A stretch of 64,000 bases of DNA from Flavisolibacter nicotianae (GTDB lineage: Bacteria; Bacteroidota; Bacteroidia; Chitinophagales; Chitinophagaceae), in the NCBI RefSeq assembly GCF_003628535.1, contig NZ_RBCI01000002.1:62001-126000 (forward strand), in the 5' to 3' direction. The notes under the pieces were generated by a model. The model was given only the letters and a program-made list of their open reading frames with translations, was not told the origin of the DNA and made no database searches. This document shows positions 1 through 64,000 of this stretch, piece after piece. The translations under genes and the position numbers were made by a program. Every line of letters begins with the position of its first letter. Position 1 is the first letter of the stretch.

Positions 1-2
1 AC

Positions 3-2768
3 AGAGAAAACGAAGTGGTGGTGATCGGTTACGGTACCACCCGGAAAAAAGACCTGACCGGCTCCGTCACCTCGCTGAACGGCGATGATTTTAACAAGGG
101 CTTGAACACTTCGGTCACCAACCTGATTGCCGGCCGGGCACCGGGTGTGAACATCACGCAAACGAGTTCGGAGCCCGGTGGCGGCTTGTCGGTGCGCATC
201 CGGGGTGCCAGCTCGGTCAATGGCGGCAACGATCCCTTGTATGTGATCGACGGCCTGCCCGTCGAAAATGGTGCACCGGTCAGTGGGGATGCCGGCCGCG
301 GTTTCCCTGCCGGCAGCCAGGCCCGCAATCCCCTGAATGCCTTGAATCCAAATGACATTGAATCGGTCGAGATCCTGAAAGATGCATCGGCCGCCGCCAT
401 TTACGGTTCACGGGGAGCCAACGGCGTTATCTTAATTACCACGAAAAAGGGAAAAACCGGTGCCCTGCAAGTGACCTACGACACCTATAGGGGTACCCAA
501 AAGGTAGCACGGTCGCTACCGGTCTTAAGCACGTCGCAGTACATCCAGGCGCAGAACGAACTGGCGGTGGCCAGGGGCGGGGCGCCGCTCTTTTCGCAGG
601 CCGACATTGCAGCCATTGGTGCCGGCACCAACTGGCAGGACCTGATCTTCCGCGATGCACCGATGCAAAATCACAACCTTTCCTTCTCCGGTGGTGCCGG
701 CGGCACCCGGTATTACGCTTCGCTGAATTATTACGACCAGGATGGGGTCATCATCAGCTCGGGCATGAAGCGCTACATCGGCCGCATCAACCTGGAACAC
801 AAAGCAGGCAATTTCCGTTTTGGCATGAACCTCAATAGCTCGTTGATCAAAGACGACCTGGTGGCGTTTGGGGGAACCGGCTTCAATGCCGGTGCAGGCA
901 TTATCAATGCGGCCATCCAGTTCTTTCCCACCGTGTCGCCCTACGACTCGGCCGGCAATTTTGCCCGGTACTATAACATCGATATGGAAAACCCGCTGGC
1001 CGTGGCCAACGGGGTGGATGCCAAACAGGCCACCAGCCGCACCTTCGGAAATATCTTTGGCGAATACACCATCCTTCCCGGCCTGAAGGCAAAACTGAAC
1101 CTCGGTTCCGACTACACCAATGCCCGGCGGGATGTGTACAATACAACGGCCACTAAAGCCGGCTTTGCCAACGGCGGCATTGGCTCCGTCTTCAACGGCA
1201 CCAACTCCAATTACCTCGTCGAAGCCACGCTGGATTATGTCAAAAGCTTTCACGATCACCGGGTCAGCCTTTTGGGCGGCTACACCTACCAGTATTTCCT
1301 GAACACCAGTATCAGTGCCGGCAACGTGGGCTTTCCCTCTGACCTGAACGGCACCAACAGCCTTGGCTCGGGCAGCACCACGCTGGCCAGTGTGGGCAGC
1401 GGCAAAAGCACCAACAAGCTGCAGTCTTACCTCGGTCGTATCAATTACGACTACAAAGGAAAATACCTGCTCACCGCCACGTTGCGGGCCGACGGCTCGT
1501 CGCGTTTCGGGATCAACAACAAATACGGTTATTTTCCCTCGTTCTCCGGTGCCTGGCAGATCGGGCAGGAGGCCTTTATGCGCAACCTGCCGCAGGTTTC
1601 CAGCCTCAAGCTCCGCGCTGGCTATGGCCTCACCGGCAACCAGGACATCGGCAACCTGAATTCGGTGGCCACCTTCAACAATTCGGGTGGCGCCAATCTT
1701 GGCGGCACCACGCAGATTGGACAGGCGCCCACGCGAATTCCCAATCCCGACCTGAAATGGGAATCAACGGCGCAGTTTAATGTGGGTGTGGACCTGGGTC
1801 TCGTGGGCAACCGGGTGAACCTTTCGGTGGATTATTTCCGGAAGAATACCAAGGACATGCTGCTCAACCTGCCGGTCAGCGGCACCAGCGGTTTTACGTC
1901 CCAACTGACCAACATCGGCAGCATCGAAAACAAGGGCTGGGAATTTTTGCTGGAAACCAAAAATCTCACGGGTCTGTTCAACTGGACGACAACGCTGAAT
2001 GCCGCTACGCTGGAAAACACGGTAAAAGACATCGGGCCGTTGTCGCAGATCCTGACCGGGTCCCTGCCGTTTACCACGCAGATCGTCGTCATCCAGCCGG
2101 GCTTTCCGCTGGCGGGCTATTATGGCTACAGGGTATCGGGAGTATTTCAGACCGGCGACGACATCGCCCATTCGGCACAGCCAGCTGCAAAGCCGGGCTA
2201 CCTCAAATTTGAAGACGTGAACGGCGATGGCAAGATCACCACAGCCGACCGCACCCTTATCGGCAACCCGCTGCCCAGGTTTACGTACGGCATCAGCAAC
2301 AGCCTGAGTTATAAGAATTTTGGCCTGGACTTTTTCCTGCAGGGCGTTTCTGGCGTGGACATCCTGAACCAGAATTTGCTGGAAGCCATTTTCCCGCTCG
2401 ACCCGCTGCGCAACTCCCTGGCGGAGCCCCTGCTCAACCGCTGGACAAGCAGCAACCCGGGTGCAAAGTGGCCCTCGCTGGTAGGCTACAACGACTACTC
2501 GGCCCAGCGCATCAATTCGCTGACGGTGGAAGACGCCTCCTACCTGCGCCTGAAAAACATCACCCTTTCTTACCAGCTTCCGCTGCAGAACGGCCGGATG
2601 ATCAAATCGGCAAGGATCTATCTCTCGGGACAAAACCTGAAAACCTTCACCCACTATTCCGGTTACGACCCGGAGGTGAACGTGAACGGCGATGGCAATG
2701 TGCGGGTGGATTACAATGCCTACCCGCTGGCGAAAACCTACCTGGTGGGACTGAACATTGGATTTTAA
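3..2768 (+). CDS. SusC/RagA-type TonB-dependent transporter, 5' partial
   Basis: Outer-membrane TonB-dependent transporter that works with a SusD-like lipoprotein to import glycan fragments. The frame is open from base 3, so the signal peptide and N-terminal carboxypeptidase-like domain lie outside the window. The first visible residues contain the TonB box ENEVVVIGYG, followed by the plug with VIDGLPV and a block ending SVEILKDASAAAIYGSRGA, then the barrel, which ends in NIGF with the terminal Phe expected of outer-membrane barrels. About 920 residues are visible. The SusD-like gene starts 22 bp downstream, so the two are surely co-transcribed. Family assignment is firm; the substrate cannot be read from this protein alone, but sulfatases nearby point to a sulfated glycan. 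Confidence 0.97.
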   Translation, partial: RENEVVVIGYGTTRKKDLTGSVTSLNGDDFNKGLNTSVTNLIAGRAPGVNITQTSSEPGGGLSVRIRGASSVNGGNDPLYVIDGLPVENGAPVSGDAGRGFPAGSQARNPLNALNPNDIESVEILKDASAAAIYGSRGANGVILITTKKGKTGALQVTYDTYRGTQKVARSLPVLSTSQYIQAQNELAVARGGAPLFSQADIAAIGAGTNWQDLIFRDAPMQNHNLSFSGGAGGTRYYASLNYYDQDGVIISSGMKRYIGRINLEHKAGNFRFGMNLNSSLIKDDLVAFGGTGFNAGAGIINAAIQFFPTVSPYDSAGNFARYYNIDMENPLAVANGVDAKQATSRTFGNIFGEYTILPGLKAKLNLGSDYTNARRDVYNTTATKAGFANGGIGSVFNGTNSNYLVEATLDYVKSFHDHRVSLLGGYTYQYFLNTSISAGNVGFPSDLNGTNSLGSGSTTLASVGSGKSTNKLQSYLGRINYDYKGKYLLTATLRADGSSRFGINNKYGYFPSFSGAWQIGQEAFMRNLPQVSSLKLRAGYGLTGNQDIGNLNSVATFNNSGGANLGGTTQIGQAPTRIPNPDLKWESTAQFNVGVDLGLVGNRVNLSVDYFRKNTKDMLLNLPVSGTSGFTSQLTNIGSIENKGWEFLLETKNLTGLFNWTTTLNAATLENTVKDIGPLSQILTGSLPFTTQIVVIQPGFPLAGYYGYRVSGVFQTGDDIAHSAQPAAKPGYLKFEDVNGDGKITTADRTLIGNPLPRFTYGISNSLSYKNFGLDFFLQGVSGVDILNQNLLEAIFPLDPLRNSLAEPLLNRWTSSNPGAKWPSLVGYNDYSAQRINSLTVEDASYLRLKNITLSYQLPLQNGRMIKSARIYLSGQNLKTFTHYSGYDPEVNVNGDGNVRVDYNAYPLAKTYLVGLNIGF

Positions 2769-2790
2769 GATCGAACACAAAAAACGAATC

Positions 2791-4224
2791 ATGAAAACAA
2801 ACAGATTGACATACCTGGCAGGCCTTGCGTCCCTTTCGGTGGCCCTGTCGTTTGGCAGTTGTAAAAAGGGATTGGAAGAAGACAATTTTTCACAGCTTTC
2901 CACAGAGGACTTCCTGCGCACCGAAGCCGGGATCAAGGCCCTGAGTGTTTCGGCCTACAGCAATGCACAGTTCGTGGCCTTCCCGATGAACGCCAAAGTG
3001 GACTTTGCCGAGCTGCCGACCGAGATCATGTATCAGGCCGGCGGCGGTGTGGCCGGCAATGCCGCGCAGCTTTACAACTTTACCTGGGAACCCACCATGG
3101 CCTGGTTCAACGACCAGGGATGGAACAAACCCTACCGGGCCATCCGCGACGCCAACGTATTGCTCGACAACATTGACAAAGCGTCCATGACGGAGGCAAA
3201 GCGCAAAACCTTTGTTGGGGAAGCCCGCTTCCTGAGAGCTTACACCTATTTTATGCTGTACGACTGGTACGGGCCCGTACCGCTGGTAACCACTTCCGGG
3301 CAAGCGAAGGAAATTCGCCGGCCGACAGAGGATGAAATGAAATCCTTCCTGGAAAAAGAATTCACGGATGCGGCCGGCCTGCTGCCCGTAACACAAAGCG
3401 AATACGGCCGGGCCACCAAAGGGGCGGCGCTGGGCTTTCTTACCAAGTTTTACCTGAACACCAAGCAGTGGCAAAAATGTGCGGACGCCGCAAAAGCGGT
3501 GATGGACCTGGGTGTGTACCAGCTTTATCCCAATTACGTGGACATGTTCAAGGTACAAAACGAGCGGAACAAAGAATTCATTTTCGTCAGCCCCTGTGAG
3601 CCCATTGCCGGGCAGGGCAACCAGTGGATGGCTGTTTCGTTTCCGGCTACCTACCCCCGCCTGACCAACCAGGCCAGTTTTGCCGCCAATTACAAGTTGT
3701 ACGACAAGTTTGTGAATTCGTTCGAAACCGGTGATGAACGCAGGGGATGCATTCTTACTTCGTACCAGACGGCAGCGGGAGCCACGGTTCAGTTGCTGGG
3801 CCGCAACGAGTCGCGGAGCTTTAAATATTTTCCCGATCCAGGCTCATTGAATGCCGATGCCGGCAACGACATCCCCGAACTGCGGTATGCCGATATCCTG
3901 CTGGCAAGGGCCGAAGCGCTGAACGAGATCAACGGGCCCACCGACGAAAGCATTGGTCTCATCAACCAGGTCAGGGGAAGGGCCAAGGCTTCGTTGTACA
4001 CGGCAGCGGCCTTCACCAAAGACAGTTTCCGCGACGCCATCCTGAAGGAGCGCCTCTGGGAATTTTTCACCGAAGGCTTCCGCCGCCAGGACCTGATCCG
4101 CCACGGTAAATTCATCAGCGACGCCGTGGCCCGGGGCAAAAATGCTAAGCCTTTTCATGTGCATTTTCCCATTCCGCAGGCGGAAATCGATGTGAGCCAT
4201 ATTGAGCAAAACGAAGGCTATTGA
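2791..4224 (+). CDS. SusD/RagB-family glycan-binding outer-membrane lipoprotein
   Basis: Cell-surface lipoprotein that caps the SusC transporter and binds glycan. I place the start at the ATG at 2791; the frame is open further upstream, but that part overlaps the end of the susC-like gene. The signal peptide ends in the lipobox-like SFGSC, with Cys24 as the lipidated residue. The fold is helical TPR-like with typical motifs: RFLRAYTYFMLYDWYGPVPL in the N-terminal half, LRYADILLARAEALNEI in the middle, and the family ending PIPQAEIDVSHIEQNEGY. The 477 residues are normal for the family. It forms an operon with the transporter upstream, and a hairpin terminator follows it. Confidence 0.97.
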   Translation: MKTNRLTYLAGLASLSVALSFGSCKKGLEEDNFSQLSTEDFLRTEAGIKALSVSAYSNAQFVAFPMNAKVDFAELPTEIMYQAGGGVAGNAAQLYNFTWEPTMAWFNDQGWNKPYRAIRDANVLLDNIDKASMTEAKRKTFVGEARFLRAYTYFMLYDWYGPVPLVTTSGQAKEIRRPTEDEMKSFLEKEFTDAAGLLPVTQSEYGRATKGAALGFLTKFYLNTKQWQKCADAAKAVMDLGVYQLYPNYVDMFKVQNERNKEFIFVSPCEPIAGQGNQWMAVSFPATYPRLTNQASFAANYKLYDKFVNSFETGDERRGCILTSYQTAAGATVQLLGRNESRSFKYFPDPGSLNADAGNDIPELRYADILLARAEALNEINGPTDESIGLINQVRGRAKASLYTAAAFTKDSFRDAILKERLWEFFTEGFRRQDLIRHGKFISDAVARGKNAKPFHVHFPIPQAEIDVSHIEQNEGY

Positions 4225-4277
4225 CGGAAGGACGGGCTGCAAGCCATTGCTGCCCGTCTCTCACAAAGCAGCAACGG

Positions 4278-4328
4278 GGCAGACCTTGTGCTCCTGCATC
4301 GCAGCAGGAAAAACGGGTCTGCCTTTTT
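4278..4328 (+). terminator. Terminator after the SusC/SusD operon
   Basis: The arms GGCAGACC (4278-4285) and GGTCTGCC (4316-4323) pair, with an inner CCTGC/GCAGG stem, and five Ts follow directly. It lies 54 bp after the SusD stop, in the space between two convergent genes. Confidence 0.7.
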
Positions 4329-4372
4329 GTTTGCCGGAAGGCCAATGCACCGCAAAATTTTTTGTTGTCGTA

Positions 4373-4405
4373 AAACAAAAATGTCCCCGCTGCCGGCAGG
4401 GACAT
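4373..4405 (-). terminator. Terminator of the GH43 gene
   Basis: Read on the minus strand, ATGTCCC...GGGACAT is a 7-bp stem around a GC-rich loop, followed by a T-rich stretch (TTTTTGTTTT). It lies 22 bp past the GH43 stop codon at 4427. Confidence 0.65.
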
Positions 4406-4426
4406 GAACCAAAACGGCGCCTTGTT

Positions 4427-5569
4427 TTAGGGCCTGTTGACGCCGGATGGCAGCAGTTGCGGTTGGGTCGTGGGCCCTTCAACTACCAGTTTTCCGTTGG
4501 GCAGGATCTTCATTCGGTCAATGAACACCACCCGTTCGTCGCCGGTGGCCGTGGTGCGGCCGTGGTAAACGCAAAACATTTCTTTCCCGTCAGGCGAGTA
4601 GGTGATGCTGTTGTGGCCTGTACCGGTGACGGTTCCGTCTTTGTCCACATTCTTTTGCAGCACGGGATTGTTGGCTGCTTTGGTAAAAGGTCCCAGCGGG
4701 CTTTTGGCCGTGGCATAGCCCACCGCGTAATTCTTTCCTCCAAAATAATTGGCCGAATACATCATGTAATAGGTATCGCCTTTTTGAAAGGCAACCGAAC
4801 CTTCGGTCCAGCGGCGGGCCACTTCTTTGGATGTTACCGAACGGCTTTCCCATTCGGCCTGCTTGTCTTTCATGGAGACCGGGGGCCGCAGCAAGAGCAC
4901 CGGCTCGCCAATTACACCGCTGAAGTCGGGCTTCAGTTCGACACCCTAGACCCAGCTTTCTTCGATTTCTTTGAACCATCCCCTGGCTTTTGCCCAGTCG
5001 GCTACCTCGCTTTTCACCGGGTGTTTGTAGCAGCAGCGGGAGTAATACAGGTAGACTTTCCCGCTTTTGTCAAAGAGAACATTGGCATCGATGATGGGAT
5101 AGCCGGGATCGAAAATGGGCCTGTCTGCCAGGTCAATAAAGGGGCCTGTTGGCTGATCCGCCACCGCCACGCCGATGCGGAAGTTTTCCGTTTCTTTGGC
5201 CGGGTTGACTTTCCACTGTGCACTGTAAAACAGGTAATATTTGCCTTGCCGCTCGTAAACTTCCGGTGCCCAGTAGGCCCCGTTCCAGGCAGCCGTGGGA
5301 TCGGTCCAGCCGTTTTTGTTGTTATGGAAATACACCTGTCCTTCAGGCTTCCAGTTAACCACGTCGGTAGATGAATAGGCAGCGAAGCCCTTGTCTGCGC
5401 CTCCCGTTCCGTACATGTAATACCGGCCGTTGGCAGACAGCACAAAGGGGTCGCCCAACCTAACCGGCAGGGGATTTTGATAGGTAGCTTTGCTGTTTTG
5501 GGCTGCAACAGGCTGCAGGCTGCCGGCCAGCAGCAACACGAACAGGCCATTCATGATTTTTCTTGTCAT
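4427..5569 (-). pseudogene. GH43-family glycosidase interrupted by an in-frame TAG
   Basis: Secreted five-bladed-propeller glycosidase of the GH43 kind (arabinofuranosidase or xylosidase activities are usual). ATG at 5569 opens a signal peptide (FVLLLAGSLQPVAAQ). GH43 landmarks follow: LGDPFVL with the likely general-base Asp, WAPEVYERQGKYYLFYSA, and IDANVLFDKSGKVYLYYSR. Codon 208 (4946-4948) is TAG, and the same frame continues without any shift through WTEGSVAFQKGDTYYMMYSA, which holds the likely catalytic acid Glu, to a TAA at 4427. Without the stop the protein would be about 380 residues, a normal size. The 207-residue product would lack the catalytic acid. A single base change from a sense codon such as TAC or TAT, or a sequencing error, explains the break. 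Confidence 0.85.
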
Positions 5570-5649
5570 ATAGGTTTTCTTTTTCCGGCCCCGGTTCTTC
5601 GGCTGCCAGGCGTGCAAAACATCCCGGCACGTTAGCAAAGGCCGGTTGC

Positions 5650-6876
5650 TTATTTCAGGTCTTTCACGCAGCGAAAGCCCGTATGCTCCAACCCCGTATC
5701 GGGGCTGCTTTTCATACGGCGGGCTACGCGGTAGCCGCTGCAGTAACTGTCGTTGCACAGGAAGGAGCCGCCGCGTAATGAACGCTTGGGAGTATAGGGT
5801 TCGTCCGGGTCAAAGCTTTTTGCGGGTCCCTGCGGATTGGTGGTGGTTTTGCTGCTAAGGGATTTGTAATAGTTCGCGTCGTACCAGTCCTGGCACCATT
5901 CCCACACATTGCCGCTCATGTCGAACAGGCCATAACCGTTGGGTGCGTAAGACTTTACCGGGGCCGCGGTAACGTAGCGGTCTTTTTGCAGGTTGAGGTA
6001 AGGGAAATCTCCTTCCCAGCTGTTCATTTTTGCGTGGCCGTTCCCGATCGGCTCGTTACCCCAGGCATAAATGCCGTTTTGTGTTCCGCCCCTGGCGGCA
6101 AACTCCCATTCGGCTTCGGTGGGCAACCGCTTGCCGGCCCATTTGCAATAGGCCTGTGCATCGTACCAGGAAACCTGCACCACCGGATAGTTCTCTTTTC
6201 CTTTGATTGTGCTGCCAGCGCCTTCGGGGTGTTTCCAATCGGCGCCGGGCACCCACTGCCACCACTGGCTGTAGTCGTTGAGGTCAACCGGTCCGTTGGT
6301 CGAGTGGAAGACCAGTGATGAAGGCACCAGGACCGATTCGTCGGGTTTGGGGGTGCCGGGCGGAAGGGTTTTTTTCAATTCTTCCCAGTCGGGTTTGCGT
6401 TCGGCCGTGGTGACATAGCCGGTGGCATCCACAAATTTTTGAAACTGCGCATTGGTCACTTCCGTGGCATCGATCAGGAACGAATGCACCGTGACCTTGT
6501 GTTTTGGAAATTCATCGGCCGATGCCTGCTCATTATCGCCGCCCATCAGGTAGTCTCCGCCGGGGATGTACACCATGCCGCGGTTCGTGCTGTCGGCAGC
6601 AAGCGCCTGCTCGTTGTAGGAAGCAGGGCCGGTTGCGGCCAGCCGCGAAGGCACCCGCATGCAGGAAAGCACCTCCTTTTTTTGGGTGGCCGCTTCCTGT
6701 TTCGGGTTTTCGTTGTTGCAGGAAAAAATGGCTGCCCCAAGCAGCAGGGCAAAACCATATCGTTTCGCCTGAACCGTTTGAAAAAAGAGTGGTATACCCG
6801 TGCCTGGCCTGCACGGCCTGGACCGGGAAAGCAAACGATGCGGGCTTTGCAACGGGTGAAATTTCTTTATGCGCAT
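5650..6876 (-). CDS. Formylglycine-generating (sulfatase-modifying) enzyme, probable lipoprotein
   Basis: Member of the FGE-sulfatase (SUMF1) family, which oxidizes the active-site Cys of type I sulfatases to formylglycine. The C-terminal block RGGSFLCNDSYCSGYR carries the paired cysteines (Cys374 and Cys379) that bind copper and do catalysis in true FGEs. NVWEWCQDWY and TGFRC also match the family. Many Bacteroidota SUMF1-domain proteins such as GldJ/GldK lack this pair, so a genuine maturase is likely. A hydrophobic stretch ending AAIFSC (Cys53) looks like a lipobox, but 40 residues of unusual sequence precede it, so the ATG at 6876 is doubtful. Two Cys-type sulfatases lie within 9 kb and are the expected clients. 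Confidence 0.9.
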   Translation of the reverse strand: MRIKKFHPLQSPHRLLSRSRPCRPGTGIPLFFQTVQAKRYGFALLLGAAIFSCNNENPKQEAATQKKEVLSCMRVPSRLAATGPASYNEQALAADSTNRGMVYIPGGDYLMGGDNEQASADEFPKHKVTVHSFLIDATEVTNAQFQKFVDATGYVTTAERKPDWEELKKTLPPGTPKPDESVLVPSSLVFHSTNGPVDLNDYSQWWQWVPGADWKHPEGAGSTIKGKENYPVVQVSWYDAQAYCKWAGKRLPTEAEWEFAARGGTQNGIYAWGNEPIGNGHAKMNSWEGDFPYLNLQKDRYVTAAPVKSYAPNGYGLFDMSGNVWEWCQDWYDANYYKSLSSKTTTNPQGPAKSFDPDEPYTPKRSLRGGSFLCNDSYCSGYRVARRMKSSPDTGLEHTGFRCVKDLK

Positions 6877-7423
6877 GGGGCGGTCTTTTCTCTTTTACAA
6901 ATGTGTTGGTCTGCTGTTCCGCAATAGCCCCGACGGGAGGGACCGATCCGGTAAAAGGGATGGACAGGCGGCATGAGCGATCGTTTGTTTAGCACCCTTT
7001 GAAGCAAAAACAACATCCTGCCGGCAAAATACGGATTATGCCCCGATGACGCTACCAGTATTGTCGCGGAGGCTAAAAAGAATGTACCGGCAGCGGCTTT
7101 CCGGCTTCATCACCGTTGCCGGGCATTTTCCGGCCGGCACTTCCTCCTTTTCGTCCGGAACTGCCTTTTGAAACAAATTTATTAGTGCAGGAGACAATTG
7201 TGACAGCCAAAACAAGGGTGACGGCGATAACTTGCTGGCGGCGGTTGAACGGAAGTGTAGCCTTGTAGTCTGTCCGCAGGCTTCGTAAGTCCTGAGAACC
7301 AGCCGAAACAAAAAGCTTTTTTCACCCTGCTACGGCTGCATTGCCTATTTTTCCAGGCGAAGAACCGGCTTTTGCGGCAGGTGCCGGACAAGTTTTCCGC
7401 ACCGTGGTCTTGCAACACGAACG
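6877..7423. other. Intergenic region between divergent FGE and phosphodiesterase genes
   Basis: 547 bp with no convincing gene. Short frames on the minus strand have no recognizable domain. It must contain the promoters of both divergent genes. A weak -7-like TATTTTTC lies near 7348, and the palindrome-centred GACAATTGTG sits at 7193-7202. Confidence 0.5.
7193..7202. promoter_or_regulatory. GACAATTGTG motif shared by two upstream regions of this locus
   Basis: GACAATTGTG, containing the palindrome ACAATTGT, occurs upstream of the phosphodiesterase gene here and again at 14333-14342 upstream of the second sulfatase. A role as an operator for the hybrid regulator is speculative. Confidence 0.25.
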
Positions 7424-8752
7424 ATGAAAAAAATTGTTTTCTTTCTCATTCTTGCGATCGGAACCGTGGTTGGCCACAGCCAGCCGGCGCGGCATGTGCT
7501 CCTGGTCAGTATCGATGGCTTCCGCCCTGACTTTTACCAGGACAAATCCTGGCCGGCGCCGAACCTGCAAAAGCTAAAAGCGGCCGGCGTTTACGCCACC
7601 GGTGTCCGCAGCGTCTTTCCTTCGGTCACCTATCCTTCGCACACCACCCTCGTAACCGGCGCATTTCCGGCACGTCATGGCATTTACTACAATGCGCCCT
7701 ACAGGGCCAAAAAAGGGCAGTGGTACTGGGAGGAAAGCTACATCAGGGTGCCCACCTTGTGGGATGCCGTCAGGCAGGCCGGCCTTACCTCCGGTGCCGT
7801 GATGTGGCCGGTGACCGTTGGGGCCCCCATCGATTACAACTTCCCGGTGCGCCGGGCCGACAACGACGAAACCAGCAACCAACTCGAGATCACCCGGCCG
7901 CTGGTGACGCCGGCAGGCCTGCTGGATGAAATCGAAAAAAAGGAAACCGGTCCGCTAACCGTTGCCGATTTCGACGGCAACCATGCCATCGACAAAACCA
8001 TTGGGAAGATGGCGGCCTACATCCTCAAAACCTACCAGCCGAATTTGATGGCGGTGCATTTCATTACGGTCGATCACATGGAGCATGCCCACGGACGGGA
8101 TGCCGTTGAGGTCCGCCATGCCGTGGCGCTGGTCGACAGCATGATCGGTGTGCTGCTCAAAACCCTCAAAGAAGCCGGCCTTAAAAAAAACACGGCCGTG
8201 ATCATCACCGGTGATCACGGTTTTGTCAACTCCACGCATACATTTTCACCGAATGTGTTGCTGCAACAGCACGGACTTTTGACGGCCGATGGTGGTCCTG
8301 CCAGCTTTCACCCCGCCGGTGGTTCGGCCTTTCTCTACCTGAAAGACAAGGGCGATACGGCAACTCTTAGCAAGGTCAAAGCAATTTTACAGGCCCTTCC
8401 TGCTGAGCAGAAAGCCGCTTTCCAGGTTGTTGACCGTGCCGAATTGGACCGGGTGGGAGCCAACCCCGACGTGGCGCTGGCCCTGGCCATGCAGGACGGC
8501 TACGTGGCCAACAACGAGGCAAAAGGAGAGTTGGTGAGGATGAAAAAAGGCGGTGGGAACCATGGCTATTTTCCTGATTTCAACGCCATCAACACCGGCT
8601 TTCTGGCCATTGGTGCAGGGATCGGGAAACCGAACCAGGTCGGCGATATGGGAATCCAGGATATTGCGCCGCTGGTTGGCAAGCTGCTGAACCTTCCGTT
8701 CAGGGCTCCCGACGGTGTGCTGGTTCCCGGGATCTTAAAACCGGGAAACTGA
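7424..8752 (+). CDS. Nucleotide pyrophosphatase/phosphodiesterase (alkaline phosphatase superfamily)
   Basis: Exported phosphodiesterase of the ENPP type. A signal peptide (FFLILAIGTVVGHSQ) precedes LLVSIDGFRPDF, whose Asp31 is a metal ligand. The nucleophile is predicted to be Thr69 in SVTYPSHTTLVTG, the family's TxPxH signature. Further metal ligands are in VDHMEHAHG and ITGDHGF. The length of 442 residues fits a single catalytic domain. It lies 71 bp ahead of a sulfatase on the same strand. The superfamily also contains phosphonate and sulfate-ester hydrolases, so the bond cleaved here may be a phospho- or sulfo-diester on the glycan; that is inference. Confidence 0.9.
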   Translation: MKKIVFFLILAIGTVVGHSQPARHVLLVSIDGFRPDFYQDKSWPAPNLQKLKAAGVYATGVRSVFPSVTYPSHTTLVTGAFPARHGIYYNAPYRAKKGQWYWEESYIRVPTLWDAVRQAGLTSGAVMWPVTVGAPIDYNFPVRRADNDETSNQLEITRPLVTPAGLLDEIEKKETGPLTVADFDGNHAIDKTIGKMAAYILKTYQPNLMAVHFITVDHMEHAHGRDAVEVRHAVALVDSMIGVLLKTLKEAGLKKNTAVIITGDHGFVNSTHTFSPNVLLQQHGLLTADGGPASFHPAGGSAFLYLKDKGDTATLSKVKAILQALPAEQKAAFQVVDRAELDRVGANPDVALALAMQDGYVANNEAKGELVRMKKGGGNHGYFPDFNAINTGFLAIGAGIGKPNQVGDMGIQDIAPLVGKLLNLPFRAPDGVLVPGILKPGN

Positions 8753-8823
8753 CGGCAATGACGAAAACTCCTGTCCCTTTTTTTTATAACCGCTGTTCAG
8801 TACAATAACGAAAGCAAAATCGT

Positions 8824-10239
8824 ATGCGAAAACTGGTAAGTGCTCTCCTCGTTTTTTTTCTTCTGCACGGCGCACTGTCTGCGCAGAAACCCGCCCGCAA
8901 GCCCAACATCATTTTTATCCTGGCCGATGACCTGGGCTGGGGAGAACTGGGTTGTTACGGAAACACCTACAACGAAACGCCCAACCTCGACAAGCTGTCT
9001 ACGCAGGGGCTGAAATTCACCCAAGCCTATTCGGCGGCACCCATCTGCTCGCCTTCGAGGGTGGCCATCATGACCGGCCAATACCCGGCCAGGACGCGAA
9101 TCACCGATTTTCTTCCCGCCAAAACAGACCGCTGGCTGGACCCGTCCAAATACCTCACCATCAACGAAGCACTTTCCAATGTCGGTTACTACACGGGCAT
9201 GTTTGGCAAATGGCACCTCGATACCGATTACCTGACCAACAAAGGCGGCCCGAAGGCACACGGCTTCGACGAGGTGATCGGCACAGAAACCAAATACATT
9301 GCCGACGGCGATTATTTTTTTCCCTACGACAAGATCAACACCTTTACCACGGGGGCGGACGGCGAATACCTGACCGACCGGCAAAGTGCCGAAGCCTGCC
9401 GGTTTATTGAGCGCAACCAGGAGCGGCCCTTTTTTCTTTACCTTCCTTTTTACGCCGTGCACACCAAACTGGATGCCCCGGAAGACCTGGTGAACAAGTA
9501 CAAAAAGAAATTCGACGCGAAATACGGCGAAGGCGAAGCCGAAAAATATTACGGTGCTGCCAACCCCAGGCACGAGGCGGACCATCGCGACAATCCCTAC
9601 CTCGCGGCCATGCTGGAGCGCATTGACGCCGGCGTGGGCCAGATTATGCAAACGCTGGCGGCAACAGGGCTGGACAAAAACACGCTGCTGGTCTTTTTTT
9701 CCGACAACGGCGGTGCCGGTAAAGCCGGTAACAACGGCTTCCTCCGGGCGGGCAAGTCCTGGCTCTACGAAGGCGGCATCCGGGAATGCCTGCTGATGCG
9801 CTGGCCCGGTAAAATTGCAGCCAACACGGTGACCAACGAACCGATGGCAGGGACAGATTTTTACCCGACCTTCCTGGAGGTGGCCGGCACACAAAACCCG
9901 CCGGGAAACCTGGTGGACGGCAAAAGCATTGTTTCGCTGATGATGGGTAAAAAGGCGCCGGCGCGGGAGGCCTTCTACTGGCATTATCCCTCCGAAACCG
10001 GCAAATGGAAGCCACGCATGGCCAGTGCCGTGCGCAAAGGCGATTACAAGCTGATCGAGTTTTACCTCGGGGGGCGGCTGGAGCTTTACGACCTGAAGAC
10101 CGACCCTTCGGAAAAACACAACCTGGCAACGGAAATGCCGGAAAAGGTGAAGGAACTGAAGGAAATGCTCGATACCTGGAAGATAGAGGTGAATGCGGAG
10201 ATACCGGACCTCAATGCTGCGAAGGGTGTGACAGACTAA
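8824..10239 (+). CDS. Type I sulfatase (Cys type), exported
   Basis: Formylglycine-dependent sulfatase that removes sulfate esters from a glycan in the periplasm. The signal peptide ends near ALSAQ. KPNIIFILADDLGWGELG gives the paired Asp metal ligands, and Cys75 in CSPSR is the residue converted to formylglycine, in the full motif CSPSRVAIMTGQYPAR. GKWHLDTDY and FFSDNGGAGK supply other conserved active-site blocks. The 471 residues are normal. It lies between the phosphodiesterase and the hybrid regulator on the same strand and needs a maturation enzyme such as the FGE encoded at 5650-6876. The sulfatase subfamily cannot be fixed by eye. Confidence 0.96.
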   Translation: MRKLVSALLVFFLLHGALSAQKPARKPNIIFILADDLGWGELGCYGNTYNETPNLDKLSTQGLKFTQAYSAAPICSPSRVAIMTGQYPARTRITDFLPAKTDRWLDPSKYLTINEALSNVGYYTGMFGKWHLDTDYLTNKGGPKAHGFDEVIGTETKYIADGDYFFPYDKINTFTTGADGEYLTDRQSAEACRFIERNQERPFFLYLPFYAVHTKLDAPEDLVNKYKKKFDAKYGEGEAEKYYGAANPRHEADHRDNPYLAAMLERIDAGVGQIMQTLAATGLDKNTLLVFFSDNGGAGKAGNNGFLRAGKSWLYEGGIRECLLMRWPGKIAANTVTNEPMAGTDFYPTFLEVAGTQNPPGNLVDGKSIVSLMMGKKAPAREAFYWHYPSETGKWKPRMASAVRKGDYKLIEFYLGGRLELYDLKTDPSEKHNLATEMPEKVKELKEMLDTWKIEVNAEIPDLNAAKGVTD

Positions 10240-10278
10240 AAACAACCTGGTTTCAAACAGCAAATCAATCCTGCTTTT

Positions 10279-13200
10279 ATGAAGTGCAATTGGCGTGAAT
10301 GGAGAATGATCTTAGGTAGTGTTTGCCTCTTGCTGCTGGGCACCGCCGCCGGGGCGCAGCAGATCCTCTTTCGGAACTATTCGGTTTCGGATGGCCTGTG
10401 CTCCAACACGGTCTGGTCCATTGCGCAGGACAAGGAAGGCTACATGTGGTTTGGCACCAAGCATGGCCTCAACCGCTTCGACGGCTATGCGTTCAAATCG
10501 TACCAGTTCCGCAAAGACATTCCCGGTTCCATCGGCAACAATTTCATTCACGCCATCTGCCGTTACGACGACAAGAACTTCTGGATCGGCACGGAAAGTG
10601 GCGTTTACAATTTAAATCTCGAAACGGAGCGCTTTACACCGGTGTCCATTGCCGGCGATGACCTGGTTTTTGACCTGCTTCGCGATAGCAAGGGAACTCT
10701 ATGGATCGCCACCAAAAGCAGGGGCTTGTACGGCTACCGGCCAGGCGATAAAAAGCTGGTTCATTTCACGGCAAATGCCGGCGGCGGCTTGTCGCTCAAC
10801 CAGGTTAGGAATCTGGAAGAAGACAGCCGGGGACGAATCTGGATCGGCACCTTTGGCGAAGGCGTTGATGTGCTGGATCCTGCCACGCAGCAGGTGGCGC
10901 ATTACAAAACAACATCGACGGATGCCGGCACCGGCATCAACAAGATCATTACCCTGTACAAAGACCTGCAGGGAAATATGTGGGCCGGTTCGCTGGGCGG
11001 GCTTGCCGTGTGGTATAGGGACGGTGGCCAGGCCGTTTTTACAAACGGAGCACCCGGCTCTATCAGCGACAACATCGTACGGGCCATTTACCAGCCTTCG
11101 CCGGACAAACTGTACGTGGGCACCGAAAAAGGTCTCAACATACTGGACACCCGCACCCAAACCTTCACGGCCTACACCCACAAAACCAACGATCCGCACA
11201 GCATCAGCGACAACGCGGTTTATTCCATTTACCCCGACCGGGAAGGCGGCACCTGGGTGGGTACGTTTTTCGGCGGGCTGAATTATTTCTCCACCAAGGG
11301 CTCCCGCTTCGAGCTGTATTACGCCACCGGCGAAAACAACACCCTGTCGGGCAATGCCGTCAGTTGCTTCCTCGAAGACAAACCCGGAACTTTCTGGGTG
11401 GGAACGGAAAACGGCGGGCTGAATTATTTCGATGCTCACGCCAAAACCTTCCGGCATTATCCCTTCACCGCGTCGCAGCAGCCGCTGTCCTATCACAACA
11501 TCCACTCCCTGCTCAGGGACGACCAGCAGAACCTCTGGATCGGGACCTTTAGCGCCGGGTTGAACATTTACAACCCGGCAACCGGGCGGGTAAAAAAATA
11601 CCAGCATGACCGGCTCGACACGACCTCGCTCAGCAACAACAACATCTATGCACTGTACAAGGACAGGGACGGTGTAATCTGGGTAGGCACCACCGAAGGG
11701 TTGAATGTTTATGATGCAAAGACGGATGCGTTTCACCGCGTTCGCGACAGGGGGTTGGACAAGAGCCTCGTCTACGGCATTTACGAAGATCACAATGGGT
11801 TCATCTGGTTTATTACCTACGATCTTGGCCTGGTCGGTAAAAACAAAAAGACGGGCAGGTGGGTGCAGTACACGGCAGGGAACCAGCCCAATGCACTTAG
11901 CTCCAACAAGCTGATTTCGCTCCTGGACGACCAGGCAGGCAACCTGTGGATCGGGACGGAAGGCGGTGGACTCAACTGTTTCAACCTGCAAACAAAAAAG
12001 ATCACCGTTTACAACGAGCCGCAGGGCATCAACCCCATTGTGTACGGCATCCAGAAAGACGACAACAACAACCTGTGGCTGTCGACGAACAATGGCATCA
12101 CCCGGTTTTCGCTGCAGACCGGGAAAACCAAAGTGTTTACCAACCTGGATAACCTCCAAAGCCCGCAGTTCAACTACAACGCCTCGCTGAAAGCAGCCGA
12201 TGGCAAAATTTATTTTGGCGGCATCAACGGCTTCAACGCCTTTTATCCCGATAGCCTGGCAGATGCCGTGACCGTCAGTTCCCCGGTCATTACCGCCTTT
12301 AAATTGTTCAACAAAGACATTGTTCCCGGCAGTGAGGATAGCCCTTTGCAAAAGCTCATTGGCTTTGTAAAGAAGATGACGCTGTCGCACGATCAGTCGG
12401 TCATCAGCTTTGAATATTCTGCGTTGAGCTACCTGGCGCCGGAAAAGATCCAGTATGCCTACCTGATGGAAGGCTTTGACAAGAGCTGGAACAATGTGGG
12501 CAGCCAGCGCAAAGCCACGTACACCAACCTGCCGCCCGGCACCTACACGTTCAGGGTCAGAGCCACGGATATCGACGGGAACTGGAACGGGCAAACAGCC
12601 AGCGTGCAGATCGTGGTAAAGCCGCCCTTTTACCGCACGACGGCCGCCTACCTGTTTTATCTCTTGCTGCTGGCGGCAGCAGTGGTGGCCTTCCGCCATT
12701 ACCTGCTGCGGAGAGCCCGGAAGAAAAACGAAGCCCGCCTGGAGCGGTTGAACGTGCAACGGGAAAAAGAGTTTTACAACCAGAAGATCGAGTTTTTTAC
12801 CACCATGGCCCACGAGATCCGCACGCCTTTGTCGCTCATCATTGCACCGCTGGAAAAGCTGCTGACGGCCGAAGAGTGGAAGCCCGAGGTGCGGGAGCAG
12901 CTTAGCATCATGGACGAAAATTCGGACCGCCTGCTCAACCTCGTGAACCAGCTGCTGGATTTCCGGCGCATCGAAAGCGATATCTATACCATCCGTACCG
13001 AAGAACTGGAGCTGATTTCGTTTATCCATTCCCTTTATTCGCGTTTTTCGGCGATCTCGTTTCAAAAAGGCGTAAAGTTTTCCCTGGCAACCACCATCAA
13101 CCGCCTCGATGTGGATGCCGACCCCGAAGCCCTGACCAAGATCCTCACCAACCTGCTGATCAACGCCTTCAAGTTCACCCGCAGCAAAGTGGAGCTCCGC

Positions 13201-14319
13201 ATCAATGACGTCACGACCGGGGAGGACGAGAAGGAGTATTTCTCCATCAGCGTGGCCGACGATGGGATGGGCATCCCGGCGGACCAACTGGAAAATATTT
13301 TCAAAGCCTTCTACAAGGTGAATGACAACAACCAGAATGTGGGCGGCACCGGTATTGGGCTGGCACTGGCCAAATCACTGGCCGAAAAACACGGCGGCCA
13401 ACTGCAGGTGGAAAGCCGCGAAGGCGTGGAAACCATTTTTACGCTGCTGATTCCCTACCGCTGTCCGGCCGGCGAAGCCACCGAAAGCAAGCCGGAACCG
13501 GCAGTGGCCGACGAAACCGAGGGCAAGCCTGCCGTCCTGGTCGTGGAAGACGACCTTTCCCTGCAGGCCTTTCTTGCCAAAAGCCTGCGGGCTGAAAATT
13601 ACAAGAGTCTTTGTGCGGCGAATGGCGCAGAGGCCCTGCGGTTGCTGGAAACGCATTCGGTAGAACTGATTCTTTCGGATGTGATGATGCCCGAAATGGA
13701 CGGCATTGCTTTTTGCCGCCAGGTTAAGAGCAACATCCAATACAGTCATATCCCGCTGGTTTTACTCACGGCCAAGGGAAATTCCGACGCCGAGATTGCG
13801 GGCATTGAAAACGGTGCCGACGCCTACATCACCAAGCCGTTCAAATGGAAACACCTGACGGTGGTGATGAAGAACCTCCTGGATTCAAGAGCGAAGCTGA
13901 AAAGCAAATTCACGCAGCAGCCCTTTGCCGACGTGGCCACGCTGACCACCAACACACAGGATAAAAAATTCATTGAAAAGCTCATCGCCATCATTGAAGA
14001 ACGCATGACCGATTCGCAACTGTCGGTGGAAGAGCTGAGCCGCGAAATGGCCATGAGCCGCTCCAGCCTTCACAAGAAGCTAAAGGCCATGTCGGGCCAT
14101 GTGCCCAACGAATTCATCCGCCTGATCCGGCTGAAGCATGCGGCGAAGTTGCTCCTGGGTGGCGAGCACAATATTTCGGAGGTTGGCTATTTGGCCGGGT
14201 TCAATTCACCCTCGTATTTCTCGAAATGCTTTCTGCAGCAGTTTGGCGTTACGCCAAGCGAGTTTTCGGAGAAGCAGGCCGCAAAGCCCAACCACAACCT
14301 GGAGGATATCCTGGGATAA
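10279..14319 (+). CDS. Hybrid two-component system regulator (sensor, kinase, receiver and AraC domain in one chain)
   Basis: Inner-membrane one-protein signalling system typical of Bacteroidota glycan loci. After a signal peptide (LLLLGTAAGAQQ), about 650 residues form two sensor beta-propellers with repeated NLWIGT/GVWVGT-type motifs. A Y_Y_Y domain ends near residue 775, and one membrane span lies around 790-810. The HisKA box FFTTMAHEIRTPLSLI (His near 842) follows, then an ATPase domain (NLLINAFKF, DDGMGI, GGTGIGLAL), a receiver with Asp near 1133 in LSDVMMPEMDG, and a C-terminal AraC helix-turn-helix pair. The length of 1346 is standard. It sits between two sulfatase genes and should activate this locus when a specific oligosaccharide binds the propeller. 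Confidence 0.97.
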   Translation: MKCNWREWRMILGSVCLLLLGTAAGAQQILFRNYSVSDGLCSNTVWSIAQDKEGYMWFGTKHGLNRFDGYAFKSYQFRKDIPGSIGNNFIHAICRYDDKNFWIGTESGVYNLNLETERFTPVSIAGDDLVFDLLRDSKGTLWIATKSRGLYGYRPGDKKLVHFTANAGGGLSLNQVRNLEEDSRGRIWIGTFGEGVDVLDPATQQVAHYKTTSTDAGTGINKIITLYKDLQGNMWAGSLGGLAVWYRDGGQAVFTNGAPGSISDNIVRAIYQPSPDKLYVGTEKGLNILDTRTQTFTAYTHKTNDPHSISDNAVYSIYPDREGGTWVGTFFGGLNYFSTKGSRFELYYATGENNTLSGNAVSCFLEDKPGTFWVGTENGGLNYFDAHAKTFRHYPFTASQQPLSYHNIHSLLRDDQQNLWIGTFSAGLNIYNPATGRVKKYQHDRLDTTSLSNNNIYALYKDRDGVIWVGTTEGLNVYDAKTDAFHRVRDRGLDKSLVYGIYEDHNGFIWFITYDLGLVGKNKKTGRWVQYTAGNQPNALSSNKLISLLDDQAGNLWIGTEGGGLNCFNLQTKKITVYNEPQGINPIVYGIQKDDNNNLWLSTNNGITRFSLQTGKTKVFTNLDNLQSPQFNYNASLKAADGKIYFGGINGFNAFYPDSLADAVTVSSPVITAFKLFNKDIVPGSEDSPLQKLIGFVKKMTLSHDQSVISFEYSALSYLAPEKIQYAYLMEGFDKSWNNVGSQRKATYTNLPPGTYTFRVRATDIDGNWNGQTASVQIVVKPPFYRTTAAYLFYLLLLAAAVVAFRHYLLRRARKKNEARLERLNVQREKEFYNQKIEFFTTMAHEIRTPLSLIIAPLEKLLTAEEWKPEVREQLSIMDENSDRLLNLVNQLLDFRRIESDIYTIRTEELELISFIHSLYSRFSAISFQKGVKFSLATTINRLDVDADPEALTKILTNLLINAFKFTRSKVELRINDVTTGEDEKEYFSISVADDGMGIPADQLENIFKAFYKVNDNNQNVGGTGIGLALAKSLAEKHGGQLQVESREGVETIFTLLIPYRCPAGEATESKPEPAVADETEGKPAVLVVEDDLSLQAFLAKSLRAENYKSLCAANGAEALRLLETHSVELILSDVMMPEMDGIAFCRQVKSNIQYSHIPLVLLTAKGNSDAEIAGIENGADAYITKPFKWKHLTVVMKNLLDSRAKLKSKFTQQPFADVATLTTNTQDKKFIEKLIAIIEERMTDSQLSVEELSREMAMSRSSLHKKLKAMSGHVPNEFIRLIRLKHAAKLLLGGEHNISEVGYLAGFNSPSYFSKCFLQQFGVTPSEFSEKQAAKPNHNLEDILG

Positions 14320-14332
14320 GTTTTTGTGCGGC

Positions 14333-14342
14333 GACAATTGTG
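14333..14342. promoter_or_regulatory. Second GACAATTGTG motif, upstream of sulfatase 2
   Basis: Identical 10-mer to 7193-7202, 75 bp before the second sulfatase start. The weight of evidence is low because only two copies were found by eye. Confidence 0.25.
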
Positions 14343-14417
14343 TTAGTCTCTTCGACAGGCGTGACAGGAAACCGTTGTCCCTTGTATTACTATTGTTGAC
14401 CGTTAGCTATTTGTTGT

Positions 14418-15857
14418 ATGAACCCAAGACCTTTCCTGTTGCTCTTATTCTTCGCCCTCGGCTTTGGCTGGCTCTGTGCCGGTGCCCAGTCGGCAAAGCA
14501 TCCCAACATTGTCTTTATCCTCGCCGATGACCTGGGCTGGGGAGATGTGGGTTTTCATGGCAGTGAGATCAAAACTCCCAACCTGGACCGGCTGGCAGCG
14601 GAAGGCGTGGTGCTGAGCCGTTACTACACGGCACCCATTTGTTCGCCAACAAGAGCCGGTTTGATGACGGGGCGCTACCCCAATCGCTTTGGCCTGCGGG
14701 CCACCGTGGTGCCGCCCTGGAGCCAGTTTGGCGTGGACACCACCGAAGAGTTCCTGCCGCAAATGCTGCAGCAGGCCGGTTATGCCAACCGGGCGGTGAT
14801 CGGCAAGTGGCATCTCGGGCAGGCGAAAAGAAGATACCTGCCGTTGCAAAGGGGCTTCACCCATTTTTACGGACACTACAACGGCGCCATCAACTATTTT
14901 ACGCATGAGCGGGAAGGTGAGCTGGACTGGCACAACGACGAGGAAACCTCGTACGACAAAGGCTATTCGACGGACCTGCTCACCGACGAAGCAGTGCGTT
15001 GCATCCAAAGCTATTCAAAGCAAGGGGCGCCGTTCTTTGTTTACGTGGCGTACAATGCGCCGCACGGTCCCCTGCAGGCAAAAAAAGAGGACCTGCAGTT
15101 GTATGGCTTTGACGAAAGCAAGCCTTTGTTTGGCAAGAACGGATCGATCGGCGAAATCGACAAGGCCGACGAAGGCCGCGGCAATTCCCAACGGCAAACC
15201 TATTCAGCGATGGTTAACTGCATGGACCGTGGCATCGGTCGCATTCTTCAGGCCCTGAAAGAACAAGGACTTGAAGAAAATACGCTGGTCATCTTCCACA
15301 GCGACAACGGCGCGGCACCCAACGAAGGCGGCACGAGCGGCGAACTACGCGGATTGAAGTTCCAGGAATGGGAGGGTGGTGTCAGGGCGCCGGCGATCGT
15401 TCGGTGGCCGGGTGGATTTCGGGGCGGGAGAACCGTCGATGGGGTGATGGGCTACGTTGACCTGGCGCCAACGCTAAGGGAGATCACAGGCCTTCATTCT
15501 GCCCCGGCAAAACCGTACGATGGTGTCAGCATGCTGGCCGCCTGGAAAGGACAGAAAACAAAAAAGAATCGAGAACTCTACCTCGGTTACGGCAGCATCA
15601 TCTCCAACAACTGGAAACTGGTAAAAGCCAATGCCGGCAACCCGAAAATGGAAGCAACTGAAGATCTTTTGTTCGACATTGTAAAAGACCCGTCTGAAAA
15701 AAATAATGTGAAGGCGGCGCACCCCGATGTGTATGCAGAACTCCTGGAAAAAGTAGCCGCTTACGACGCCATCAAACCCGCCGTGGAAGTACCGCCTTAT
15801 GGCCAGGGACGCAAGGGGTACAAGGCGCCCAGGGAATGGAAAATTACGGAAGAATAA
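14418..15857 (+). CDS. Type I sulfatase (Cys type, CSPTR variant), exported
   Basis: Second exported sulfatase of the locus, 479 residues. The signal peptide (FLLLLFFALGFGWLCAGAQ) is followed by HPNIVFILADDLGWGDVG with the metal-binding Asp pair. The core is CSPTRAGLMTGRYPNRFG, with Cys75 as the formylglycine precursor and Thr in place of the commoner Ser at the fourth position. GKWHLGQ, APHGPLQ and FHSDNGAAPNEGG are further conserved blocks. It differs enough from the 8824 sulfatase to suggest a different sulfate position or linkage. It lies after the hybrid regulator, and a strong terminator follows, so it closes the locus. Confidence 0.96.
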   Translation: MNPRPFLLLLFFALGFGWLCAGAQSAKHPNIVFILADDLGWGDVGFHGSEIKTPNLDRLAAEGVVLSRYYTAPICSPTRAGLMTGRYPNRFGLRATVVPPWSQFGVDTTEEFLPQMLQQAGYANRAVIGKWHLGQAKRRYLPLQRGFTHFYGHYNGAINYFTHEREGELDWHNDEETSYDKGYSTDLLTDEAVRCIQSYSKQGAPFFVYVAYNAPHGPLQAKKEDLQLYGFDESKPLFGKNGSIGEIDKADEGRGNSQRQTYSAMVNCMDRGIGRILQALKEQGLEENTLVIFHSDNGAAPNEGGTSGELRGLKFQEWEGGVRAPAIVRWPGGFRGGRTVDGVMGYVDLAPTLREITGLHSAPAKPYDGVSMLAAWKGQKTKKNRELYLGYGSIISNNWKLVKANAGNPKMEATEDLLFDIVKDPSEKNNVKAAHPDVYAELLEKVAAYDAIKPAVEVPPYGQGRKGYKAPREWKITEE

Positions 15858-15917
15858 GAGCCGTCCACAACAACAACGCTGCCTTCGTCATCAACCTGTT
15901 TTCACATAGCAATCGTT

Positions 15918-15948
15918 AAGCCCTTTGTTTCTACAAAGGGCTTTTTTT
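15918..15948 (+). terminator. Strong intrinsic terminator after sulfatase 2
   Basis: A perfect 10-bp stem, AAGCCCTTTG (15918-15927) and CAAAGGGCTT (15934-15943), has a 6-base loop and a run of seven Ts. It lies 60 bp after the sulfatase stop and also separates the convergent esterase gene. Confidence 0.92.
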
Positions 15949-15994
15949 AAGTAGGGCTGTGGCTGCGACTCCGGCGGGTTCGAAAGCCAAAATC

Positions 15995-16708
15995 CTATAC
16001 ATGTAGCAGGATATCCACCAGTTCCCTGGGTTTGCTGAAAAACGGCGAGTGACTTGTTGGCAATTGATACACGTTCTCACACGGCATTTCGGTATACATT
16101 TTCCGTTGGATAAACGGCGTGACCGCCCTGTCTTCCGTACATTCAATGTATACCCTTGGCACGCTGCCAAAATTTTCTTCGGTTAGTTCAAGCGGTGTGA
16201 TACCCGATTCGACCGGTTCGTGGCTCAATAAAAGTTTTGCCAGTGCTGTGATGTCCTCATCGCAGTCGTGGTATAAACCTTCGCGGTAGATTTTGGGCTG
16301 CAGGGTGTGGGAAGAGGTTTCCGGGTGTTGCGTAACATAAGGTTTCAGCCAGCCTTCCGTATCCTGGAGCGAATACTCCCGCTGCGTTTTGCCGTTCGGA
16401 ATTAAATAGGCCGCGAGGTAAACCAGTTTCTCAATTTTGCCGGGACGGTATTCTGCTACTTGCGAGATCATGATGCCGTTCTTGCTGTGGCCTACCAGGA
16501 CGACTTTCCCGGGAATTTCATCAAGCAAGGCGCACAGTGTCTGCACCGTGTTTTTCATTTTCACGTCCCCGATCGGCGTCTTGTCACGCCCCATGCCCGG
16601 GAGGTCGACGGCGATGGCCTGGTGACCTGCTTTTTCCAAAAGCGGAATAACCTTGTGCCAGTTCCAGGCACTGTGCCAGGAACCATGAATTAAAACGAAT
16701 GTTTTCAT
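15995..16708 (-). CDS. Alpha/beta hydrolase (EstC/salicylate-esterase-like)
   Basis: Cytoplasmic alpha/beta-hydrolase of 237 residues. I use the ATG at 16708, so the protein begins MKTFVLIHGSWHSAWNW. The oxyanion motif HG is at residues 8-9. The nucleophile is Ser75 in VGHSKNG, and the acid and base are probably the Asp of CTEDRAVTP and the His of TSHSPFFS near the C-terminus. The size and the HGSWH start resemble plant-type methyl-ester hydrolases and EstC. The natural substrate is unknown. A near-match -7 box (CACTTTTG) lies just upstream on the minus strand. The neighbours (AraC-MGMT fusion upstream) do not suggest a shared pathway. Confidence 0.88.
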   Translation of the reverse strand: MKTFVLIHGSWHSAWNWHKVIPLLEKAGHQAIAVDLPGMGRDKTPIGDVKMKNTVQTLCALLDEIPGKVVLVGHSKNGIMISQVAEYRPGKIEKLVYLAAYLIPNGKTQREYSLQDTEGWLKPYVTQHPETSSHTLQPKIYREGLYHDCDEDITALAKLLLSHEPVESGITPLELTEENFGSVPRVYIECTEDRAVTPFIQRKMYTEMPCENVYQLPTSHSPFFSKPRELVDILLHV

Positions 16709-16773
16709 GCTAGTTGTTTTCTGCTGCAAAAGTGAACCACAGGCTTAGCGATGGCAACCCGGATCTTGCTGTT

Positions 16774-17622
16774 TTAAACAACCGTCGAAACCTTTGCCGC
16801 TTCCCAGCCGATCATGGCTGTTTTGCGGACAGGTCCCCAATGATAGTTGCCAAAGGTGCCCGCGGATTGAATGACGCGGTGACAGGGAATAATGAACGCA
16901 ACCGGGTTTTGCCCGATGGCCGAACCAACGGCCCGCAATGCATTCGGGTTGTTGATTTGTTCGGCGATGGTCTTGTACGTTGAAAGCGCACCGGCCGGGA
17001 TTTTCAGAAGCGTTTCCCATACTTTAAGTTGAAAGGCGGTGCCTTTTAAGTGAAGCTTGATTTGATAGAGCTGACTCCAGTCGTGCGTAAAAAGATAAAG
17101 GGCATTTTGCTGTATGCGATCCACCACCTGTTTGTACGAAGCATTGGGAAAATCCTGCTGCAGTTCGTGCAGTGCTTTTTGTTCATCGTCGGCAAAGGCC
17201 ATGTGGCAAATTCCTTTTTGCGTGGAAGCTACCAGGATGGTTCCAAAGGGACTTTCGGCATAACTGTAGTTGATGGCAAGAGCAGCCCCACCGTTCTTGT
17301 ATTCACCGGGTGTCATTCCCTCGATCCCGATAAAAAGATCGTGCAGCCGGCCCGTCCCGGACAGCCCGGTTTCAAAGGCAGCATCAAACAACGTGGTACC
17401 TTTTTCTTTCAACCTGTTTTTTGCATACTCAACGGTCAGGAACTGCAGGAACTTTTTCGGGCTAACTCCCGCCCAGTCGGAAAACAGGCGCTGGAAATGG
17501 AAAGGGCTCAGGTGTATTTTCTGTGCAACTTCTTCCAGCGTCGGTTGTGTTTTGAAGTTTTGCGTGAGATAGTCAATGGCTTCGGCAATGCGGTTGAAAT
17601 TGATCGTCTCTTGCGGGTTCAT
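16774..17622 (-). CDS. AraC-type HTH fused to methylated-DNA--cysteine S-methyltransferase
   Basis: Repair protein of 282 residues that removes alkyl groups from O6-alkylguanine onto its own cysteine. Residues 1-105 form an AraC-type DNA-binding domain (LEEVAQKIHLSPFHFQRLF). Residues 115-282 are the methyltransferase with FQLKVWETLLKIPAG and the active-site IPCHRVI, Cys247. The N-terminal zinc-binding Ada domain that senses phosphotriesters in E. coli Ada is absent, so the usual Ada switch cannot operate as described there. The start ATG follows a perfect Bacteroidota -7 box by about 20 bp. Confidence 0.95.
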   Translation of the reverse strand: MNPQETINFNRIAEAIDYLTQNFKTQPTLEEVAQKIHLSPFHFQRLFSDWAGVSPKKFLQFLTVEYAKNRLKEKGTTLFDAAFETGLSGTGRLHDLFIGIEGMTPGEYKNGGAALAINYSYAESPFGTILVASTQKGICHMAFADDEQKALHELQQDFPNASYKQVVDRIQQNALYLFTHDWSQLYQIKLHLKGTAFQLKVWETLLKIPAGALSTYKTIAEQINNPNALRAVGSAIGQNPVAFIIPCHRVIQSAGTFGNYHWGPVRKTAMIGWEAAKVSTVV

Positions 17623-17641
17623 GGCTGCTTTGTTTGTACCA

Positions 17642-17649
17642 CAAAACTA
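17642..17649 (-). promoter_or_regulatory. -7 promoter element of the AraC-MGMT gene
   Basis: On the minus strand the sequence reads TAGTTTTG, a perfect TAnnTTTG, ending 20 bp before the ATG at 17622. No clear -33 TTTG was seen. Confidence 0.6.
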
Positions 17650-17746
17650 GCTTGCCGGCGTGCTCCGGGAAACCCGGTTCTTGCGGAAGTGGAAAGCACA
17701 CAAAAGAAAATTATCTTCAGGAGCCTTCGTTCTCACAAAAAAGAAA

Positions 17747-18256
17747 CTATCCTGCCTCAGACCCCTGTTCCCGGCGCTTGACAAAACTGATCTCTCCTGT
17801 CCGTTCCAGATACACGTCCTTGATTGAATCCAACGCTTCCTCCTGTACGGTAAGGCGCAGTTCTTCCAGCACATCCTGCTCCGAAATCCCGGCTTTTTTC
17901 AGGTTGGCTGACCGGAACCGGCCATTTTCAAACAGAACCATTCGCCGGCCTTTCACGGCATCGCCAAACCATTTGCTGTACACCGACAGGCGGGAAAGGG
18001 CCTGGTGAATGAGCAGGATAACGATCACCGAAACCACCGTTGAAACAAAAGGCGTGGCACCGACTACGCCACGGCTGATGATGGCGCCGATCAGGAACGT
18101 GATGATTTTGTCGAAGCTTTCGCCCTTGCCAAAGGGACGCATGCCCGCAAGGCGCAGCAAAACAAGTGTGATCAAAAACATCACAGCCGACCGTGCGGCA
18201 ATTTCGGCAAGGCCAATGTCTTCTTTCACGCCCCACCAGTGAATAGGATCTGTCAT
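17747..18256 (-). CDS. DUF421 (YetF-like) membrane protein
   Basis: Membrane protein of 169 residues in the DUF421/YetF family, function not established. The N-terminal half has two or three hydrophobic helices (SAVMFLITLVLLRLAGMRPF, then IITFLIGAIISRGVVG and a further span). The C-terminal half is the small soluble YetF fold, with KGRRMVLFENGRF and a line containing SEQDVLEELRLTVQEEALDS, typical for the family. Its start is 6 bp after the stop of the PAP2 gene, so the two are co-transcribed. A role in membrane or envelope homeostasis is a guess based on this pairing. Confidence 0.88.
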   Translation of the reverse strand: MTDPIHWWGVKEDIGLAEIAARSAVMFLITLVLLRLAGMRPFGKGESFDKIITFLIGAIISRGVVGATPFVSTVVSVIVILLIHQALSRLSVYSKWFGDAVKGRRMVLFENGRFRSANLKKAGISEQDVLEELRLTVQEEALDSIKDVYLERTGEISFVKRREQGSEAG

Positions 18257-18262
18257 AATTTT

Positions 18263-18796
18263 TTATCTTAAATACACCGGGCGGGTTCTGTGTTTTTCCC
18301 GCTCTTTCGCCAGCCGGTTTATGAGAAGAGAGGCCAGTTTCACCGATGCAAAACCAACAACTGCTCCTGAGAGCACATCGGACAGCCAGTGCTTGTTTTT
18401 ATACATCCGCAAAGCGCAAACTCCAAGCGCCGGCGCATAACCGGCGAAGGCCGCCAGCAGGGGCTTGTCCTCCAGTTCGAGCGCCAGGGCAGCGGCGCCC
18501 ATGAAGGCCGTGGCGGCATGGCCCGACGGGAAGGAATTTTCTTTGAACGAGAAGTTGGGGCGAACATGGTGGGTCAGGCGTTTGAGCGACAGCACTACAG
18601 CTTTCTGCAAGCCCAGCGACACGAAATACACCAGGGCTTCGCGAAGAACAGTGTCTCTTTTTTTTCGCACCAGCGCCGAAGCCAGGGCCAACCCGGTTGG
18701 CATCCATTCGAGCAAGCTGTCAACGTGTGTGCGAACAACAGGATGCTTTCGGTGAATGAATAACTGCGTCAGCTCATCGATTTTCTTTACTGTCAT
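18263..18796 (-). CDS. PAP2-type membrane phosphatase
   Basis: Integral-membrane acid phosphatase of the PAP2 superfamily, 177 residues, likely acting on a lipid phosphate or undecaprenyl/phosphatidyl pyrophosphate. All three catalytic motifs are visible: KRLTHHVRP (KX6RP), PSGHAAT, and RMYKNKHWLSD (RX5HX3D). Several hydrophobic helices surround them. It is the first gene of a two-gene unit with the DUF421 protein. Substrate preference cannot be read from sequence. Confidence 0.93.
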   Translation of the reverse strand: MTVKKIDELTQLFIHRKHPVVRTHVDSLLEWMPTGLALASALVRKKRDTVLREALVYFVSLGLQKAVVLSLKRLTHHVRPNFSFKENSFPSGHAATAFMGAAALALELEDKPLLAAFAGYAPALGVCALRMYKNKHWLSDVLSGAVVGFASVKLASLLINRLAKEREKHRTRPVYLR

Positions 18797-19175
18797 ACAC
18801 TTCAGTTTTTGCCTCTCTTTCGTTTCCGGGAATCGCTGTTCTCAACGGATCAAAGCCAGTGCCAAAATAATTTTGTTCTGCACCGGCACGTGCATCGTCA
18901 AACAAAGCAAACCAGGCAGGTGTTTTCACCAACCGGAAGCGGTAAGAACCGGGGCGATTTCACCTTTAGAAATTTTTGTACAGGCAGGCGATGGGCACAA
19001 GCAGGTAGCGGCAGGAGGTTAGCGCAATAACGCGACGGGCTGCCGCAAAAAGATTTGCATTTTATCTGAAATGGTTTGATAACCGGTAGCAGCGGAGGCC
19101 GGGACGAAAATATCTTTGTGGCCTGATAAATGATGGAGTGCCACGTTCCTGATCTTGTCGCTTACCATTCATACG
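18797..19175. other. Intergenic region between PAP2 and efflux genes
   Basis: 379 bp between divergent genes. It holds a clear -7 box for the efflux gene (19111-19118) and nothing else I can support; two short plus-strand frames here look random. Confidence 0.5.
19111..19118 (+). promoter_or_regulatory. -7 promoter element of the Bcr/CflA gene
   Basis: TATCTTTG is a perfect TAnnTTTG, 57 bp before the chosen ATG at 19176. It favours this ATG over upstream alternatives but does not exclude the TTG at 19155. Confidence 0.6.
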
Positions 19176-20426
19176 ATGCCGCATACCACGACCAATAAAA
19201 AATTTCCTGTCATCCTGATCATGGGACTTCTTACCGCCATCGGCCCTTTATCGATCGACATGTACCTGCCCGCCTTCCCGTCAATTGCCAGAAGCCTTCA
19301 TACGACGGTGGCGGAGGTAACGCTTTCTCTCTCCAGTTTTTTTATCGGCATTTCCGGCGGGCAGTTGATCTATGGTCCCCTGCTGGAACGGTATGGAAGA
19401 AAAAGGCCGCTATACTTTGGACTTAGCCTTTATTTCCTGGCCTCTTTTGGTTGTGCGCTGGCCCCGTCGGTGAATAGCCTGATTGTATTCCGGCTTTTCC
19501 AGGCACTGGGCGGCTGTGCCGGGATGGTGGCTGCACGGGCAATGGTGCGGGATCTTTTCGACGTAAAGGAAAATGCCAAAGTGTTTTCCATGCTGATGCT
19601 GGTGGTGGCTGTGTCGCCGATCATTGCACCGACGCTGGGAGGTTATATCACGGCTGCGTTTGGATGGCGCTATGTCTTTGCCGTTCTCATTCTTGTGATC
19701 CTGCTGATCCTGATCGGCACGCATTTTTTCCTGCCGGAAAGCAAAAAGCCGGACCCCTCGTTTTCCTTGCGGCCGGCCTCCATTCTGAAAAATTTTGCGT
19801 CGGTTTTGCGCCACCGTCAGTTCATGACCTATACGCTGACAGGTGCCATTTCCTATGGCGGCCTGTATGCCTATGTTGGCGGTTCGCCATCGGTGTTTAT
19901 GGAACTTTTCAAGGTGAGTGAATCGGCATTTGGATTGATCTTCTCGCTGGTCGCTGCGGGAATCATCGGTGCCAGCCAGTTGAACAACCTTGCGTTACGG
20001 TATTACCCGGGCGAAAAGATCATCCGCTTTGCCTCCTTCTGCCAAAGCCTGCTTGGGATGTTGTTTGTTTGCCTGGTTTTGCTTCACTGGAACAACCTGG
20101 TGCTGACCATTTTGTTTGCCCTGCTTTTCCTGGGTTGCCAGGGTTTTGTGTTTCCCAATGCAACGGCACTTGCCCTGGCGCCCATGGGGCACAATGCGGG
20201 GAATGCGTCCGCATTGATCGGCGCCATCCAGATGTCCATTGGCGCAGGAGCCGCTGCCGTCATCAGCCTTGTCCAAAACCAAACGGCCCTGCCGATGGCG
20301 ATCGTGATGACGAGTTGCGCTGTCGTGGCTTTTCTTGTTTTTGTATTCGGGCATAAATTTCTGCTTCAGCGTGTCGACGAATCCCTGCTGCAGCAACGGG
20401 ATGTGGAAATGGCAACGACACTTTAA
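19176..20426 (+). CDS. Bcr/CflA-family multidrug efflux transporter (MFS)
   Basis: Twelve-helix major facilitator protein of 416 residues that exports drugs in exchange for protons. The first helix has the family signature with LTAIGPLSIDMYLPAFP. The loop after helix 2 carries GPLLERYGRKRPLYFG (motif A), and helix 4-5 has RALGGCAG-like and MVRDLF motifs. I prefer the ATG at 19176 to the TTG at 19155. It is monocistronic by spacing: a promoter is directly upstream, and 87 bp separate it from the next gene. The drug range is unknown. Confidence 0.93.
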   Translation: MPHTTTNKKFPVILIMGLLTAIGPLSIDMYLPAFPSIARSLHTTVAEVTLSLSSFFIGISGGQLIYGPLLERYGRKRPLYFGLSLYFLASFGCALAPSVNSLIVFRLFQALGGCAGMVAARAMVRDLFDVKENAKVFSMLMLVVAVSPIIAPTLGGYITAAFGWRYVFAVLILVILLILIGTHFFLPESKKPDPSFSLRPASILKNFASVLRHRQFMTYTLTGAISYGGLYAYVGGSPSVFMELFKVSESAFGLIFSLVAAGIIGASQLNNLALRYYPGEKIIRFASFCQSLLGMLFVCLVLLHWNNLVLTILFALLFLGCQGFVFPNATALALAPMGHNAGNASALIGAIQMSIGAGAAAVISLVQNQTALPMAIVMTSCAVVAFLVFVFGHKFLLQRVDESLLQQRDVEMATTL

Positions 20427-20513
20427 CGTGCATCCCTGCGGGAGAGGAAAAGGCAAGGCGGCAGGGCAGCAGCAATCGGCGTAAATTCGCTGACACGATC
20501 AAACAGGAGCACT

Positions 20514-20924
20514 ATGAATAATTCAATAGGTGCATTTTATCATTGTCTCTTACCCTTTCTTTTCTATATGCTGGCCGCTTTTTCAAGTCAAGATGCACTT
20601 GCGCAGGAGAAAAGCCCCTACGTCCGGGTTGCCTCGATCGTTGTCGATTCGGCACGTCTCGACAGCTTCAGGGCGGCCATTAAGGAAGGGATTGAAACCG
20701 CCGTCCGCACCGAGCCCGGTGTCCTGAGTTTGTATGCGGTGTATGATAAGAACAATCCTGCGCATGTAACCGTCTTCGAGATTTATGCAAGTGAACAGGC
20801 CTACCGCCTGCACATCCAGACGGCCCATTTTACCAGGTACAAGGCGGCGGTGCAGGACATGGTAAAATCGCTCGTGCTGACAGATGTGATACCGATTGCG
20901 CTGGAGGCCAAGTCCAACCGGTAA
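20514..20924 (+). CDS. Exported ABM-domain (quinol monooxygenase-like) protein
   Basis: Small ferredoxin-like alpha/beta-barrel protein of the antibiotic biosynthesis monooxygenase family, 136 residues. A signal peptide (FLFYMLAAFSSQDALAQ) precedes the ABM domain with VRVASIVVDSARLDSFRAA, then EPGVLSLYAVYDKNNP, and FEIYASEQAYRLHIQTAHF, where the His pair is typical. Cytoplasmic members such as YgiN oxidize quinols; the exported form has no assigned substrate. A near-perfect -7 box (TAAATTCG) lies about 30 bp upstream. Confidence 0.85.
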   Translation: MNNSIGAFYHCLLPFLFYMLAAFSSQDALAQEKSPYVRVASIVVDSARLDSFRAAIKEGIETAVRTEPGVLSLYAVYDKNNPAHVTVFEIYASEQAYRLHIQTAHFTRYKAAVQDMVKSLVLTDVIPIALEAKSNR

Positions 20925-21027
20925 CGGCGGCAGAAGACCTGACCGGGCAGGGTACACAAAGAGATAACGAACATTCAAATCACGAATCGCAAACCCGGCG
21001 ATCATTACTTAACAAAAAGGAGTCATT

Positions 21028-21429
21028 ATGGAAATTATACGAATCGGTTCACAGCCTTCCGGTAAAGGTCCAGGCGATTGGTTTACCGGCGCCGTACGCA
21101 TCGATCCCCTGTTCCAGCCGAACGAGGCAAGACGTGCCGCCGCTGCCGCGGTAACATTTGAGCCGGGTGCCCGGACGGCCTGGCACACGCATCCGTTGGG
21201 CCAGACCCTGATCGTTACAGCAGGTTGCGGCTGGGTGCAGCGGGAAGGTGGCCCGGTGGAAGAAATACATCCCGGCGATGTCGTTTGGTTTGAGCCGGCC
21301 GAAAAACACTGGCATGGGGCAACGGCAACGACCGGCATGACGCACATTGCCATCCAGGAAAACCTGAACGGCAAAGTAGTCGAATGGATGGAAAAAGTAA
21401 CCGACGAGGAGTACAACCACCCGCGGTAA
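21028..21429 (+). CDS. Cupin-domain protein
   Basis: Single cupin barrel of 133 residues. Motif 1 is [23 protein letters not shown], with two His ligands (HTH) and Gln/Glu positions for a metal. Motif 2 is [16 protein letters not shown]. It resembles the cupin half of carboxymuconolactone decarboxylase fusions, often annotated as carboxymuconolactone decarboxylase-associated cupins; no reaction is established. The start is preceded by AAGGAG, a clear Shine-Dalgarno that is uncommon in this phylum. Confidence 0.88.
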
Positions 21430-21547
21430 GCATACTGGCAGCGATGATTTTTTCCGGGAAGATCGACGCTCCAGGCAGGCGATTGCATAAACTGTCACAG
21501 AAAGTCCGGACCGGGGCTTTCGTTATTTTTATCAGAATAAAAAGCAC

Positions 21548-23167
21548 ATGCAAATCGTCTTCATTCAATATATTTTTCTCATCCTGATCATCCTGGCACT
21601 GGTGATGGTTGCCAACAAACTTCGGTTGGCTTATCCGATTGTACTGGTCGTGGGCGGGTTGTTATTGAGTTTCACATCTGTTTTCTCGTATATCACCATC
21701 GATCCCGACCTGGTGTTCTTTATTTTTCTGCCGCCGCTTCTTTACGATGCCGCCTGGCAGGTGTCGTGGAAAGAGTTCTGGAAGTGGCGAAGGGTCATTA
21801 CCAGTTTTGCCTTTCCGATCGTCATCATCACCTCGTGCGTCATTGCATTTGTCTCCAACGCCATCATTCCCGGCTTTACGCTGGCCCTGGGGTTTTTGCT
21901 GGGTGGAATCATTTCGCCTCCGGATGCGGTTTCGGCCACCACCATCATGCGCCAGGTAAAAGTTCCGCGGTCGCTCCTCAGCATCATCGAAGGCGAGAGC
22001 CTGCTCAACGACGCCTCCTCACTCATTGTTTTCCGGTTTGCGCTGGCGGCCGTGGTCACCGGGCAGTTTCATGTGGGAGAGGCTGCCATGAGCTTCGCCC
22101 TGGTCATTGCAATGGGCATTCTCATCGGGCTGGTCGTCGGGGCTGTGTTTTATGCCGTTCACCGCTTGCTGCCAACCAATTCCAACATCGAAACGGTGCT
22201 GACTCTCCTGGCGCCTTACTGCATGTACTATGCCGCGGAGCACTTTCATTTTTCAGGCGTTCTTTCTGTTGTTTGTGGCGGCCTTCTCCTGTCGAACCGC
22301 CGGCAGGACATGCTAAGCTACAGGAGCCGCCTGGAAGGAATCAACGTTTGGGCAAACGTGGTGTTTGTGTTGAACGGGCTGGTGTTTTTGCTCATCGGGC
22401 TCCAATTGCCAACGATCGAAAACCAGTTGGGAACAATCAGTACGGTCCGGGCCATCGGTTATGGCCTGGCTATTTCCGCCATCCTGATTGTTACCCGTAT
22501 GCTGTGCACCTTCGGCGCTTCGCTTTTCACCCGTATGGCCAGTCGTTTCATCACCGTGGCCGACCCCGAACCGGGGTGGAAGGCGCCGCTGATTACGGGA
22601 TGGGCAGGAATGCGTGGCGTGGTGTCGCTGGCTGCTGCATTATCCATTCCTTTACTGATCAACGGCGGGCAGGCGTTTCCCTACCGCAACCTGATCCTGT
22701 TTATCACCTTCATCGTTATCCTCGTTACCCTTGTGCTCCAGGGCCTGACGCTTCCGTGGCTGATCCGCAAAGTGGAAATGGAAGACAAGTTCTCGCCGCT
22801 GAGCGACCAGCAGCAGGAGTTCATCATTCAAAAGAAGATTGCCCAGAGCTCATTCAACTACCTGCAGCAGAAATACGGCGATGACCGGCTGCAAAACGAC
22901 CACCTGAAAAACCTGCTGACGCGGTTGCAGCTTGACCTGAATTTTTTCGGCCAGGATATCGACGCGTTGAACAGCGCTAACGGCAACACCTTGTCGGATT
23001 ACCGGCGCATTTACCTGGAACTGCTGGAAGAGCAACGAAAATTGCTCCACCAGATGAACCAGCGCACGGAATTCGATGAAGAGTTGATCCGGAAATACCT
23101 TGCCCTGATCGATTTGGAAGAACTCAAGGTACGGGAAAAGCGGCTGCAGGAACGCGAAGAGAACTGA
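21548..23167 (+). CDS. CPA1-family Na+/H+ antiporter
   Basis: Inner-membrane monovalent cation/proton antiporter, 539 residues. About twelve hydrophobic helices occupy residues 1-400, with [19 protein letters not shown] (the conserved PDA near the ion site), [17 protein letters not shown], and [19 protein letters not shown]. The C-terminal 130 residues are a charged cytoplasmic tail with coiled-coil character ([29 protein letters not shown]). Sodium or potassium preference cannot be read. It stands alone, 118 bp from the preceding cupin gene. Confidence 0.93.
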
Positions 23168-23307
23168 CAGTTTTGGCAACAGGAATTGATGTGTGCTTTT
23201 TTCTGGCCCAAATGTTCTGTACTCCCCTTGCATCATTCCCCTGTCTCGTGAGTCATGTTCGACTTTCTGCCGTTTGTGATTGTTTATCTTTCCCTGAAAA
23301 ATTACGC

Positions 23308-23625
23308 ATGTTGTTAACGACAACACCTACCATCGAAGGCCGGCCCATCCGGGAGTACCTTGGCATTGTGACGGCAGAAACCATCATCGGCGCCAATATC
23401 GTCAAGGACCTTTTTGCGGGTATCCGCGACATTGTCGGCGGCCGCAGCGGCACGTATGAAAGAGTGATAGAGCAGGCCCGGGTCAATGCCCTGCAGGAGC
23501 TGGAAGCAAAGGCTGCGCAGATGGGGGCGGATGCTGTGGTGGGCATCGATCTTGACTTCGAAACCGTGGGCAGTGGCGGCAGCATGCTGATGGTCGTGGC
23601 CAGCGGCACGGCGGTGAGACTTTGA
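23308..23625 (+). CDS. YbjQ/UPF0145-type heavy-metal-binding domain protein
   Basis: Small cytoplasmic protein of 105 residues in the YbjQ family. The start at ATG 23308 gives [21 protein letters not shown]. Family marks are [23 protein letters not shown] and [16 protein letters not shown] followed by a Gly-rich [10 protein letters not shown]. The family is called heavy-metal-binding from one structure, but its role is unproven. A near-match -7 box (TATCTTTC) lies near 23285. Confidence 0.9.
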
Positions 23626-23688
23626 TGCCGGTTGGCAAACGGTGGCTTCCAATGCCCGGATAAAAGCCGATCCTGGCAAAGAAGCCTG

Positions 23689-24780
23689 TTAAAAACTGAC
23701 CGCTATGGACGTGGCAAGCCATGTGCTGTTGGTTGTCAACACCCGGTTTCTTTTTTCAAAGATCTTGTCTTTGCTGTTCAGTGTTCTTGCCTCGATACGC
23801 CATAACAGATTTGCCTTTATGCTGAAGTCGAAATTGAGCGAGTAGCCCACTGTTTGAAACCCGTTTGCAGTTCGTGTGGGGATCACGACGCCCTGCTTGT
23901 CGGAATAAAATTCGGACCTTGCAGTCGCTGCTACTTTCTCATTCAGTTGATACCTTGCGATCACTACCGGTGCATACCAGCTATCCATTTTTACACTGCC
24001 TTTTGACTGCTGCTCCATTCCAGCATCTATTCCCGCGATGAGTGAAAATGCTTTGCTGATGTGGAAAGTGCCATAGATGTTTTGGAAGTATCGCCATCGC
24101 CTTGCACTATCCGGCTTATCGTTACCAATAAACGTACTCCAGTTTAGCGTACTCCTCGCCGACGGTTTGTAGGTGACCTGGGTTCCGAATGCGGGAGTGG
24201 TATTTCCATCCACCCGTTTTATTCGTTGCCAGCCGTTCAGCAGCAAAAGGGCGAGGTACCATTTCTCCTCTTTCGTGGTGTAGCCCAACTTCAGGCCTGC
24301 TTCGTAATAGGGAGAGTTTTCTGCCAGGATGCTTCTTGTAAGAGTAGGACAATCTTTCCCGACAGCGCTTTCAAAACCGATGTGCGAGGGTAGGATACCT
24401 GCATCGAGCCAGAGGTTTGATTTTGCCGACAGCTTTACGCCAATATCGGCTTCAAAAATATGCCGAAGCACCTCCGGCTCTGCCGCCAAATTTGCAACCG
24501 CGTAGGTGCCTGTCATCAGGGCAAGATTCGCTCTTACCCTATCTTCCGAGTAACTGCCTTTGATCCATCCCAGGTTGAGGTTGATCTCACCGACCCTGTG
24601 GTAGCTATACAGGAAAAATGGTTGGGTATTGTTCAACGGCCTGTTGAAGTTATAGAGATAATACACTTCGGCATAGGCCGTAATCGTTACCGGTTTTGTT
24701 GTGTCTTGCGCTCCTGCCGTAATCGGAAAAATTCCCCAAACCAACCCTGTCAACACATCGATGGCGAACGATTTCTTCAT
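23689..24780 (-). CDS. OmpL/BBP2-like outer-membrane beta-barrel porin
   Basis: Predicted outer-membrane barrel of 363 residues. ATG at 24780 opens a signal peptide ending TAGAQ. Alternating strands rich in Tyr and Trp follow (ITAYAEVYYLYNFNRPLNN, WKYLALLLLN-like strands), and the protein ends SIAVSF with a terminal Phe. It resembles the BBP2 porins often found next to kdp genes in Bacteroidota. It is the last gene of the K+ operon and starts 11 bp after the Kup stop. A passage for K+ through the outer membrane is a reasonable inference. The TTG at 24789 is an alternative start. Confidence 0.85.
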   Translation of the reverse strand: MKKSFAIDVLTGLVWGIFPITAGAQDTTKPVTITAYAEVYYLYNFNRPLNNTQPFFLYSYHRVGEINLNLGWIKGSYSEDRVRANLALMTGTYAVANLAAEPEVLRHIFEADIGVKLSAKSNLWLDAGILPSHIGFESAVGKDCPTLTRSILAENSPYYEAGLKLGYTTKEEKWYLALLLLNGWQRIKRVDGNTTPAFGTQVTYKPSARSTLNWSTFIGNDKPDSARRWRYFQNIYGTFHISKAFSLIAGIDAGMEQQSKGSVKMDSWYAPVVIARYQLNEKVAATARSEFYSDKQGVVIPTRTANGFQTVGYSLNFDFSIKANLLWRIEARTLNSKDKIFEKRNRVLTTNSTWLATSIAVSF

Positions 24781-24791
24781 CTCCTTCAAAT

Positions 24792-26789
24792 TTACCTTGA
24801 CACCTTTACTTGTTTCAAAGAAATGTTCGCGACAGGTGCCACCACCAGGGGAAATTTTTCGATATCCACATTGCTTTGGTCCAGGCCAAATCCTTTTGCT
24901 TCGCTCAGGCTGTGGCCTTTGATCCAGAAATGAAATTTCATCACCAGGCGTTCAAAGAAGGGCAGTTCATTGTCTTCCGACAGGAACTTTTCCATTACCA
25001 CAAACTGGATGTCGCCGACCGGGTTAAGGTGCTGCAGTCTTTCGTATTTGCTTTCAACATGCACCTTGCCTTCTTTCACCAGATCTTCCACAACTTTCCG
25101 GAACAGCAGGTTTATTCGTGGCTGCACCCTGAAGCCTAGCAGGAACTCAACCCTGATAATATCGTTGGGAATGATTTCCGTTACCTTGTATTCACTTGTA
25201 TAAGGGTCGTCAACCGTGTGCACATGTACAAACCAATAGATATCGGCCCGCTTTGGCTTGCCGCTAAGGATGGAATAAATGATTTTATGCTCCACCTCCT
25301 TTGGATTGTCGGCACTGGTAAGGTAAACCAAATGGGTTGCGTATTTGGGAACGGTTGTATCGTTGCTTAGTTCTTTCAGCATGGGCAGGTAATGTTCCAG
25401 GCGTACAAATTCAACATACCTGTTCTTGATCTTTCTTGCCCGGTACATGACATACATTACGGCAATAATGCCGAATTCAAAAAACAGGAACATCCACCGT
25501 TGTTTTATTTTGGCGATGTTGGCAACGAAGAACGAAATTTCGACCGTGAGAAAAACAGCGAGGATCAGGCTTATCAGTGCAATGTGCCACTTCCTGACAA
25601 ACTTCATAAAGTAAAACATCAGGATGGTTGTCATCAGCATGGCAATGGTGATGGAAAACCCGTAAGCTGCTTCCATCTTGCTGCTTTCCCTGAAATACAG
25701 CATCACCGCTATACAGCCAAACCATAAAATGAAATTAATACTTGGGATGTAAATCTGGCCCCGGACGACAGTCGGAAATTTCACCCTGACTTTTGACCAG
25801 AAGTTTAGCCGCATGGCTTCGCTGATCAGGGTAAAGGAGCCGCTGATCAAAGCCTGGCTGGCAATGATGGCTGCGGCAGTGGCGATGAAGATGCCAATGA
25901 TTAAAAACCATTGCGGCATGATTTCGTAGAACGGATTTAAACCGTTCAGGTGACCATCTTTCCGCATCATCAACCATGCACCCTGTCCGAAATAGTTGAA
26001 GAGCAAAGCCGTCTTTACAAATATCCAGCTGATCCGGATGTTACCCCTTCCGCAGTGCCCCAGGTCGGAGTACAAAGCCTCCGCACCTGTTGTGCAAAGA
26101 AAGACGGAACCCAATAGCCAAAAGCCTCCCGGATATTTCGCTAACAGCTCATAGGCATAGACCGGACTGACGGCTTTTAAAATGGATGGATAAATCGCAA
26201 TAGAATTCACTCCAAGTACGGCCAACATGACAAACCAGAGCAGCATAATCGGACCGAAGGAACTGCCGATAAGGTTTGTGCCAAACTGCTGAAAGAAAAA
26301 CAGCAGCGAAATGATCGTGACAATAATACCGACTGTCAGCATGTTGCCCGGTGCGATGAGGTGTTCTAACCCGTGGACACCGCTAAGCCCTTCTATGGCA
26401 GAAGCAACAGAGATGGGGGGTGTAATGATGCCATCGGCCAGCAACGTCCCGGCGCCAATGATGGCCGGTATGTACAGCCATCTTCTGTAACGGCGCAGCA
26501 AGGCAAACAGGGAAAAGATGCCGCCTTCACCCCGGTTATCTGCTTGTAATGTCAGGATGATGTATTTGAACGTGGTCTGCAAGGTCAGTGTCCAGAACAC
26601 ACACGAAATGCCGCCGTAAACGAGGTGTTCCGATATTTCCCGCTTGCCGATAATTGAGCTCATGACATACAAGGGCGATGTGCCAATATCGCCATAGATA
26701 ATGCCCAGTGCCACGATTAATCCTGCTGCTGTTGCTTTATTGAAATTCTTGTTCACGTTTGCGATTTTATGTTGAAAGGCTGTTGACAT
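24792..26789 (-). CDS. kup: Kup-type K+/H+ symporter
   Basis: Low-affinity potassium uptake protein of the KUP/HAK/KT family, 665 residues. The start at ATG 26789 is preferred because it lies one base after the stop of a 40-residue membrane peptide. The N-terminal region has the signature ALGIIYGDIGTSPLYV, then GEGGIFSLFALLRR and ADGIITPPISVASAIEG. About twelve membrane spans end near residue 430, followed by a cytoplasmic C-terminal domain. In the operon it follows a KdpD/KdpE-like two-component system, which is unusual because Kup is generally constitutive in E. coli. Confidence 0.96.
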   Translation of the reverse strand: MSTAFQHKIANVNKNFNKATAAGLIVALGIIYGDIGTSPLYVMSSIIGKREISEHLVYGGISCVFWTLTLQTTFKYIILTLQADNRGEGGIFSLFALLRRYRRWLYIPAIIGAGTLLADGIITPPISVASAIEGLSGVHGLEHLIAPGNMLTVGIIVTIISLLFFFQQFGTNLIGSSFGPIMLLWFVMLAVLGVNSIAIYPSILKAVSPVYAYELLAKYPGGFWLLGSVFLCTTGAEALYSDLGHCGRGNIRISWIFVKTALLFNYFGQGAWLMMRKDGHLNGLNPFYEIMPQWFLIIGIFIATAAAIIASQALISGSFTLISEAMRLNFWSKVRVKFPTVVRGQIYIPSINFILWFGCIAVMLYFRESSKMEAAYGFSITIAMLMTTILMFYFMKFVRKWHIALISLILAVFLTVEISFFVANIAKIKQRWMFLFFEFGIIAVMYVMYRARKIKNRYVEFVRLEHYLPMLKELSNDTTVPKYATHLVYLTSADNPKEVEHKIIYSILSGKPKRADIYWFVHVHTVDDPYTSEYKVTEIIPNDIIRVEFLLGFRVQPRINLLFRKVVEDLVKEGKVHVESKYERLQHLNPVGDIQFVVMEKFLSEDNELPFFERLVMKFHFWIKGHSLSEAKGFGLDQSNVDIEKFPLVVAPVANISLKQVKVSR

Positions 26790-26790
26790 T

Positions 26791-26913
26791 TTAAAGCAGT
26801 CGAAGTTTTGCGATGACCAGGTAGAGAAGTGCCAGTGCGATAAGCCATGCCACAACGATCGTTAGAGTATCGCACAGGAGTTCCCCTTTCGAAAAATGCT
26901 TCTTCGATTTCAT
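26791..26913 (-). CDS. 40-residue single-span membrane peptide, unrecognised
   Basis: A small open frame between the response regulator and Kup. It starts at ATG 26913 with a basic stretch (MKSKKHFSKGE) and has one strongly hydrophobic segment at residues 17-35 (LTIVVAWLIALALLYLVIA), then KLRLL and TAA. It lies 25 bp after the regulator's stop, and its TAA is one base before the Kup ATG, so translation of the two is probably coupled. The topology (basic N-terminus, single helix, short basic C-terminus) recalls regulatory peptides such as KdpF that stabilise transporters, but the sequence does not match KdpF as I know it. Coding is inferred from position and composition only. Confidence 0.65.
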   Translation of the reverse strand: MKSKKHFSKGELLCDTLTIVVAWLIALALLYLVIAKLRLL

Positions 26914-26938
26914 GGTGAGACAAACTGTTGAATGATGG

Positions 26939-27625
26939 TTATTCTCTTGCTACGAATCGGTACCCTACGCCTGCTTCCGTTACAATGTATTCGGGGCGGT
27001 TCGGGTCATTTTCCAGTTTTTTCCGCAGTTGTGCCGTAAATACCCGCAAATACTGCGACTGGTTGATAAAGCCGGGTCCCCAGATTTCCCTGAGCAAATA
27101 ATGATGGGTCAGGACCTTGCCTTCGTTCCGTGCCAGGAGCGACAGCAGGTTGTATTCTGTTGAGGTGAGTTTGACAAACTCGCTGTTCTTTTTCACTGTG
27201 CGTGCCGACAGGTCGATGATCAAATCCCTGCACTTGATCACCGGGATGCTTTCTTCACCGTTGGTGCTTCGTAGCGAAGAACGGATGCGGGCTAAAAGCT
27301 CTCCTGTACGAAATGGTTTTACCAGGTAATCGTTCGCTCCGTTGTCCAGGGCTTTGATGATGTCTTCTTCGCTGTTTTGAACCGATAAAATAATGACCGG
27401 GTTGGTGTACCACTCCCGTAATTTCTTCAGTACCTCATGCCCGTTTTCATCAGGCAGGCCCAGGTCAAGAACAATCAAATCGGGCGGATGATTGGCGGCC
27501 ATGATGGTTCCCTCTTTGGCTGTGGCAGCCTCCTTTACCGCGTAGTCGTTGCTTTGCAGGGTTATCTGCAGCAACTTGCGTATCTGCACCTCGTCATCAA
27601 TGACTAAGATTTCTGCCCTGTTCAT
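26939..27625 (-). CDS. KdpE-like OmpR-family response regulator
   Basis: Response regulator of 228 residues. The receiver has DDE at 10-12, phospho-acceptor Asp54 in VLDLGLPDENG, and Lys in YLVKPF. The C-terminal winged helix carries TSTEYNLLSLLARNEGKVLTHHYLLREIWGPG, followed by LRVFTAQLRKKLENDPNRP, which matches the KdpE subgroup closely. Its start overlaps the end of the sensor kinase by 29 bp. Four TTTATA half-sites upstream of the operon fit the E. coli KdpE operator pattern, suggesting autoregulation and control of Kup and porin. Confidence 0.93.
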   Translation of the reverse strand: MNRAEILVIDDEVQIRKLLQITLQSNDYAVKEAATAKEGTIMAANHPPDLIVLDLGLPDENGHEVLKKLREWYTNPVIILSVQNSEEDIIKALDNGANDYLVKPFRTGELLARIRSSLRSTNGEESIPVIKCRDLIIDLSARTVKKNSEFVKLTSTEYNLLSLLARNEGKVLTHHYLLREIWGPGFINQSQYLRVFTAQLRKKLENDPNRPEYIVTEAGVGYRFVARE

Positions 27626-28694
27626 TTTGAAATTTTAAATGCGATGTTTCCCCTTTTATCGAAATGGTAAACTTCGCGCCGCCAGTTTTCACGTTCTCCA
27701 ATGTAATGGTGCCATTCAGCGCTTCGACAAAACCCTTTACGATGGACAGCCCCAATCCCGTGCCGCCGGCGGCGGAATGCTTGAGCCGGTAAAACTTTTC
27801 AAAAACATAACCGATTTCATTCTCCGGAAATCCCGGTCCGTTGTCCTCTACAACAAGTTCCAGCACGTCAGCATAGGCGGTGGCCCTTATCCAAATGCTG
27901 CAATCGGCCCCGGTATACATGGCTGCATTGTTCAAAAGGTTGTACAGGATCTGTTCCAGCATTCCTTTGTCTAACCTGAAAAGCGGAATGCCGGGGTGAA
28001 TCGTGATGTGTATCTGCTGGGCAATGTGATTTTCTTCCACCCGTTTTACGGCATCATAGATGATTTCCGAAATGTCGCACCAGTCTTTTTTAGGTTGAAT
28101 AAAGCCTGCTTCGATCCGCGACATATTCAAAAGGTTATCGACTTGCTGGTTCAGCCGGAACGAAGCTTTGGCAATTTCGGAAATCAGTTCGCTTTTGTGC
28201 ACAGCATTCAGTTTTGCATTTCCGGCCTGCAGGTTATCGGTCGCAGCAATGATCGTGGAAAGGGGAGTCCGCAATTCATGTGAAAGCGAATTGAGCAAGG
28301 TGTTATAGAGTTTTACGGTAGCTGCTTTTTCTTCCCGCTGCCTTGCCAGTTTTTCGATCTGCCGGATTTTATAGGTGAGAACCGCATTGACCAGGGCTAT
28401 CACAAAATACATCAGCAGCAGAATTACATCTTCGGCAGAACTGACTTGCAGGGTGAAGTGTGGTGGAATGAAAAAATAGTCCCAAATGAACGCACTCAGG
28501 ACGGCAGCGGCAAGAACCGGAAAAATGTCCAAGGTGATGGCAAGAAGTGAAACGGAAAAAAGTAAAATAAAGGCAACCACTCTGTACCCGATAACTGCTG
28601 ACAGGCCATAGCAAACAATTGAAACAAGACAAACAAACCCGATGCTTATCATTAACTGTTTTGCCTTGCTTATCCTGTTCATAAAAAGTTCCAT
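27597..28694 (-). CDS. KdpD-like (DUF4118) sensor histidine kinase lacking the N-terminal KdpD domain
   Basis: Membrane sensor kinase of 365 residues. Four close hydrophobic helices (DUF4118, residues about 15-110) are the membrane part of KdpD. HisKA follows with NSLSHELRTPLSTIIAATDNL, then the ATPase with NLLNNAAMYTG, VEDNGPGF and GTGLGLSIVKGF. The large cytoplasmic N-terminal KdpD and universal-stress domains of E. coli KdpD are missing; in Bacteroidota they are often a separate gene, but none is encoded here. Upstream in-frame TTG at 28721 overlaps the -7 box, so I use ATG 28694 (28682 is possible). Confidence 0.9.
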   Translation of the reverse strand: MELFMNRISKAKQLMISIGFVCLVSIVCYGLSAVIGYRVVAFILLFSVSLLAITLDIFPVLAAAVLSAFIWDYFFIPPHFTLQVSSAEDVILLLMYFVIALVNAVLTYKIRQIEKLARQREEKAATVKLYNTLLNSLSHELRTPLSTIIAATDNLQAGNAKLNAVHKSELISEIAKASFRLNQQVDNLLNMSRIEAGFIQPKKDWCDISEIIYDAVKRVEENHIAQQIHITIHPGIPLFRLDKGMLEQILYNLLNNAAMYTGADCSIWIRATAYADVLELVVEDNGPGFPENEIGYVFEKFYRLKHSAAGGTGLGLSIVKGFVEALNGTITLENVKTGGAKFTISIKGETSHLKFQNEQGRNLSH

Positions 28695-28718
28695 CAGTTG
28701 CTGTTCGCGATCAAAGAA

Positions 28719-28726
28719 CAAAAGTA
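28719..28726 (-). promoter_or_regulatory. -7 promoter element of the K+ operon
   Basis: On the minus strand TACTTTTG is a perfect TAnnTTTG, 25 bp before the ATG at 28694. It directly follows the phased TTTATA sites. Confidence 0.7.
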
Positions 28727-28736
28727 ATTGGGCTCG

Positions 28737-28785
28737 TATAAAAGCGCTATAAAAGAAGACCCGGCTTCTATAAAGATTTTATAAA
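28737..28785 (-). promoter_or_regulatory. Predicted KdpE operator: four phased TTTATA half-sites
   Basis: On the minus strand TTTATA occurs at 28780-28785, 28769-28774, 28748-28753 and 28737-28742. Spacings are 11, 21 and 11 bp, so two pairs of TTTATA-N5-TTTATA lie on one face of the helix. OmpR-family regulators bind direct repeats about 11 bp apart, and the E. coli KdpE site as I recall it is TTTATA-N5-TTTACA. The block sits just upstream of the -7 box, where an activator would act. Confidence 0.65.
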
Positions 28786-28946
28786 GACAGGCTGCCCTTT
28801 CAGCAGGAATGAAAATCTTCCGGTTCGTCGCAATGGTGCGTCAATTGCCTGCCCCGTTGAATGTTCTGCCTGTTTGTAAAACTTCGCTACTGTCGCCGGT
28901 ATTGCCTCTTGCTCCCGCGTTTAACGCTTGCAAGAACTTTTATTTC

Positions 28947-29633
28947 TTAGACGGTTGCCCTTCGCCGTTTGCGTCTTTTCATGAAATAAAAATTCATGGG
29001 GCCGCGAACGCGAAAACCCATGCGTTGGTAAAGTGCGATGGCTCTTTCGTTGTCTTTCCGCACATGTAAAAACGGCGTTTGCTCCCGTTGCAGGATCAGG
29101 TTGGCCTCGTGCTGGACAAGCGCAAATGCATAGCCCTTGCCCAGGTAGTCGGGGTGGGTGCACACGGCGCTGATTTCGGTGAACGACTGTACGTGCAGGC
29201 GCTGGCCGGTCATCGCCACCAGCCTGCCGTTTTCGAAGATGCCGAAGTAATGGCCAAAGGCGATCGTTCGCGGACCAAAAGGACCGGGCTTTGTCAGTGC
29301 CGCCAGTTCCATCATCTGCTCCACATCTTTTTCCTGCAGCGCAATCGGTTGGATGGAAGCCGGTGCGGGTTTCCAATCTTCCAGGATCATCTGCAGTCCC
29401 TGGGCTTTTTGCAGCAACTGCCAGCCCCGTGGTGTACGGGTGTGCAGGGGAGTGGCCGAAAGCACTGCACGTCCTTCCGGCAGCAGTGCAAAAAGTTCGT
29501 CGAATCCGTTGTGGTAATCATCGGCAATGCCCACGAAAGGGGAAACAGCCGCGTCGAAGAATTTGACCTTCTCTGTTCCCTGGGCAAGGTGCCGGTCTCC
29601 GGACGCCAGTGCATGGTAAACAGGATTGTTCAT
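28947..29633 (-). CDS. GNAT-family N-acetyltransferase (FR47-like)
   Basis: Acetyltransferase of 228 residues. ATG at 29633 is used rather than the in-frame GTG at 29645. The C-terminal half is the GNAT fold: FGIFENGRLVAMTGQRLH, then EISAVCTHPDYLGKGYAFAL as the acetyl-CoA loop (motif A variant, LGKGYA), and FLHVRKDNERAIALYQRMGF as the conserved end. The N-terminal 100 residues resemble the FR47 lead domain. The acceptor is unknown. A perfect -7 box lies 17 bp upstream of the start. Confidence 0.92.
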   Translation of the reverse strand: MNNPVYHALASGDRHLAQGTEKVKFFDAAVSPFVGIADDYHNGFDELFALLPEGRAVLSATPLHTRTPRGWQLLQKAQGLQMILEDWKPAPASIQPIALQEKDVEQMMELAALTKPGPFGPRTIAFGHYFGIFENGRLVAMTGQRLHVQSFTEISAVCTHPDYLGKGYAFALVQHEANLILQREQTPFLHVRKDNERAIALYQRMGFRVRGPMNFYFMKRRKRRRATV

Positions 29634-29649
29634 CAGTGTGTTCACGCCG

Positions 29650-29657
29650 CAAAGATA
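29650..29657 (-). promoter_or_regulatory. -7 promoter element of the GNAT gene
   Basis: On the minus strand TATCTTTG(C), perfect TAnnTTTG, lies 16 bp before the ATG at 29633; the 5' leader would be very short. Confidence 0.65.
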
Positions 29658-29929
29658 TTTAACCGGACAGCAGGTAGCCGCAACACGAAAGCATGGTGAA
29701 ATCCAAAAAATTAATCACACGCATAACCGAAACGAAATATCTTTAAGAGGCCTTCGGCGGAGAAGTCGTTGTACAGCGAGGCGCCCGGAAGAAGCAGGTT
29801 TTTTTCGCTTGTTGCAAGGCGGCAAAATCGTTCCGGCACCAGCCGGTTTCGTTGGTTGCGCAGAAGGGCCGAATGGCTACCTTGTCGAATTGCTTGTTCA
29901 TTCACATCACCGATAAACGCAATACATTC

Positions 29930-30973
29930 ATGGAAAAAAAGTCAACCCGCCGCCAGTTTTTAGGAACGGCAACCACCCTTGCTTCCGGGGTCCTGCTCGG
30001 CAACCGCCTGTTTGGTGCTCCGGCCATTATCCGGGAACTTCGAAATTCCCGCTCGCTGGTCAATGGCGTACAGATTGGTGTGATCACCTATTCGTTTCGC
30101 GACCTGCCCGACCAGAGTGCCGAAGCCACATTGAAGTACATTCTCGAAAGCGGCGTGAATGCCATCGAGTTGATGGGCGGCCCTGCCGAGTCGTTTGCCG
30201 GTGCGCCGAAAAACCCGGTCGATTTCCGGGCTGTCATGCCGCTGATGCGAAAGCGGTTCAACAAGGAAACCCTGACCGAGTCGGAGCAGAAAGAGCTGGC
30301 CGACGTGGATGCCCGGAACAAAGCCTACCGGCAGGAGATGGCGAAGTGGCGTCTTTCCGCACCGATGGAAAAATTTGAGCAGATGCGCAAAATGTACAAC
30401 AGTGCAGGCGTGCAGATTTATGCCTTCAAGCCCGATACGTTTGGCCTGCAAAGTTCCGACGCCGAAATCGATTACGGCCTGCGTGCGGCAAAGCTCCTGG
30501 GTGCCAGCCACGTCACCCTCGAACACCCGGGCAACGATGCCCATACCCTCAAACTGGGACAGATGGCGCAGAAGCATGGCCTGCGGGTGGGGTATCATGG
30601 CCACGAACAGCAAACCCCCACGCTTTGGGATACGGCCCTGTCGCAGTCGCCGGCCAATGCCATGAATTTGGACCTGGGTCATTTTATCGCCGCCGGCAAT
30701 ACCGATCCGCTGGGGCTGATCCGCGAAAAGCACGACCGCATTGCCAGCATGCACATCAAAGACCGGCAGACACCCGCACATGGCAAAGGCAATTTACCCT
30801 GGGGACAGGGCGATACACCCATTGCCGACGCCCTGCGGCTGATGCGGGACCAGAAGTATTCTTTCCCCGCTACGATCGAACTGGAATACCCGGTTCCGCA
30901 GGGTTCCAGCCCGATGGCAGAAGTGCGGAAATGCCTGGCGTTTTGCCAGAATGCACTCAGTGGAAAAGCCTGA
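29930..30973 (+). CDS. Tat-exported sugar phosphate isomerase/epimerase-like TIM-barrel protein
   Basis: AP-endonuclease-2-type TIM barrel of 347 residues. Starting at ATG 29930, the N-terminus STRRQFLGTATTLASGVLLG is a Tat signal with the twin Arg. The mature part has IGVITYSFRDLP, a run ending ESGVNAIELMGGP, GYHGHEQQTP, NLDLGHFIAAG and MHIKDRQ, the metal-binding Glu/His/Asp positions of xylose-isomerase-like barrels. Export to the periplasm and the family's presence in sugar-degrading genera suggest a sugar epimerase or keto-sugar enzyme. No glycan genes are directly adjacent, so substrate is open. Confidence 0.9.
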   Translation: MEKKSTRRQFLGTATTLASGVLLGNRLFGAPAIIRELRNSRSLVNGVQIGVITYSFRDLPDQSAEATLKYILESGVNAIELMGGPAESFAGAPKNPVDFRAVMPLMRKRFNKETLTESEQKELADVDARNKAYRQEMAKWRLSAPMEKFEQMRKMYNSAGVQIYAFKPDTFGLQSSDAEIDYGLRAAKLLGASHVTLEHPGNDAHTLKLGQMAQKHGLRVGYHGHEQQTPTLWDTALSQSPANAMNLDLGHFIAAGNTDPLGLIREKHDRIASMHIKDRQTPAHGKGNLPWGQGDTPIADALRLMRDQKYSFPATIELEYPVPQGSSPMAEVRKCLAFCQNALSGKA

Positions 30974-31043
30974 CCGGAAAGGAGAGGCCTGGCTACCAGG
31001 CGGCGGGTTTTCCGGTTTGTGGTGACGAAAGCAGGCGCACCAG

Positions 31044-31871
31044 CTAATACGAAAACAGCAAAGGGTTCAGCGGCGTGTCGATCACATCGCCCACGACCGC
31101 ACCCGGGCACCAGGTGTTCCAGTCGTTCACCTGGTTTTTGTTTTCGGGTTGTTTCAGCCGCATATCCCTGTCCATGTAAATCACGGTCATTACCCGCCGC
31201 ATAGCGGCCGTATTGTTGGCGCCGGCACGGTGAAACACCCAGCCGGAGTGGAAGCTGATCTCACCGGGTTCGAACGGTTCCACCACGTGTTTGAAGTCCG
31301 TTACCCGCAATTTCTGCTGAATGGCTATTTCACTTTCGTCGCCGATCTCCAGCTCGCGGCCATCAACGATCTGGTGGCTCCCGGCGCTGAATTCCAGCGG
31401 ACCCATTTCCAGCGGTGTGGCCTGCAAGGGCATCCAGGCGGTGACGCTTTTGTCCGTTTCCAGCGGCCAGTAATACTGGTCGGCATGCCAGGGGGTAAAG
31501 CCGCCACCGGGTTCTTTGTACAGGGCCTGGTCGTGATAGAGCCGTGCGCCTTTTGTCTGCATCAGGTCTGTGGCAATCTTTGCCAGGCGTTTGCTGAAGA
31601 CAAGGGCTTGAATGCGCTCGTCTTCCCGCCAGAGGTTGAAGAGTTGTAAAAAGGCTTTGCCATATGTATCGCGTTGTGTCAGGGGCCGCTCTTCGCGGCT
31701 CATTTCCGCTACTTTGTCGCTGATGACTTTTGCATAGAAGGCCAGCGTTTCTTCGTTCAGCACACCTTTCAGCTTGCAATAGCGGTTGGCATCATAAAAC
31801 CGGATTTGCGCATCGATCAGCGGGTAGGGTTCCGCCAGGAAGGAAAGAATGGAAGAAGGAACAGTTTGCAT
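31044..31871 (-). CDS. PhyH-family Fe(II)/2-oxoglutarate dioxygenase
   Basis: Non-haem iron oxygenase of the phytanoyl-CoA dioxygenase family, 275 residues. The iron-binding HxD is in FTPWHADQYYWPL, and the distal His is in SFHSGWVFHRAGANN, followed by MRRVMTVIYMDRD, which supplies the Arg for 2-oxoglutarate. The N-terminal 80 residues are helical. Members hydroxylate varied small molecules, so the substrate cannot be assigned. It shares strand and close spacing (72 bp) with the adenosine deaminase gene upstream. Confidence 0.9.
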   Translation of the reverse strand: MQTVPSSILSFLAEPYPLIDAQIRFYDANRYCKLKGVLNEETLAFYAKVISDKVAEMSREERPLTQRDTYGKAFLQLFNLWREDERIQALVFSKRLAKIATDLMQTKGARLYHDQALYKEPGGGFTPWHADQYYWPLETDKSVTAWMPLQATPLEMGPLEFSAGSHQIVDGRELEIGDESEIAIQQKLRVTDFKHVVEPFEPGEISFHSGWVFHRAGANNTAAMRRVMTVIYMDRDMRLKQPENKNQVNDWNTWCPGAVVGDVIDTPLNPLLFSY

Positions 31872-31943
31872 GCAGGAAAGATTTCTGAAAAAATAGGGAT
31901 TTTCTGTCGGACTCTTCTTCCTTCCGGGAAATGAGTTGCCGGC

Positions 31944-32930
31944 CTACCGGTAGGCTTGCTCGATGACCTGCCGCAGTCTTGCTTTTGTTTCCTCGTTCAC
32001 AAACGCATGGTCAATGGCTTCGAGGTTGCATTTTTTGAAATGCGCCTTTGTCCAGCCGAAGATTTGGTGAAGACGGCCATACTCGCTGTCCAGCGTTACA
32101 GCGGAGATGGTGCGGGCATCGGTGTTAATGCCCAGGGAAACGCCGCTCCGGAAAAGTGTATCAACCGTATGGTCTTCGATGGAAGGGTACACGTTCGTCT
32201 GAACATTGCTGGTAGGGCAGACTTCCAGGTGAATGTTTTTGTCTTTCAACAACTGCAGCAGTCTTTCGTCCTCGCTGCTGCGCACGCCGTGCCCGATGCG
32301 CAGGGGATGAAAATTTTCCAGGGTTTCCCGCACGCTTTCGGGGCCTTTGGCTTCGCCGGCATGGGCCGTGCAGGGAATGCCTTTTTCTTTTGCATAAGCA
32401 AATGCAGAAAGGTGGTTGTCGATCGGGAATCCCGCTTCGTCTGCGGCAATGTCGAAGCCTGCCACACAGGTTCCGCTAAACTGCTCTACCAGGCCAACCG
32501 TTTCGAGGCTTTGCGCTTCGGTGTAGTGGCGAAGGGTGCACAGGAGCAGTCGTGCCTCCACACCGGTTTGCGAGATGCCTTCCGCCACCGCATCGTTCAC
32601 CGTTCTGACCACGTCGGCCGCCGTCAGTCCGCCCTGCAAATGCTGCAACGGGGCAAAGCGGATTTCGGCATAAATCACGTTGTCGGCCTCCAGTTGCTGA
32701 AACAAATCCAGCGTTACCAGGCGAAGCTGTTCCCTTGTTTGCATCAGTTCGATGCCTTTCACTGCGCGGCTGATGTAATCGGCCAGGTCGGTGCATTTGG
32801 CCGGCGCAACAAACGACCGCCGGTATTCTTCCTCCGTAACGGAGGGGGCCAGTTGCCGCACCACGTCGTAGCTGAGCGAGCAGTCGAGGTGCAGGTGCAA
32901 TTCGATTTTGGGGAAACGCGAATAATCCAT
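31944..32930 (-). CDS. Adenosine deaminase-like amidohydrolase
   Basis: Metal-dependent deaminase of 328 residues that converts adenosine or a related purine to the inosine form. ATG at 32930 begins MDYSRFPKIELHLHLDCSLS, whose HLHLD holds the zinc-binding His pair; Cys replaces the usual Gly after Asp. HAGEAKGPESV provides the catalytic Glu, IGHGVRSSED the next His, and SLGINTDART the zinc Asp. The length is standard. ADAs, adenine deaminases and aminodeoxyfutalosine deaminases share these motifs, so the exact purine is uncertain. Confidence 0.9.
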   Translation of the reverse strand: MDYSRFPKIELHLHLDCSLSYDVVRQLAPSVTEEEYRRSFVAPAKCTDLADYISRAVKGIELMQTREQLRLVTLDLFQQLEADNVIYAEIRFAPLQHLQGGLTAADVVRTVNDAVAEGISQTGVEARLLLCTLRHYTEAQSLETVGLVEQFSGTCVAGFDIAADEAGFPIDNHLSAFAYAKEKGIPCTAHAGEAKGPESVRETLENFHPLRIGHGVRSSEDERLLQLLKDKNIHLEVCPTSNVQTNVYPSIEDHTVDTLFRSGVSLGINTDARTISAVTLDSEYGRLHQIFGWTKAHFKKCNLEAIDHAFVNEETKARLRQVIEQAYR

Positions 32931-32980
32931 TCTCGTGGTATTAGGCTGTTTGAAACTGGATGGTTCGGTAAGCAAGAAGT

Positions 32981-33011
32981 TTGGCAATCAGCAATCGGCC
33001 ATCAGCCATCC
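32981..33011. repeat. Short word repeat CAATC(A/G)GC / CCATC
   Basis: Degenerate tandem words (GGCAATCAGCAATCGGCC, then ATCAGCCATCC) in the gap between the deaminase and HAD genes. The words match the left arm of the palindrome at 58650-58683. Confidence 0.5.
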
Positions 33012-33083
33012 ACGTGATGCAACTGCCGCCTGCGTACTGCCTGCTTGTACTTCACCGCCATACGTTCGGTTTTTAAAATGGTA

Positions 33084-33782
33084 TTACCGTCCGGCCGGTT
33101 CAAAATGTTCGAGCAGTTCGGTGAGCTTGTCGAGTTGCCTGAACTGTTCGTGTTCGATATTGCTGTCGACGTGCTCGTGGGCCCAGGTTACATGGTAGGG
33201 CACATGGTAGGCATGACCGCCAATGGCCAGCACGGGCAGGATATCCGATTTCAGTGAATTGCCCACCATCAAAAACTCATCGGCTTGGATATCGAGGTGC
33301 CGGATCAGTTTGAGATAATCCTTTTCCTGTTTGTCGCTCATGATCTCGATGTGGTGAAAATAATGTTCGAGGCCGGAAGCTTTCAGTTTGCGCTCCTGGT
33401 CGAGGAGGTCGCCCTTGGTGGCCACCACGAGCCGGTGACTGTTTGTTAGTTTGGTCAGCACTTCTTCCACGCCTTCGAGCAGTTCGATGGGTTTGGAGAG
33501 CAGGTCCTTGCCCAGTTCTATTGTTTTTTCAATCGCCTCCAGGCTGATGGTTTTGTTGGATACGGTCAGCGCCGTTTCGATCATGGACAGCATGAAACCT
33601 TTGATGCCATAGCCATACAGGGATAGGTTGTCCACTTCTGTTTTCAACAACTCCCTCGATACGGTGTGCTGGGGCAAATAGTCTTCGAGTAACTGGCAGA
33701 ATTTGTGTTCCGTTTCCTGGAAATAAGGCTCATTGATCCACAGCGTGTCATCTGCATCAAAGGCAATCACTTTTATCGCCAT
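33084..33782 (-). CDS. HAD-superfamily hydrolase
   Basis: Haloacid-dehalogenase-like phosphatase, 232 residues. Motif I is IAFDADDTLWINE (nucleophile and acid-base Asp), motif II is in LVVATKGD, motif III Lys in LKASG, and motif IV is MVGNSLKSDILP. A helical cap lies between motifs I and II, the C1 type. It resembles YjjG/pyrophosphatase-like HADs, but the substrate cannot be read. ATG 33782 is preferred to TTG 33788. Confidence 0.9.
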   Translation of the reverse strand: MAIKVIAFDADDTLWINEPYFQETEHKFCQLLEDYLPQHTVSRELLKTEVDNLSLYGYGIKGFMLSMIETALTVSNKTISLEAIEKTIELGKDLLSKPIELLEGVEEVLTKLTNSHRLVVATKGDLLDQERKLKASGLEHYFHHIEIMSDKQEKDYLKLIRHLDIQADEFLMVGNSLKSDILPVLAIGGHAYHVPYHVTWAHEHVDSNIEHEQFRQLDKLTELLEHFEPAGR

Positions 33783-34154
33783 ATACAATTGCTTTCTGCA
33801 AAAATGGGTCTTTTTCCCGCAGGCCGCCCGAAACGATTCCCGTAGGCTTCAGGCGATCGGATTCAATCGAGCCCCTGCCCAAACCGGATGCCTGCCGTTG
33901 TTCCCGGCTGTTCATTGGGTGCCGCAGGGTGAATGATCCTGTGGCAAAGGAGGCTGGCTGCGCTGCCAATCACCGGAAGATCACCACCAGAGCATCGGCT
34001 TCGCGGCAAATTCTCCCTGACTTCATCCTTGTAGGGTTGTTCCACGCTGCATTCCGGCCCTGCAACTGGCACAATAATTTTGGCATTCCCTCCCGCAGTC
34101 AGCAAGGCCCGTTTACCAAAAAACGCTACAAAATCCTGCATTGCATTCTTTGCC
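33783..34154. other. Intergenic region between HAD and SDR genes
   Basis: 372 bp between divergent genes. It holds the SDR promoter (34075-34082). No gene or repeat is convincing. Confidence 0.5.
34075..34082 (+). promoter_or_regulatory. -7 promoter element of the SDR gene
   Basis: TAATTTTG, a perfect TAnnTTTG, 72 bp before the ATG at 34155. Confidence 0.55.
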
Positions 34155-35114
34155 ATGAGTGAGATAAACGACAACACGAAAGGAAAAAAGGTCCCTGCAC
34201 CCGGCGGGGAAGGACATAGGCCAGTACAAGCAACGGGGCTGGAAGACCCGCGGGAAAAATATCCAAAGCCTCCTTTCGAAAGCCAGTCGCAGCCCTGGCC
34301 CGGCCTTGCCCGGGACATGGATCCCAGGCCCGATCACGGCGAAGACAGCTACAAAGGAAGCGGTCGTTTGAACGGACGAAAGGCCCTGATCACAGGTGGC
34401 GATTCGGGAATGGGACGTGCAGCGGCCATTGCCTATGCCCGTGAAGGCGCAGACGTGGCGATCAACTATTTTCCCAACGAAGAGCCGGATGCGCAGGAAG
34501 TGATTGAACTGATCAGGGCCGAAGGCCGCACTGCCATCGCCATCCCGGGAGACCTGCGCAGCGAAGCGTTTTGCCGGCAACTGGTGGCCGATGCCGTGCA
34601 GGGGCTGGGCGGTTTGGATATCCTGGTGTGCAACGCAGCCCGCCAGCAAACGAGGCCTTCTATCTTGGATGTCAGCACGGAAGATTTTGATGCCACGATG
34701 AAGACCAACATTTATGCGCCTTTCTGGATCATCAAGGCCGCACTGCCGCACCTGAAACCGGGGTCGGTCATCATCGGGACCACGTCGGAGCAGGCTACCG
34801 ATCCTTCGCCCGATCTCTACGATTATGCGCAAACGAAAGCCGCTACAACCAATTATGTGCGGTCGCTGGCCAAGCAACTCGCCCCGAAAGGAATCCGGGT
34901 GAACGGCGTGGCGCCGGGCCCGATCTGGACGCCCCTGCAGGTGAGCGGCGGCGCCACGCAGGAAAAGCTAAAACAGTTTGGCGGGCAAACGCCGCTGGGG
35001 CGTCCCGGCCAGCCGGTGGAACTGGCGTCGATCTATGTGCAACTGGCAGCGGCCGATGCCAGCTACGCCACCGGTCAGGTATACGGCGCCGCGGGTGGAG
35101 CGGGGCAGCCGTAG
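34155..35114 (+). CDS. Short-chain dehydrogenase (YghA/Gsp39-like)
   Basis: NAD(P)-dependent oxidoreductase of 319 residues. ATG 34155 begins MSEINDNTKGKKVPAPGGEG. An extended N-terminus with PFESQSQPWPG, typical of YghA-type SDRs, precedes the nucleotide loop ITGGDSGMGRAAAI. LVCNAARQ matches NNAG-like motif, and the catalytic YDYAQTKAA gives Tyr and Lys. IRVNGVAPGPIWTPL is the usual C-terminal block. The family is stress-associated; substrate is not known. Confidence 0.93.
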   Translation: MSEINDNTKGKKVPAPGGEGHRPVQATGLEDPREKYPKPPFESQSQPWPGLARDMDPRPDHGEDSYKGSGRLNGRKALITGGDSGMGRAAAIAYAREGADVAINYFPNEEPDAQEVIELIRAEGRTAIAIPGDLRSEAFCRQLVADAVQGLGGLDILVCNAARQQTRPSILDVSTEDFDATMKTNIYAPFWIIKAALPHLKPGSVIIGTTSEQATDPSPDLYDYAQTKAATTNYVRSLAKQLAPKGIRVNGVAPGPIWTPLQVSGGATQEKLKQFGGQTPLGRPGQPVELASIYVQLAAADASYATGQVYGAAGGAGQP

Positions 35115-35116
35115 GC

Positions 35117-35144
35117 AATGAGTAATGAGTAATGAGTAATGAGA
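35117..35144. repeat. Four tandem copies of AATGAGT/A (7 bp)
   Basis: AATGAGT repeated three times plus AATGAGA, starting 3 bp past the SDR stop codon, between convergent genes. Confidence 0.85.
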
Positions 35145-35182
35145 ATTGCGCAGGATTGCAGTTGCAAACTGCCTGTTGATGT

Positions 35183-36133
35183 TTACAGGCCGGCTTTTCG
35201 CTGCGAGGAGAAGCCCTGTTCTTTTTCCTGTTCCCTGGAAAGTTTGTAATTGTAGAATGCCACGAAGTTGACTTTCTCGTTTACCAGTTGTTCGTAATAA
35301 TCGTAGCTCTCCCGGCGCGAAGAGCCGTAAGCCCGTGTAATGCACCCCAGTGCATTGATTTTTTCGGCCAGGCTGCCGTGTTCTTCTTTCAGGTTGTAAA
35401 AGACGATGTTTTGCGCATTTTCCCGGGCGATGCCCCTGGGCCGAAAGATTTCTTTTTCAGAAGCGATACGTGGCGAAACAAAACAAACCGCGTTGGTTTT
35501 TTCCTGCGACAGGTATTCGTTCAACGGCTTGCGGTTGTTGAGAAAGGTGCCGTCCGTTATTACAAAAACAAATTTCCCTTTCAGCGATTGCAGCGAGGGC
35601 CAGTTGGTGCAGGCCGCTTCTTTCAGTGTGGCTTTGTCCTGCAGCAGGTCGGACGGCGTGAAGATGCTTTTTTTCGAAAACACCGAAAGTAACAGGCTGT
35701 CCATATCTGCCGGGCCTTTGCCGCCCGGCCCGTTCCACCAGTTTTGCTTTTTGTCGATAAATACCGTGATCACATCATGTTCCGGGTGCCGGTCGCTCCA
35801 GGCCTTGATCTGCAGCAGGCAGTCGCGAAAGGAGCCGCCAACGCAGTTCTTGTTGCCCCGTTGTTGCGGTTTGTGTTTGACGTACCAGTCGGCATTAATG
35901 CTTTTGCCCAGCAGGCCGGCAATAAAGCCAATCCCGAAGTTTTCGTTCCAGATATCCAGTTCAATGGTATTGGTGTAGGTAAAGACGTCCTGGAAATCGG
36001 AAGCCCGTTTTTTTTCGTAGCAATTGTGACAGGCAACGGAATAGCTGTTGTTGAATTTGACATCCTGGCCAAACAGGAGCAGGGGAAAGAGCGAAAGGGC
36101 TGTCATAACGAGGTTCTTCGGATTTACCTGCAT
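35183..36133 (-). CDS. Exported PI-PLC-like phosphodiesterase (Ca2+-dependent type)
   Basis: Exported protein of 316 residues resembling the Ca2+-dependent phosphoinositide-specific PLC family. ATG at 36133 starts a signal peptide (LVMTALSLFPLLLFGQ). The domain has NNSYSVACHNCYEKKRA (the HN pair, usually GTHNSY), IELDIWNE with acidic ligands, VGGSFRDCLLQIKAWSDRHPEHDVITVFIDKK, and GKFVFVITDG. Real PLCs of this fold cleave phosphoinositides; in bacteria the target may be another phosphodiester. The Cys in HNCY and CHNC is uncommon. Confidence 0.75.
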   Translation of the reverse strand: MQVNPKNLVMTALSLFPLLLFGQDVKFNNSYSVACHNCYEKKRASDFQDVFTYTNTIELDIWNENFGIGFIAGLLGKSINADWYVKHKPQQRGNKNCVGGSFRDCLLQIKAWSDRHPEHDVITVFIDKKQNWWNGPGGKGPADMDSLLLSVFSKKSIFTPSDLLQDKATLKEAACTNWPSLQSLKGKFVFVITDGTFLNNRKPLNEYLSQEKTNAVCFVSPRIASEKEIFRPRGIARENAQNIVFYNLKEEHGSLAEKINALGCITRAYGSSRRESYDYYEQLVNEKVNFVAFYNYKLSREQEKEQGFSSQRKAGL

Positions 36134-36479
36134 ACGCTTCTTGTGTTTTGAAGGATTGGATTTGCAAACCGGGTCATCGGGCCAGGCGGTAAACCGTTTC
36201 CGTCGACCCAACGAGACTTACCTGTTTTTTTCTGCTCCTGTAAGTTAGTCATCGCTGCGGCCTGGAAAGCAGGAAACGCCAAATGGGGTTTCCTGCTCTT
36301 TGAACAGGCATGTTCGGGCAGTGCGGCAGCGGAACGGTTCGGGTTTGCAAGGCGCACTTCCGCATTCGTTTGTCCCGGTCTTTTTCGTCCCTTTTTCTTC
36401 CGCTTTCATCACTTTTGCTTCAACAAGGGGAGAAATTGTTTTTGTTTTACAGCATTCGAAAACAATTAATGACCTTTTA
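36134..36479. other. Divergent intergenic region with a 10-bp-stem hairpin
   Basis: 346 bp between the PI-PLC-like gene and the LytS-like kinase. Arms AGCAGGAAAC (36268-36277) and GTTTCCTGCT (36288-36297) form a perfect 10-bp stem. No gene is supported; the upstream extension of the kinase frame has no protein-like features. Confidence 0.55.
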
Positions 36480-37520
36480 ATGGAAATGACAATGAACAGA
36501 TGGGTGCCGGGAAAAGACGGCGAGATCACCCGTACGATTTTGCTGGTAGTAGGCTTGTGGGGGCTTAGCATTCCGCTGCTGATTTTGGGACATGCCGACC
36601 GTGATGGCATCGTGGTGTGGAGCATCTTTGCCTTGTTCGGCGTCTTTACCTACTGGTGGTTTTTCCGCAACCTGATTCCGGCTGCTTACACCAGGCGAAA
36701 GCCAGTCTGGAGCTATCTCGAAAAGGTGATCCTTTATTTGGTTGTTGCCTGGCTGCCGATGACCCTGTTGATCACGTTTCTGATGCACGGGGTGGATCAT
36801 GCCGTGGAAGTGAGCATGGCCAACACGGCCTTCCAGTTCTTCGTTACGGCGCCGCTGCTTTGGTTTTTGTACCGCCGCCAATTGAAGGCAAAGGAAGAAG
36901 TGGTGTCGCTGAAACGCGAACTGGGCCAGTCCAACGCCAACATTGATTTTTTGCGGTCGCAGATCAACCCGCATTTTTTGTTCAATGTGCTGAACACGAT
37001 CTACGGTACCGCCATCCAGGAAGGCGCCGAACGCACCAGCAGCGCCGTGGAAAAGCTGGGCGACATGATGCGCTTCATGCTGCACGAAAACATGCAGGAA
37101 AAAATCGGTCTCTCGCGGGAAATTGATTACCTCAATAATTACATCAGCCTGCAGCGGCTGCGCACCGACGGCAATGCGGCCCTGCAGGTGGAAGCCCACG
37201 TGGAAAGACCCGATACCGTTTTGCAGATCGCACCCATGCTGCTGATCCCCTTCGTGGAAAATGCATTCAAGCACGGCATCAGCTTCCGCGAGCCTTCGCA
37301 CATCAAGGTCACGCTGGAAATAAGAGACAACACGCTTTATTTCGATGTCTACAACAGCAAACACACAAGGCCCGAGCACGACCCGGAAAAGGAAAGCAAC
37401 GGCATTGGCCTGAGCAATGTGCGGCAACGCCTGCAACTGCTTTACCCGCAACGGCACGAGCTGGTTGTACGCGAAACGGTCAAGGACTTTTTTATTCATC
37501 TAACCCTGCAGCTAACTTAG
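36480..37520 (+). CDS. LytS/YehU-type sensor histidine kinase
   Basis: Membrane histidine kinase of 346 residues. Four hydrophobic helices (residues about 12-130) precede the HisKA-like box LRSQINPHFLFNVLNTIYG, whose His is phosphorylated, and the ATPase domain with LLIPFVENAFKHGIS and GIGLSNVRQRLQLLY. ATG 36480 is used; ATGs at 36486 and 36492 are possible. It precedes by 22 bp a LytTR regulator, its obvious partner. The sensed signal is unknown. Confidence 0.93.
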   Translation: MEMTMNRWVPGKDGEITRTILLVVGLWGLSIPLLILGHADRDGIVVWSIFALFGVFTYWWFFRNLIPAAYTRRKPVWSYLEKVILYLVVAWLPMTLLITFLMHGVDHAVEVSMANTAFQFFVTAPLLWFLYRRQLKAKEEVVSLKRELGQSNANIDFLRSQINPHFLFNVLNTIYGTAIQEGAERTSSAVEKLGDMMRFMLHENMQEKIGLSREIDYLNNYISLQRLRTDGNAALQVEAHVERPDTVLQIAPMLLIPFVENAFKHGISFREPSHIKVTLEIRDNTLYFDVYNSKHTRPEHDPEKESNGIGLSNVRQRLQLLYPQRHELVVRETVKDFFIHLTLQLT

Positions 37521-37542
37521 CCTGTAATTGACGCAACGTTTC

Positions 37543-38226
37543 ATGAAAGCCATTGCTGTTGACGACGAACCCATTGCCCTGCAGATCATCGAATCGCATG
37601 CAGCCAAAGTGCCTTTTGTAGAACTGAAGGCCAGCTTCACCGATGCCTTCAAGGCCATGGACTACCTGCAGAAAGAAAACATCGACCTGGTCTTTCTCGA
37701 CATCAAGATGCCCGACATTTCCGGAATCGATTTTTACCGGAGCCTGAACAAAAAGCCCCTGCTGATTTTTACCACGGCCTATTCGGAGCATGCCGTCACC
37801 AGCTTTGAACTGGATGCGGTGGATTACCTGCTGAAGCCTTTTTCGCTGGCCCGTTTTATCAAGGCCTGCAACAAGGCTTTCGAGTTGTATAATTTTCGAA
37901 ACGCCGGGCCCGCGCCGGATCATTTTTATTTGAAAACTGGCTACGAACAGGTGAAGCTGTTTTTCGACGACATTCTTTACCTGGAGGCCGCAGGCAATTA
38001 TGTAACGTTCGTGCTGAAGGAAAAAAATGTTTTGTCGCGGATTACGTTCAGTGAAGCGGCCAGTCTTCTGCCCGCGCAAAAATTTGTGCGGATTCACCGC
38101 TCTTACATTGTTGCCACGGGCAAAATCGACAAGATCGAAAAGCACCAGGTCACCATCGGAAAAACCGTGCTGCCGGTGAGCGAGGCCTTTAGCCAGGACC
38201 TGGCTGCAGCGTTGAAAAAGAGCTAG
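37543..38226 (+). CDS. LytTR-family response regulator
   Basis: Response regulator of 227 residues, partner of the LytS-like kinase. The receiver has VDDEP, Asp53 in VFLDIKMPDISG and Lys in YLLKPF. The C-terminal LytTR domain carries VKLFFDDILYLEAAGNYV and KFVRIHRSYIVATGKID. ATG 37543 is preferred to the TTG at 37528. A palindromic repeat follows within 6 bp of the stop and may end transcription. Confidence 0.94.
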   Translation: MKAIAVDDEPIALQIIESHAAKVPFVELKASFTDAFKAMDYLQKENIDLVFLDIKMPDISGIDFYRSLNKKPLLIFTTAYSEHAVTSFELDAVDYLLKPFSLARFIKACNKAFELYNFRNAGPAPDHFYLKTGYEQVKLFFDDILYLEAAGNYVTFVLKEKNVLSRITFSEAASLLPAQKFVRIHRSYIVATGKIDKIEKHQVTIGKTVLPVSEAFSQDLAAALKKS

Positions 38227-38231
38227 GTATT

Positions 38232-38303
38232 CAGATAGTAGATATTGAGATATTAGATATTGGTGACAGAAAATATCCCAATAACCAATATCCAATATCA
38301 TCC
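38232..38303. repeat. Palindromic ATATTGG repeat, copy A
   Basis: Words GATATT(G/A) on the left and CCAATATC on the right form an imperfect hairpin. Its centre 38258-38283 is a 26-bp core that recurs at 41897-41922 and, inverted, at 50614-50639. It lies between the convergent LytTR and LUD genes. Confidence 0.8.
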
Positions 38304-38343
38304 ACCTAAGCAAGCAACCCTGGTCGGAAAAGATTCACAAAAA

Positions 38344-38976
38344 CTAAAACCCCAGCGGCTCGTTCACCAGGAAGAGGTGCAGTTTGCGGTGGGAGGAAGG
38401 ATCTTCCCGCTCGAAGATGAGGAACTTGCCGATAAAACTGCCGCCGTGTCCCAGCCGGCGTTGCTTTTCGTTTTCCTGCGGCAGCCAGTAACCCATCACC
38501 CGTTCAAGTGCAGCGGCTACATTGTTGGTGATTTTTTGTGCACCTACCACCCAGATTACGTTGGGACTGTTGAAGCAGTAGGCCGGTAACTGGCCTCCCG
38601 ACGCAGAGGCAAACACCAACTCCCCCCGTTTGGAAATGGCGTGCACACTTCCCAGGTAAAAGTCGGCCATGGTGCTTTGCAGGAACAGGTGGTGATGCCG
38701 TTCGGGATCTTTCTCCGCCGTCACTTCTTTTGCGAGGTTGTGCCACTGGTGCCCTCCTTCGTTGAGATAGGCGGTGAAGCCGATCTCGTCGAGCGACTGC
38801 GAGCCGGAGACCATGACGGATACGCCAGCGGGAATGAGGGCTTTGATCCGCTCCAGCGCTTCCTGTTTCGTTTCGACGATTTCGGCCAGCACATTGCGGG
38901 ATTGCAGGGCCCTGATGGTTTCGTCCATGACCTGCCTGCTGGCGATCTGCGTATAGGAAATTTCCGTGGTGTCCAT
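38344..38976 (-). CDS. LUD-domain protein (LutC/YkgG-like)
   Basis: Cytoplasmic protein of 210 residues in the LUD domain family, members of which help oxidize L-lactate as part of LutABC. Motifs include VSVMVSGSQSLDEIGF and a central ADFYLGSVHAISKRGELVFASASG, then NVIWVVGAQKITNNVAAALERV. The partner genes lutA and lutB are not here, so a lone LUD protein has no assigned role. ATG 38976 is used; TTG 38982 is an alternative. Confidence 0.88.
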   Translation of the reverse strand: MDTTEISYTQIASRQVMDETIRALQSRNVLAEIVETKQEALERIKALIPAGVSVMVSGSQSLDEIGFTAYLNEGGHQWHNLAKEVTAEKDPERHHHLFLQSTMADFYLGSVHAISKRGELVFASASGGQLPAYCFNSPNVIWVVGAQKITNNVAAALERVMGYWLPQENEKQRRLGHGGSFIGKFLIFEREDPSSHRKLHLFLVNEPLGF

Positions 38977-39392
38977 AAACAATCAGTTTGATGAAGCGGG
39001 ATCTGTTTGTTTTGTTGGTGCCTGTTAGCGGTGTTTTGCAGAAGGTGTACAGGATGGCGTTACCCGCCAAACAAGTTACAATGATTTCTTTGATTTTAGC
39101 AAGGGAGAACGAAGGGTAAAAAGGCCGGTAGTTCATTTGCCATGGTGGTGTTGTTTGTCGCTACAAATGGAATGTCCTGGTTCTTCCCACTGCTTCCAGC
39201 AGATTGCTGCGATGCCATAGCGGTTGCGTTTGCTCTTTCGCCTTTTCAAGGCTTGTCACTTATGCCCGGGCTGCGTCCCGGGTTTGTGATCACCGTCCCT
39301 TCGGGGCTTGGTTTTGCGGGGAAGGATCGCATAAAAAAGCGGAAGCACATTCGTACAAATATGCTTCCGCTTTTTTATGTTGTAACTGATGA
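38977..39392. other. Intergenic region with CCCGGG palindrome and terminator
   Basis: 416 bp. It holds a CCCGGGCTGCGTCCCGGG hairpin near 39264-39282 and an 18-bp perfect inverted repeat (39330-39379). Plus-strand frames here show no domain. Confidence 0.5.
39330..39379. terminator. Bidirectional terminator, 18-bp perfect stem
   Basis: CATAAAAAAGCGGAAGCA (39330-39347) pairs perfectly with TGCTTCCGCTTTTTTATG (39362-39379) across a 14-base loop. The T-runs on both strands suit termination; it lies 13 bp past the end of the VOC gene on the minus strand. Confidence 0.85.
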
Positions 39393-39833
39393 TCAGGCTT
39401 CTGCTGCCACAGGCGCGGCCGCCTCCTGCGGAACCACAGCTGCGGGATCCATCCACATGATCTCCCACACATGGCCGTCGGGGTCTTCGAAGCTGCGGCC
39501 GTACATGAAGCCGTGGTCTTCCGGCTGGCGGAATTCCCGGCCACCGGCGGCAATCACTTTTTCGATGTGCCGGTTCACCGCATCGCGGCTGTCGGCAGAC
39601 AGGCAAACCAAAACCTCTTTTGCTTTTGCCGTGTCGGAAATTTCCTTGCCCGGCACAAAGGTTTGAAAAAAGGGCTCCGTGATCAGCATGGCGTAAATGT
39701 CTTCGCTGATCACCATGCAGGCGGCCTTTTCATCGGTAAATTGTTTGTTGAACGTGTAGCCCAGTTGGGAAAAAAAGTTCATTGACGTTTGCAGGTCTTT
39801 GACCGGGAGGTTGACAAAAATTTTCGTTGCCAT
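39393..39833 (-). CDS. VOC-family protein 1 (glyoxalase/bleomycin-resistance fold)
   Basis: Vicinal-oxygen-chelate protein of 146 residues from ATG 39833 (MATKIFVNLPVKDLQTSMNF). The two beta-alpha-beta-beta-beta halves are visible, with DHGFMYGRSFEDPDGHVWEIMWMDP at the end of the second. The C-terminal 14 residues are Ala-rich. It is the last of three VOC genes on the minus strand. Chemistry is not readable; members bind metal and act on small electrophiles or drugs. Confidence 0.9.
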   Translation of the reverse strand: MATKIFVNLPVKDLQTSMNFFSQLGYTFNKQFTDEKAACMVISEDIYAMLITEPFFQTFVPGKEISDTAKAKEVLVCLSADSRDAVNRHIEKVIAAGGREFRQPEDHGFMYGRSFEDPDGHVWEIMWMDPAAVVPQEAAAPVAAEA

Positions 39834-39858
39834 AATCGTTGCATTTAAGATGAGGAGA

Positions 39859-40317
39859 TCAGATGTTTTCCAAAACGGTGGGTTTTTCCAGGCTTTCGGC
39901 AGCCGGTGATTTCTTTTCATAATTCAGCATCCAGCGGGTACCGAATTGGTCGGTGACCATGCCAAACAGCGAGCCCCAGAACTGTGTTCTTACCGGTTCA
40001 ACAACCTGCCCGCCCTCGGCCAGTTTATCGAACAGCGTATGGATTTGTTCCTCGGAACTGCAGTTCACCGTCAGCGAAAAATTGTTTCCCGGCTGGTAGC
40101 TGCCGCCGCTGAGCATGTCCGACGCCATCAGTGCAAAGCCATCGCCCTGCAGGTGCGCATGCATGATCTGGTTTTCGGTGCCGGCCGGGCACCGGGCTGC
40201 CATGGGCGTTTCTTTCACCGTCATCAGGTGCAGCTGGCCGCCCAGCGTGTTCCGGTAAAATGTCATGGCCTCGCGGCAATTGCCGTTGAAGTTGAGGTAA
40301 GCATTGATCTGTTTCAT
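39859..40317 (-). CDS. VOC-family protein 2 (PhnB-like)
   Basis: PhnB-type VOC protein of 152 residues. It begins MKQINAYLNFNGNCREAMTF and has FYRNTLGGQL, IMHAHLQGDGFALMASD and FWGSLFGMVTDQFGTRWMLNYE, which match PhnB-like proteins. The family is named from the phn operon but has no proven role there. It lies 25 bp upstream of VOC 1 and 30 bp downstream of VOC 3, so all three likely form an operon. Confidence 0.93.
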   Translation of the reverse strand: MKQINAYLNFNGNCREAMTFYRNTLGGQLHLMTVKETPMAARCPAGTENQIMHAHLQGDGFALMASDMLSGGSYQPGNNFSLTVNCSSEEQIHTLFDKLAEGGQVVEPVRTQFWGSLFGMVTDQFGTRWMLNYEKKSPAAESLEKPTVLENI

Positions 40318-40347
40318 AACATGTTTGTTGGAGTGGTTAATTGGGTT

Positions 40348-40716
40348 TTAAAGCGCCTTCCTGTCTTCCTGCAAGACGCCGAAAATATTGTCGTCCGGAT
40401 CGGTGAAAAAGGCCAGCCAGCCGACGGCCGGGATGGACTTTTTGGGTTTGATGATTTTGCCGCCGGCCGCTTCAATCTGCCGCAGGCTGCTGTCGATGTC
40501 GTCTACCGTGATGGTGTTGATGACCGGCTGTTGCGGCCCCAGCTCTTTCATCACGGCACCGTTGATGCCCTGCTCCCCGTCGCTGCCGGTGTGGGCAAAC
40601 CAGTACTCCTGGGCGCCCCACTGCCGGAACTGCCAGCCAAAGGCTTTTTCGTAAAACTGCCGGTTGGCGTCGGGGTTCGCCGATGGAATTTCGAAATACG
40701 TGACCCGGTTGCTCAT
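40348..40716 (-). CDS. VOC-family protein 3 (short)
   Basis: VOC protein of 122 residues from ATG 40716 (MSNRVTYFEIPSANPDANRQFY). FYEKAFGWQF is the family's characteristic mid-domain stretch, and WLAFFTDPDDNIFGVLQED closes the fold. The first gene of the three-gene operon, divergent from the GATase1-AraC regulator. Confidence 0.92.
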   Translation of the reverse strand: MSNRVTYFEIPSANPDANRQFYEKAFGWQFRQWGAQEYWFAHTGSDGEQGINGAVMKELGPQQPVINTITVDDIDSSLRQIEAAGGKIIKPKKSIPAVGWLAFFTDPDDNIFGVLQEDRKAL

Positions 40717-40837
40717 GCGGTTGTTTTTTGCGGGAAATGCCCAATACAAAATTGTTGCGGTTTTTGGAATTTCCGACAGGTTAAAGGCGGCAATTTCGCG
40801 GGTTGATTGCGCCACGGAATTGCCTTAGTTTTAGAGC

Positions 40838-41827
40838 ATGAAACACATTTCCATCCTGATACCGGAAGGCGAATGCAGCCTGGTGAACATTGAAGGCACC
40901 CACCAGATTTTTACCGAAGTGAATTCGCTCCTGGCCCGTCTTGGCAAAGCACCGCTCTTCGAAGTGCAACTGGTAGGGCTGCGCAAAGAAACCACGATGC
41001 GCAAAGGCCTGTTTCATGTGCGGCCCGATGTGCTGATTGACGACGTGGTGCACACCGACCTGATTGTGATCCCGGCCATTCATGGCGAGAAAAACAAGGT
41101 GATTGCCGATAACAAGGCCTTCCTACCCTGGATGGTGCAGCAGTACAGGGGTGGCGCTTCCATTGCCACGCTTTGCATCGGCGTGTTCCTGCTGGCGGCC
41201 ACCGGTTTGCTCAAAGGAAAGCGTTGCGCCACGCACTGGGTGGAGGCCGATACCTTCCGCAGCATGTTCCCCGATGTGAACCTTGTGCCCGATAAGATCA
41301 TCACCGACGACAGCAACATCTACACCAGCGGCGGTGCTTATTCGTGGCTGAATCTGATCCTCTATATCATTGAAAAAATGGCCGGCCGCGACATGGCCAT
41401 CACCTGCTCTAAATTGTTCGAGATCCAGATCGAACGCAACAGCCAGTCGGCCTTTATGATCTTTAGCCCGCAGAAGCGCCACGAAGACGACGCCGTAAAA
41501 AAAGCACAGGACTACCTGGAACAAAACTATGCGGACAGGATTTCGGTCGACGACCTGGCCCGGGAGGTCGGCGTCAGCCGCCGGAACCTGGAGCGCCGAT
41601 TCCGCAAAGTGACCTTCAACTCCATCGCGGAATACCTGCAGCGGGTCCGCATCGAAGCGGCCAAGCAAACGCTGGAACAGGAGCGGGAAAACGTAAACGA
41701 AGCGATGTACAAAGCCGGCTACAACGACAGTAAGGCTTTTCGCACCACGTTCAAAAAACTCACGGGCTTGTCGCCCTTAGCCTACCGGAAAAAATACGTG
41801 CGGAACGAAGTGCTCGTAGAAGACTAA
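40838..41827 (+). CDS. GlxA-type AraC regulator with DJ-1/PfpI domain
   Basis: Transcription regulator of 329 residues. Residues 1-190 are a DJ-1/PfpI (GATase1-like) domain with IVIPAIHGEKNKV and ASIATLCIGVFLLAATGLLKGKR, the nucleophile-elbow Cys being in TLCIGVF. Residues 225-320 are an AraC HTH pair with VDDLAREVGVSRRNLERRFRK and EAMYKAGYNDSKAFRTTFKKLTGLSP. It diverges from the VOC operon over 121 bp and is a plausible regulator of it. Confidence 0.95.
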   Translation: MKHISILIPEGECSLVNIEGTHQIFTEVNSLLARLGKAPLFEVQLVGLRKETTMRKGLFHVRPDVLIDDVVHTDLIVIPAIHGEKNKVIADNKAFLPWMVQQYRGGASIATLCIGVFLLAATGLLKGKRCATHWVEADTFRSMFPDVNLVPDKIITDDSNIYTSGGAYSWLNLILYIIEKMAGRDMAITCSKLFEIQIERNSQSAFMIFSPQKRHEDDAVKKAQDYLEQNYADRISVDDLAREVGVSRRNLERRFRKVTFNSIAEYLQRVRIEAAKQTLEQERENVNEAMYKAGYNDSKAFRTTFKKLTGLSPLAYRKKYVRNEVLVED

Positions 41828-41859
41828 AACCGTCTTCATTTCCTTGGTGTGATAGAAGG

Positions 41860-41945
41860 ATGGTAGAAGATTGGATATTGGATAGTAGATAGCAGTTATT
41901 GGTAACAGAAAATATCCCAATATCTAATATCCCAATATCTTTCTA
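41860..41945. repeat. Palindromic ATATTGG repeat, copy B
   Basis: Words GGATATTGGATAGTAGATAG on the left and AATATCCCAATATC on the right. Core 41897-41922 differs from copy A at one position. It reaches exactly the stop codon of the nitrilase-fold gene on the minus strand. Confidence 0.8.
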
Positions 41946-42674
41946 TCGAACGGTTTTCAGCAACACTTCCTGCGTGGCGATGTCGACCAGCAAAAGACCC
42001 TCGCTGTGGCAATCCAGTTGGCCAAGCAATTCTCCCTTTTTATTCCAGGCAGACGAGCGGCCGTCGCAAACCACGCCGTCACAAAGGCCAACGCAATTCA
42101 CCAGCAACGTTGCCATCCCATACTGCCTGGCAATCTGCGCCATTCTTTCCGCAGCCTTGTTCATTCCCTCCGCTGTTTTGGCCACACTGGCGATATAGGT
42201 GTGGGCGCCTGCCAGATAGGCCGCTTCGGCATGCGCCGGTACAGACAGCTCGTAGCAAATGGCCAGGGCGGTGCCCGTGTTTTCCCCGATGGTGCCGGTG
42301 GTCGTTGAGCCGCTGATGAAGAAAGCTTCTTCATCGGGATGAAGGTAGTGCTTGGCGTAGGTCTCTACAGGTTTGTGCGGTTGAAACAAAAGAAGGCTGA
42401 TGGTGATGCCGTCTTCTTTTCTGACCGGTGCACCAATCCCGATTGCGATGTTGTTTGCATCGCTGGTTTTTTGAAAGACAGCAAAGCGGTTGTCGCCAGC
42501 CGTGGTGGCCAGTTCTTTGGCAAGAGCGGGCTCGTAACCGGTCAGGGAAAGCTCGGGAAAGAAGATGGTGTCGGCGCCGTTGGCGATCGCTGCTTCAATC
42601 AGCGCCAGGTGACGGCTGGTATTGGCGGTGATGTCGCCTTTAACGGGTTTGGTTTGTGCAAGGCAGTGTTTCAT
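41943..42674 (-). CDS. Carbon-nitrogen hydrolase (nitrilase superfamily)
   Basis: Amidase-type enzyme of 243 residues from ATG 42674. The catalytic triad is Glu41 in FFPELSLTGYEP, Lys in YAKHYLHPDEE, and Cys in ALAICYELS. The length fits a single nitrilase domain. Likely activity is hydrolysis of an amide such as omega-amide or deaminated glutathione; the substrate is not determined. The stop codon lies in a palindromic repeat. Confidence 0.93.
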   Translation of the reverse strand: MKHCLAQTKPVKGDITANTSRHLALIEAAIANGADTIFFPELSLTGYEPALAKELATTAGDNRFAVFQKTSDANNIAIGIGAPVRKEDGITISLLLFQPHKPVETYAKHYLHPDEEAFFISGSTTTGTIGENTGTALAICYELSVPAHAEAAYLAGAHTYIASVAKTAEGMNKAAERMAQIARQYGMATLLVNCVGLCDGVVCDGRSSAWNKKGELLGQLDCHSEGLLLVDIATQEVLLKTVR

Positions 42675-42809
42675 GTGATTTCTTTTTCGCCGAAAGTGAT
42701 TGAAAGCGACGGCCATGGTTAACCTACAATAAGCCGGCACTGGTTAAACGATGTGCGGCTGTTGTATCGTGGCGCATGAAGTCTCGCTGCACTACCGGTT
42801 ATCTTCCTG

Positions 42810-43820
42810 TTACTTCCGGAAACATGCACCCATGGCTGTTTTTACGATGCCTTCGTATTCCTTTAGTTCCGCTGCATCGTCCGGCAAACCGATCAGGCAA
42901 TGGATTTGCCCTGCGAAGCATTTGTCCCAAACCCTGACGCCGGCTTTTCTCAGTCTCGCGGCATACAAGATCCCGTCATCCCGCAACGGGTCAAATTCCG
43001 CATTGATGATCACGGCCGGCGGCAGGCCGGTTAAATCCGTCGCCAGGATCGGTGATACTTCGGGGTTGTTGTACTGGCCGGGGGCATAGGTTTCGATGGC
43101 AAAGAGGCAGGCGTCTTTGGTTTGAAAATAGCCCCTGGCGTTTTCCTGGTACGAAGCGGATGTTTGCATGTGTTGCGGGCTGCAATCGGCCGGCAGTCCG
43201 TTCATGACCTGCAGTTTTATGCGCTGGCTGATGCCGTCTTTTTTTGCTTTCTGCGCTATCACGGCAACGAGGTTTGCGCCGGCGCTGTTTCCCGTCAATA
43301 CAACGCGGCTCGTGTCGCCGCCCCACTCGCCGCCGTGTTCCGCAATCCATTTGAACGCATGGTAACTGTCGTTCACCGCGGCCGGAAACCGGTGTTCGGG
43401 AGCCACGCGGTAATCAACGGCACAAACAAGAGCGTTATAGGTTTTGGCATCCTGCCAGAGCGAATATTCCAGCGCCGGCAACAGGGGCGAGATGAAGCCG
43501 CCGCCATGATAATTGATGAGGATGGGAAGGTTTGTCCCGTGCGTGGGATTGAACACCAAAACAGGGATGCTGTCTGCCGTTATTTTCATGCGTTGGACAT
43601 CTTCTTTCGGGTAGGGCCGCGGCGGCGGGCCGGCAAACTTTATTTGCTCGATCGGCATTTGCCGCAGTTGCCCGATCGTCAGGTCTTCATACCCGATCAT
43701 CTTCAGGAAGGCTGCAATTTTCGGATCGAGTTGCCGTGTGCCGCAGGCCTGTGCAAAAACCGGTTGCCGGGTAAAAAGGAGGAGAAGGGCTAACGCAAGA
43801 AGAGATCGTGACTTCTTCAT
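42810..43820 (-). CDS. Exported HSL-family esterase/lipase
   Basis: Alpha/beta-hydrolase of 336 residues. ATG 43820 starts a signal peptide (SLLALALLLLFTRQPVFAQ). NYHGGGFIS is the oxyanion HGGG, GNSAGANLVAVIAQ the nucleophile Ser, DPLRDDG the acid, and HCLIGLPD holds the His. It belongs to the hormone-sensitive-lipase group, which hydrolyses short acyl esters. Upstream 100 bases in frame are not protein-like. Confidence 0.93.
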   Translation of the reverse strand: MKKSRSLLALALLLLFTRQPVFAQACGTRQLDPKIAAFLKMIGYEDLTIGQLRQMPIEQIKFAGPPPRPYPKEDVQRMKITADSIPVLVFNPTHGTNLPILINYHGGGFISPLLPALEYSLWQDAKTYNALVCAVDYRVAPEHRFPAAVNDSYHAFKWIAEHGGEWGGDTSRVVLTGNSAGANLVAVIAQKAKKDGISQRIKLQVMNGLPADCSPQHMQTSASYQENARGYFQTKDACLFAIETYAPGQYNNPEVSPILATDLTGLPPAVIINAEFDPLRDDGILYAARLRKAGVRVWDKCFAGQIHCLIGLPDDAAELKEYEGIVKTAMGACFRK

Positions 43821-44089
43821 AAAGCAATTTGTTTTTTGTTGAAGCAGTTCAAAGCGTTTGGCCAGGCAATCAATGATTGCAGTATCACGGAAAGAGATAA
43901 GCACTGTCATTGCAAACGCCAAAATAAAGATAGGTTGTTTGCGGTGTACCGCTCTTGCGGGTGAACCCGGCCAGACCTGCTCCCCTTCACTGGTGTGGCT
44001 CCACGGGAATATTCGTTAGACGTTCGTCATGACATCGGGAGACAGATCGGGAAAGGGAGTGGTATAGCGAGTTCATTGCTGCCTGTATT

Positions 44090-45412
44090 TTATTGCTTTT
44101 TTGACTCTTCGAAAACGCTTCCGTCATTTACATAAATCTTTATGGACGAATAGCGGCCTTTGGGATCCTTTAAAAACTCGATTTGCGCATTTTCTTCAAG
44201 AACAAATAGATTGTTGGCAATGTGTTTTAATTCAGACACCTTTCGATTATAATTGTTTTTGCTTAAAAGCTTGCTTTTGTCAAGGTAAATAGTCACATCA
44301 GGATAGTTGCCTATAAATTGGCTTAACAGGCTTGAGGGGATGTCATTCGTTTCTTTTGTGGGCATCAGTGACCGCAGGTAATATTCACTTTTGTGTTTTT
44401 CTTTTTCATTTTTTGCTGCCTGCAGTTGTTTTGTAAAAATGTGTTCCTGTGCTTTTAAAAGGGCCTTGCCAGCGTCCACTTTTACATCCGGTATGATACC
44501 CGTGCCTTCCCAATCCGTTTTGGTAACAGGGTTGTACGACCGGGCAAAAGGAATGGAACTTACAAAACCCTGGCCAACAGAAAATGGCATTTGAGGATGT
44601 GCACCACCGCCTGTAATTTCACCCACAATTGTTGCTCTTTTTGCCTGTTGCATGCCATAACCAAAGTCTTCTGCCGCTGAAAATGTTTTATGACTGGTAA
44701 GAATATAGACAGGCATAGCAAGGTTCAAACTGTCAGCCTTTGCAGGGTCTGCATAGAAGACTGTCGTGTCTTTAGTCGATCGGTTAATAAGATCGTTCAT
44801 GTGCGTCTTTTCCTGGAAAAAGTAACTTTCAATTTGACTGACCATCTCCGGGCTGCCGCCCTGGTTCTCCCGCAAATCAATGATGATGGCGCTCGTATTA
44901 GACAAAAATTTCAGAGCCGAATAGATCGTTGGCTTCGCACTTTCTATATCGTCGACAAATCCAGTAAAAGGAAGGTAGCCAACGTTTCCTGGTAGTATCT
45001 CCAACTTGGGGAATGAATAGTTTTGCTCTTTCCAGTAGTTTTTGGACTGGTTTATTTCTTCTTCCGAAGGCTTGGAATAGGCCTGGGCAACAAAGCCGGG
45101 ATCGTATTGAATGTGCAGGTGGGGATCATGATGTACGTGGTTAATATCAGTTTCTATCTGCTCCGCAAGTTTTTGAGGACTTTTTAAAAAGGGCCTATAA
45201 ATGTTCTTTTTTTGTTGCGATTGCAAATACAGGGATATGCTTTTGGCTTTTTCAGGAAAAACATAATTATTGTTCAGGCTTACAGTCAAAGAGTCAATCA
45301 GTTGGTGGATATCGATAGGACTTTTTGTATTGGTTTGCCCGCTGCATAGATAAGGAGAACCAAACGCAAGTAAGAAAACAGAGCAGTAAGTTTTGAATAG
45401 TTTTTTATACAT
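44090..45412 (-). CDS. S41-family (tail-specific/IRBP-like) peptidase, exported
   Basis: Exported protein of 440 residues with a signal peptide (SVFLLAFGSPYLCSGQ). The S41 core has VGYLPFTGFVDDIESA, AIIIDLRENQGGSPEM, and ILTSHKTFSAAEDFGYGMQ, where Ser in KTFSAAEDF is the predicted nucleophile. GEITGGGAHPQMPF and FARSYNPVTKTDWEGTGIIPD match the C-terminal block. No PDZ domain is visible, as in IRBP/retinol-binding-like members. The gene is more AT-rich than its neighbours, consistent with recent acquisition. Confidence 0.88.
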   Translation of the reverse strand: MYKKLFKTYCSVFLLAFGSPYLCSGQTNTKSPIDIHQLIDSLTVSLNNNYVFPEKAKSISLYLQSQQKKNIYRPFLKSPQKLAEQIETDINHVHHDPHLHIQYDPGFVAQAYSKPSEEEINQSKNYWKEQNYSFPKLEILPGNVGYLPFTGFVDDIESAKPTIYSALKFLSNTSAIIIDLRENQGGSPEMVSQIESYFFQEKTHMNDLINRSTKDTTVFYADPAKADSLNLAMPVYILTSHKTFSAAEDFGYGMQQAKRATIVGEITGGGAHPQMPFSVGQGFVSSIPFARSYNPVTKTDWEGTGIIPDVKVDAGKALLKAQEHIFTKQLQAAKNEKEKHKSEYYLRSLMPTKETNDIPSSLLSQFIGNYPDVTIYLDKSKLLSKNNYNRKVSELKHIANNLFVLEENAQIEFLKDPKGRYSSIKIYVNDGSVFEESKKQ

Positions 45413-45741
45413 GTAATTGTTTTGAATGCTTAGATGCCTGCTCGTTCAGTTTCCATAAGCAATCAATATATTTTTTTACGCCGTTGGTGTTGAAGCAGGC
45501 GTATGATATCGACTCAACACAAATGGCATAAAATTATCTCCTTGGGAGATTTGGTGAATCATTTTAATGACAACCCTTCGCTAGTGTGTCTCCCGCAGTA
45601 GACTCATACTCGAGAGGGAAAGGTCAGGGGAAATGCAACGGGTTTGTAGTGAACCGATGATTCCCAAGGGAGTGTTTTTTAGAGGTGAGTTGCTACAGCG
45701 GAAGACGCATCGGATAAGGGAGAAGCTATTTATATAAATAG
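45413..45741. other. AT-rich intergenic region before the orphan gene
   Basis: 329 bp without a credible gene, promoter or repeat that I can see. Confidence 0.4.
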
Positions 45742-46458
45742 CTAAAGGCTATCATTAAAGAAGTTTAATTCCGTTTCATCAAGGAATTTTACTTCTTGCG
45801 AAATAGTATTTCTTTTTAAATCATATATACAGCTCAAATCTCTCCTGAGGTATTTAAGGCCCCAAAACTCTTGATAACTTGATTGTGATAAATCAGTAAA
45901 AGATTCATCAATTCCCAATGGCGGACGAAAAAAACAAATGCTCTTTTTTTCGTCTTTAATAGCAGGTATATGAATTTCTTCTGGAAAATGGTCTTCCAGC
46001 CAAAATGATTTGAATCTTTTACTTACTTCTGCAAGTATCGAATCTAGTGTTTCTAAAATGCCAACGTTATTTACAGAATAAATAATGATTTTTGAATCGG
46101 ACAATTCTAGGCATAAAGTATTGACTTCTAAAAATTGATTTTTTTTCTTTAAATTTTCATATGCCCTTTTCAGCGGTTTAAATAGTAAAGAATCCAAATA
46201 TGGGTCTGCAACCTTATCTATCGCTTTTCCGCCTAAATAGCCAACTACGATTTTTAAATAATTTTCAAGAGGAAGATTGATAAACCAATCTATAAAAAAA
46301 TGATAGGCTCCAGCACCTCTTCCCTGAGGTATACCTTTAACCAGAGAGATATAAGACTCAGATAAAGATGATTTAAATGCCTCTATCTCTTCAAAATCTT
46401 CTTTTCCGTCTGGTCCTGTAAATAAACCGTAGCTAATTTTTAGTGAAGAATATCTCAT
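45742..46458 (-). CDS. Unrecognised AT-rich orphan protein
   Basis: Protein of 238 residues from ATG 46458 (MRYSSLKISYGLFTG) that I cannot assign. Codon use is strikingly AT-rich (AAA, ATT, TTT, AAT) against GC-rich neighbours. Residues about 60-120 contain a hydrophobic and helical stretch, LPLENYLKIVVGYLGGKAID, then KVADPYLDSLLFKPLKRAYE, and later ILAEVSKRFKSFWLEDHFP. There is no signal peptide. Nothing in the flanks suggests a partner apart from the equally AT-rich peptidase. A role in interbacterial conflict or defence is possible but unsupported. Confidence 0.7.
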   Translation of the reverse strand: MRYSSLKISYGLFTGPDGKEDFEEIEAFKSSLSESYISLVKGIPQGRGAGAYHFFIDWFINLPLENYLKIVVGYLGGKAIDKVADPYLDSLLFKPLKRAYENLKKKNQFLEVNTLCLELSDSKIIIYSVNNVGILETLDSILAEVSKRFKSFWLEDHFPEEIHIPAIKDEKKSICFFRPPLGIDESFTDLSQSSYQEFWGLKYLRRDLSCIYDLKRNTISQEVKFLDETELNFFNDSL

Positions 46459-46763
46459 ACAATTCCGACTAACGTTTTGCAACTAATTGATAAGAACTTC
46501 CAGATTGTCAGTTGTGGATTAAACATAGTGATAAGTTTTTTCATTTACTGCACCTTTCGTTTCTTTCTTCTTGCATCTGGAAAAGAGAAGCACATCTGTA
46601 CTCCCACTGAGTGGTTAATATGTAATGGTGCGATAAGTAACCAAAGACGTCATGAAATCTTTTCCGGATAACTTTCTGGCACGCATCAATACTTACCTTT
46701 TTCGTTTTTCATTTTATACCGTTTCGGCAATCGGTTTTTCGCTCTCCCGCTACCTTTGCCGCC
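46459..46763. other. Intergenic region between orphan and helicase
   Basis: 305 bp. It holds the helicase promoter (46751-46758) at its right edge; no other element is clear. Confidence 0.45.
46751..46758 (+). promoter_or_regulatory. -7 promoter element of the SF1 helicase, near-leaderless
   Basis: TACCTTTGC, perfect TAnnTTTG, ends 5 bp before the ATG at 46764. The transcript would start at or near the start codon. Confidence 0.65.
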
Positions 46764-48665
46764 ATGGATTATTTCAAGCGGCTCGCCGAATTGCTGCAGA
46801 CCGAAAAAGAGGAAGACCGCAGGCAGTACGAAAGCCTCACCTCCCATTTGCCTGTTGCGGAGCGAAGAGAGAACGGCATGAGCTGGTATCCCGTCGCCAT
46901 CCGCGATACGGAAATCGGCCGCGGCGATTACCTGGCTGTCGAAGTGGAACGCACCACCCACCAGGATATCATTCACCAGTTTCGCTTTGGCACCACGGCC
47001 GCTCTTTTTTCCAACCACGATCCCCGGGCCGACAGGGTGGAGGGCACCGTTACCCACATCAGCGGCAACCGCCTGAAACTTTCGTTGCGCATCGATGAAT
47101 TGCCCGACTGGTGCCGCAATGGCAAGCTGGGTATCGATGCCGTGTTTGACGAGAACAGTTACCAGGAAATGGAAGCAGCGCTAAAGCTGGCGCCGGCAAT
47201 CGCGGAAAAAAAAGAGGAAGGGGAGTTGATCCAAATTCTCACCGGCGCAAAAAAGCCAACCTTTCACACAGAACATTCCATAGCCAAACCGGAACGGCTG
47301 AACAGGAGCCAGCAGGAGGCCGTTGAAAAAATCGTGGCCGCCAACAGCCTGGCCATCGTTCACGGCCCGCCGGGGACGGGCAAAACCACCACGCTGGTGC
47401 AGGCCATCAAGGCGCTGCTCCAAAAAGAGCACCGGCAAATCCTGGTCGTGGCACCCAGCAATGCAGCGGTTGACCTGCTGAGCGAAAAGCTTTCCGACGA
47501 AGGACTCAACGTGGTGCGTGTGGGCAACCCGGCCCGGGTGAACGAGCGGCAGATGGCGCTGACCCTCGACAGCAAGACGGCTGCACACAACAGCGCCAAA
47601 GAAATCAGACGGTTGAAAAAACAGGCAGCCGAGTACCGCGACCTGGCGCAGAAATACAAGCGCAATTTCGGTGCTGCCGAACGGGAGCAGCGCAAGGCCC
47701 TTTTTGCCGAAGCCCGCAACATCAGCAGGGAGGTGGAAAAGACGGAGCAGTACATCGTGGACGATATTCTCTCCCGGGCCGATGTGATCACGGCAACCCT
47801 TGTGGGTGCGGCCCATTACACCGTGCGGCAGCGGCGCTACCATACGGTGGTGATCGACGAAGCCGGGCAGGCCCTGGAACCGGCCTGCTGGATACCGGTG
47901 CCGAAAGCAGGGAAGCTGGTCATGGCGGGTGATCACCAACAGTTGCCGCCCACCATCAAATCGGGTGCGGCCGCAAAAGAGCTTGGCGTTACACTGCTGG
48001 AAAAAGCGGTTGCCTTGCACCCCGAAGCGGTGGTGCTGCTCGAAGAGCAATACCGCATGAACGAGATCATTGCCGGTTTCTCCTCGCAGGAGTTTTACGA
48101 TAACCGCCTGAAGGCCGATGCGGCGGTTGCCCACTGGACAATCTTTAACGGCGACGACCCCCTGCTTTTTATCGACACGGCTGGCTGCGGCTACGAGGAG
48201 CTGCACGAAGGAACCGGTATCTCCAACCCGGAGGAAGCGGCTTTTTTGCTGCGGCAGGTGGCACACTACGCGGAGCGGTTAAAGAACTTCTTCGTCCCCG
48301 AACAGTTCCCCAGCATCGCCGTGATCTCGCCCTACCGTCACCAGGTGGAAGCGCTGAAGGAGGGTGTGCAAAACCATCCCTTGCTACGGGAAATGGGTGC
48401 GTCTCTTTCCGTCAATACCATCGACAGCTTCCAGGGACAGGAACGCGACGCTGTGTTTATCAGCCTCACCCGCAGCAATGCCGACAGCACCATTGGCTTT
48501 CTCTCCGACATCCGCCGCATGAACGTGGCCATGACCCGGGCCCGCAAAAAACTGGTGGTAGTGGGCGACAGCGCCACGCTTTCGCAGTTCCCGTTCTATG
48601 CCGATTTTATCCACTACGCACAGGCGCATAACGCGTACCAGAGTGCGTGGGAGCTGATGGAGTAA
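46764..48665 (+). CDS. SF1B helicase (IGHMBP2/UPF1-like)
   Basis: Superfamily 1 nucleic-acid helicase, 633 residues. The N-terminal 150 residues resemble the beta-barrel domain of IGHMBP2/UPF1-type enzymes. Walker A is GPPGTGKTTT near residue 200, then VVAPSNAAVD (Ia), VVIDEAGQALEP (II), MAGDHQQLPP (III), EEQYRMNE (IV), VISPYRHQ, NTIDSFQGQERDAVFISLTRS (V) and NVAMTRARKKLVVVGD (VI). A 50-residue charged helical insert (LKKQAAEYRDLAQKYKRNF) lies between Ia and II. Substrate, RNA or DNA, is unknown in bacteria. Confidence 0.95.
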   Translation: MDYFKRLAELLQTEKEEDRRQYESLTSHLPVAERRENGMSWYPVAIRDTEIGRGDYLAVEVERTTHQDIIHQFRFGTTAALFSNHDPRADRVEGTVTHISGNRLKLSLRIDELPDWCRNGKLGIDAVFDENSYQEMEAALKLAPAIAEKKEEGELIQILTGAKKPTFHTEHSIAKPERLNRSQQEAVEKIVAANSLAIVHGPPGTGKTTTLVQAIKALLQKEHRQILVVAPSNAAVDLLSEKLSDEGLNVVRVGNPARVNERQMALTLDSKTAAHNSAKEIRRLKKQAAEYRDLAQKYKRNFGAAEREQRKALFAEARNISREVEKTEQYIVDDILSRADVITATLVGAAHYTVRQRRYHTVVIDEAGQALEPACWIPVPKAGKLVMAGDHQQLPPTIKSGAAAKELGVTLLEKAVALHPEAVVLLEEQYRMNEIIAGFSSQEFYDNRLKADAAVAHWTIFNGDDPLLFIDTAGCGYEELHEGTGISNPEEAAFLLRQVAHYAERLKNFFVPEQFPSIAVISPYRHQVEALKEGVQNHPLLREMGASLSVNTIDSFQGQERDAVFISLTRSNADSTIGFLSDIRRMNVAMTRARKKLVVVGDSATLSQFPFYADFIHYAQAHNAYQSAWELME

Positions 48666-49080
48666 GCGCTCCTTCCATCCTCAAAAGGGGACTGAACGGG
48701 GCGCAGACCCTTGCCTGCAGTATCCTCATGCAGGTCGGCAAGCATTCTGCTTTCGCAGTGCCGTTTGTTTCGCTTTGCACTGCCAGTCCAGCTTTTAAAT
48801 ACACTGTAAAAGCGCAGTTTCTTGCTTGTCATCCCGGTGCAGGAGGGAGTTGTGTGCAAGGAGAAAGAAGGGTAAAAGCGTTACAGTGCCGTTGCTTTGC
48901 CTGCAGCAGTCAGAACGGAGTCCTTGTACCCTGGCATGACAGGCGGGTGGGCCTGGCAGGTGAATGGTTGCTGAGGGTAAGTGAGATGCTGCAAGCGGGC
49001 ATTGGAGCGAACGCCAAATCCTCCTTGGGGGATCGAATGGGCTTCCGTAAATTCAGGGCTTCTTATCAACCCGATTGTTT
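48666..49080. other. Structured intergenic region with nested inverted repeats
   Basis: 415 bp without a gene. TGTCATCCCGG (48827-48837) faces CCTGGCATGACA (48930-48941); CACTGTAA (48802-48809) faces TTACAGTG (48880-48888). Short frames on both strands lack domains. Confidence 0.5.
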
Positions 49081-49488
49081 ATGTCAACCCAAAGCCGAAA
49101 ATCATTTATGGCCACTTCTGCTCTTCTTGCGGCCGGCGTAGCCGCCACTGCACTTTCTTCTTTTTCCGAACCGGAGAAAAAAGGGATTATTCACCACGTC
49201 TTTTTCTGGCTCAAGAACCCGGGTTCCAAAGAAGACCAGGACAAGCTGATCGCGGGCCTGCAAACCCTGCGCAAAATCAAAGTGATCAAAAAAATGTACA
49301 TCGGCGTGCCGGCTTCCACCGAAAAACGCGACGTCGTGGACAACAGCTACGCGGCTTCGGAACTGATGTTCTTCGACAATCTTGCCGACCAAAAGGCCTA
49401 CCAGGATGATCCCATTCACCAGAAATTTATTGCCGACTGCTCGCACCTCTGGGAAAAAGTAGTCGTGTACGACGTGCAGGATGTTTGA
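49081..49488 (+). CDS. Dabb-domain (stress-responsive A/B barrel) protein, exported
   Basis: Small alpha-beta barrel of 135 residues. ATG 49081 starts a hydrophobic leader ([20 protein letters not shown]). The Dabb domain has [40 protein letters not shown], and [19 protein letters not shown], in which the HxxF and D residues are typical. Members often act as small enzymes on polyketide-like molecules or are stress-induced; function here unknown. Confidence 0.88.
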
Positions 49489-49567
49489 ATAAAAGATGTA
49501 CGCACAGGCAGCACGGAAAGACACGGCTAATTTTTCCGTGTTCATTCGTGCGATCTGTGAGAAACCC

Positions 49568-50491
49568 TCACAAATACGTCTTCAAAAACCGGAAGAGTTG
49601 CTGCCGGATTTCCGGTGAATCGAACATGGGTCCGTAGTGCGGCGCACCGGGAACGATGATCAATTCGTTGGGTATGCCGTACACCTTCAGCCAGCCGCTT
49701 AACAGCTTCGAGAGGGTGTTGGGTACCGACTCGTCTTTTTCCCCGTTCACAATCAGGAAGGGCGGATCGCCCTTGTCGATGTAGGTGACAGGGCTTGCCC
49801 GCCGGGCAAGGTCGGGCCGCTCGAGGGGCTGGGCGCCGAGGAGCTGGGCCACCGGGCTGCCGGCATTGTTGGCCGCGGTGTCGGTGCTCATCGAGGCTGC
49901 CACCAGGTCGGAAGGACCATAGAAGTCGAGCACACATTTGATGCGGAAGGCCGGCTTTATACCGTTTGCATAAAATTCGTTTACCGTGTTGTTGTTCGAC
50001 AGGCCCTGGAGGGAAGCCAGGTGTCCGCCGGCTGAAAAGCCGATCAGCGCTATGTGGGCAGGGTCCAGGTTGTACCGGGCGGCATTCCGGAAAAGAAAAT
50101 CGAGGGCCTGGTTGCAGTCCCGGATCTGTGCCGGGAAGGGCGCCGTTGTGCTGAAGCGGTAGTCGATGGAAGCAAGGGCGTAGCCGCTGTCGACCAGGGC
50201 TTTTACCGTGGCCTTCATGTAACCCATATCGGCGTATTTGTCGTTGTGGTTCCAGGCGCCGCCGTGAACCCAGACAACCAGCGGCCGTTTGCCTTTTGCT
50301 CCTGCCGGAAGATAAAGGTCGAGCAGGTGTTTTTGCAGCGTGTCGCCGGCATAGGGGATGTTGCTGTGAAAAATGGTTCCTTTTGAAAAGAACGCCTGGG
50401 TGGTGGCCGCGTTTTGTGCGGATGCGTTTATGGCGCCGATAGCCCAAAGCAGCAGCAGCAGCCGGAAGGAGAGGGTCGTCATTCTTTTCAT
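49568..50491 (-). CDS. Exported alpha/beta-hydrolase esterase (BD-FAE-like)
   Basis: Esterase of 307 residues. ATG 50491 opens a signal peptide (LLLLLWAIGAINASAQ). VVWVHGGAWNHNDKYA is the HGGxW oxyanion motif, and IALIGFSAGGHLASL the nucleophile Ser. The acid is in VNGEKDESVPN and the His in VPGAPHYGP. Such enzymes remove acetyl, feruloyl or other acyl groups from glycans. It shares a 305-bp divergent region with the M23 peptidase. Confidence 0.92.
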   Translation of the reverse strand: MKRMTTLSFRLLLLLWAIGAINASAQNAATTQAFFSKGTIFHSNIPYAGDTLQKHLLDLYLPAGAKGKRPLVVWVHGGAWNHNDKYADMGYMKATVKALVDSGYALASIDYRFSTTAPFPAQIRDCNQALDFLFRNAARYNLDPAHIALIGFSAGGHLASLQGLSNNNTVNEFYANGIKPAFRIKCVLDFYGPSDLVAASMSTDTAANNAGSPVAQLLGAQPLERPDLARRASPVTYIDKGDPPFLIVNGEKDESVPNTLSKLLSGWLKVYGIPNELIIVPGAPHYGPMFDSPEIRQQLFRFLKTYL

Positions 50492-50589
50492 ACAAGCGGT
50501 GTTGGTTAAATGTAGTGAAATTCGACCGGGCCTGTGCCGGTTGGTCTTTTCCTCTTCGACCCGTTTTTGTCTGATAACACGAGTGTCGG

Positions 50590-50676
50590 GTATCAAGATA
50601 TTAAGATATTGGATATTGGGATATTTCCTGCTACCAATATCGCAATATCTACTAACCAATATCCGACATCCGACGA
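50590..50676. repeat. Palindromic ATATTGG repeat, copy C (inverted)
   Basis: Core 50614-50639 is the reverse complement of cores A and B with three changes. It lies between the divergent esterase and M23 genes, so it is not simply a terminator. Confidence 0.8.
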
Positions 50677-50796
50677 CCAGGCCACCGAAGAAAAACGATG
50701 GAAAATGATGCGGCAAAAACCCTCGCCCTTTGCGAACGATCTTTTTTATTTTCCGCGGTTTCCGGCGTAATGTTTGCTGAGAGAGGCCGCACAACT

Positions 50797-51954
50797 ATGA
50801 AAAACCGTTCACGCTTTCTCCTGCTCCCCGCCATATTCTGCATGGCCTGCAGCACACCCATTGGAAAGATCTTCGACAAGAAAACACCGCACGAGGAATA
50901 CGCCGAAAAGCTCGATGACAAAGACCTCGATAAAACAGCCGACGGACTTGCCTGGCAGGCGGCTTCGCAGGCCGCACTGGAGGCCCCGGTAAGCATTGCC
51001 CTGCCCTACCGGCAGCAGGGCTTTTTTCATGCGGACAAACCCCGTGCGATGGGATTGCAGTTTACCGCCAGGCCCGGGGAGTTGCTGCGGTTTTCACTAA
51101 CCCGGAAGAGCGGCAATGCATTGCCCATTTACGCCGACCTTTTCCGGCAGTCACAAACATCTGCACCGGTGCTTTCGGCCGATACCGGCAGCACAAGCTT
51201 CAGCTTTGCCGTGGAGGAAGCCGGCGCCTACGTGTTGCGCCTGCAACCGGAACTGTTCCGCTCCGGCGAATACACACTTTCCATTTCCATTGCTCCTTCC
51301 ATCGGCTTTCCCGTTTCGGGTGGCAAGGCCCGTGTGGCCAGCGTGTGGGGCGACCGCCGCGACGGCGGCAGGCGTCGGCACGAAGGCATTGACATTTTTG
51401 CACCGAAGCTGACTCCTGCCGTGGCAGCGGCGGATGGAATAGTTACCGGGGTGCGGACCGGCGGCATCGGCGGGAAAACCGTTTGGCTGCGCCCCGAAGG
51501 AAAAACGTACACCTTGTATTATGCCCACCTCGACCGGCAACTGGTGCACGAAGGACAACGGGTGAAAAAAGGCGATGTCGTCGGGTTGGTTGGCAATACG
51601 GGCAATGCCCGGCACACGCCTTCGCACCTGCATTTTGGCGTGTACACCGCTGCCGGTCCGCTTGATCCGCTGCCCTTTGTCGACCGCGATGAAAAAGCCG
51701 CACCCGCCCTGGAATCAAAAACTCTCGCCAACCTGCTGAAGCTGAAAAAAGCACAGGTGGTGACGGGAGGCCCGGCCGTTAAGGGAGCCACCTCGCTGGT
51801 GCCGCTGGCGGTGGATGCACAGGGCTACCTGGCCGAAGCGCCGGATGGCCGGCGGCTGCAATTACCCTTCAGTGCCGTAGAGCCCACCAAAGAACCGGTG
51901 AAGCGGCTGAACGACATTGCCGTTTATCAGTCTCAGCCTGCACGCAAGTCATAA
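50797..51954 (+). CDS. M23-family metallopeptidase, probable lipoprotein
   Basis: Peptidoglycan endopeptidase of the LytM type, 385 residues. ATG 50797; hydrophobic leader ends FCMAC (Cys18), a weak lipobox. The catalytic domain has RRHEGIDIFAP (HxxxD), YYAHLDRQL and SHLHFGVY (HxH), all zinc ligands. The N-terminal region before it is a beta-rich pre-domain. The C-terminal 100 residues look like an SH3-like domain. Full motif set suggests an active enzyme on periplasmic murein. Confidence 0.93.
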   Translation: MKNRSRFLLLPAIFCMACSTPIGKIFDKKTPHEEYAEKLDDKDLDKTADGLAWQAASQAALEAPVSIALPYRQQGFFHADKPRAMGLQFTARPGELLRFSLTRKSGNALPIYADLFRQSQTSAPVLSADTGSTSFSFAVEEAGAYVLRLQPELFRSGEYTLSISIAPSIGFPVSGGKARVASVWGDRRDGGRRRHEGIDIFAPKLTPAVAAADGIVTGVRTGGIGGKTVWLRPEGKTYTLYYAHLDRQLVHEGQRVKKGDVVGLVGNTGNARHTPSHLHFGVYTAAGPLDPLPFVDRDEKAAPALESKTLANLLKLKKAQVVTGGPAVKGATSLVPLAVDAQGYLAEAPDGRRLQLPFSAVEPTKEPVKRLNDIAVYQSQPARKS

Positions 51955-52001
51955 GCTTTTTTGAAGAAGTCTGAGTAAATTAGACGGACAAACCGTTTAT
52001 T

Positions 52002-52235
52002 ATGCCACAAAGCCGTCACCGCCAGGGCCACCCGTTTCAAAAACCGGCATCCATCCCGTCTGCCCAGCGGGTAAAAGGCCGGATTATCTGGGCTATTCTT
52101 TTTGCCGTCTTTGGTTTTGCGATCGTTTATTTTGCCTCCGAGGGCAGTTGGCTGGTTATTCTTGCCGGTGCGTTGATCGGTGCTTTTATCGGCTACTTTG
52201 CAGGCAAGAGCATGGAGCAGGACGCGAAGGCGTGA
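52002..52235 (+). CDS. Small two-helix membrane protein
   Basis: Unrecognised protein of 77 residues. A basic N-terminus (MPQSRHRQGHPFQKP) precedes two hydrophobic segments, IIWAILFAVFGFAIVYFA and WLVILAGALIGAFIGYFAG, the second Gly-rich. It is a plausible inner-membrane protein, on the same strand as the M23 gene 47 bp upstream. No homology was recognised. Confidence 0.65.
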   Translation: MPQSRHRQGHPFQKPASIPSAQRVKGRIIWAILFAVFGFAIVYFASEGSWLVILAGALIGAFIGYFAGKSMEQDAKA

Positions 52236-52237
52236 AA

Positions 52238-52376
52238 GGAGAAACGTCAAACGTCAAACAGGAGACTAAAGCGGTTCACGAGTTTGTTTGAAGAGAACTT
52301 CGGTACAAACTATCGTTCGGGGACTTACCATTGAATGTTTCCGTCGTTTCACGTTTGACGTCTCACCTCTCAGGTA
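52238..52376. repeat. Palindromic ACGTCAAACGTC word repeat
   Basis: GAAACGTCAAACGTCAAAC on the left faces CGTTTCACGTTTGACGTCTC on the right, with an AT-moderate middle. It starts 2 bp past the stop of the small membrane protein and runs to the stop of the TerB-like gene. Confidence 0.75.
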
Positions 52377-52795
52377 AGCAGGTTCCACCGGTTGCGCATT
52401 AAAAAGGTGGCGATCATTACCCGCATCAGTTCAATGGAGATGCCCAGCGAGAGAGCGGCAAGCCCCACGATCTCGCTTTCGGCGGTCGAGAGTTCGCCAT
52501 CGTTCGTGAGCAGCTCACAGATCATGGCAAACAGGGTTTCGCGGAAGGACTCCGAAATGAAAGACGCACTGTATTCAATGACATTTTTATTCCCGTAGGT
52601 TGCCAGCAGCGGCATGGCTTTATGGGCCAGCATGTCGAGCGGGTAACCCTGGAATTTAGCGGAATGGGCCAGCATGCGGGAAAGGTGGCGGAACTGTGCA
52701 TCAATCACCGCCTGGTCGTGCTGCCCGATCATGCAGCTTAAGATGATGGCTACGGCGGCCTCCTGTTCGTTTTCGATGGCAACTGGTAATGTCAT
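52370..52795 (-). CDS. TerB-like protein
   Basis: Cytoplasmic all-helical protein of 141 residues. ATG 52795 gives MTLPVAIENEQEAAVAIILS. The stretch ICELLTNDGELSTAESEIVG has the acidic DGE pair of TerB-like domains, and the rest matches the helix spacing. TerB-family proteins are linked to tellurite and stress responses; no ter partners are here. The family call is moderate. Confidence 0.7.
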   Translation of the reverse strand: MTLPVAIENEQEAAVAIILSCMIGQHDQAVIDAQFRHLSRMLAHSAKFQGYPLDMLAHKAMPLLATYGNKNVIEYSASFISESFRETLFAMICELLTNDGELSTAESEIVGLAALSLGISIELMRVMIATFLMRNRWNLLT

Positions 52796-52944
52796 GGGAT
52801 AACTGTTGGGATTCTTTACCAAGATACAGAACGCCGCCGATGTTTTTATGGTACCGGAGCAGGGAGCGGCAAAAACAGTTGTTCTCCGCGAAGGCTGCCT
52901 GAGGGGATGCCTTTCTTCGCCTATTTTTACACCAATCTTTTACC

Positions 52945-53454
52945 ATGAGCATTCGGATTTTTATTACCGGCGGAACTTTTGACAAGGAATACAATGAGCT
53001 GGACGGGCAACTTTTTTTTAAAGACTCGCACCTGCCCGAAATGCTGGATTTGGGTCGCAACCTGGTGCCGGTGGAGATCCGCACGCTGATGATGGTGGAC
53101 AGCCTGGAAATGACCGACGAAGACCGCGACCTGATTGCGGAGCACTGTAAAAAAAGCAAGGAAGACAAGATCATCATCACCCACGGTACCGATACCATGG
53201 CCGATACGGCCCAACTGCTGGACAAAAAAGTAAAAGGCAAAACCATTGTCATTACCGGTGCCATGATCCCCTATAAATTTGGCTCCTCGGATGGCTTGTT
53301 CAACCTGGGAAGTGCGCTGGCCTTTGTGCAAACCCTGAAGCACGGCGTGTATGTGGCCATGAACGGCCGTTATTTCAACGCCAACAATGTGCGCAAGAAC
53401 AAGGAGACGGGAGTGTTTGAAGAGATAACATCCTCTGTCCCTCTAAAGGGGTGA
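52945..53454 (+). CDS. Short single-domain asparaginase-like protein
   Basis: Protein of 169 residues matching the N-terminal domain of asparaginase. MSIRIFITGGTFDKEY holds the first catalytic Thr in TGGT, and IITHGTDTMADTA holds the second Thr/Asp pair. VITGAMIPY and GLFNLGSALAF follow. The C-terminal domain (about 150 residues) of full enzymes is absent; standalone short forms are known. The last residues, SSVPLKG, are read from a repeat (53431-53451), so the original stop may have been lost. Enzymatic activity is uncertain. Confidence 0.85.
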   Translation: MSIRIFITGGTFDKEYNELDGQLFFKDSHLPEMLDLGRNLVPVEIRTLMMVDSLEMTDEDRDLIAEHCKKSKEDKIIITHGTDTMADTAQLLDKKVKGKTIVITGAMIPYKFGSSDGLFNLGSALAFVQTLKHGVYVAMNGRYFNANNVRKNKETGVFEEITSSVPLKG

Positions 53455-53755
53455 CGTAGGTCTGCAAGACTTCTCTTTTCTTTTTCCAACATTATTGCTA
53501 TTGGCAGGATGCCAACGGCCTTTTTACAAATCGGCGGTTACTAACAACAAAAGAGAAAATGTGTTTTTAAGGTACCGGCTGTGATACGGCCGGTTCTTCC
53601 GGTACACAGTTTACTTACACGAAGGAAGGACACTCGTTCCCCTTCCATCATTCCGGTGGACAAATTTGTTGCTGTTGGCAACACGTGGTTGTCGAAATCG
53701 TAGAGTCCAGGAATGCAACAATGGCTCTCCTCAGCCTTTAAGGGAACAGAGGGGG
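53431..53755. repeat. Inverted pair of CCTCTGT(T/C)CC...AAAGG elements
   Basis: TCCTCTGTCCCTCTAAAGGG begins at 53431, and its inverse CCTTTAAGGGAACAGAGGGG begins at 53735. The left copy supplies the end of the asparaginase frame, and the right lies just upstream of the SPFH promoter. Confidence 0.6.
53501..53525 (+). terminator. Possible terminator after asparaginase
   Basis: TTGGCA-GGA-TGCCAA hairpin followed by CGGCCTTTTT. Short stem with 3-base loop. Confidence 0.5.
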
Positions 53756-53762
53756 ATTCGCC

Positions 53763-53770
53763 TACATTTG
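53763..53770 (+). promoter_or_regulatory. -7 promoter element of the SPFH gene
   Basis: TACATTTG, perfect TAnnTTTG, 20 bp before ATG 53791. It lies inside an upstream in-frame extension, which therefore cannot be coding. Confidence 0.7.
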
Positions 53771-53790
53771 TTTTACCAAATACATCCGCC

Positions 53791-54696
53791 ATGTTCTTAC
53801 TCTTTATCGGGCTGCTTGTTCTCGTTATTGCCTTTTCCATTCAGCGCACACCCAATCTTGCCGCCGCGGCACGCACCGGGAAACTGGTCGGCGTAGGACT
53901 GGTGATCGTTGGCTTTCTCCTCAGTTGTTTTGTGCAGATCGACGCGGGCCAGGTCGGCGTGCAAAAGCTGTTTGGAAAAGTGCAGCCCGCTGTCCTGAAC
54001 AGTGGGTTGAATTTTGTCAATCCGCTTGTGACCGTGGAGCGCCTCGATGTGCGCACACAGAATTACACCATGAGCGGGACGACCGATGAAGGGCACAAGA
54101 CCGGCGACGATGCCATCCGTGTACTTACGTCCGACGGGTTGGAAGTCACGATCGACCTGACTGTTTTATACCGGGTCATTCCCGGTGAGGCACCGCGGCT
54201 GATCCGCGAAACGGGGGCGGATTATGAAGACAAGATCGTTCGTCCTATTGCCCGGACCCGCATCCGCGACAATGCCGTGTATTATGAAGCAGTATCGCTG
54301 TACTCCACCAAGCGGGATGAATTCCAGGGGCGCATTTTCAAGGGCATCGAAAACGACTTCAAAAGCCGCGGCCTTTTGCTGGAGAATTTGCTGGTCCGCA
54401 ACATCACGCTGCCGGCCAACGTCAAAGCCACCATCGAGCAAAAGATCCAGGCCGAGCAGGAGTCGCAAAAGATGCAATTCATCCTTGCCAAGGAGCGGCA
54501 GGAAGCCGACCGCAAACGGGTGGAGGCACAGGGGATTGCCGATTACCAGCGCATCATCTCCGAAAGCCTGACAGACCGCCAATTGCAGTACGAGCAGATC
54601 AAAGCCACCATGGAACTGGCCAAATCGCCAAATGCCAAGATCGTGATGATGGGCGGCAAAAGCACACCAGTCATCCTGGATGGAACAAAGCAATAA
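53791..54696 (+). CDS. SPFH/prohibitin-domain membrane protein
   Basis: Membrane-anchored protein of 301 residues. ATG 53791 gives two hydrophobic segments (FLLFIGLLVLVIAFSI and LVGVGLVIVGFLLSCFV), then the SPFH domain from about residue 50 (QIDAGQVGVQKLFGKVQ) with LEVTIDLTVLYRV and KIVRPIARTRIRDNAVYYEA. A coiled coil rich in Glu/Gln/Lys (IEQKIQAEQESQKMQFILAK) ends the chain. Prohibitin-like proteins scaffold membrane microdomains. No NfeD partner is present. Confidence 0.92.
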   Translation: MFLLFIGLLVLVIAFSIQRTPNLAAAARTGKLVGVGLVIVGFLLSCFVQIDAGQVGVQKLFGKVQPAVLNSGLNFVNPLVTVERLDVRTQNYTMSGTTDEGHKTGDDAIRVLTSDGLEVTIDLTVLYRVIPGEAPRLIRETGADYEDKIVRPIARTRIRDNAVYYEAVSLYSTKRDEFQGRIFKGIENDFKSRGLLLENLLVRNITLPANVKATIEQKIQAEQESQKMQFILAKERQEADRKRVEAQGIADYQRIISESLTDRQLQYEQIKATMELAKSPNAKIVMMGGKSTPVILDGTKQ

Positions 54697-54777
54697 ACAG
54701 TTGGCTCTCGTTGAGCGGGTTTGTTTCTGCAGGTTCGCAAAGGTTTCTTTATCTTTTCAGTCGCATATACAAGGCTT

Positions 54778-56352
54778 ATGGGATCTCTCAACGCTGGCCG
54801 CCCGTTTTTCCTTTTTTTCCTCCTTTGTTTTTTGCTGCTGCAGGCGACGCCTGGCCGCACCCAGGTTTATGGATGCAAAGACCCGACAGCCGTGAATTAC
54901 AATGCAGCCGCTACCGTGAACGACGGCAGTTGTACCTATAGCACAACTTCCTACACGCCCCCGGTAAAAGTTGACCCTCTCAGTTCCGTGCTGCAGGAAG
55001 GAAGCGGGCTGCAGATGGCGGGTGATTTTTTGTGGAGCTTTAACGATGGCGGCGGTGCCGCTGCCATTTACCGCATCGATACGCTGACGAACGCCATTTT
55101 GCAAACGGTGAACCTGGAAGGTGCCACCAATGTCGACTGGGAAGACATTGCTTTTGACGGGACCTACTTTTATGTTGGTGACGTGGGTAATAATGCCAGT
55201 GGTAACCGCCAGGATCTGAAGATCTACAAATTCCGTCTTAGCGATATCCCGGATTATGCCACCAACGCTGTTGTCACCATTCCCTCTACACAAATTGACG
55301 TAATCAATTTTACCTACAGCGATCAGCCGCAGCCGCCGGTAGCGGCCGCACCCAATAACACCCGGTTCGATTGTGAAGCCCTGATCGTTGATGAGGGGAA
55401 AATTCATCTCTTTACCAAAAACTGGGTGGACGTCAACACCGTGCATTACGTGATCAACGGCACGGCGGCCGGCAGCTATGTTGCAAGCCCTGTCGAAACG
55501 CTTTCGACCGGCTATCTTGTAACGGCTGCCGACAAGGCGCCTGGAACCAATCTCATTGCCTTGCTGGGCTACCAGGCCAGCGGTACCGGGAACCACTTTT
55601 TGCACCTCCTGTCGGACTACAGCGGCGGACTTTATTTCAACGGGAACAAACGCCTGATTAACCTGCCCTCGGCTGCCGAAATGGGACAGGCGGAAGGACT
55701 GGCGTTTCGAAACACCAGTTACGGCTACATAAGCAACGAGTATTTTACAAAAACGGTTCTAAGCATCAATATCACTGTCGATCAAAAACTGCGCTCCTTC
55801 AACGTGAACAACCTGGTGCCGGGTTATGTTCTGTCACAGGGCCTCAAGCATTTCGCGGCCGTAAAAGGCAACGGGGCCAACGAACTGAGTTGGGACTTTA
55901 CCAGCCCCGTAAAAGAGCTGAAGCTGCAGTACAGCGCCAACCGGGTTGATTTTTCGACGATACAATCGTTTGCCACCTCGGCAAGCGGTACCTTTTCGCA
56001 TTCGCTGTCCACGGCAGTAAGCTGCTACCGCCTTTCGTGGAAAGATGCCAACGGCATGGACCGCTACTCGGATGTGGTGTGCCTGAAAAACGACGTAAAA
56101 AAAAGCCTGTCACACATCGTGCTTCGAAGCAATGGTGAACTTTCGTTTACATGGAGCGGCGAGCAGCCGGCCCGTTATGTCTTTCGCCTGCTGGCAACAG
56201 ATGGACGGCTGCTGGCGCAAACAGGGCAGCAGGTTGTTTCTCCCGGTGCCAATACCCTGCGGCTTGCCACCAGGCCGGGACACAATGCCGTGTTGTTGCT
56301 GCAGGCAAGCGGCGACGGGGCAAGGCAAAGTAGTTTACTGCGGGTTGACTAA
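54778..56352 (+). CDS. Secreted beta-propeller-like protein with C-terminal T9SS-like domain
   Basis: Secreted protein of 524 residues. ATG 54778 begins MGSLNAGRPFFLFFLLCFLL, a signal peptide. A Cys-containing motif follows, YGCKDPTAVNYNAAATVND then GSCTY, common at the start of Bacteroidota secreted proteins. The middle has blade-like blocks (VDWEDIAFDGTYFYVGDVGN). The last 70 residues (FRLLATDGRLLAQTGQQVVS, then GANTLRLATRPG) resemble the type IX secretion C-terminal domain. Function is unknown; the fold call is from general pattern. A -7-like TATCTTTT lies upstream. Confidence 0.75.
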   Translation: MGSLNAGRPFFLFFLLCFLLLQATPGRTQVYGCKDPTAVNYNAAATVNDGSCTYSTTSYTPPVKVDPLSSVLQEGSGLQMAGDFLWSFNDGGGAAAIYRIDTLTNAILQTVNLEGATNVDWEDIAFDGTYFYVGDVGNNASGNRQDLKIYKFRLSDIPDYATNAVVTIPSTQIDVINFTYSDQPQPPVAAAPNNTRFDCEALIVDEGKIHLFTKNWVDVNTVHYVINGTAAGSYVASPVETLSTGYLVTAADKAPGTNLIALLGYQASGTGNHFLHLLSDYSGGLYFNGNKRLINLPSAAEMGQAEGLAFRNTSYGYISNEYFTKTVLSINITVDQKLRSFNVNNLVPGYVLSQGLKHFAAVKGNGANELSWDFTSPVKELKLQYSANRVDFSTIQSFATSASGTFSHSLSTAVSCYRLSWKDANGMDRYSDVVCLKNDVKKSLSHIVLRSNGELSFTWSGEQPARYVFRLLATDGRLLAQTGQQVVSPGANTLRLATRPGHNAVLLLQASGDGARQSSLLRVD

Positions 56353-56380
56353 ACCTAACCGTCTTCAAGCCATGGAGAAA

Positions 56381-56459
56381 TGTGAGACGTCAGACGTGAA
56401 TCTACAGAGGCTTTCGAGTTGAAGTTCACGGTGGTCTCACGTTTCACTTCTCCTCATCG
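56381..56459. repeat. Palindromic GTGAGACGT word repeat
   Basis: GTGAGACGTCAGACGTGAA on the left faces GGTCTCACGTTTCACTTC on the right. Related in word content to 52238-52376. It lies between the convergent secreted-protein and tsf genes. Confidence 0.65.
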
Positions 56460-56544
56460 ATAAACCCATCTTGGCGGCAGTTAGAGTACTTAAAGCCGAA
56501 CAATACCTGTTGCTTGGTTTGGCAAAATCTTCTTCCGGCAAAAG

Positions 56545-56572
56545 AAAACGGGACCCTGGGGCCCCGTTTTTT
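56545..56572. terminator. Bidirectional terminator downstream of tsf
   Basis: AAAACGGG pairs with CCCGTTTT around ACCCTGGGGC, followed by Ts on both strands. It lies 24 bp past the tsf stop on the minus strand. Confidence 0.8.
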
Positions 56573-56595
56573 ATCGATACAGTTCGATGCCTGCA

Positions 56596-57435
56596 TTATC
56601 CCAAAGCAACACGTTTGAATTCTGTCACCTTCAATTCAGGGCTTACAGTCTTCAGGTAATCCTGAACAGATTTAGAGCTGTCTTTTACATACGCCTGGGC
56701 CAGCAGCGTGCTTTCTTTGAAGAAAGAATTCAGTTTGCCTTCGGCAATTTTCGACAGCATATCGTCGGTCTTGCCGGCCATTTTCGGATCCTGGCGCATT
56801 TGCTCCATCACGATGTCTCTTTCACGGGTCACTGTTTCGGCAGGAACGCTTGACGGATCAACGGCAACCGGGTTCATGGCAGCGATCTGCATCGCTATGT
56901 CTTTACCGGCCTCTGGTGCATCCTGGGTCAGGCCAACCAGCACGCCCATACGGTACGCACCGTGGATGTAAGAAGCAACATAAGGCGCTTCGATTCTTTC
57001 AAAGCGGCCGATACCGATCTTTTCACCGATAGAAGCCAGCTTGTCGTTGATCAGGTCAGAAACTTTCTGGCCGTTTACAGAAACCTCGTTCAGTTCTTCT
57101 GCGCTTTTTACGTTGTTGGCAACAGCGGCATCAGCGATGCTCTGTGCAAAGGCAACGAAATCGGCGTTCTTGGAAACGAAGTCGGTTTCGCAAGTGATGG
57201 AAACGATAAAGCCGGTTTTGTTGTCGGCTGTTGTTTTGGCAATCACCACGCCTTCCTTGGCTTCGCGGTCGCTGCGCTTGGCGGCGACTTTTTGTCCTTG
57301 CTTGCGCAACCAGTCGATGGCTGCTTCAAAATCACCGTTTGTTTCCGTCAGGGCTTTGCGGCAATCCATCATACCGGCGCCGGTCGCCTGGCGAAGTTTA
57401 TTGATATCCTGTGCTGTAATTTGTACAGTAGACAT
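56596..57435 (-). CDS. tsf: Elongation factor Ts
   Basis: Nucleotide exchange factor that regenerates EF-Tu-GTP in translation, 279 residues. The N-terminal UBA domain has INKLRQATGAGMMDCRKAL, and the core has CETDFVSKNADFVAFA, the conserved TDFV contact. The C-terminal half follows with the usual helices. It is the last gene of the ribosomal operon after rpsB. Its 5' leader carries four 8-bp repeats directly before the start. Confidence 0.98.
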   Translation of the reverse strand: MSTVQITAQDINKLRQATGAGMMDCRKALTETNGDFEAAIDWLRKQGQKVAAKRSDREAKEGVVIAKTTADNKTGFIVSITCETDFVSKNADFVAFAQSIADAAVANNVKSAEELNEVSVNGQKVSDLINDKLASIGEKIGIGRFERIEAPYVASYIHGAYRMGVLVGLTQDAPEAGKDIAMQIAAMNPVAVDPSSVPAETVTRERDIVMEQMRQDPKMAGKTDDMLSKIAEGKLNSFFKESTLLAQAYVKDSSKSVQDYLKTVSPELKVTEFKRVALG

Positions 57436-57445
57436 GAGTAAACAA

Positions 57446-57477
57446 TTTGAAAATTTGAAAATTTGAAAATTTGAAAA
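57446..57477. repeat. Four tandem TTTGAAAA repeats in the tsf leader
   Basis: Four perfect 8-bp copies, ending 11 bp upstream of the tsf ATG on the minus strand (where they read TTTTCAAA). Confidence 0.9.
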
Positions 57478-57638
57478 TGAGGCTTCAAGTTCAAACCTTC
57501 TTTTCGTGTTCGGAGTTGTTTCGAACGTTGAAGAGTGCGACGCAACAGAAGCACAAAGAATGCACTTCTGTTGGTCACATCATCTTTCTATTTATTTAAA
57601 GAGCTGAATGTGCTTGTGAATGAATGACTGCAGTCGTC

Positions 57639-57690
57639 ATTTTCACATGTTCATATTATCACATTTGCACATTATCGAATTGGTACATTA
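57639..57690. repeat. CACATT-word repeat at the rpsB stop
   Basis: Words TTCACATGTTCATATTATCA, then CATTTGCACATTATCGAAT, reach exactly the rpsB stop codon (57688-57690). A near palindrome AATGACTGCAGTCGTCATT lies at its left edge. Confidence 0.6.
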
Positions 57691-58614
57691 ACGACGTCCA
57701 CCGCCAGGACCACGGCCCGGGCCACCTGTTCCGGGTGTGCGACGACGCTGACCACCCTGGCCACCACCGGCACCGGGACCACGACCAGGTCCGCCTTGTC
57801 CGCCACGGCCACCACGACCGCGACCACCGGCTTCCTGTTGTGCTTCGGCTTCCAGGCGGGCTGCTCTTCTTTCGTTTTCGGCGTTAGCTTCTGCATCTTC
57901 ACCTTCGTCATCTTTGGCAGCCTGGCGCTCGGCCAAACCTTCGGCAATTGCCGCTGTGATGTAGTTGGTGATGATGGCGATTGACTTCGTTGCATCGTCG
58001 TTACCGGGGATGGCGAAATCAACTTTGTTCGGGTCGCAGTTGGTATCAACCACGCCAAAGGTTGTGATGTTCAAACGCTTGGCTTCTGCCAGGGCGATGT
58101 GCTCGTGGCCAATGTCGACGATGAACAGGGCAGCCGGAATCCGTCCCAGGTTGGCAATACCGCCCAGTACTTTTTCCATTTTGTCTTTATCGCGTGTCAG
58201 GGTCAAACGCTCTTTCTTGGTGATCGAGTCGAACGAACCGTCGTTCAGCATTTTGTCGATGCTCTGCATCTTCTTCACGCTCTTGCGAACGGTGTTGAAG
58301 TTGGTGAGCATACCACCCAGCCAACGCTCGGTCACGTACGGCATCTGCACACGCTGGGCGCATTCCGTTACGATGTCTTTTGCTTGTTTTTTGGTACCAA
58401 CAAACAGGATCTTCTTCCCGCTGCGGGCAATTTGTTTCAACGCTGCCGCAGCTTCCTGCAGGCTTTCGGTTGTTTTATTGAGGTCAATGATGTGAATGCC
58501 CTTCTTCTCGGCGAAGATGAAAGGCAACATCTTGGGGTTCCACTTCTTTTTCAGGTGACCAAAGTGTACACCTGCTTCGAGGAGTTGCTGTTGCAACGAA
58601 GTGTTTTGTTCCAT
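57688..58614 (-). CDS. rpsB: Ribosomal protein S2 with Gly/Arg-rich C-terminal tail
   Basis: Small-subunit protein of 308 residues. The body is ordinary: AGVHFGHLKKKWNPKMLPFI, LFVGTKKQAKDIV, ERWLGGMLTNF, and NTDCDPNKVDFAIPGNDDA-like stretch (VDTNCDPNKVDFAIPGNDDA). From about residue 235 an acidic helix is followed by some 45 residues made almost wholly of Gly, Arg, Gln and Pro, with several RGG units. Standard S2 is about 240 residues, so the tail is an extension. Confidence 0.97.
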   Translation of the reverse strand: MEQNTSLQQQLLEAGVHFGHLKKKWNPKMLPFIFAEKKGIHIIDLNKTTESLQEAAAALKQIARSGKKILFVGTKKQAKDIVTECAQRVQMPYVTERWLGGMLTNFNTVRKSVKKMQSIDKMLNDGSFDSITKKERLTLTRDKDKMEKVLGGIANLGRIPAALFIVDIGHEHIALAEAKRLNITTFGVVDTNCDPNKVDFAIPGNDDATKSIAIITNYITAAIAEGLAERQAAKDDEGEDAEANAENERRAARLEAEAQQEAGGRGRGGRGGQGGPGRGPGAGGGQGGQRRRTPGTGGPGRGPGGGRR

Positions 58615-58649
58615 TTGAATTATTTGATGTTTGTTTTTGAATTTGTTGC

Positions 58650-58719
58650 TTTCGGCTGTCAGCTTTCAGCCATCAGCCATCGGAGAAAACCTGATAACTG
58701 ATAGCTGACGGCTGCTAGC
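58650..58719. repeat. Palindromic CAGCCATCAGCC / GATAGCTGAC word repeat
   Basis: Left arm 58650-58683 (TCGGCTGTCAGCTTTCAGCC...) pairs imperfectly with 58690-58719 (TGATAACTGATAGCTGACGG...) around GAGAAAAC. It ends 3 bp before the rpsI stop codon and lies in the rpsB leader. Confidence 0.7.
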
Positions 58720-58722
58720 AAA

Positions 58723-59112
58723 TTATCTCTTCGAGAACTGGTAGCTTCTGCGGGCTTTCTTCTTACCAAACTTCTTACGCTCTACAGAACGTGGATCGCG
58801 TTTCAGCAAGCCGGCTGCTTTCAGGGCCGGGCGGAAGTCGGCGTTGATTTCCACCAGGGCACGGGCAATGCCCAGCATGGCGGCTTCAGCCTGTCCTTTT
58901 ACACCACCACCGGTTGCATTGATTTTTACATCAAACTTGTCGGCTGCTTCAATGGTCTTCAGCGGACGCTCTACCTGGTTTTGCAGGTACACCAGTGAAA
59001 AATATTGTTTGTAGTCTTTATCGTTTACAGTGATGTTGCCGCTGCCTTTGGAGATGAAGACACGGGTAACGGCTTCTTTCCGGCGACCAACACTATTTTT
59101 TTGCTTTTCCAT
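58723..59112 (-). CDS. rpsI: Ribosomal protein S9
   Basis: Small-subunit protein of 129 residues that contacts P-site tRNA with its tail. NSVGRRKEAVTRVFISKGSG, GGGVKGQAEAAMLGIARAL and the ending RRSYQFSKR are diagnostic. It is second in the operon after rplM. Confidence 0.98.
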   Translation of the reverse strand: MEKQKNSVGRRKEAVTRVFISKGSGNITVNDKDYKQYFSLVYLQNQVERPLKTIEAADKFDVKINATGGGVKGQAEAAMLGIARALVEINADFRPALKAAGLLKRDPRSVERKKFGKKKARRSYQFSKR

Positions 59113-59120
59113 GTTTAAAT

Positions 59121-59183
59121 AAGCTTTTAGCTTTTAGCTGCAGGCTGCAAGCTTGGAACTTGGAGCTTGTGGCTTGTAGCTGA
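59121..59183. repeat. AGCTT-word repeat between rplM and rpsI
   Basis: AAGCTTTTAGCTTTTAGCTG then CAGGCTGCAAGCTTGGAACT and GGAGCTTGTGGCTTGTAGC form tandem words with palindromic halves. It fills the gap between rpsI start and rplM stop. Confidence 0.65.
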
Positions 59184-59185
59184 TT

Positions 59186-59629
59186 TTAGAATTTCAGTTC
59201 TTTGGGTTGCTGTGCCGTATGCGGATGTTGGTCTCCGGCATACACAAATAATTTCTTGTACATCTTGCGGCCAAGGCGGTTCTTCGGCAGCATGCCTTTT
59301 ACGCCTCTTTCGATGATGACTTCCGGACGACGCTTCAGCAGGTCTTTGGCCAATTCTTCTTTCCGGCCACCAGGATAACCGGTGAAGTGGTCGTACACTT
59401 TTTCTTCCATTTTGTTGCCCGTGAATTTCACTTTGTCGGCGTTGGTAACGATCACGTAGTCGCCACAGTCAACGTGAGGCGTATAGTATGCTTTGTTCTT
59501 GCCGCGAAGGATCGCTGCAATACGAGCACACATACGTCCAACGGTTTGATTGGTACCGTCCACAACATACCAGTTGCGCTGCACGGTAGCCGCGTTCGCA
59601 TGCTTGGTTGTAAAATGTAATTTGCTCAT
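59186..59629 (-). CDS. rplM: Ribosomal protein L13
   Basis: Large-subunit protein of 147 residues and first gene of the operon. ATG 59629; VQRNWYVVDGTNQTVGRMCA, HVDCGDYVIVTNADKVKFTG, and VKGMLPKNRLGRKMYKKLFV are diagnostic. An upstream in-frame extension overlaps the promoter, so it is not coding. Confidence 0.98.
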   Translation of the reverse strand: MSKLHFTTKHANAATVQRNWYVVDGTNQTVGRMCARIAAILRGKNKAYYTPHVDCGDYVIVTNADKVKFTGNKMEEKVYDHFTGYPGGRKEELAKDLLKRRPEVIIERGVKGMLPKNRLGRKMYKKLFVYAGDQHPHTAQQPKELKF

Positions 59630-59683
59630 GAGATTGAAATTTGCGCCACGGCCATCCCCGTAGCTGGTTTTTTTAATGAGGCG

Positions 59684-59713
59684 CAAAAGTACGCGGCCAA
59701 GGCCATACAACCC
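59684..59713 (-). promoter_or_regulatory. Promoter of the rplM-rpsI-rpsB-tsf operon
   Basis: On the minus strand TACTTTTGC is a perfect -7 box (59684-59691). TTG about 19 bp upstream of it can serve as the -33 element. It lies 54 bp before the L13 ATG. Confidence 0.75.
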
Positions 59714-60044
59714 AAGGAATTGAACAGCTATTTTGCAAGGAGCTTTTGTAAGTGGTTGATAAACAATAAAAATTTTGATGGGTTTTAGAAAGACTTAACG
59801 AAAGGGCGGGAGAGCGGGGGAAATTTTATAGGGCGACCGGCTGCATGGCCATTATAGAGTAACGTTTGCGCATCCCTGCCGATGCCCTGGTCCGGGAATA
59901 CGACCTGCACGAATGAAACGGCCTGATCAAACCGGGAAGTAGAAAGAAATTGAAATTGTTAATCATCCTTAGAAATTGCTTTCAGCATAATTTTATTCCT
60001 TTTAACTCGGCATTTACACCTTACTTTGTTGTTTACCCCTTTTT
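59714..60044. other. Intergenic region before the PAS kinase
   Basis: About 330 bp with no gene. A near-match -7 box (TTACTTTG) near 60021 could serve the PAS kinase gene. Confidence 0.4.
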
Positions 60045-63000
60045 ATGAATGCAACTGCTGCCAATCAGCCATTGTTTCTCGGTGACAGCGAAATGGCTGG
60101 TTTAATCCGGCATTTCGACTGGTCGGCGTCGCCGTTGGGCAGCATTGCATACTGGCCGGACAACCTGCGGTTCACGCTGGATTTACTGCTTCACTCGGCC
60201 TTTCCGATGACTCTTTTCTGGGGAAGGGAAAACACCTGTTTTTACAACGATGCGTTCCGGGCTGTATTGGGTGCAGGTGGCAAACACCCGTCTGCACTGG
60301 GCCGGGCCGGCGAACAGGTATGGCCGGAAGCCTGGGACATCATCAGGTCCCTGATCGAAGAGGTAAAAGAAGGGAAAAGCACCCGTCTTTACCAGGACCT
60401 TTGTGCGCCGATTTACCGCAACGGGAAAACGGAAGAAGCGTATTGGACGTTTAACTATAGCCCGGTCAAAAACAGCGAAGGCACGGTGGAAGGAGTCCTG
60501 GTCATCTGCCAGGAGACCACGCAAAAAGTGCTGGAGCAGCAAAGGGCCGAAGAACTGCGCCTGCAACTGCACCATGCCCTGGAGTCCTGCGACCTCGGAA
60601 CCTGGGACCTGCATCCGCAGACCAGGGTGTTTCGCTGCAACGAAAAGACCAAAGAAATCTTTGGCTTGTCGGGGGTGGCAGACATTAACCTTAAATCGGC
60701 GGTCGATGTCATGCATCCCGACGACCGGGAACGGGTGCAACAAGCCATCGAACGATCTTTCGACCCGGCGTCCGGCGGCCGTTATGACGTCGAATATGTC
60801 GTGGTTCACCCGGCCTCGGGCCAGCACCACATCATCCGTGCAAAAGGGAAGACCTATTTTGACGCCGATGGAAAGCCGGAAAAGTTTACCGGCACGGTGC
60901 AGAATGTAACGGAAGAACGTTTGTCCAGCCAGCGCAAAGAAAAAATGCAGCAGCTTGTCGAACATTCAAAAGACTATATGTCCATGGCCACCCTCGATGG
61001 CCAGATGACCTATATGAACGCTGCCGGCCGGATGCTGATCGGTATTGAGCCCGATCGCGACCTGTCTACGCTTACCATCAAGGATTTTTATAGCGACGAG
61101 CAGTTTCGGCGGGTTCAGGCGGAAATCATTCCGGCCTTGAACGCAACGGGATTTTGGTCGGGTTTTGTAAGGATAAAACACCAGCAAAGCGGTGAGGAAA
61201 TACCCTGCCACGGTAATTATATGCTGATCAGGGATTCGGTGAGCGGCAAGGTGATTTCCAGGGGCCTGACCCTTCGTGACCTGCGGCCGGAACTGGTGGT
61301 AACAAAAGAACTGGAGGACAGCGAAAAGCGCTTCCGTAACCTGGTGCAGGAAGCCCCCGTCGCCACGGCCATCTACATTGGCGAAGAAATGCGCATCCAG
61401 TGGGCCAACGATGCCATGATCAAGCTCTGGGGCAAGGACAAATCGGTCATTGGCAAAACCGTTCGCGAAGCCCTGCCCGAGCTGGAAGGACAGCCGTTCC
61501 ATGGCCTGCTGCACGATGTGTTTACCACGGGCCAGATGTACCAGGCAACCGAGGACAAAGGGGAACTGATGGTGGAAGGGCAATTGCAAACCTTTTTCTT
61601 CAACTTCAGCTACAAGCCCCTGCGGGATACCGACGGTAAGGTGTATGGTATTTTGAACATGGCCATCGATGTAACGGAGCAGGTCAAAACAAAACGCAAA
61701 CTCGAAGAAAGCGAAAAGAACTTCCGCAGCCTCATCATGCAGGCGCCGGTGGGCATTTGCCTGCTGGCCGGCGAGGACTATGTCGTGGATCTTGCCAATG
61801 AGCAATACCTGGCCCTGGTGGGCAGGAAGCGGGAGGGTTTTGTCAGCCACCCGCTTTGGGACGTGCTGCCGGAGGCCAGGGAGCAGGGATTCGACGCCTT
61901 GCTCAACGGCGTACGAACGTCGGGCAAACCTTATTTCGGTTATGAGCAGCCTGTGTCCTTGCTGCGCAACGGCGTGGAAGAACAGGTCTATGTCAATTTT
62001 GTGTACGAGCCGCTTTTTGATGAAGACAAAAACGTGCACAGCATCCTGGTGATTGCCATCGACATCACGCAGCAGGTCATTGCAAGACGAGCGATCGAAA
62101 GCGCGGAGGAAAGAGCCCGCCTGGCGGTGGAATCAGCAAAGCTGGGAACCTACGAACTCAACCTGCTGACCGACGAAATGATCGCGTCGGTCCGCCTCAA
62201 TGAATTGTTTGATACCGACCCCACTCATACACATCCCAACTATATTTCCAAAATCCATCCCGATGACCTGCCGGTGAGGCAAAAGGCACACGAACAGGCG
62301 CTTACCACCGGCAAGCTGCAGTACGAAAGCCGTGTGGTCAGGAGAGACGGCACGATGAACTGGATCGAGGTCTTCGGGCAGTATTATTTCGACGAGCAGC
62401 AGAAGCCGTACAAGATCGTCGGGATCGTGTACGACATCACCCAGCAAAAAATGGTGGAAGAAGAGCGGGAGAAGTTCTTGTCGCTGTCGCACTACAGCCG
62501 CGACTTCATCGGCATGTGCGACATGAACATGAAAACGCTTTATGTCAACAAAGCCGGCATCGGTATGCTCGGTATCGAAGGCGATGTCATGCAGGCCAGT
62601 TTGTGGGATTGTTTCTTCCCGGAAGACCATGCCTACCTGAAGGAGACTTTTTTCCCCGCTGTGCTGAAGGAAGGGCATGGCGAAGTCGAGATCCGCTTCC
62701 GACATTTTCAAACCGGTGCGCCGGTGTGGGTGATTTACAGTGTGTTTATGATCCACGACAGCAAAGGCAAACCATCAGTCATGGCCACCGTCAGCCGCGA
62801 CATTACGGAGCGCAAAAACATGGAGAAGGAACTGGAGAAAAGGGTGGCGGAACGAACAGCGGAACTGGTAAAGCTGAACGATGAACTGCAACAGTTCACC
62901 TATGTCTCGAGCCACGACCTGAAAGAACCCTTGCGCAAGATCCAGATGTTTGGGCAACTGGCGCAGCAGCATACCGATCCGTCCAACACCAAAGCGGTGG

Positions 63001-63596
63001 CAAGCATGGAAAAAGTTGTGCAATCGGCCAGCCGCATGTCAACGCTGATCACGGACCTGCTGAATTATTCCACGCTTTCCAACATCCAGCGATCGTTTAC
63101 AGCGGTTGACCTGAACATACTCTTGCAGCACACGATCGACGATGCCGAGTTGCTGATCAAAGAAAAAGCGGCCACGATCCATAAAAACGAATTGCCGGTC
63201 GTGGAAGGCGTCTCGTTTCAGCTCAGCCAGTTGTTTTTTAACCTGCTGAACAACGCCCTGAAATTCGGCCGGCAGGAAGAACCGCTCGAAATCACGATCG
63301 AAGCCTCCCCTCTGCGTGAAGAAGAACGTGCAGCTTATCCTTCGCTCTTGCCGGTTGCTTATCACAAGATCACTTTTGCCGATAACGGCATTGGCTTCAG
63401 GCCCGAATATGCCCAAAAGATTTTTGTCGTCTTTCAGCGCCTGAACGATAGAAGCCAGTATGGCGGTAACGGGATTGGCCTGTCGATTTGCAAAAAAATC
63501 GTTGAAAACCACCACGGCGAAATCTTCGCCACGGCAGAAGCGGGAAAGGGTGCCGTATTCACTGTACTGTTACCGCAGACGCAAGCGCAAGCATAA
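60045..63596 (+). CDS. Soluble multi-PAS sensor histidine kinase
   Basis: Histidine kinase of 1183 residues with no membrane span. About seven PAS domains in series cover residues 1-930 (boundaries such as EEVKEGKSTRLYQDLCAPIY, FRNLVQEAPVATAIYIGEEM, FRSLIMQAPVGICLLAGEDY), several of PAS_3 and PAS_4 kind. A short coiled coil (KRVAERTAELVKLNDELQQF) leads to HisKA with VSSHDLKEPLRKIQMFG. The ATPase domain has QLFFNLLNNALKFG, FADNGIGFRPEYAQ and GGNGIGLSICKK. Adjacent genes include no response regulator. Ligand is unknown. Confidence 0.95.
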   Translation: MNATAANQPLFLGDSEMAGLIRHFDWSASPLGSIAYWPDNLRFTLDLLLHSAFPMTLFWGRENTCFYNDAFRAVLGAGGKHPSALGRAGEQVWPEAWDIIRSLIEEVKEGKSTRLYQDLCAPIYRNGKTEEAYWTFNYSPVKNSEGTVEGVLVICQETTQKVLEQQRAEELRLQLHHALESCDLGTWDLHPQTRVFRCNEKTKEIFGLSGVADINLKSAVDVMHPDDRERVQQAIERSFDPASGGRYDVEYVVVHPASGQHHIIRAKGKTYFDADGKPEKFTGTVQNVTEERLSSQRKEKMQQLVEHSKDYMSMATLDGQMTYMNAAGRMLIGIEPDRDLSTLTIKDFYSDEQFRRVQAEIIPALNATGFWSGFVRIKHQQSGEEIPCHGNYMLIRDSVSGKVISRGLTLRDLRPELVVTKELEDSEKRFRNLVQEAPVATAIYIGEEMRIQWANDAMIKLWGKDKSVIGKTVREALPELEGQPFHGLLHDVFTTGQMYQATEDKGELMVEGQLQTFFFNFSYKPLRDTDGKVYGILNMAIDVTEQVKTKRKLEESEKNFRSLIMQAPVGICLLAGEDYVVDLANEQYLALVGRKREGFVSHPLWDVLPEAREQGFDALLNGVRTSGKPYFGYEQPVSLLRNGVEEQVYVNFVYEPLFDEDKNVHSILVIAIDITQQVIARRAIESAEERARLAVESAKLGTYELNLLTDEMIASVRLNELFDTDPTHTHPNYISKIHPDDLPVRQKAHEQALTTGKLQYESRVVRRDGTMNWIEVFGQYYFDEQQKPYKIVGIVYDITQQKMVEEEREKFLSLSHYSRDFIGMCDMNMKTLYVNKAGIGMLGIEGDVMQASLWDCFFPEDHAYLKETFFPAVLKEGHGEVEIRFRHFQTGAPVWVIYSVFMIHDSKGKPSVMATVSRDITERKNMEKELEKRVAERTAELVKLNDELQQFTYVSSHDLKEPLRKIQMFGQLAQQHTDPSNTKAVASMEKVVQSASRMSTLITDLLNYSTLSNIQRSFTAVDLNILLQHTIDDAELLIKEKAATIHKNELPVVEGVSFQLSQLFFNLLNNALKFGRQEEPLEITIEASPLREEERAAYPSLLPVAYHKITFADNGIGFRPEYAQKIFVVFQRLNDRSQYGGNGIGLSICKKIVENHHGEIFATAEAGKGAVFTVLLPQTQAQA

Positions 63597-63714
63597 TTTT
63601 TACCAGGTTGTCACTGGTTTAAAATGACAAAAAATCATTTGTCTGTCTTTTTCCTGTCCTCATAAAAGACTGCAACCCGCATGAATTGTTTTCTAAGCAG
63701 GCATTCCTGCAGCG

Positions 63715-64000
63715 CTATTTATCCCAGAAAATTTTTGGTGTGGACAAAGTGGCTTGCGGTGCATGTGCGGCGTTTAGCGAATATTCGTTTGTTGGATACA
63801 GAAAACGGCGCGGAACACCCACGCTGCCCGCCACTGGCGTAAGGTTCGGTGAGCCGGTTCTGCGCCAAAGCGTCCAGGCCTCCGGATTCAGGTAGAGGGC
63901 TATCCATTCCTGCTGGGCCAATTGTGCAAGAGCGTTGGAAACCGTTGCAGGCAAAGTGCCGTTTGCAGCGAGGTAGGTGGTAATATCCCCGGATGCAACG
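63715..64000 (-). CDS. SusD-like lipoprotein, C-terminal end only
   Basis: The minus-strand frame is open to the window edge, so only the last 94 residues of the gene are seen. QEWIALYLNPEAWTLWRRTG, PNLTPVAGSVGVPRRFLYP and the ending TPKIFWDK match the C-terminus of the SusD_like-2 group, which binds glycans or other ligands on the cell surface with a SusC partner. The rest lies past the end of the window. Confidence 0.85.
   Translation of the reverse strand, partial: VASGDITTYLAANGTLPATVSNALAQLAQQEWIALYLNPEAWTLWRRTGSPNLTPVAGSVGVPRRFLYPTNEYSLNAAHAPQATLSTPKIFWDK

Follow-up and report, generated by a model that had tools for sequence, protein, structure and literature searches.

What does a KdpDE-type switch control in a genome that lacks the Kdp pump? 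KdpDE is the textbook potassium switch and is usually discussed together with that pump, and here we describe a computational analysis of a Flavisolibacter nicotianae locus in which a kinase and a regulator of this type stand in one series with a Kup-family transporter. Within the window, by which we mean the whole 64-kb stretch of DNA that was analyzed, five minus-strand genes follow one another closely: a DUF4118 histidine kinase (27597..28694); a KdpE-type response regulator of 228 aa (26939..27625), whose gene overlaps that of the kinase by 29 bp; a 40-aa single-span membrane peptide (26791..26913) that ends 1 base from the kup ATG; a Kup-family K+ transporter (24792..26789, 665 aa from ATG 26789); and, after an 11-base gap, a BBP2 outer-membrane porin (23689..24780, 363 aa from ATG 24780). 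The open reading frame list starts the kinase at a TTG (27597-28721); because that TTG falls within the predicted -7 box (28719-28726), ATG 28694 is the more likely start, giving a protein of 365 aa. Convergent with the module lies a Na+/H+ antiporter gene (21548-23167, NCBIfam match).

The kinase carries DUF4118 (Pfam, 1.1e-18) together with HisKA and HATPase_c, and domain searches found no KdpD, Usp or GAF domain in it. KdpD is both its best NCBIfam match (9.3e-53) and its best PDB match (2.4e-36; runner-up 1.6e-24), so that the DUF4118 membrane domain and a KdpD-type catalytic core are both present by Pfam, NCBIfam and PDB. The N-terminal KdpD/Usp and GAF parts of the full-length form are missing, and the protein, equivalent to KdpD's C-terminal half, would at most represent a short or split form. 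The regulator consists of Response_reg and Trans_reg_C domains (Pfam). KdpE is its top NCBIfam family (3.8e-71), with a score of 239 bits that lies 56 bits above the second family (183 bits) and below the NCBI KdpE equivalog cut-off of 325 bits, and in the PDB it matches E. coli KdpE at 1.1e-63 and the next family at 3.2e-39. In the alignment, with the numbering offset judged by eye, it keeps residues matching R193, R200 and T215, which are given as DNA-contact residues of E. coli KdpE in PMC3264566. Judged by its sequence, we take the regulator to be orthologous to KdpE.

The likeness to E. coli KdpD/KdpE lies in the KdpE-like regulator, the KdpD-like kinase core, the DUF4118 sensor and half-sites set 5 bp apart, whereas the window operon is a single one with the kinase gene first, its kinase lacks the N-terminal KdpD, Usp and GAF domains, and its predicted target is Kup, peptide and porin instead of kdpFABC. 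Control of kdpFABC, a further mark of KdpDE, finds no counterpart in this genome, which has no KdpA. In the split KdpD of the Deinococcus radiodurans kdp system, the sensor kinase likewise matches KdpD's C-terminal half and the response regulator is a protein of its own, but according to PMC5716572 that organism has kdp genes as the target and a KdpD N-terminal protein as well, and the window genome has neither. With an estimated completeness of 100%, it yielded 0 matches to KdpA (PF03814), 0 to the KdpD N-terminal domain (PF02702) and no TrkH, and contains two Kups. Thus three claims of a preliminary description of this DNA, namely a tight series of five minus-strand genes, a sensor without the N-terminal KdpD domain and the absence of KdpFABC, are borne out, the last of them genome-wide.

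The window transporter matches K_trans (PF02705, 2e-141) and K_trans_C (PF22776, 3.7e-20), scores below both NCBI kup equivalog cut-offs and has Potassium transporter 5 as its best PDB match (1.7e-71); by family membership it would transport K+. A quick Kup tree was built leaving out five duplicate linked rows and two long-branch rows. The window Kup belongs to the same transporter family as E. coli Kup, but the E. coli gene is termed constitutively expressed in PMC5458449, unlike the window kup, which lies in a two-component operon. The porin (BBP2, PF07642, 6.3e-98) is modeled as a 16-strand barrel with a mean pLDDT of 81.1 and resembles general porins, among them Omp-Pst1 and OmpF (best E 2.1e-12). 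A secreted protein of about 200 aa gave a predicted structure with a mean pLDDT of 68.5 and no PDB match at E<=0.001.

Just upstream of the kinase, on the minus strand, lie two predicted KdpE-type operators, the distal one (TTTATAAAATCTTTATA, 28769..28785) consisting of two TTTATA half-sites with a 5-bp spacer and the proximal one (TTTATAGCGCTTTTATA, 28737..28753) starting 32 bp past it. Ten nucleotides past the proximal operator follows a predicted promoter -7 box, TACTTTTG (28719..28726, minus strand), which fits the Bacteroides -7 consensus TAnnTTTG. Both operators have the E. coli KdpE geometry, TTTATA-N5-TTTATA, the mapped half-sites being TTTATA/TTTACA with a 5-bp spacer according to PMC3264566. 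The 64-kb window contains this pattern at two places (0.01 expected), each just upstream of the kinase gene, and the exact 17-mer of the distal operator occurs once in the 6.1-Mb genome. A second operator-like place in the genome, at C1:722667, coincides in part with the start of a YqeY-like gene and has no -7 box at 10 nt; it is taken as chance. Scanning for sigma-70 promoters and terminators gave no more in the real sequence than in shuffles, and an Rfam scan of the 64-kb window at the gathering threshold returned no RNA family.

The arrangement is not peculiar to the window genome, and its recurrence across the phylum, together with the operator count in the window, marks it as no product of chance. 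Among 111 distinct loci collected by similarity to the sensor region of the kinase, kup adjoins the kinase-regulator pair in 86, lying downstream in 70 and divergent in 17, with one locus counted in both; this kup-linked arrangement is the commonest form of the kinase in the loci found. Five of the remaining loci have a recognized porin and no recognized importer, and three have neither a recognized K+ gene nor a porin (L087, L141 and L045, the last of which meets a contig end on its upstream side). Of 62 readable cases, 27 have a BBP2 porin gene after kup. At least two kup matches were present in 35 of 39 genomes with DUF4118 versus 40 of 156 without it (p=1.5e-13, counts that ignore relatedness). 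The operator is conserved as well: with permitted half-site variants that were chosen after the first loci had been inspected, it is found at <=1 mismatch upstream of the kinase in 95 of 111 loci and is absent at this threshold from 16. When the spacer was set to any other length between 0 and 11, the same <=1-mismatch scan found a site at 3-19 of 111 loci; the reversed pattern was found at 7 of 111, and shuffles gave 2.5%. Within the 95 operator-bearing loci, a second operator (<=2 mismatches) stands at +31/+32 in 44, and in 62 the -7 box keeps the distance of exactly 10 nt. The exact 17-mer occurs 28 times in 195 Chitinophagaceae genomes, 26 times in module promoter regions and twice within other open reading frames.

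Closer inspection of exact 17-mers across the phylum places the operator at other importers. It stands ahead of two kdpABC operons that encode KdpE and a full-length KdpD (L217, L218), lies between KimA and a kinase-regulator pair (L219) and is found at TrkH genes (L220, L222); in this phylum sample, 6 of 15 exact sites are at no recognized K+ gene, and a second site in genome G458 stands ahead of an aminotransferase gene. The kdp operons of Chitinophagaceae share with the window a BBP2 porin, present within the fetched stretch of 11 of 14 loci, and in two cases (L056, L126) a relative of the peptide before kdpA, L126 additionally carrying the DUF4118 switch. They differ in that all 11 scanned have a sigma-54-type activator as regulator and a HAMP-PAS kinase without DUF4118, and in the lack of an exact operator; one-mismatch sites occur somewhere in the fetched stretch in 7 of the 14 kdp loci without a DUF4118 kinase, none of them exact. 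Collectively, these sequence comparisons suggest that switch and operator act as a unit, which appears to be joined to Kup here and to KdpABC, KimA or TrkH elsewhere in Bacteroidota. The synteny that the preliminary description proposed to look for is seen as kup adjacency across the phylum (86/111), and its idea of a Kdp-type circuit that serves Kup together with a porin is supported by this adjacency, the missing kdpA and operators with KdpE geometry. The exact five-gene order did not hold to the same extent, as kup adjacency is conserved but the peptide precedes kup in the window only and the porin is seen in 27 of 62 cases; "rewired" fits insofar as one switch-plus-operator unit accompanies different K+ importers, with no direction of change implied.

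We consider it very probable that the locus is a self-regulated K+ uptake operon under a KdpDE-type switch. The short kinase, with its DUF4118 sensor and catalytic core, would respond, most likely to low K+, and phosphorylate the KdpE-type regulator, which would then bind the tandem pair of TTTATA-N5-TTTATA operators immediately before the -7 box, at the position of the -33 element, and activate the kinase, regulator, peptide, kup and porin genes. Kup would bring K+ through the inner membrane, and the porin would probably provide its passage through the outer membrane, with the small membrane peptide probably assisting or modulating the importer.

The step most open to another reading is the signal. 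According to PMC11018627, the K+ sites suggested for E. coli KdpD all lie in the TM/GAF region, and the absence from the window kinase of GAF, a part of that region, counts against our preferred explanation. The switch might instead control the Kup operon in response to osmotic stress, Na+, ammonium or the state of the membrane, perceived through the DUF4118 helices. The missing N-terminal KdpD/Usp and GAF domains, an ammonium transporter adjoining the module at L141 and the convergent Na+/H+ antiporter gene in the window would all suit such a signal. The recognized cargo, however, is K+ uptake with four importer types, which would be difficult to account for unless the signal were related to K+, and we regard this alternative as unlikely.

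A separate question concerns the 40-aa peptide, for which Pfam and NCBIfam gave no family at E<=0.01 and, with the threshold relaxed to E<=10, no convincing one. In tblastn against 109 related loci, the best eight matches all lie directly 3' of kup (E 9e-4 to 0.1), and start codons of the relatives overlap the kup stop, in 9 of the 17 divergent loci; a profile of the peptide was built from clean seeds, free of other reading frames. The nearest relative of the window locus (L107) lacks the window's peptide, and among 65 relatives the gap between regulator and kup holds some other hydrophobic open reading frame in 11, unlike the window's peptide by eye. Because similar peptides stand directly 3' of kup at related loci, the sequence evidence indicates that the peptide is a real gene product and no chance open reading frame, belonging to an unnamed family of small proteins whose genes adjoin kup and, at two loci, precede kdpA. 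Its single membrane span, its position directly beside an importer gene and its relatives just before kdpA at L056 and L126 could also be read as a KdpF taken over by Kup. Against this, NCBIfam and Pfam searches at E<=10 gave no KdpF match for the peptide (weak matches of very short sequences can be lost to the HMMER filters), and an open reading frame ending in [KN]P[ED][KR]F (endings read by eye) precedes 19 of 25 kdpA genes. Since L056 and L126 carry, directly before kdpA, a separate 26-residue open reading frame ending in KPEKF in addition to the peptide relative, the peptide appears to be an additional small protein, and its identity with KdpF is improbable.

It is also conceivable that the regulator controls only its own kinase-regulator pair, with kup and porin as bystanders held by linkage, given that the site at co-directional loci is usually upstream of the kinase and that some kups lie more than 1 kb downstream of the regulator (L180, L182, L183). 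In the 17 divergent loci, however, kup and the kinase share one intergenic region, and several kups that are set apart carry an exact or near-exact site of their own (G123, G133, G078, G036, L180, L182 and L183, the first four with an exact site ahead of kup itself), whereas the operator at <=1 mismatch precedes 0 of 20 orphan kups; we give the bystander reading very little credence. That the TTTATA repeats are a basal promoter part (an AT-rich -33 or UP-like element) or the site of another regulator is similarly far-fetched, for although they occupy the -33 position, 10 nt ahead of the -7 box, they are missing from those orphan kups, the exact site is found at 0 of 14 Chitinophagaceae kdp loci with other regulators and once in the window genome, and the repeats match the mapped E. 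coli KdpE half-sites.

Returning to the proposed K+-responsive operon, we found no description of a KdpDE-Kup arrangement in the open-licence literature searched. Taken jointly, the data make it probable that the short kinase, the regulator and the operator form a portable K+-starvation unit whose importer has been swapped among KdpABC, Kup, KimA and TrkH across Bacteroidota, often with a dedicated porin, that in Chitinophagaceae the unit is accompanied by a previously unnamed small membrane peptide, translationally coupled to Kup and also present in some kdp operons, and that control of the Kdp pumps of this family has gone over to a sigma-54-type system. If so, the switch and its DNA site would be conserved and the importer exchangeable, a 17-bp signature would be available for the low-K+ regulon of a large phylum, and K+ sensing by a minimal DUF4118 kinase would become directly testable. 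BBP2 porins would be set in a context of K+ uptake, and a small membrane protein may modulate both Kup and Kdp.

An ORF listing of the window (G000:C2:62001-126000, in a genome of 6.09 Mb with a completeness estimate of 100%) contained all five minus-strand genes of the module, within 23689-28790 and with the overlaps and gaps claimed in the preliminary description. Pfam searches gave the kinase (HK) a DUF4118-HisKA-HATPase_c architecture, placed the regulator (RR) in the OmpR class, and identified Kup and a BBP2 porin, with no family for the 40-aa peptide. The regulator was nearest to KdpE in family profile searches (239 bits vs 183 for the next family) and in the PDB (E. coli KdpE, 1.1e-63; next family, 3.2e-39), and both kinds of search placed the kinase core nearest to KdpD. 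Whole-genome searches bore out the proposed absences, finding no KdpA, and hence no KdpFABC, and no KdpD N-terminal domain in the kinase or elsewhere; they also detected no TrkH, a single DUF4118 protein, namely the module kinase, and two Kup copies. Convergent with the porin end are plus-strand genes for a CPA1-type Na+/H+ antiporter (21548-23167) and a YbjQ-like protein (23173-23625), which showed no sign of module membership in Pfam or family profile searches.

The pairing of this HK-RR switch with kup, for which the preliminary description proposed a synteny check, recurs widely. We combined the kinase flanks of family genomes with 80 named loci (the best 80 of 367), leaving out weak DUF4118 matches in G149, G141, G016 and G077 and dropping six duplicates, which left 37 family loci and 74 named ones, 111 distinct loci in all. 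Because the search query spanned the DUF4118-to-H-box region only, the named loci, assigned by their titles to Chitinophagaceae, Flavobacterium, Chryseobacterium, Cytophagaceae and Saprospiraceae among others, were not selected for kup. Among the 111 loci listed, kup adjoins the switch in 86 (70 downstream, 17 divergent, 1 both), kdpA occurs without kup in 5, and 20 carry neither. These 20 comprise four with TrkH (L160, L176, L177, L179), two with a KimA-type importer (L161, 9.4e-71 against PDB KimA; L135, by likeness to L161), five with a BBP2 porin alone (L076, L121, L145, L158, L170), six cut by contig ends (L131, L147, L150, L152, L153, L155) and three with nothing recognised (L045, L087, L141). 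Across 195 same-family genomes, DUF4118 was present in 40 (39 above cut-off), Kup in 189 and KdpA in 104 (102 above cut-off). Two or more kup matches were found in 35/39 genomes with DUF4118 vs 40/156 without (p=1.5e-13), and KdpA in 12/39 vs 90/156 (p=0.004), kinship being ignored in both comparisons.

Individual loci vary in layout. L049 (genome G027) has two adjoining switch modules: one strand encodes peptide and kup, and the opposite strand then carries HK-RR, HK-RR, kup and BBP2. The named isolate Paraflavisolibacter caeni carries two copies on a single contig (L122, L126); after the second come another regulator gene, a peptide relative, a KdpF-like ORF and kdpA. At L141, which has no recognised K+ importer, an ammonium transporter gene (6283-7686) lies upstream of HK-RR. 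G004, a complete same-genus relative on one contig, lacks both a DUF4118 match and the exact operator, so gain or loss of the module has occurred inside this genus.

In E. coli, KdpE recognises a pair of 6-bp repeats, TTTATA and TTTACA, with 5-bp spacing, and its R193, R200 and T215 matter for DNA binding (PMC3264566). Upstream of the window kinase we identified a distal predicted operator, TTTATAAAATCTTTATA (28769-28785), and a proximal one, TTTATAGCGCTTTTATA (28737-28753), the latter followed by a predicted -7 box, TACTTTTG (28719-28726); the operator pattern occurs nowhere else in the 64-kb window (0.01 expected). Of the 111 loci listed, 71 have a site without mismatches, with TTTATA, TTTATG or TTTACA allowed as its second half, and 24 have a one-mismatch site, as against 3-19 loci for other spacings from 0 to 11, 7 for the reversed pattern and 2.5% for shuffles. 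Among the 95 site-bearing loci, TAnnTTTG lies exactly 10 nt past the proximal site in 62, and 44 have a second site (at most 2 mismatches) that begins 31 or 32 bp further along.

The window genome has a single copy of the exact 17-mer TTTATAAAATCTTTATR, and the 195 family genomes together have 28, compared with 12 for the backward control (counted from the listing). Twenty-six of the 28 fall in promoter regions of switch modules, before HK, kup, porin or a divergent secreted-protein gene (including one before kup at a contig end in G095); the other two (G183, G005) lie inside other ORFs in stretches without a module gene. No orphan kup, away from a switch, had a site at up to 1 mismatch (0/20), and the exact site was absent from all 14 kdpA loci without a DUF4118 kinase beside kdpA, 7 of which had one-mismatch matches somewhere in the stretch. 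A phylum sample of 395 genomes yielded 15 exact sites in 13 genomes, nine within K+ modules: at HK-RR-kup in G000, G389 and G443; at TrkH with HK-RR in G275 and twice in G458 (one at the TrkH ORF, the other directly past RR, before an aminotransferase gene); at KimA divergent from HK-RR in G226; and at kdpABC operons that also encode a full-length KdpD and a KdpE in G343 and G574. The remaining six (L224, L225, L226, L227, L228, L229) adjoin no recognised K+ gene and reflect either chance or further members of the regulon.

In the 14 family kdpA loci, the regulator was a sigma-54-type activator and the kinase a HAMP-PAS protein without DUF4118 in 11/11 scanned; PMC11018627 counts Bacteroidota among phyla with mainly short KdpD. 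In two of the 111 loci listed (L074, L077; one genus) the KdpDE-type switch is placed before kdpA instead. A quick kinase and regulator tree of 81 loci, with kup-linked loci subsampled, needed 13 importer-type changes (minimum possible 4; shuffled mean 19.5), and well-supported branches forced at least 4 for kdp, at least 3 for TrkH and at least 2 for KimA. Most switch-linked Kups belong to one of two lineages, the exceptions being L110, L138 and L173; the unlinked Kup of the window genome (contig C13) groups with the second lineage and had no visible operator site.

When the peptide was compared with 109 related loci by tblastn, the eight best matches (E 8.7e-4 to 0.098; 45-67% identity across 24-26 residues) all lay directly 3' of kup (L083, L051, L108, L112, L046, L128, L118, L049). 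Run against ~45,000 small ORFs, a clean-seed profile, whose later E-values are circular, added L109 (after kup) and L126 and L056 (before kdpA); all its significant matches lay next to kup or kdpA. When the surroundings of 110 kup genes were scanned independently, the peptide was present at 10, the window and 9 of 17 divergent-type kups, and in those nine its ATG overlaps the kup end, by 1 base in six, 4 bases in two and 8 bases in one; candidates at L171 and L181 looked unrelated. It was not found beside the listed kup genes outside switch loci. That the peptide is KdpF is disfavoured, as it matched no KdpF family (NCBIfam, Pfam) and a distinct 26-residue KdpF-like ORF precedes kdpA in both L056 and L126. 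The most plausible reading of the peptide is as an unnamed small partner of K+ importers.

Of the 70 co-directional loci, 8 are cut and 62 extend far enough to be read; BBP2 lies directly past kup in 27 of these 62. It stands between RR and kup in L142, L169, L173 and L175, and occurs in the fetched stretch of 11/14 family kdpA loci. Fourteen module porins share 29-51% identity with that of the window, whose predicted 16-stranded structure resembles general porins. Since the porin adjoins both kup and kdp, it may contribute to K+ entry. G056 (L076; 97% complete) has HK-RR and an exact site directly before a BBP2 gene, but no Kup match, and it does not appear in the list of KdpA-positive genomes. 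A ~200-aa family with a signal-peptide-like start (by eye) also recurs in modules (L074:4474-5124, L082:9291-10007, L121:9796-10389, L145:9818-10408, L158:9773-10396, L170:3429-3992, L173:8180-8821), without a Pfam match in three members scanned; the L082 gene is transcribed away from HK and has its own exact operator.

To the observed gene order, operator geometry, operator specificity and protein families we add the circuit we infer as most likely: low K+ would activate the kinase, the phosphorylated regulator would fill the tandem operators and switch on HK-RR-peptide-kup-porin, and Kup would import K+, turning the kinase off, with the peptide and porin in presumed supporting roles. No matching arrangement was found in the literature searched, as judged by titles and abstract openings. 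The parts, the peptide excepted, are of known kinds; the new point is the pairing of a KdpDE-type switch with Kup, together with an interchangeable importer.
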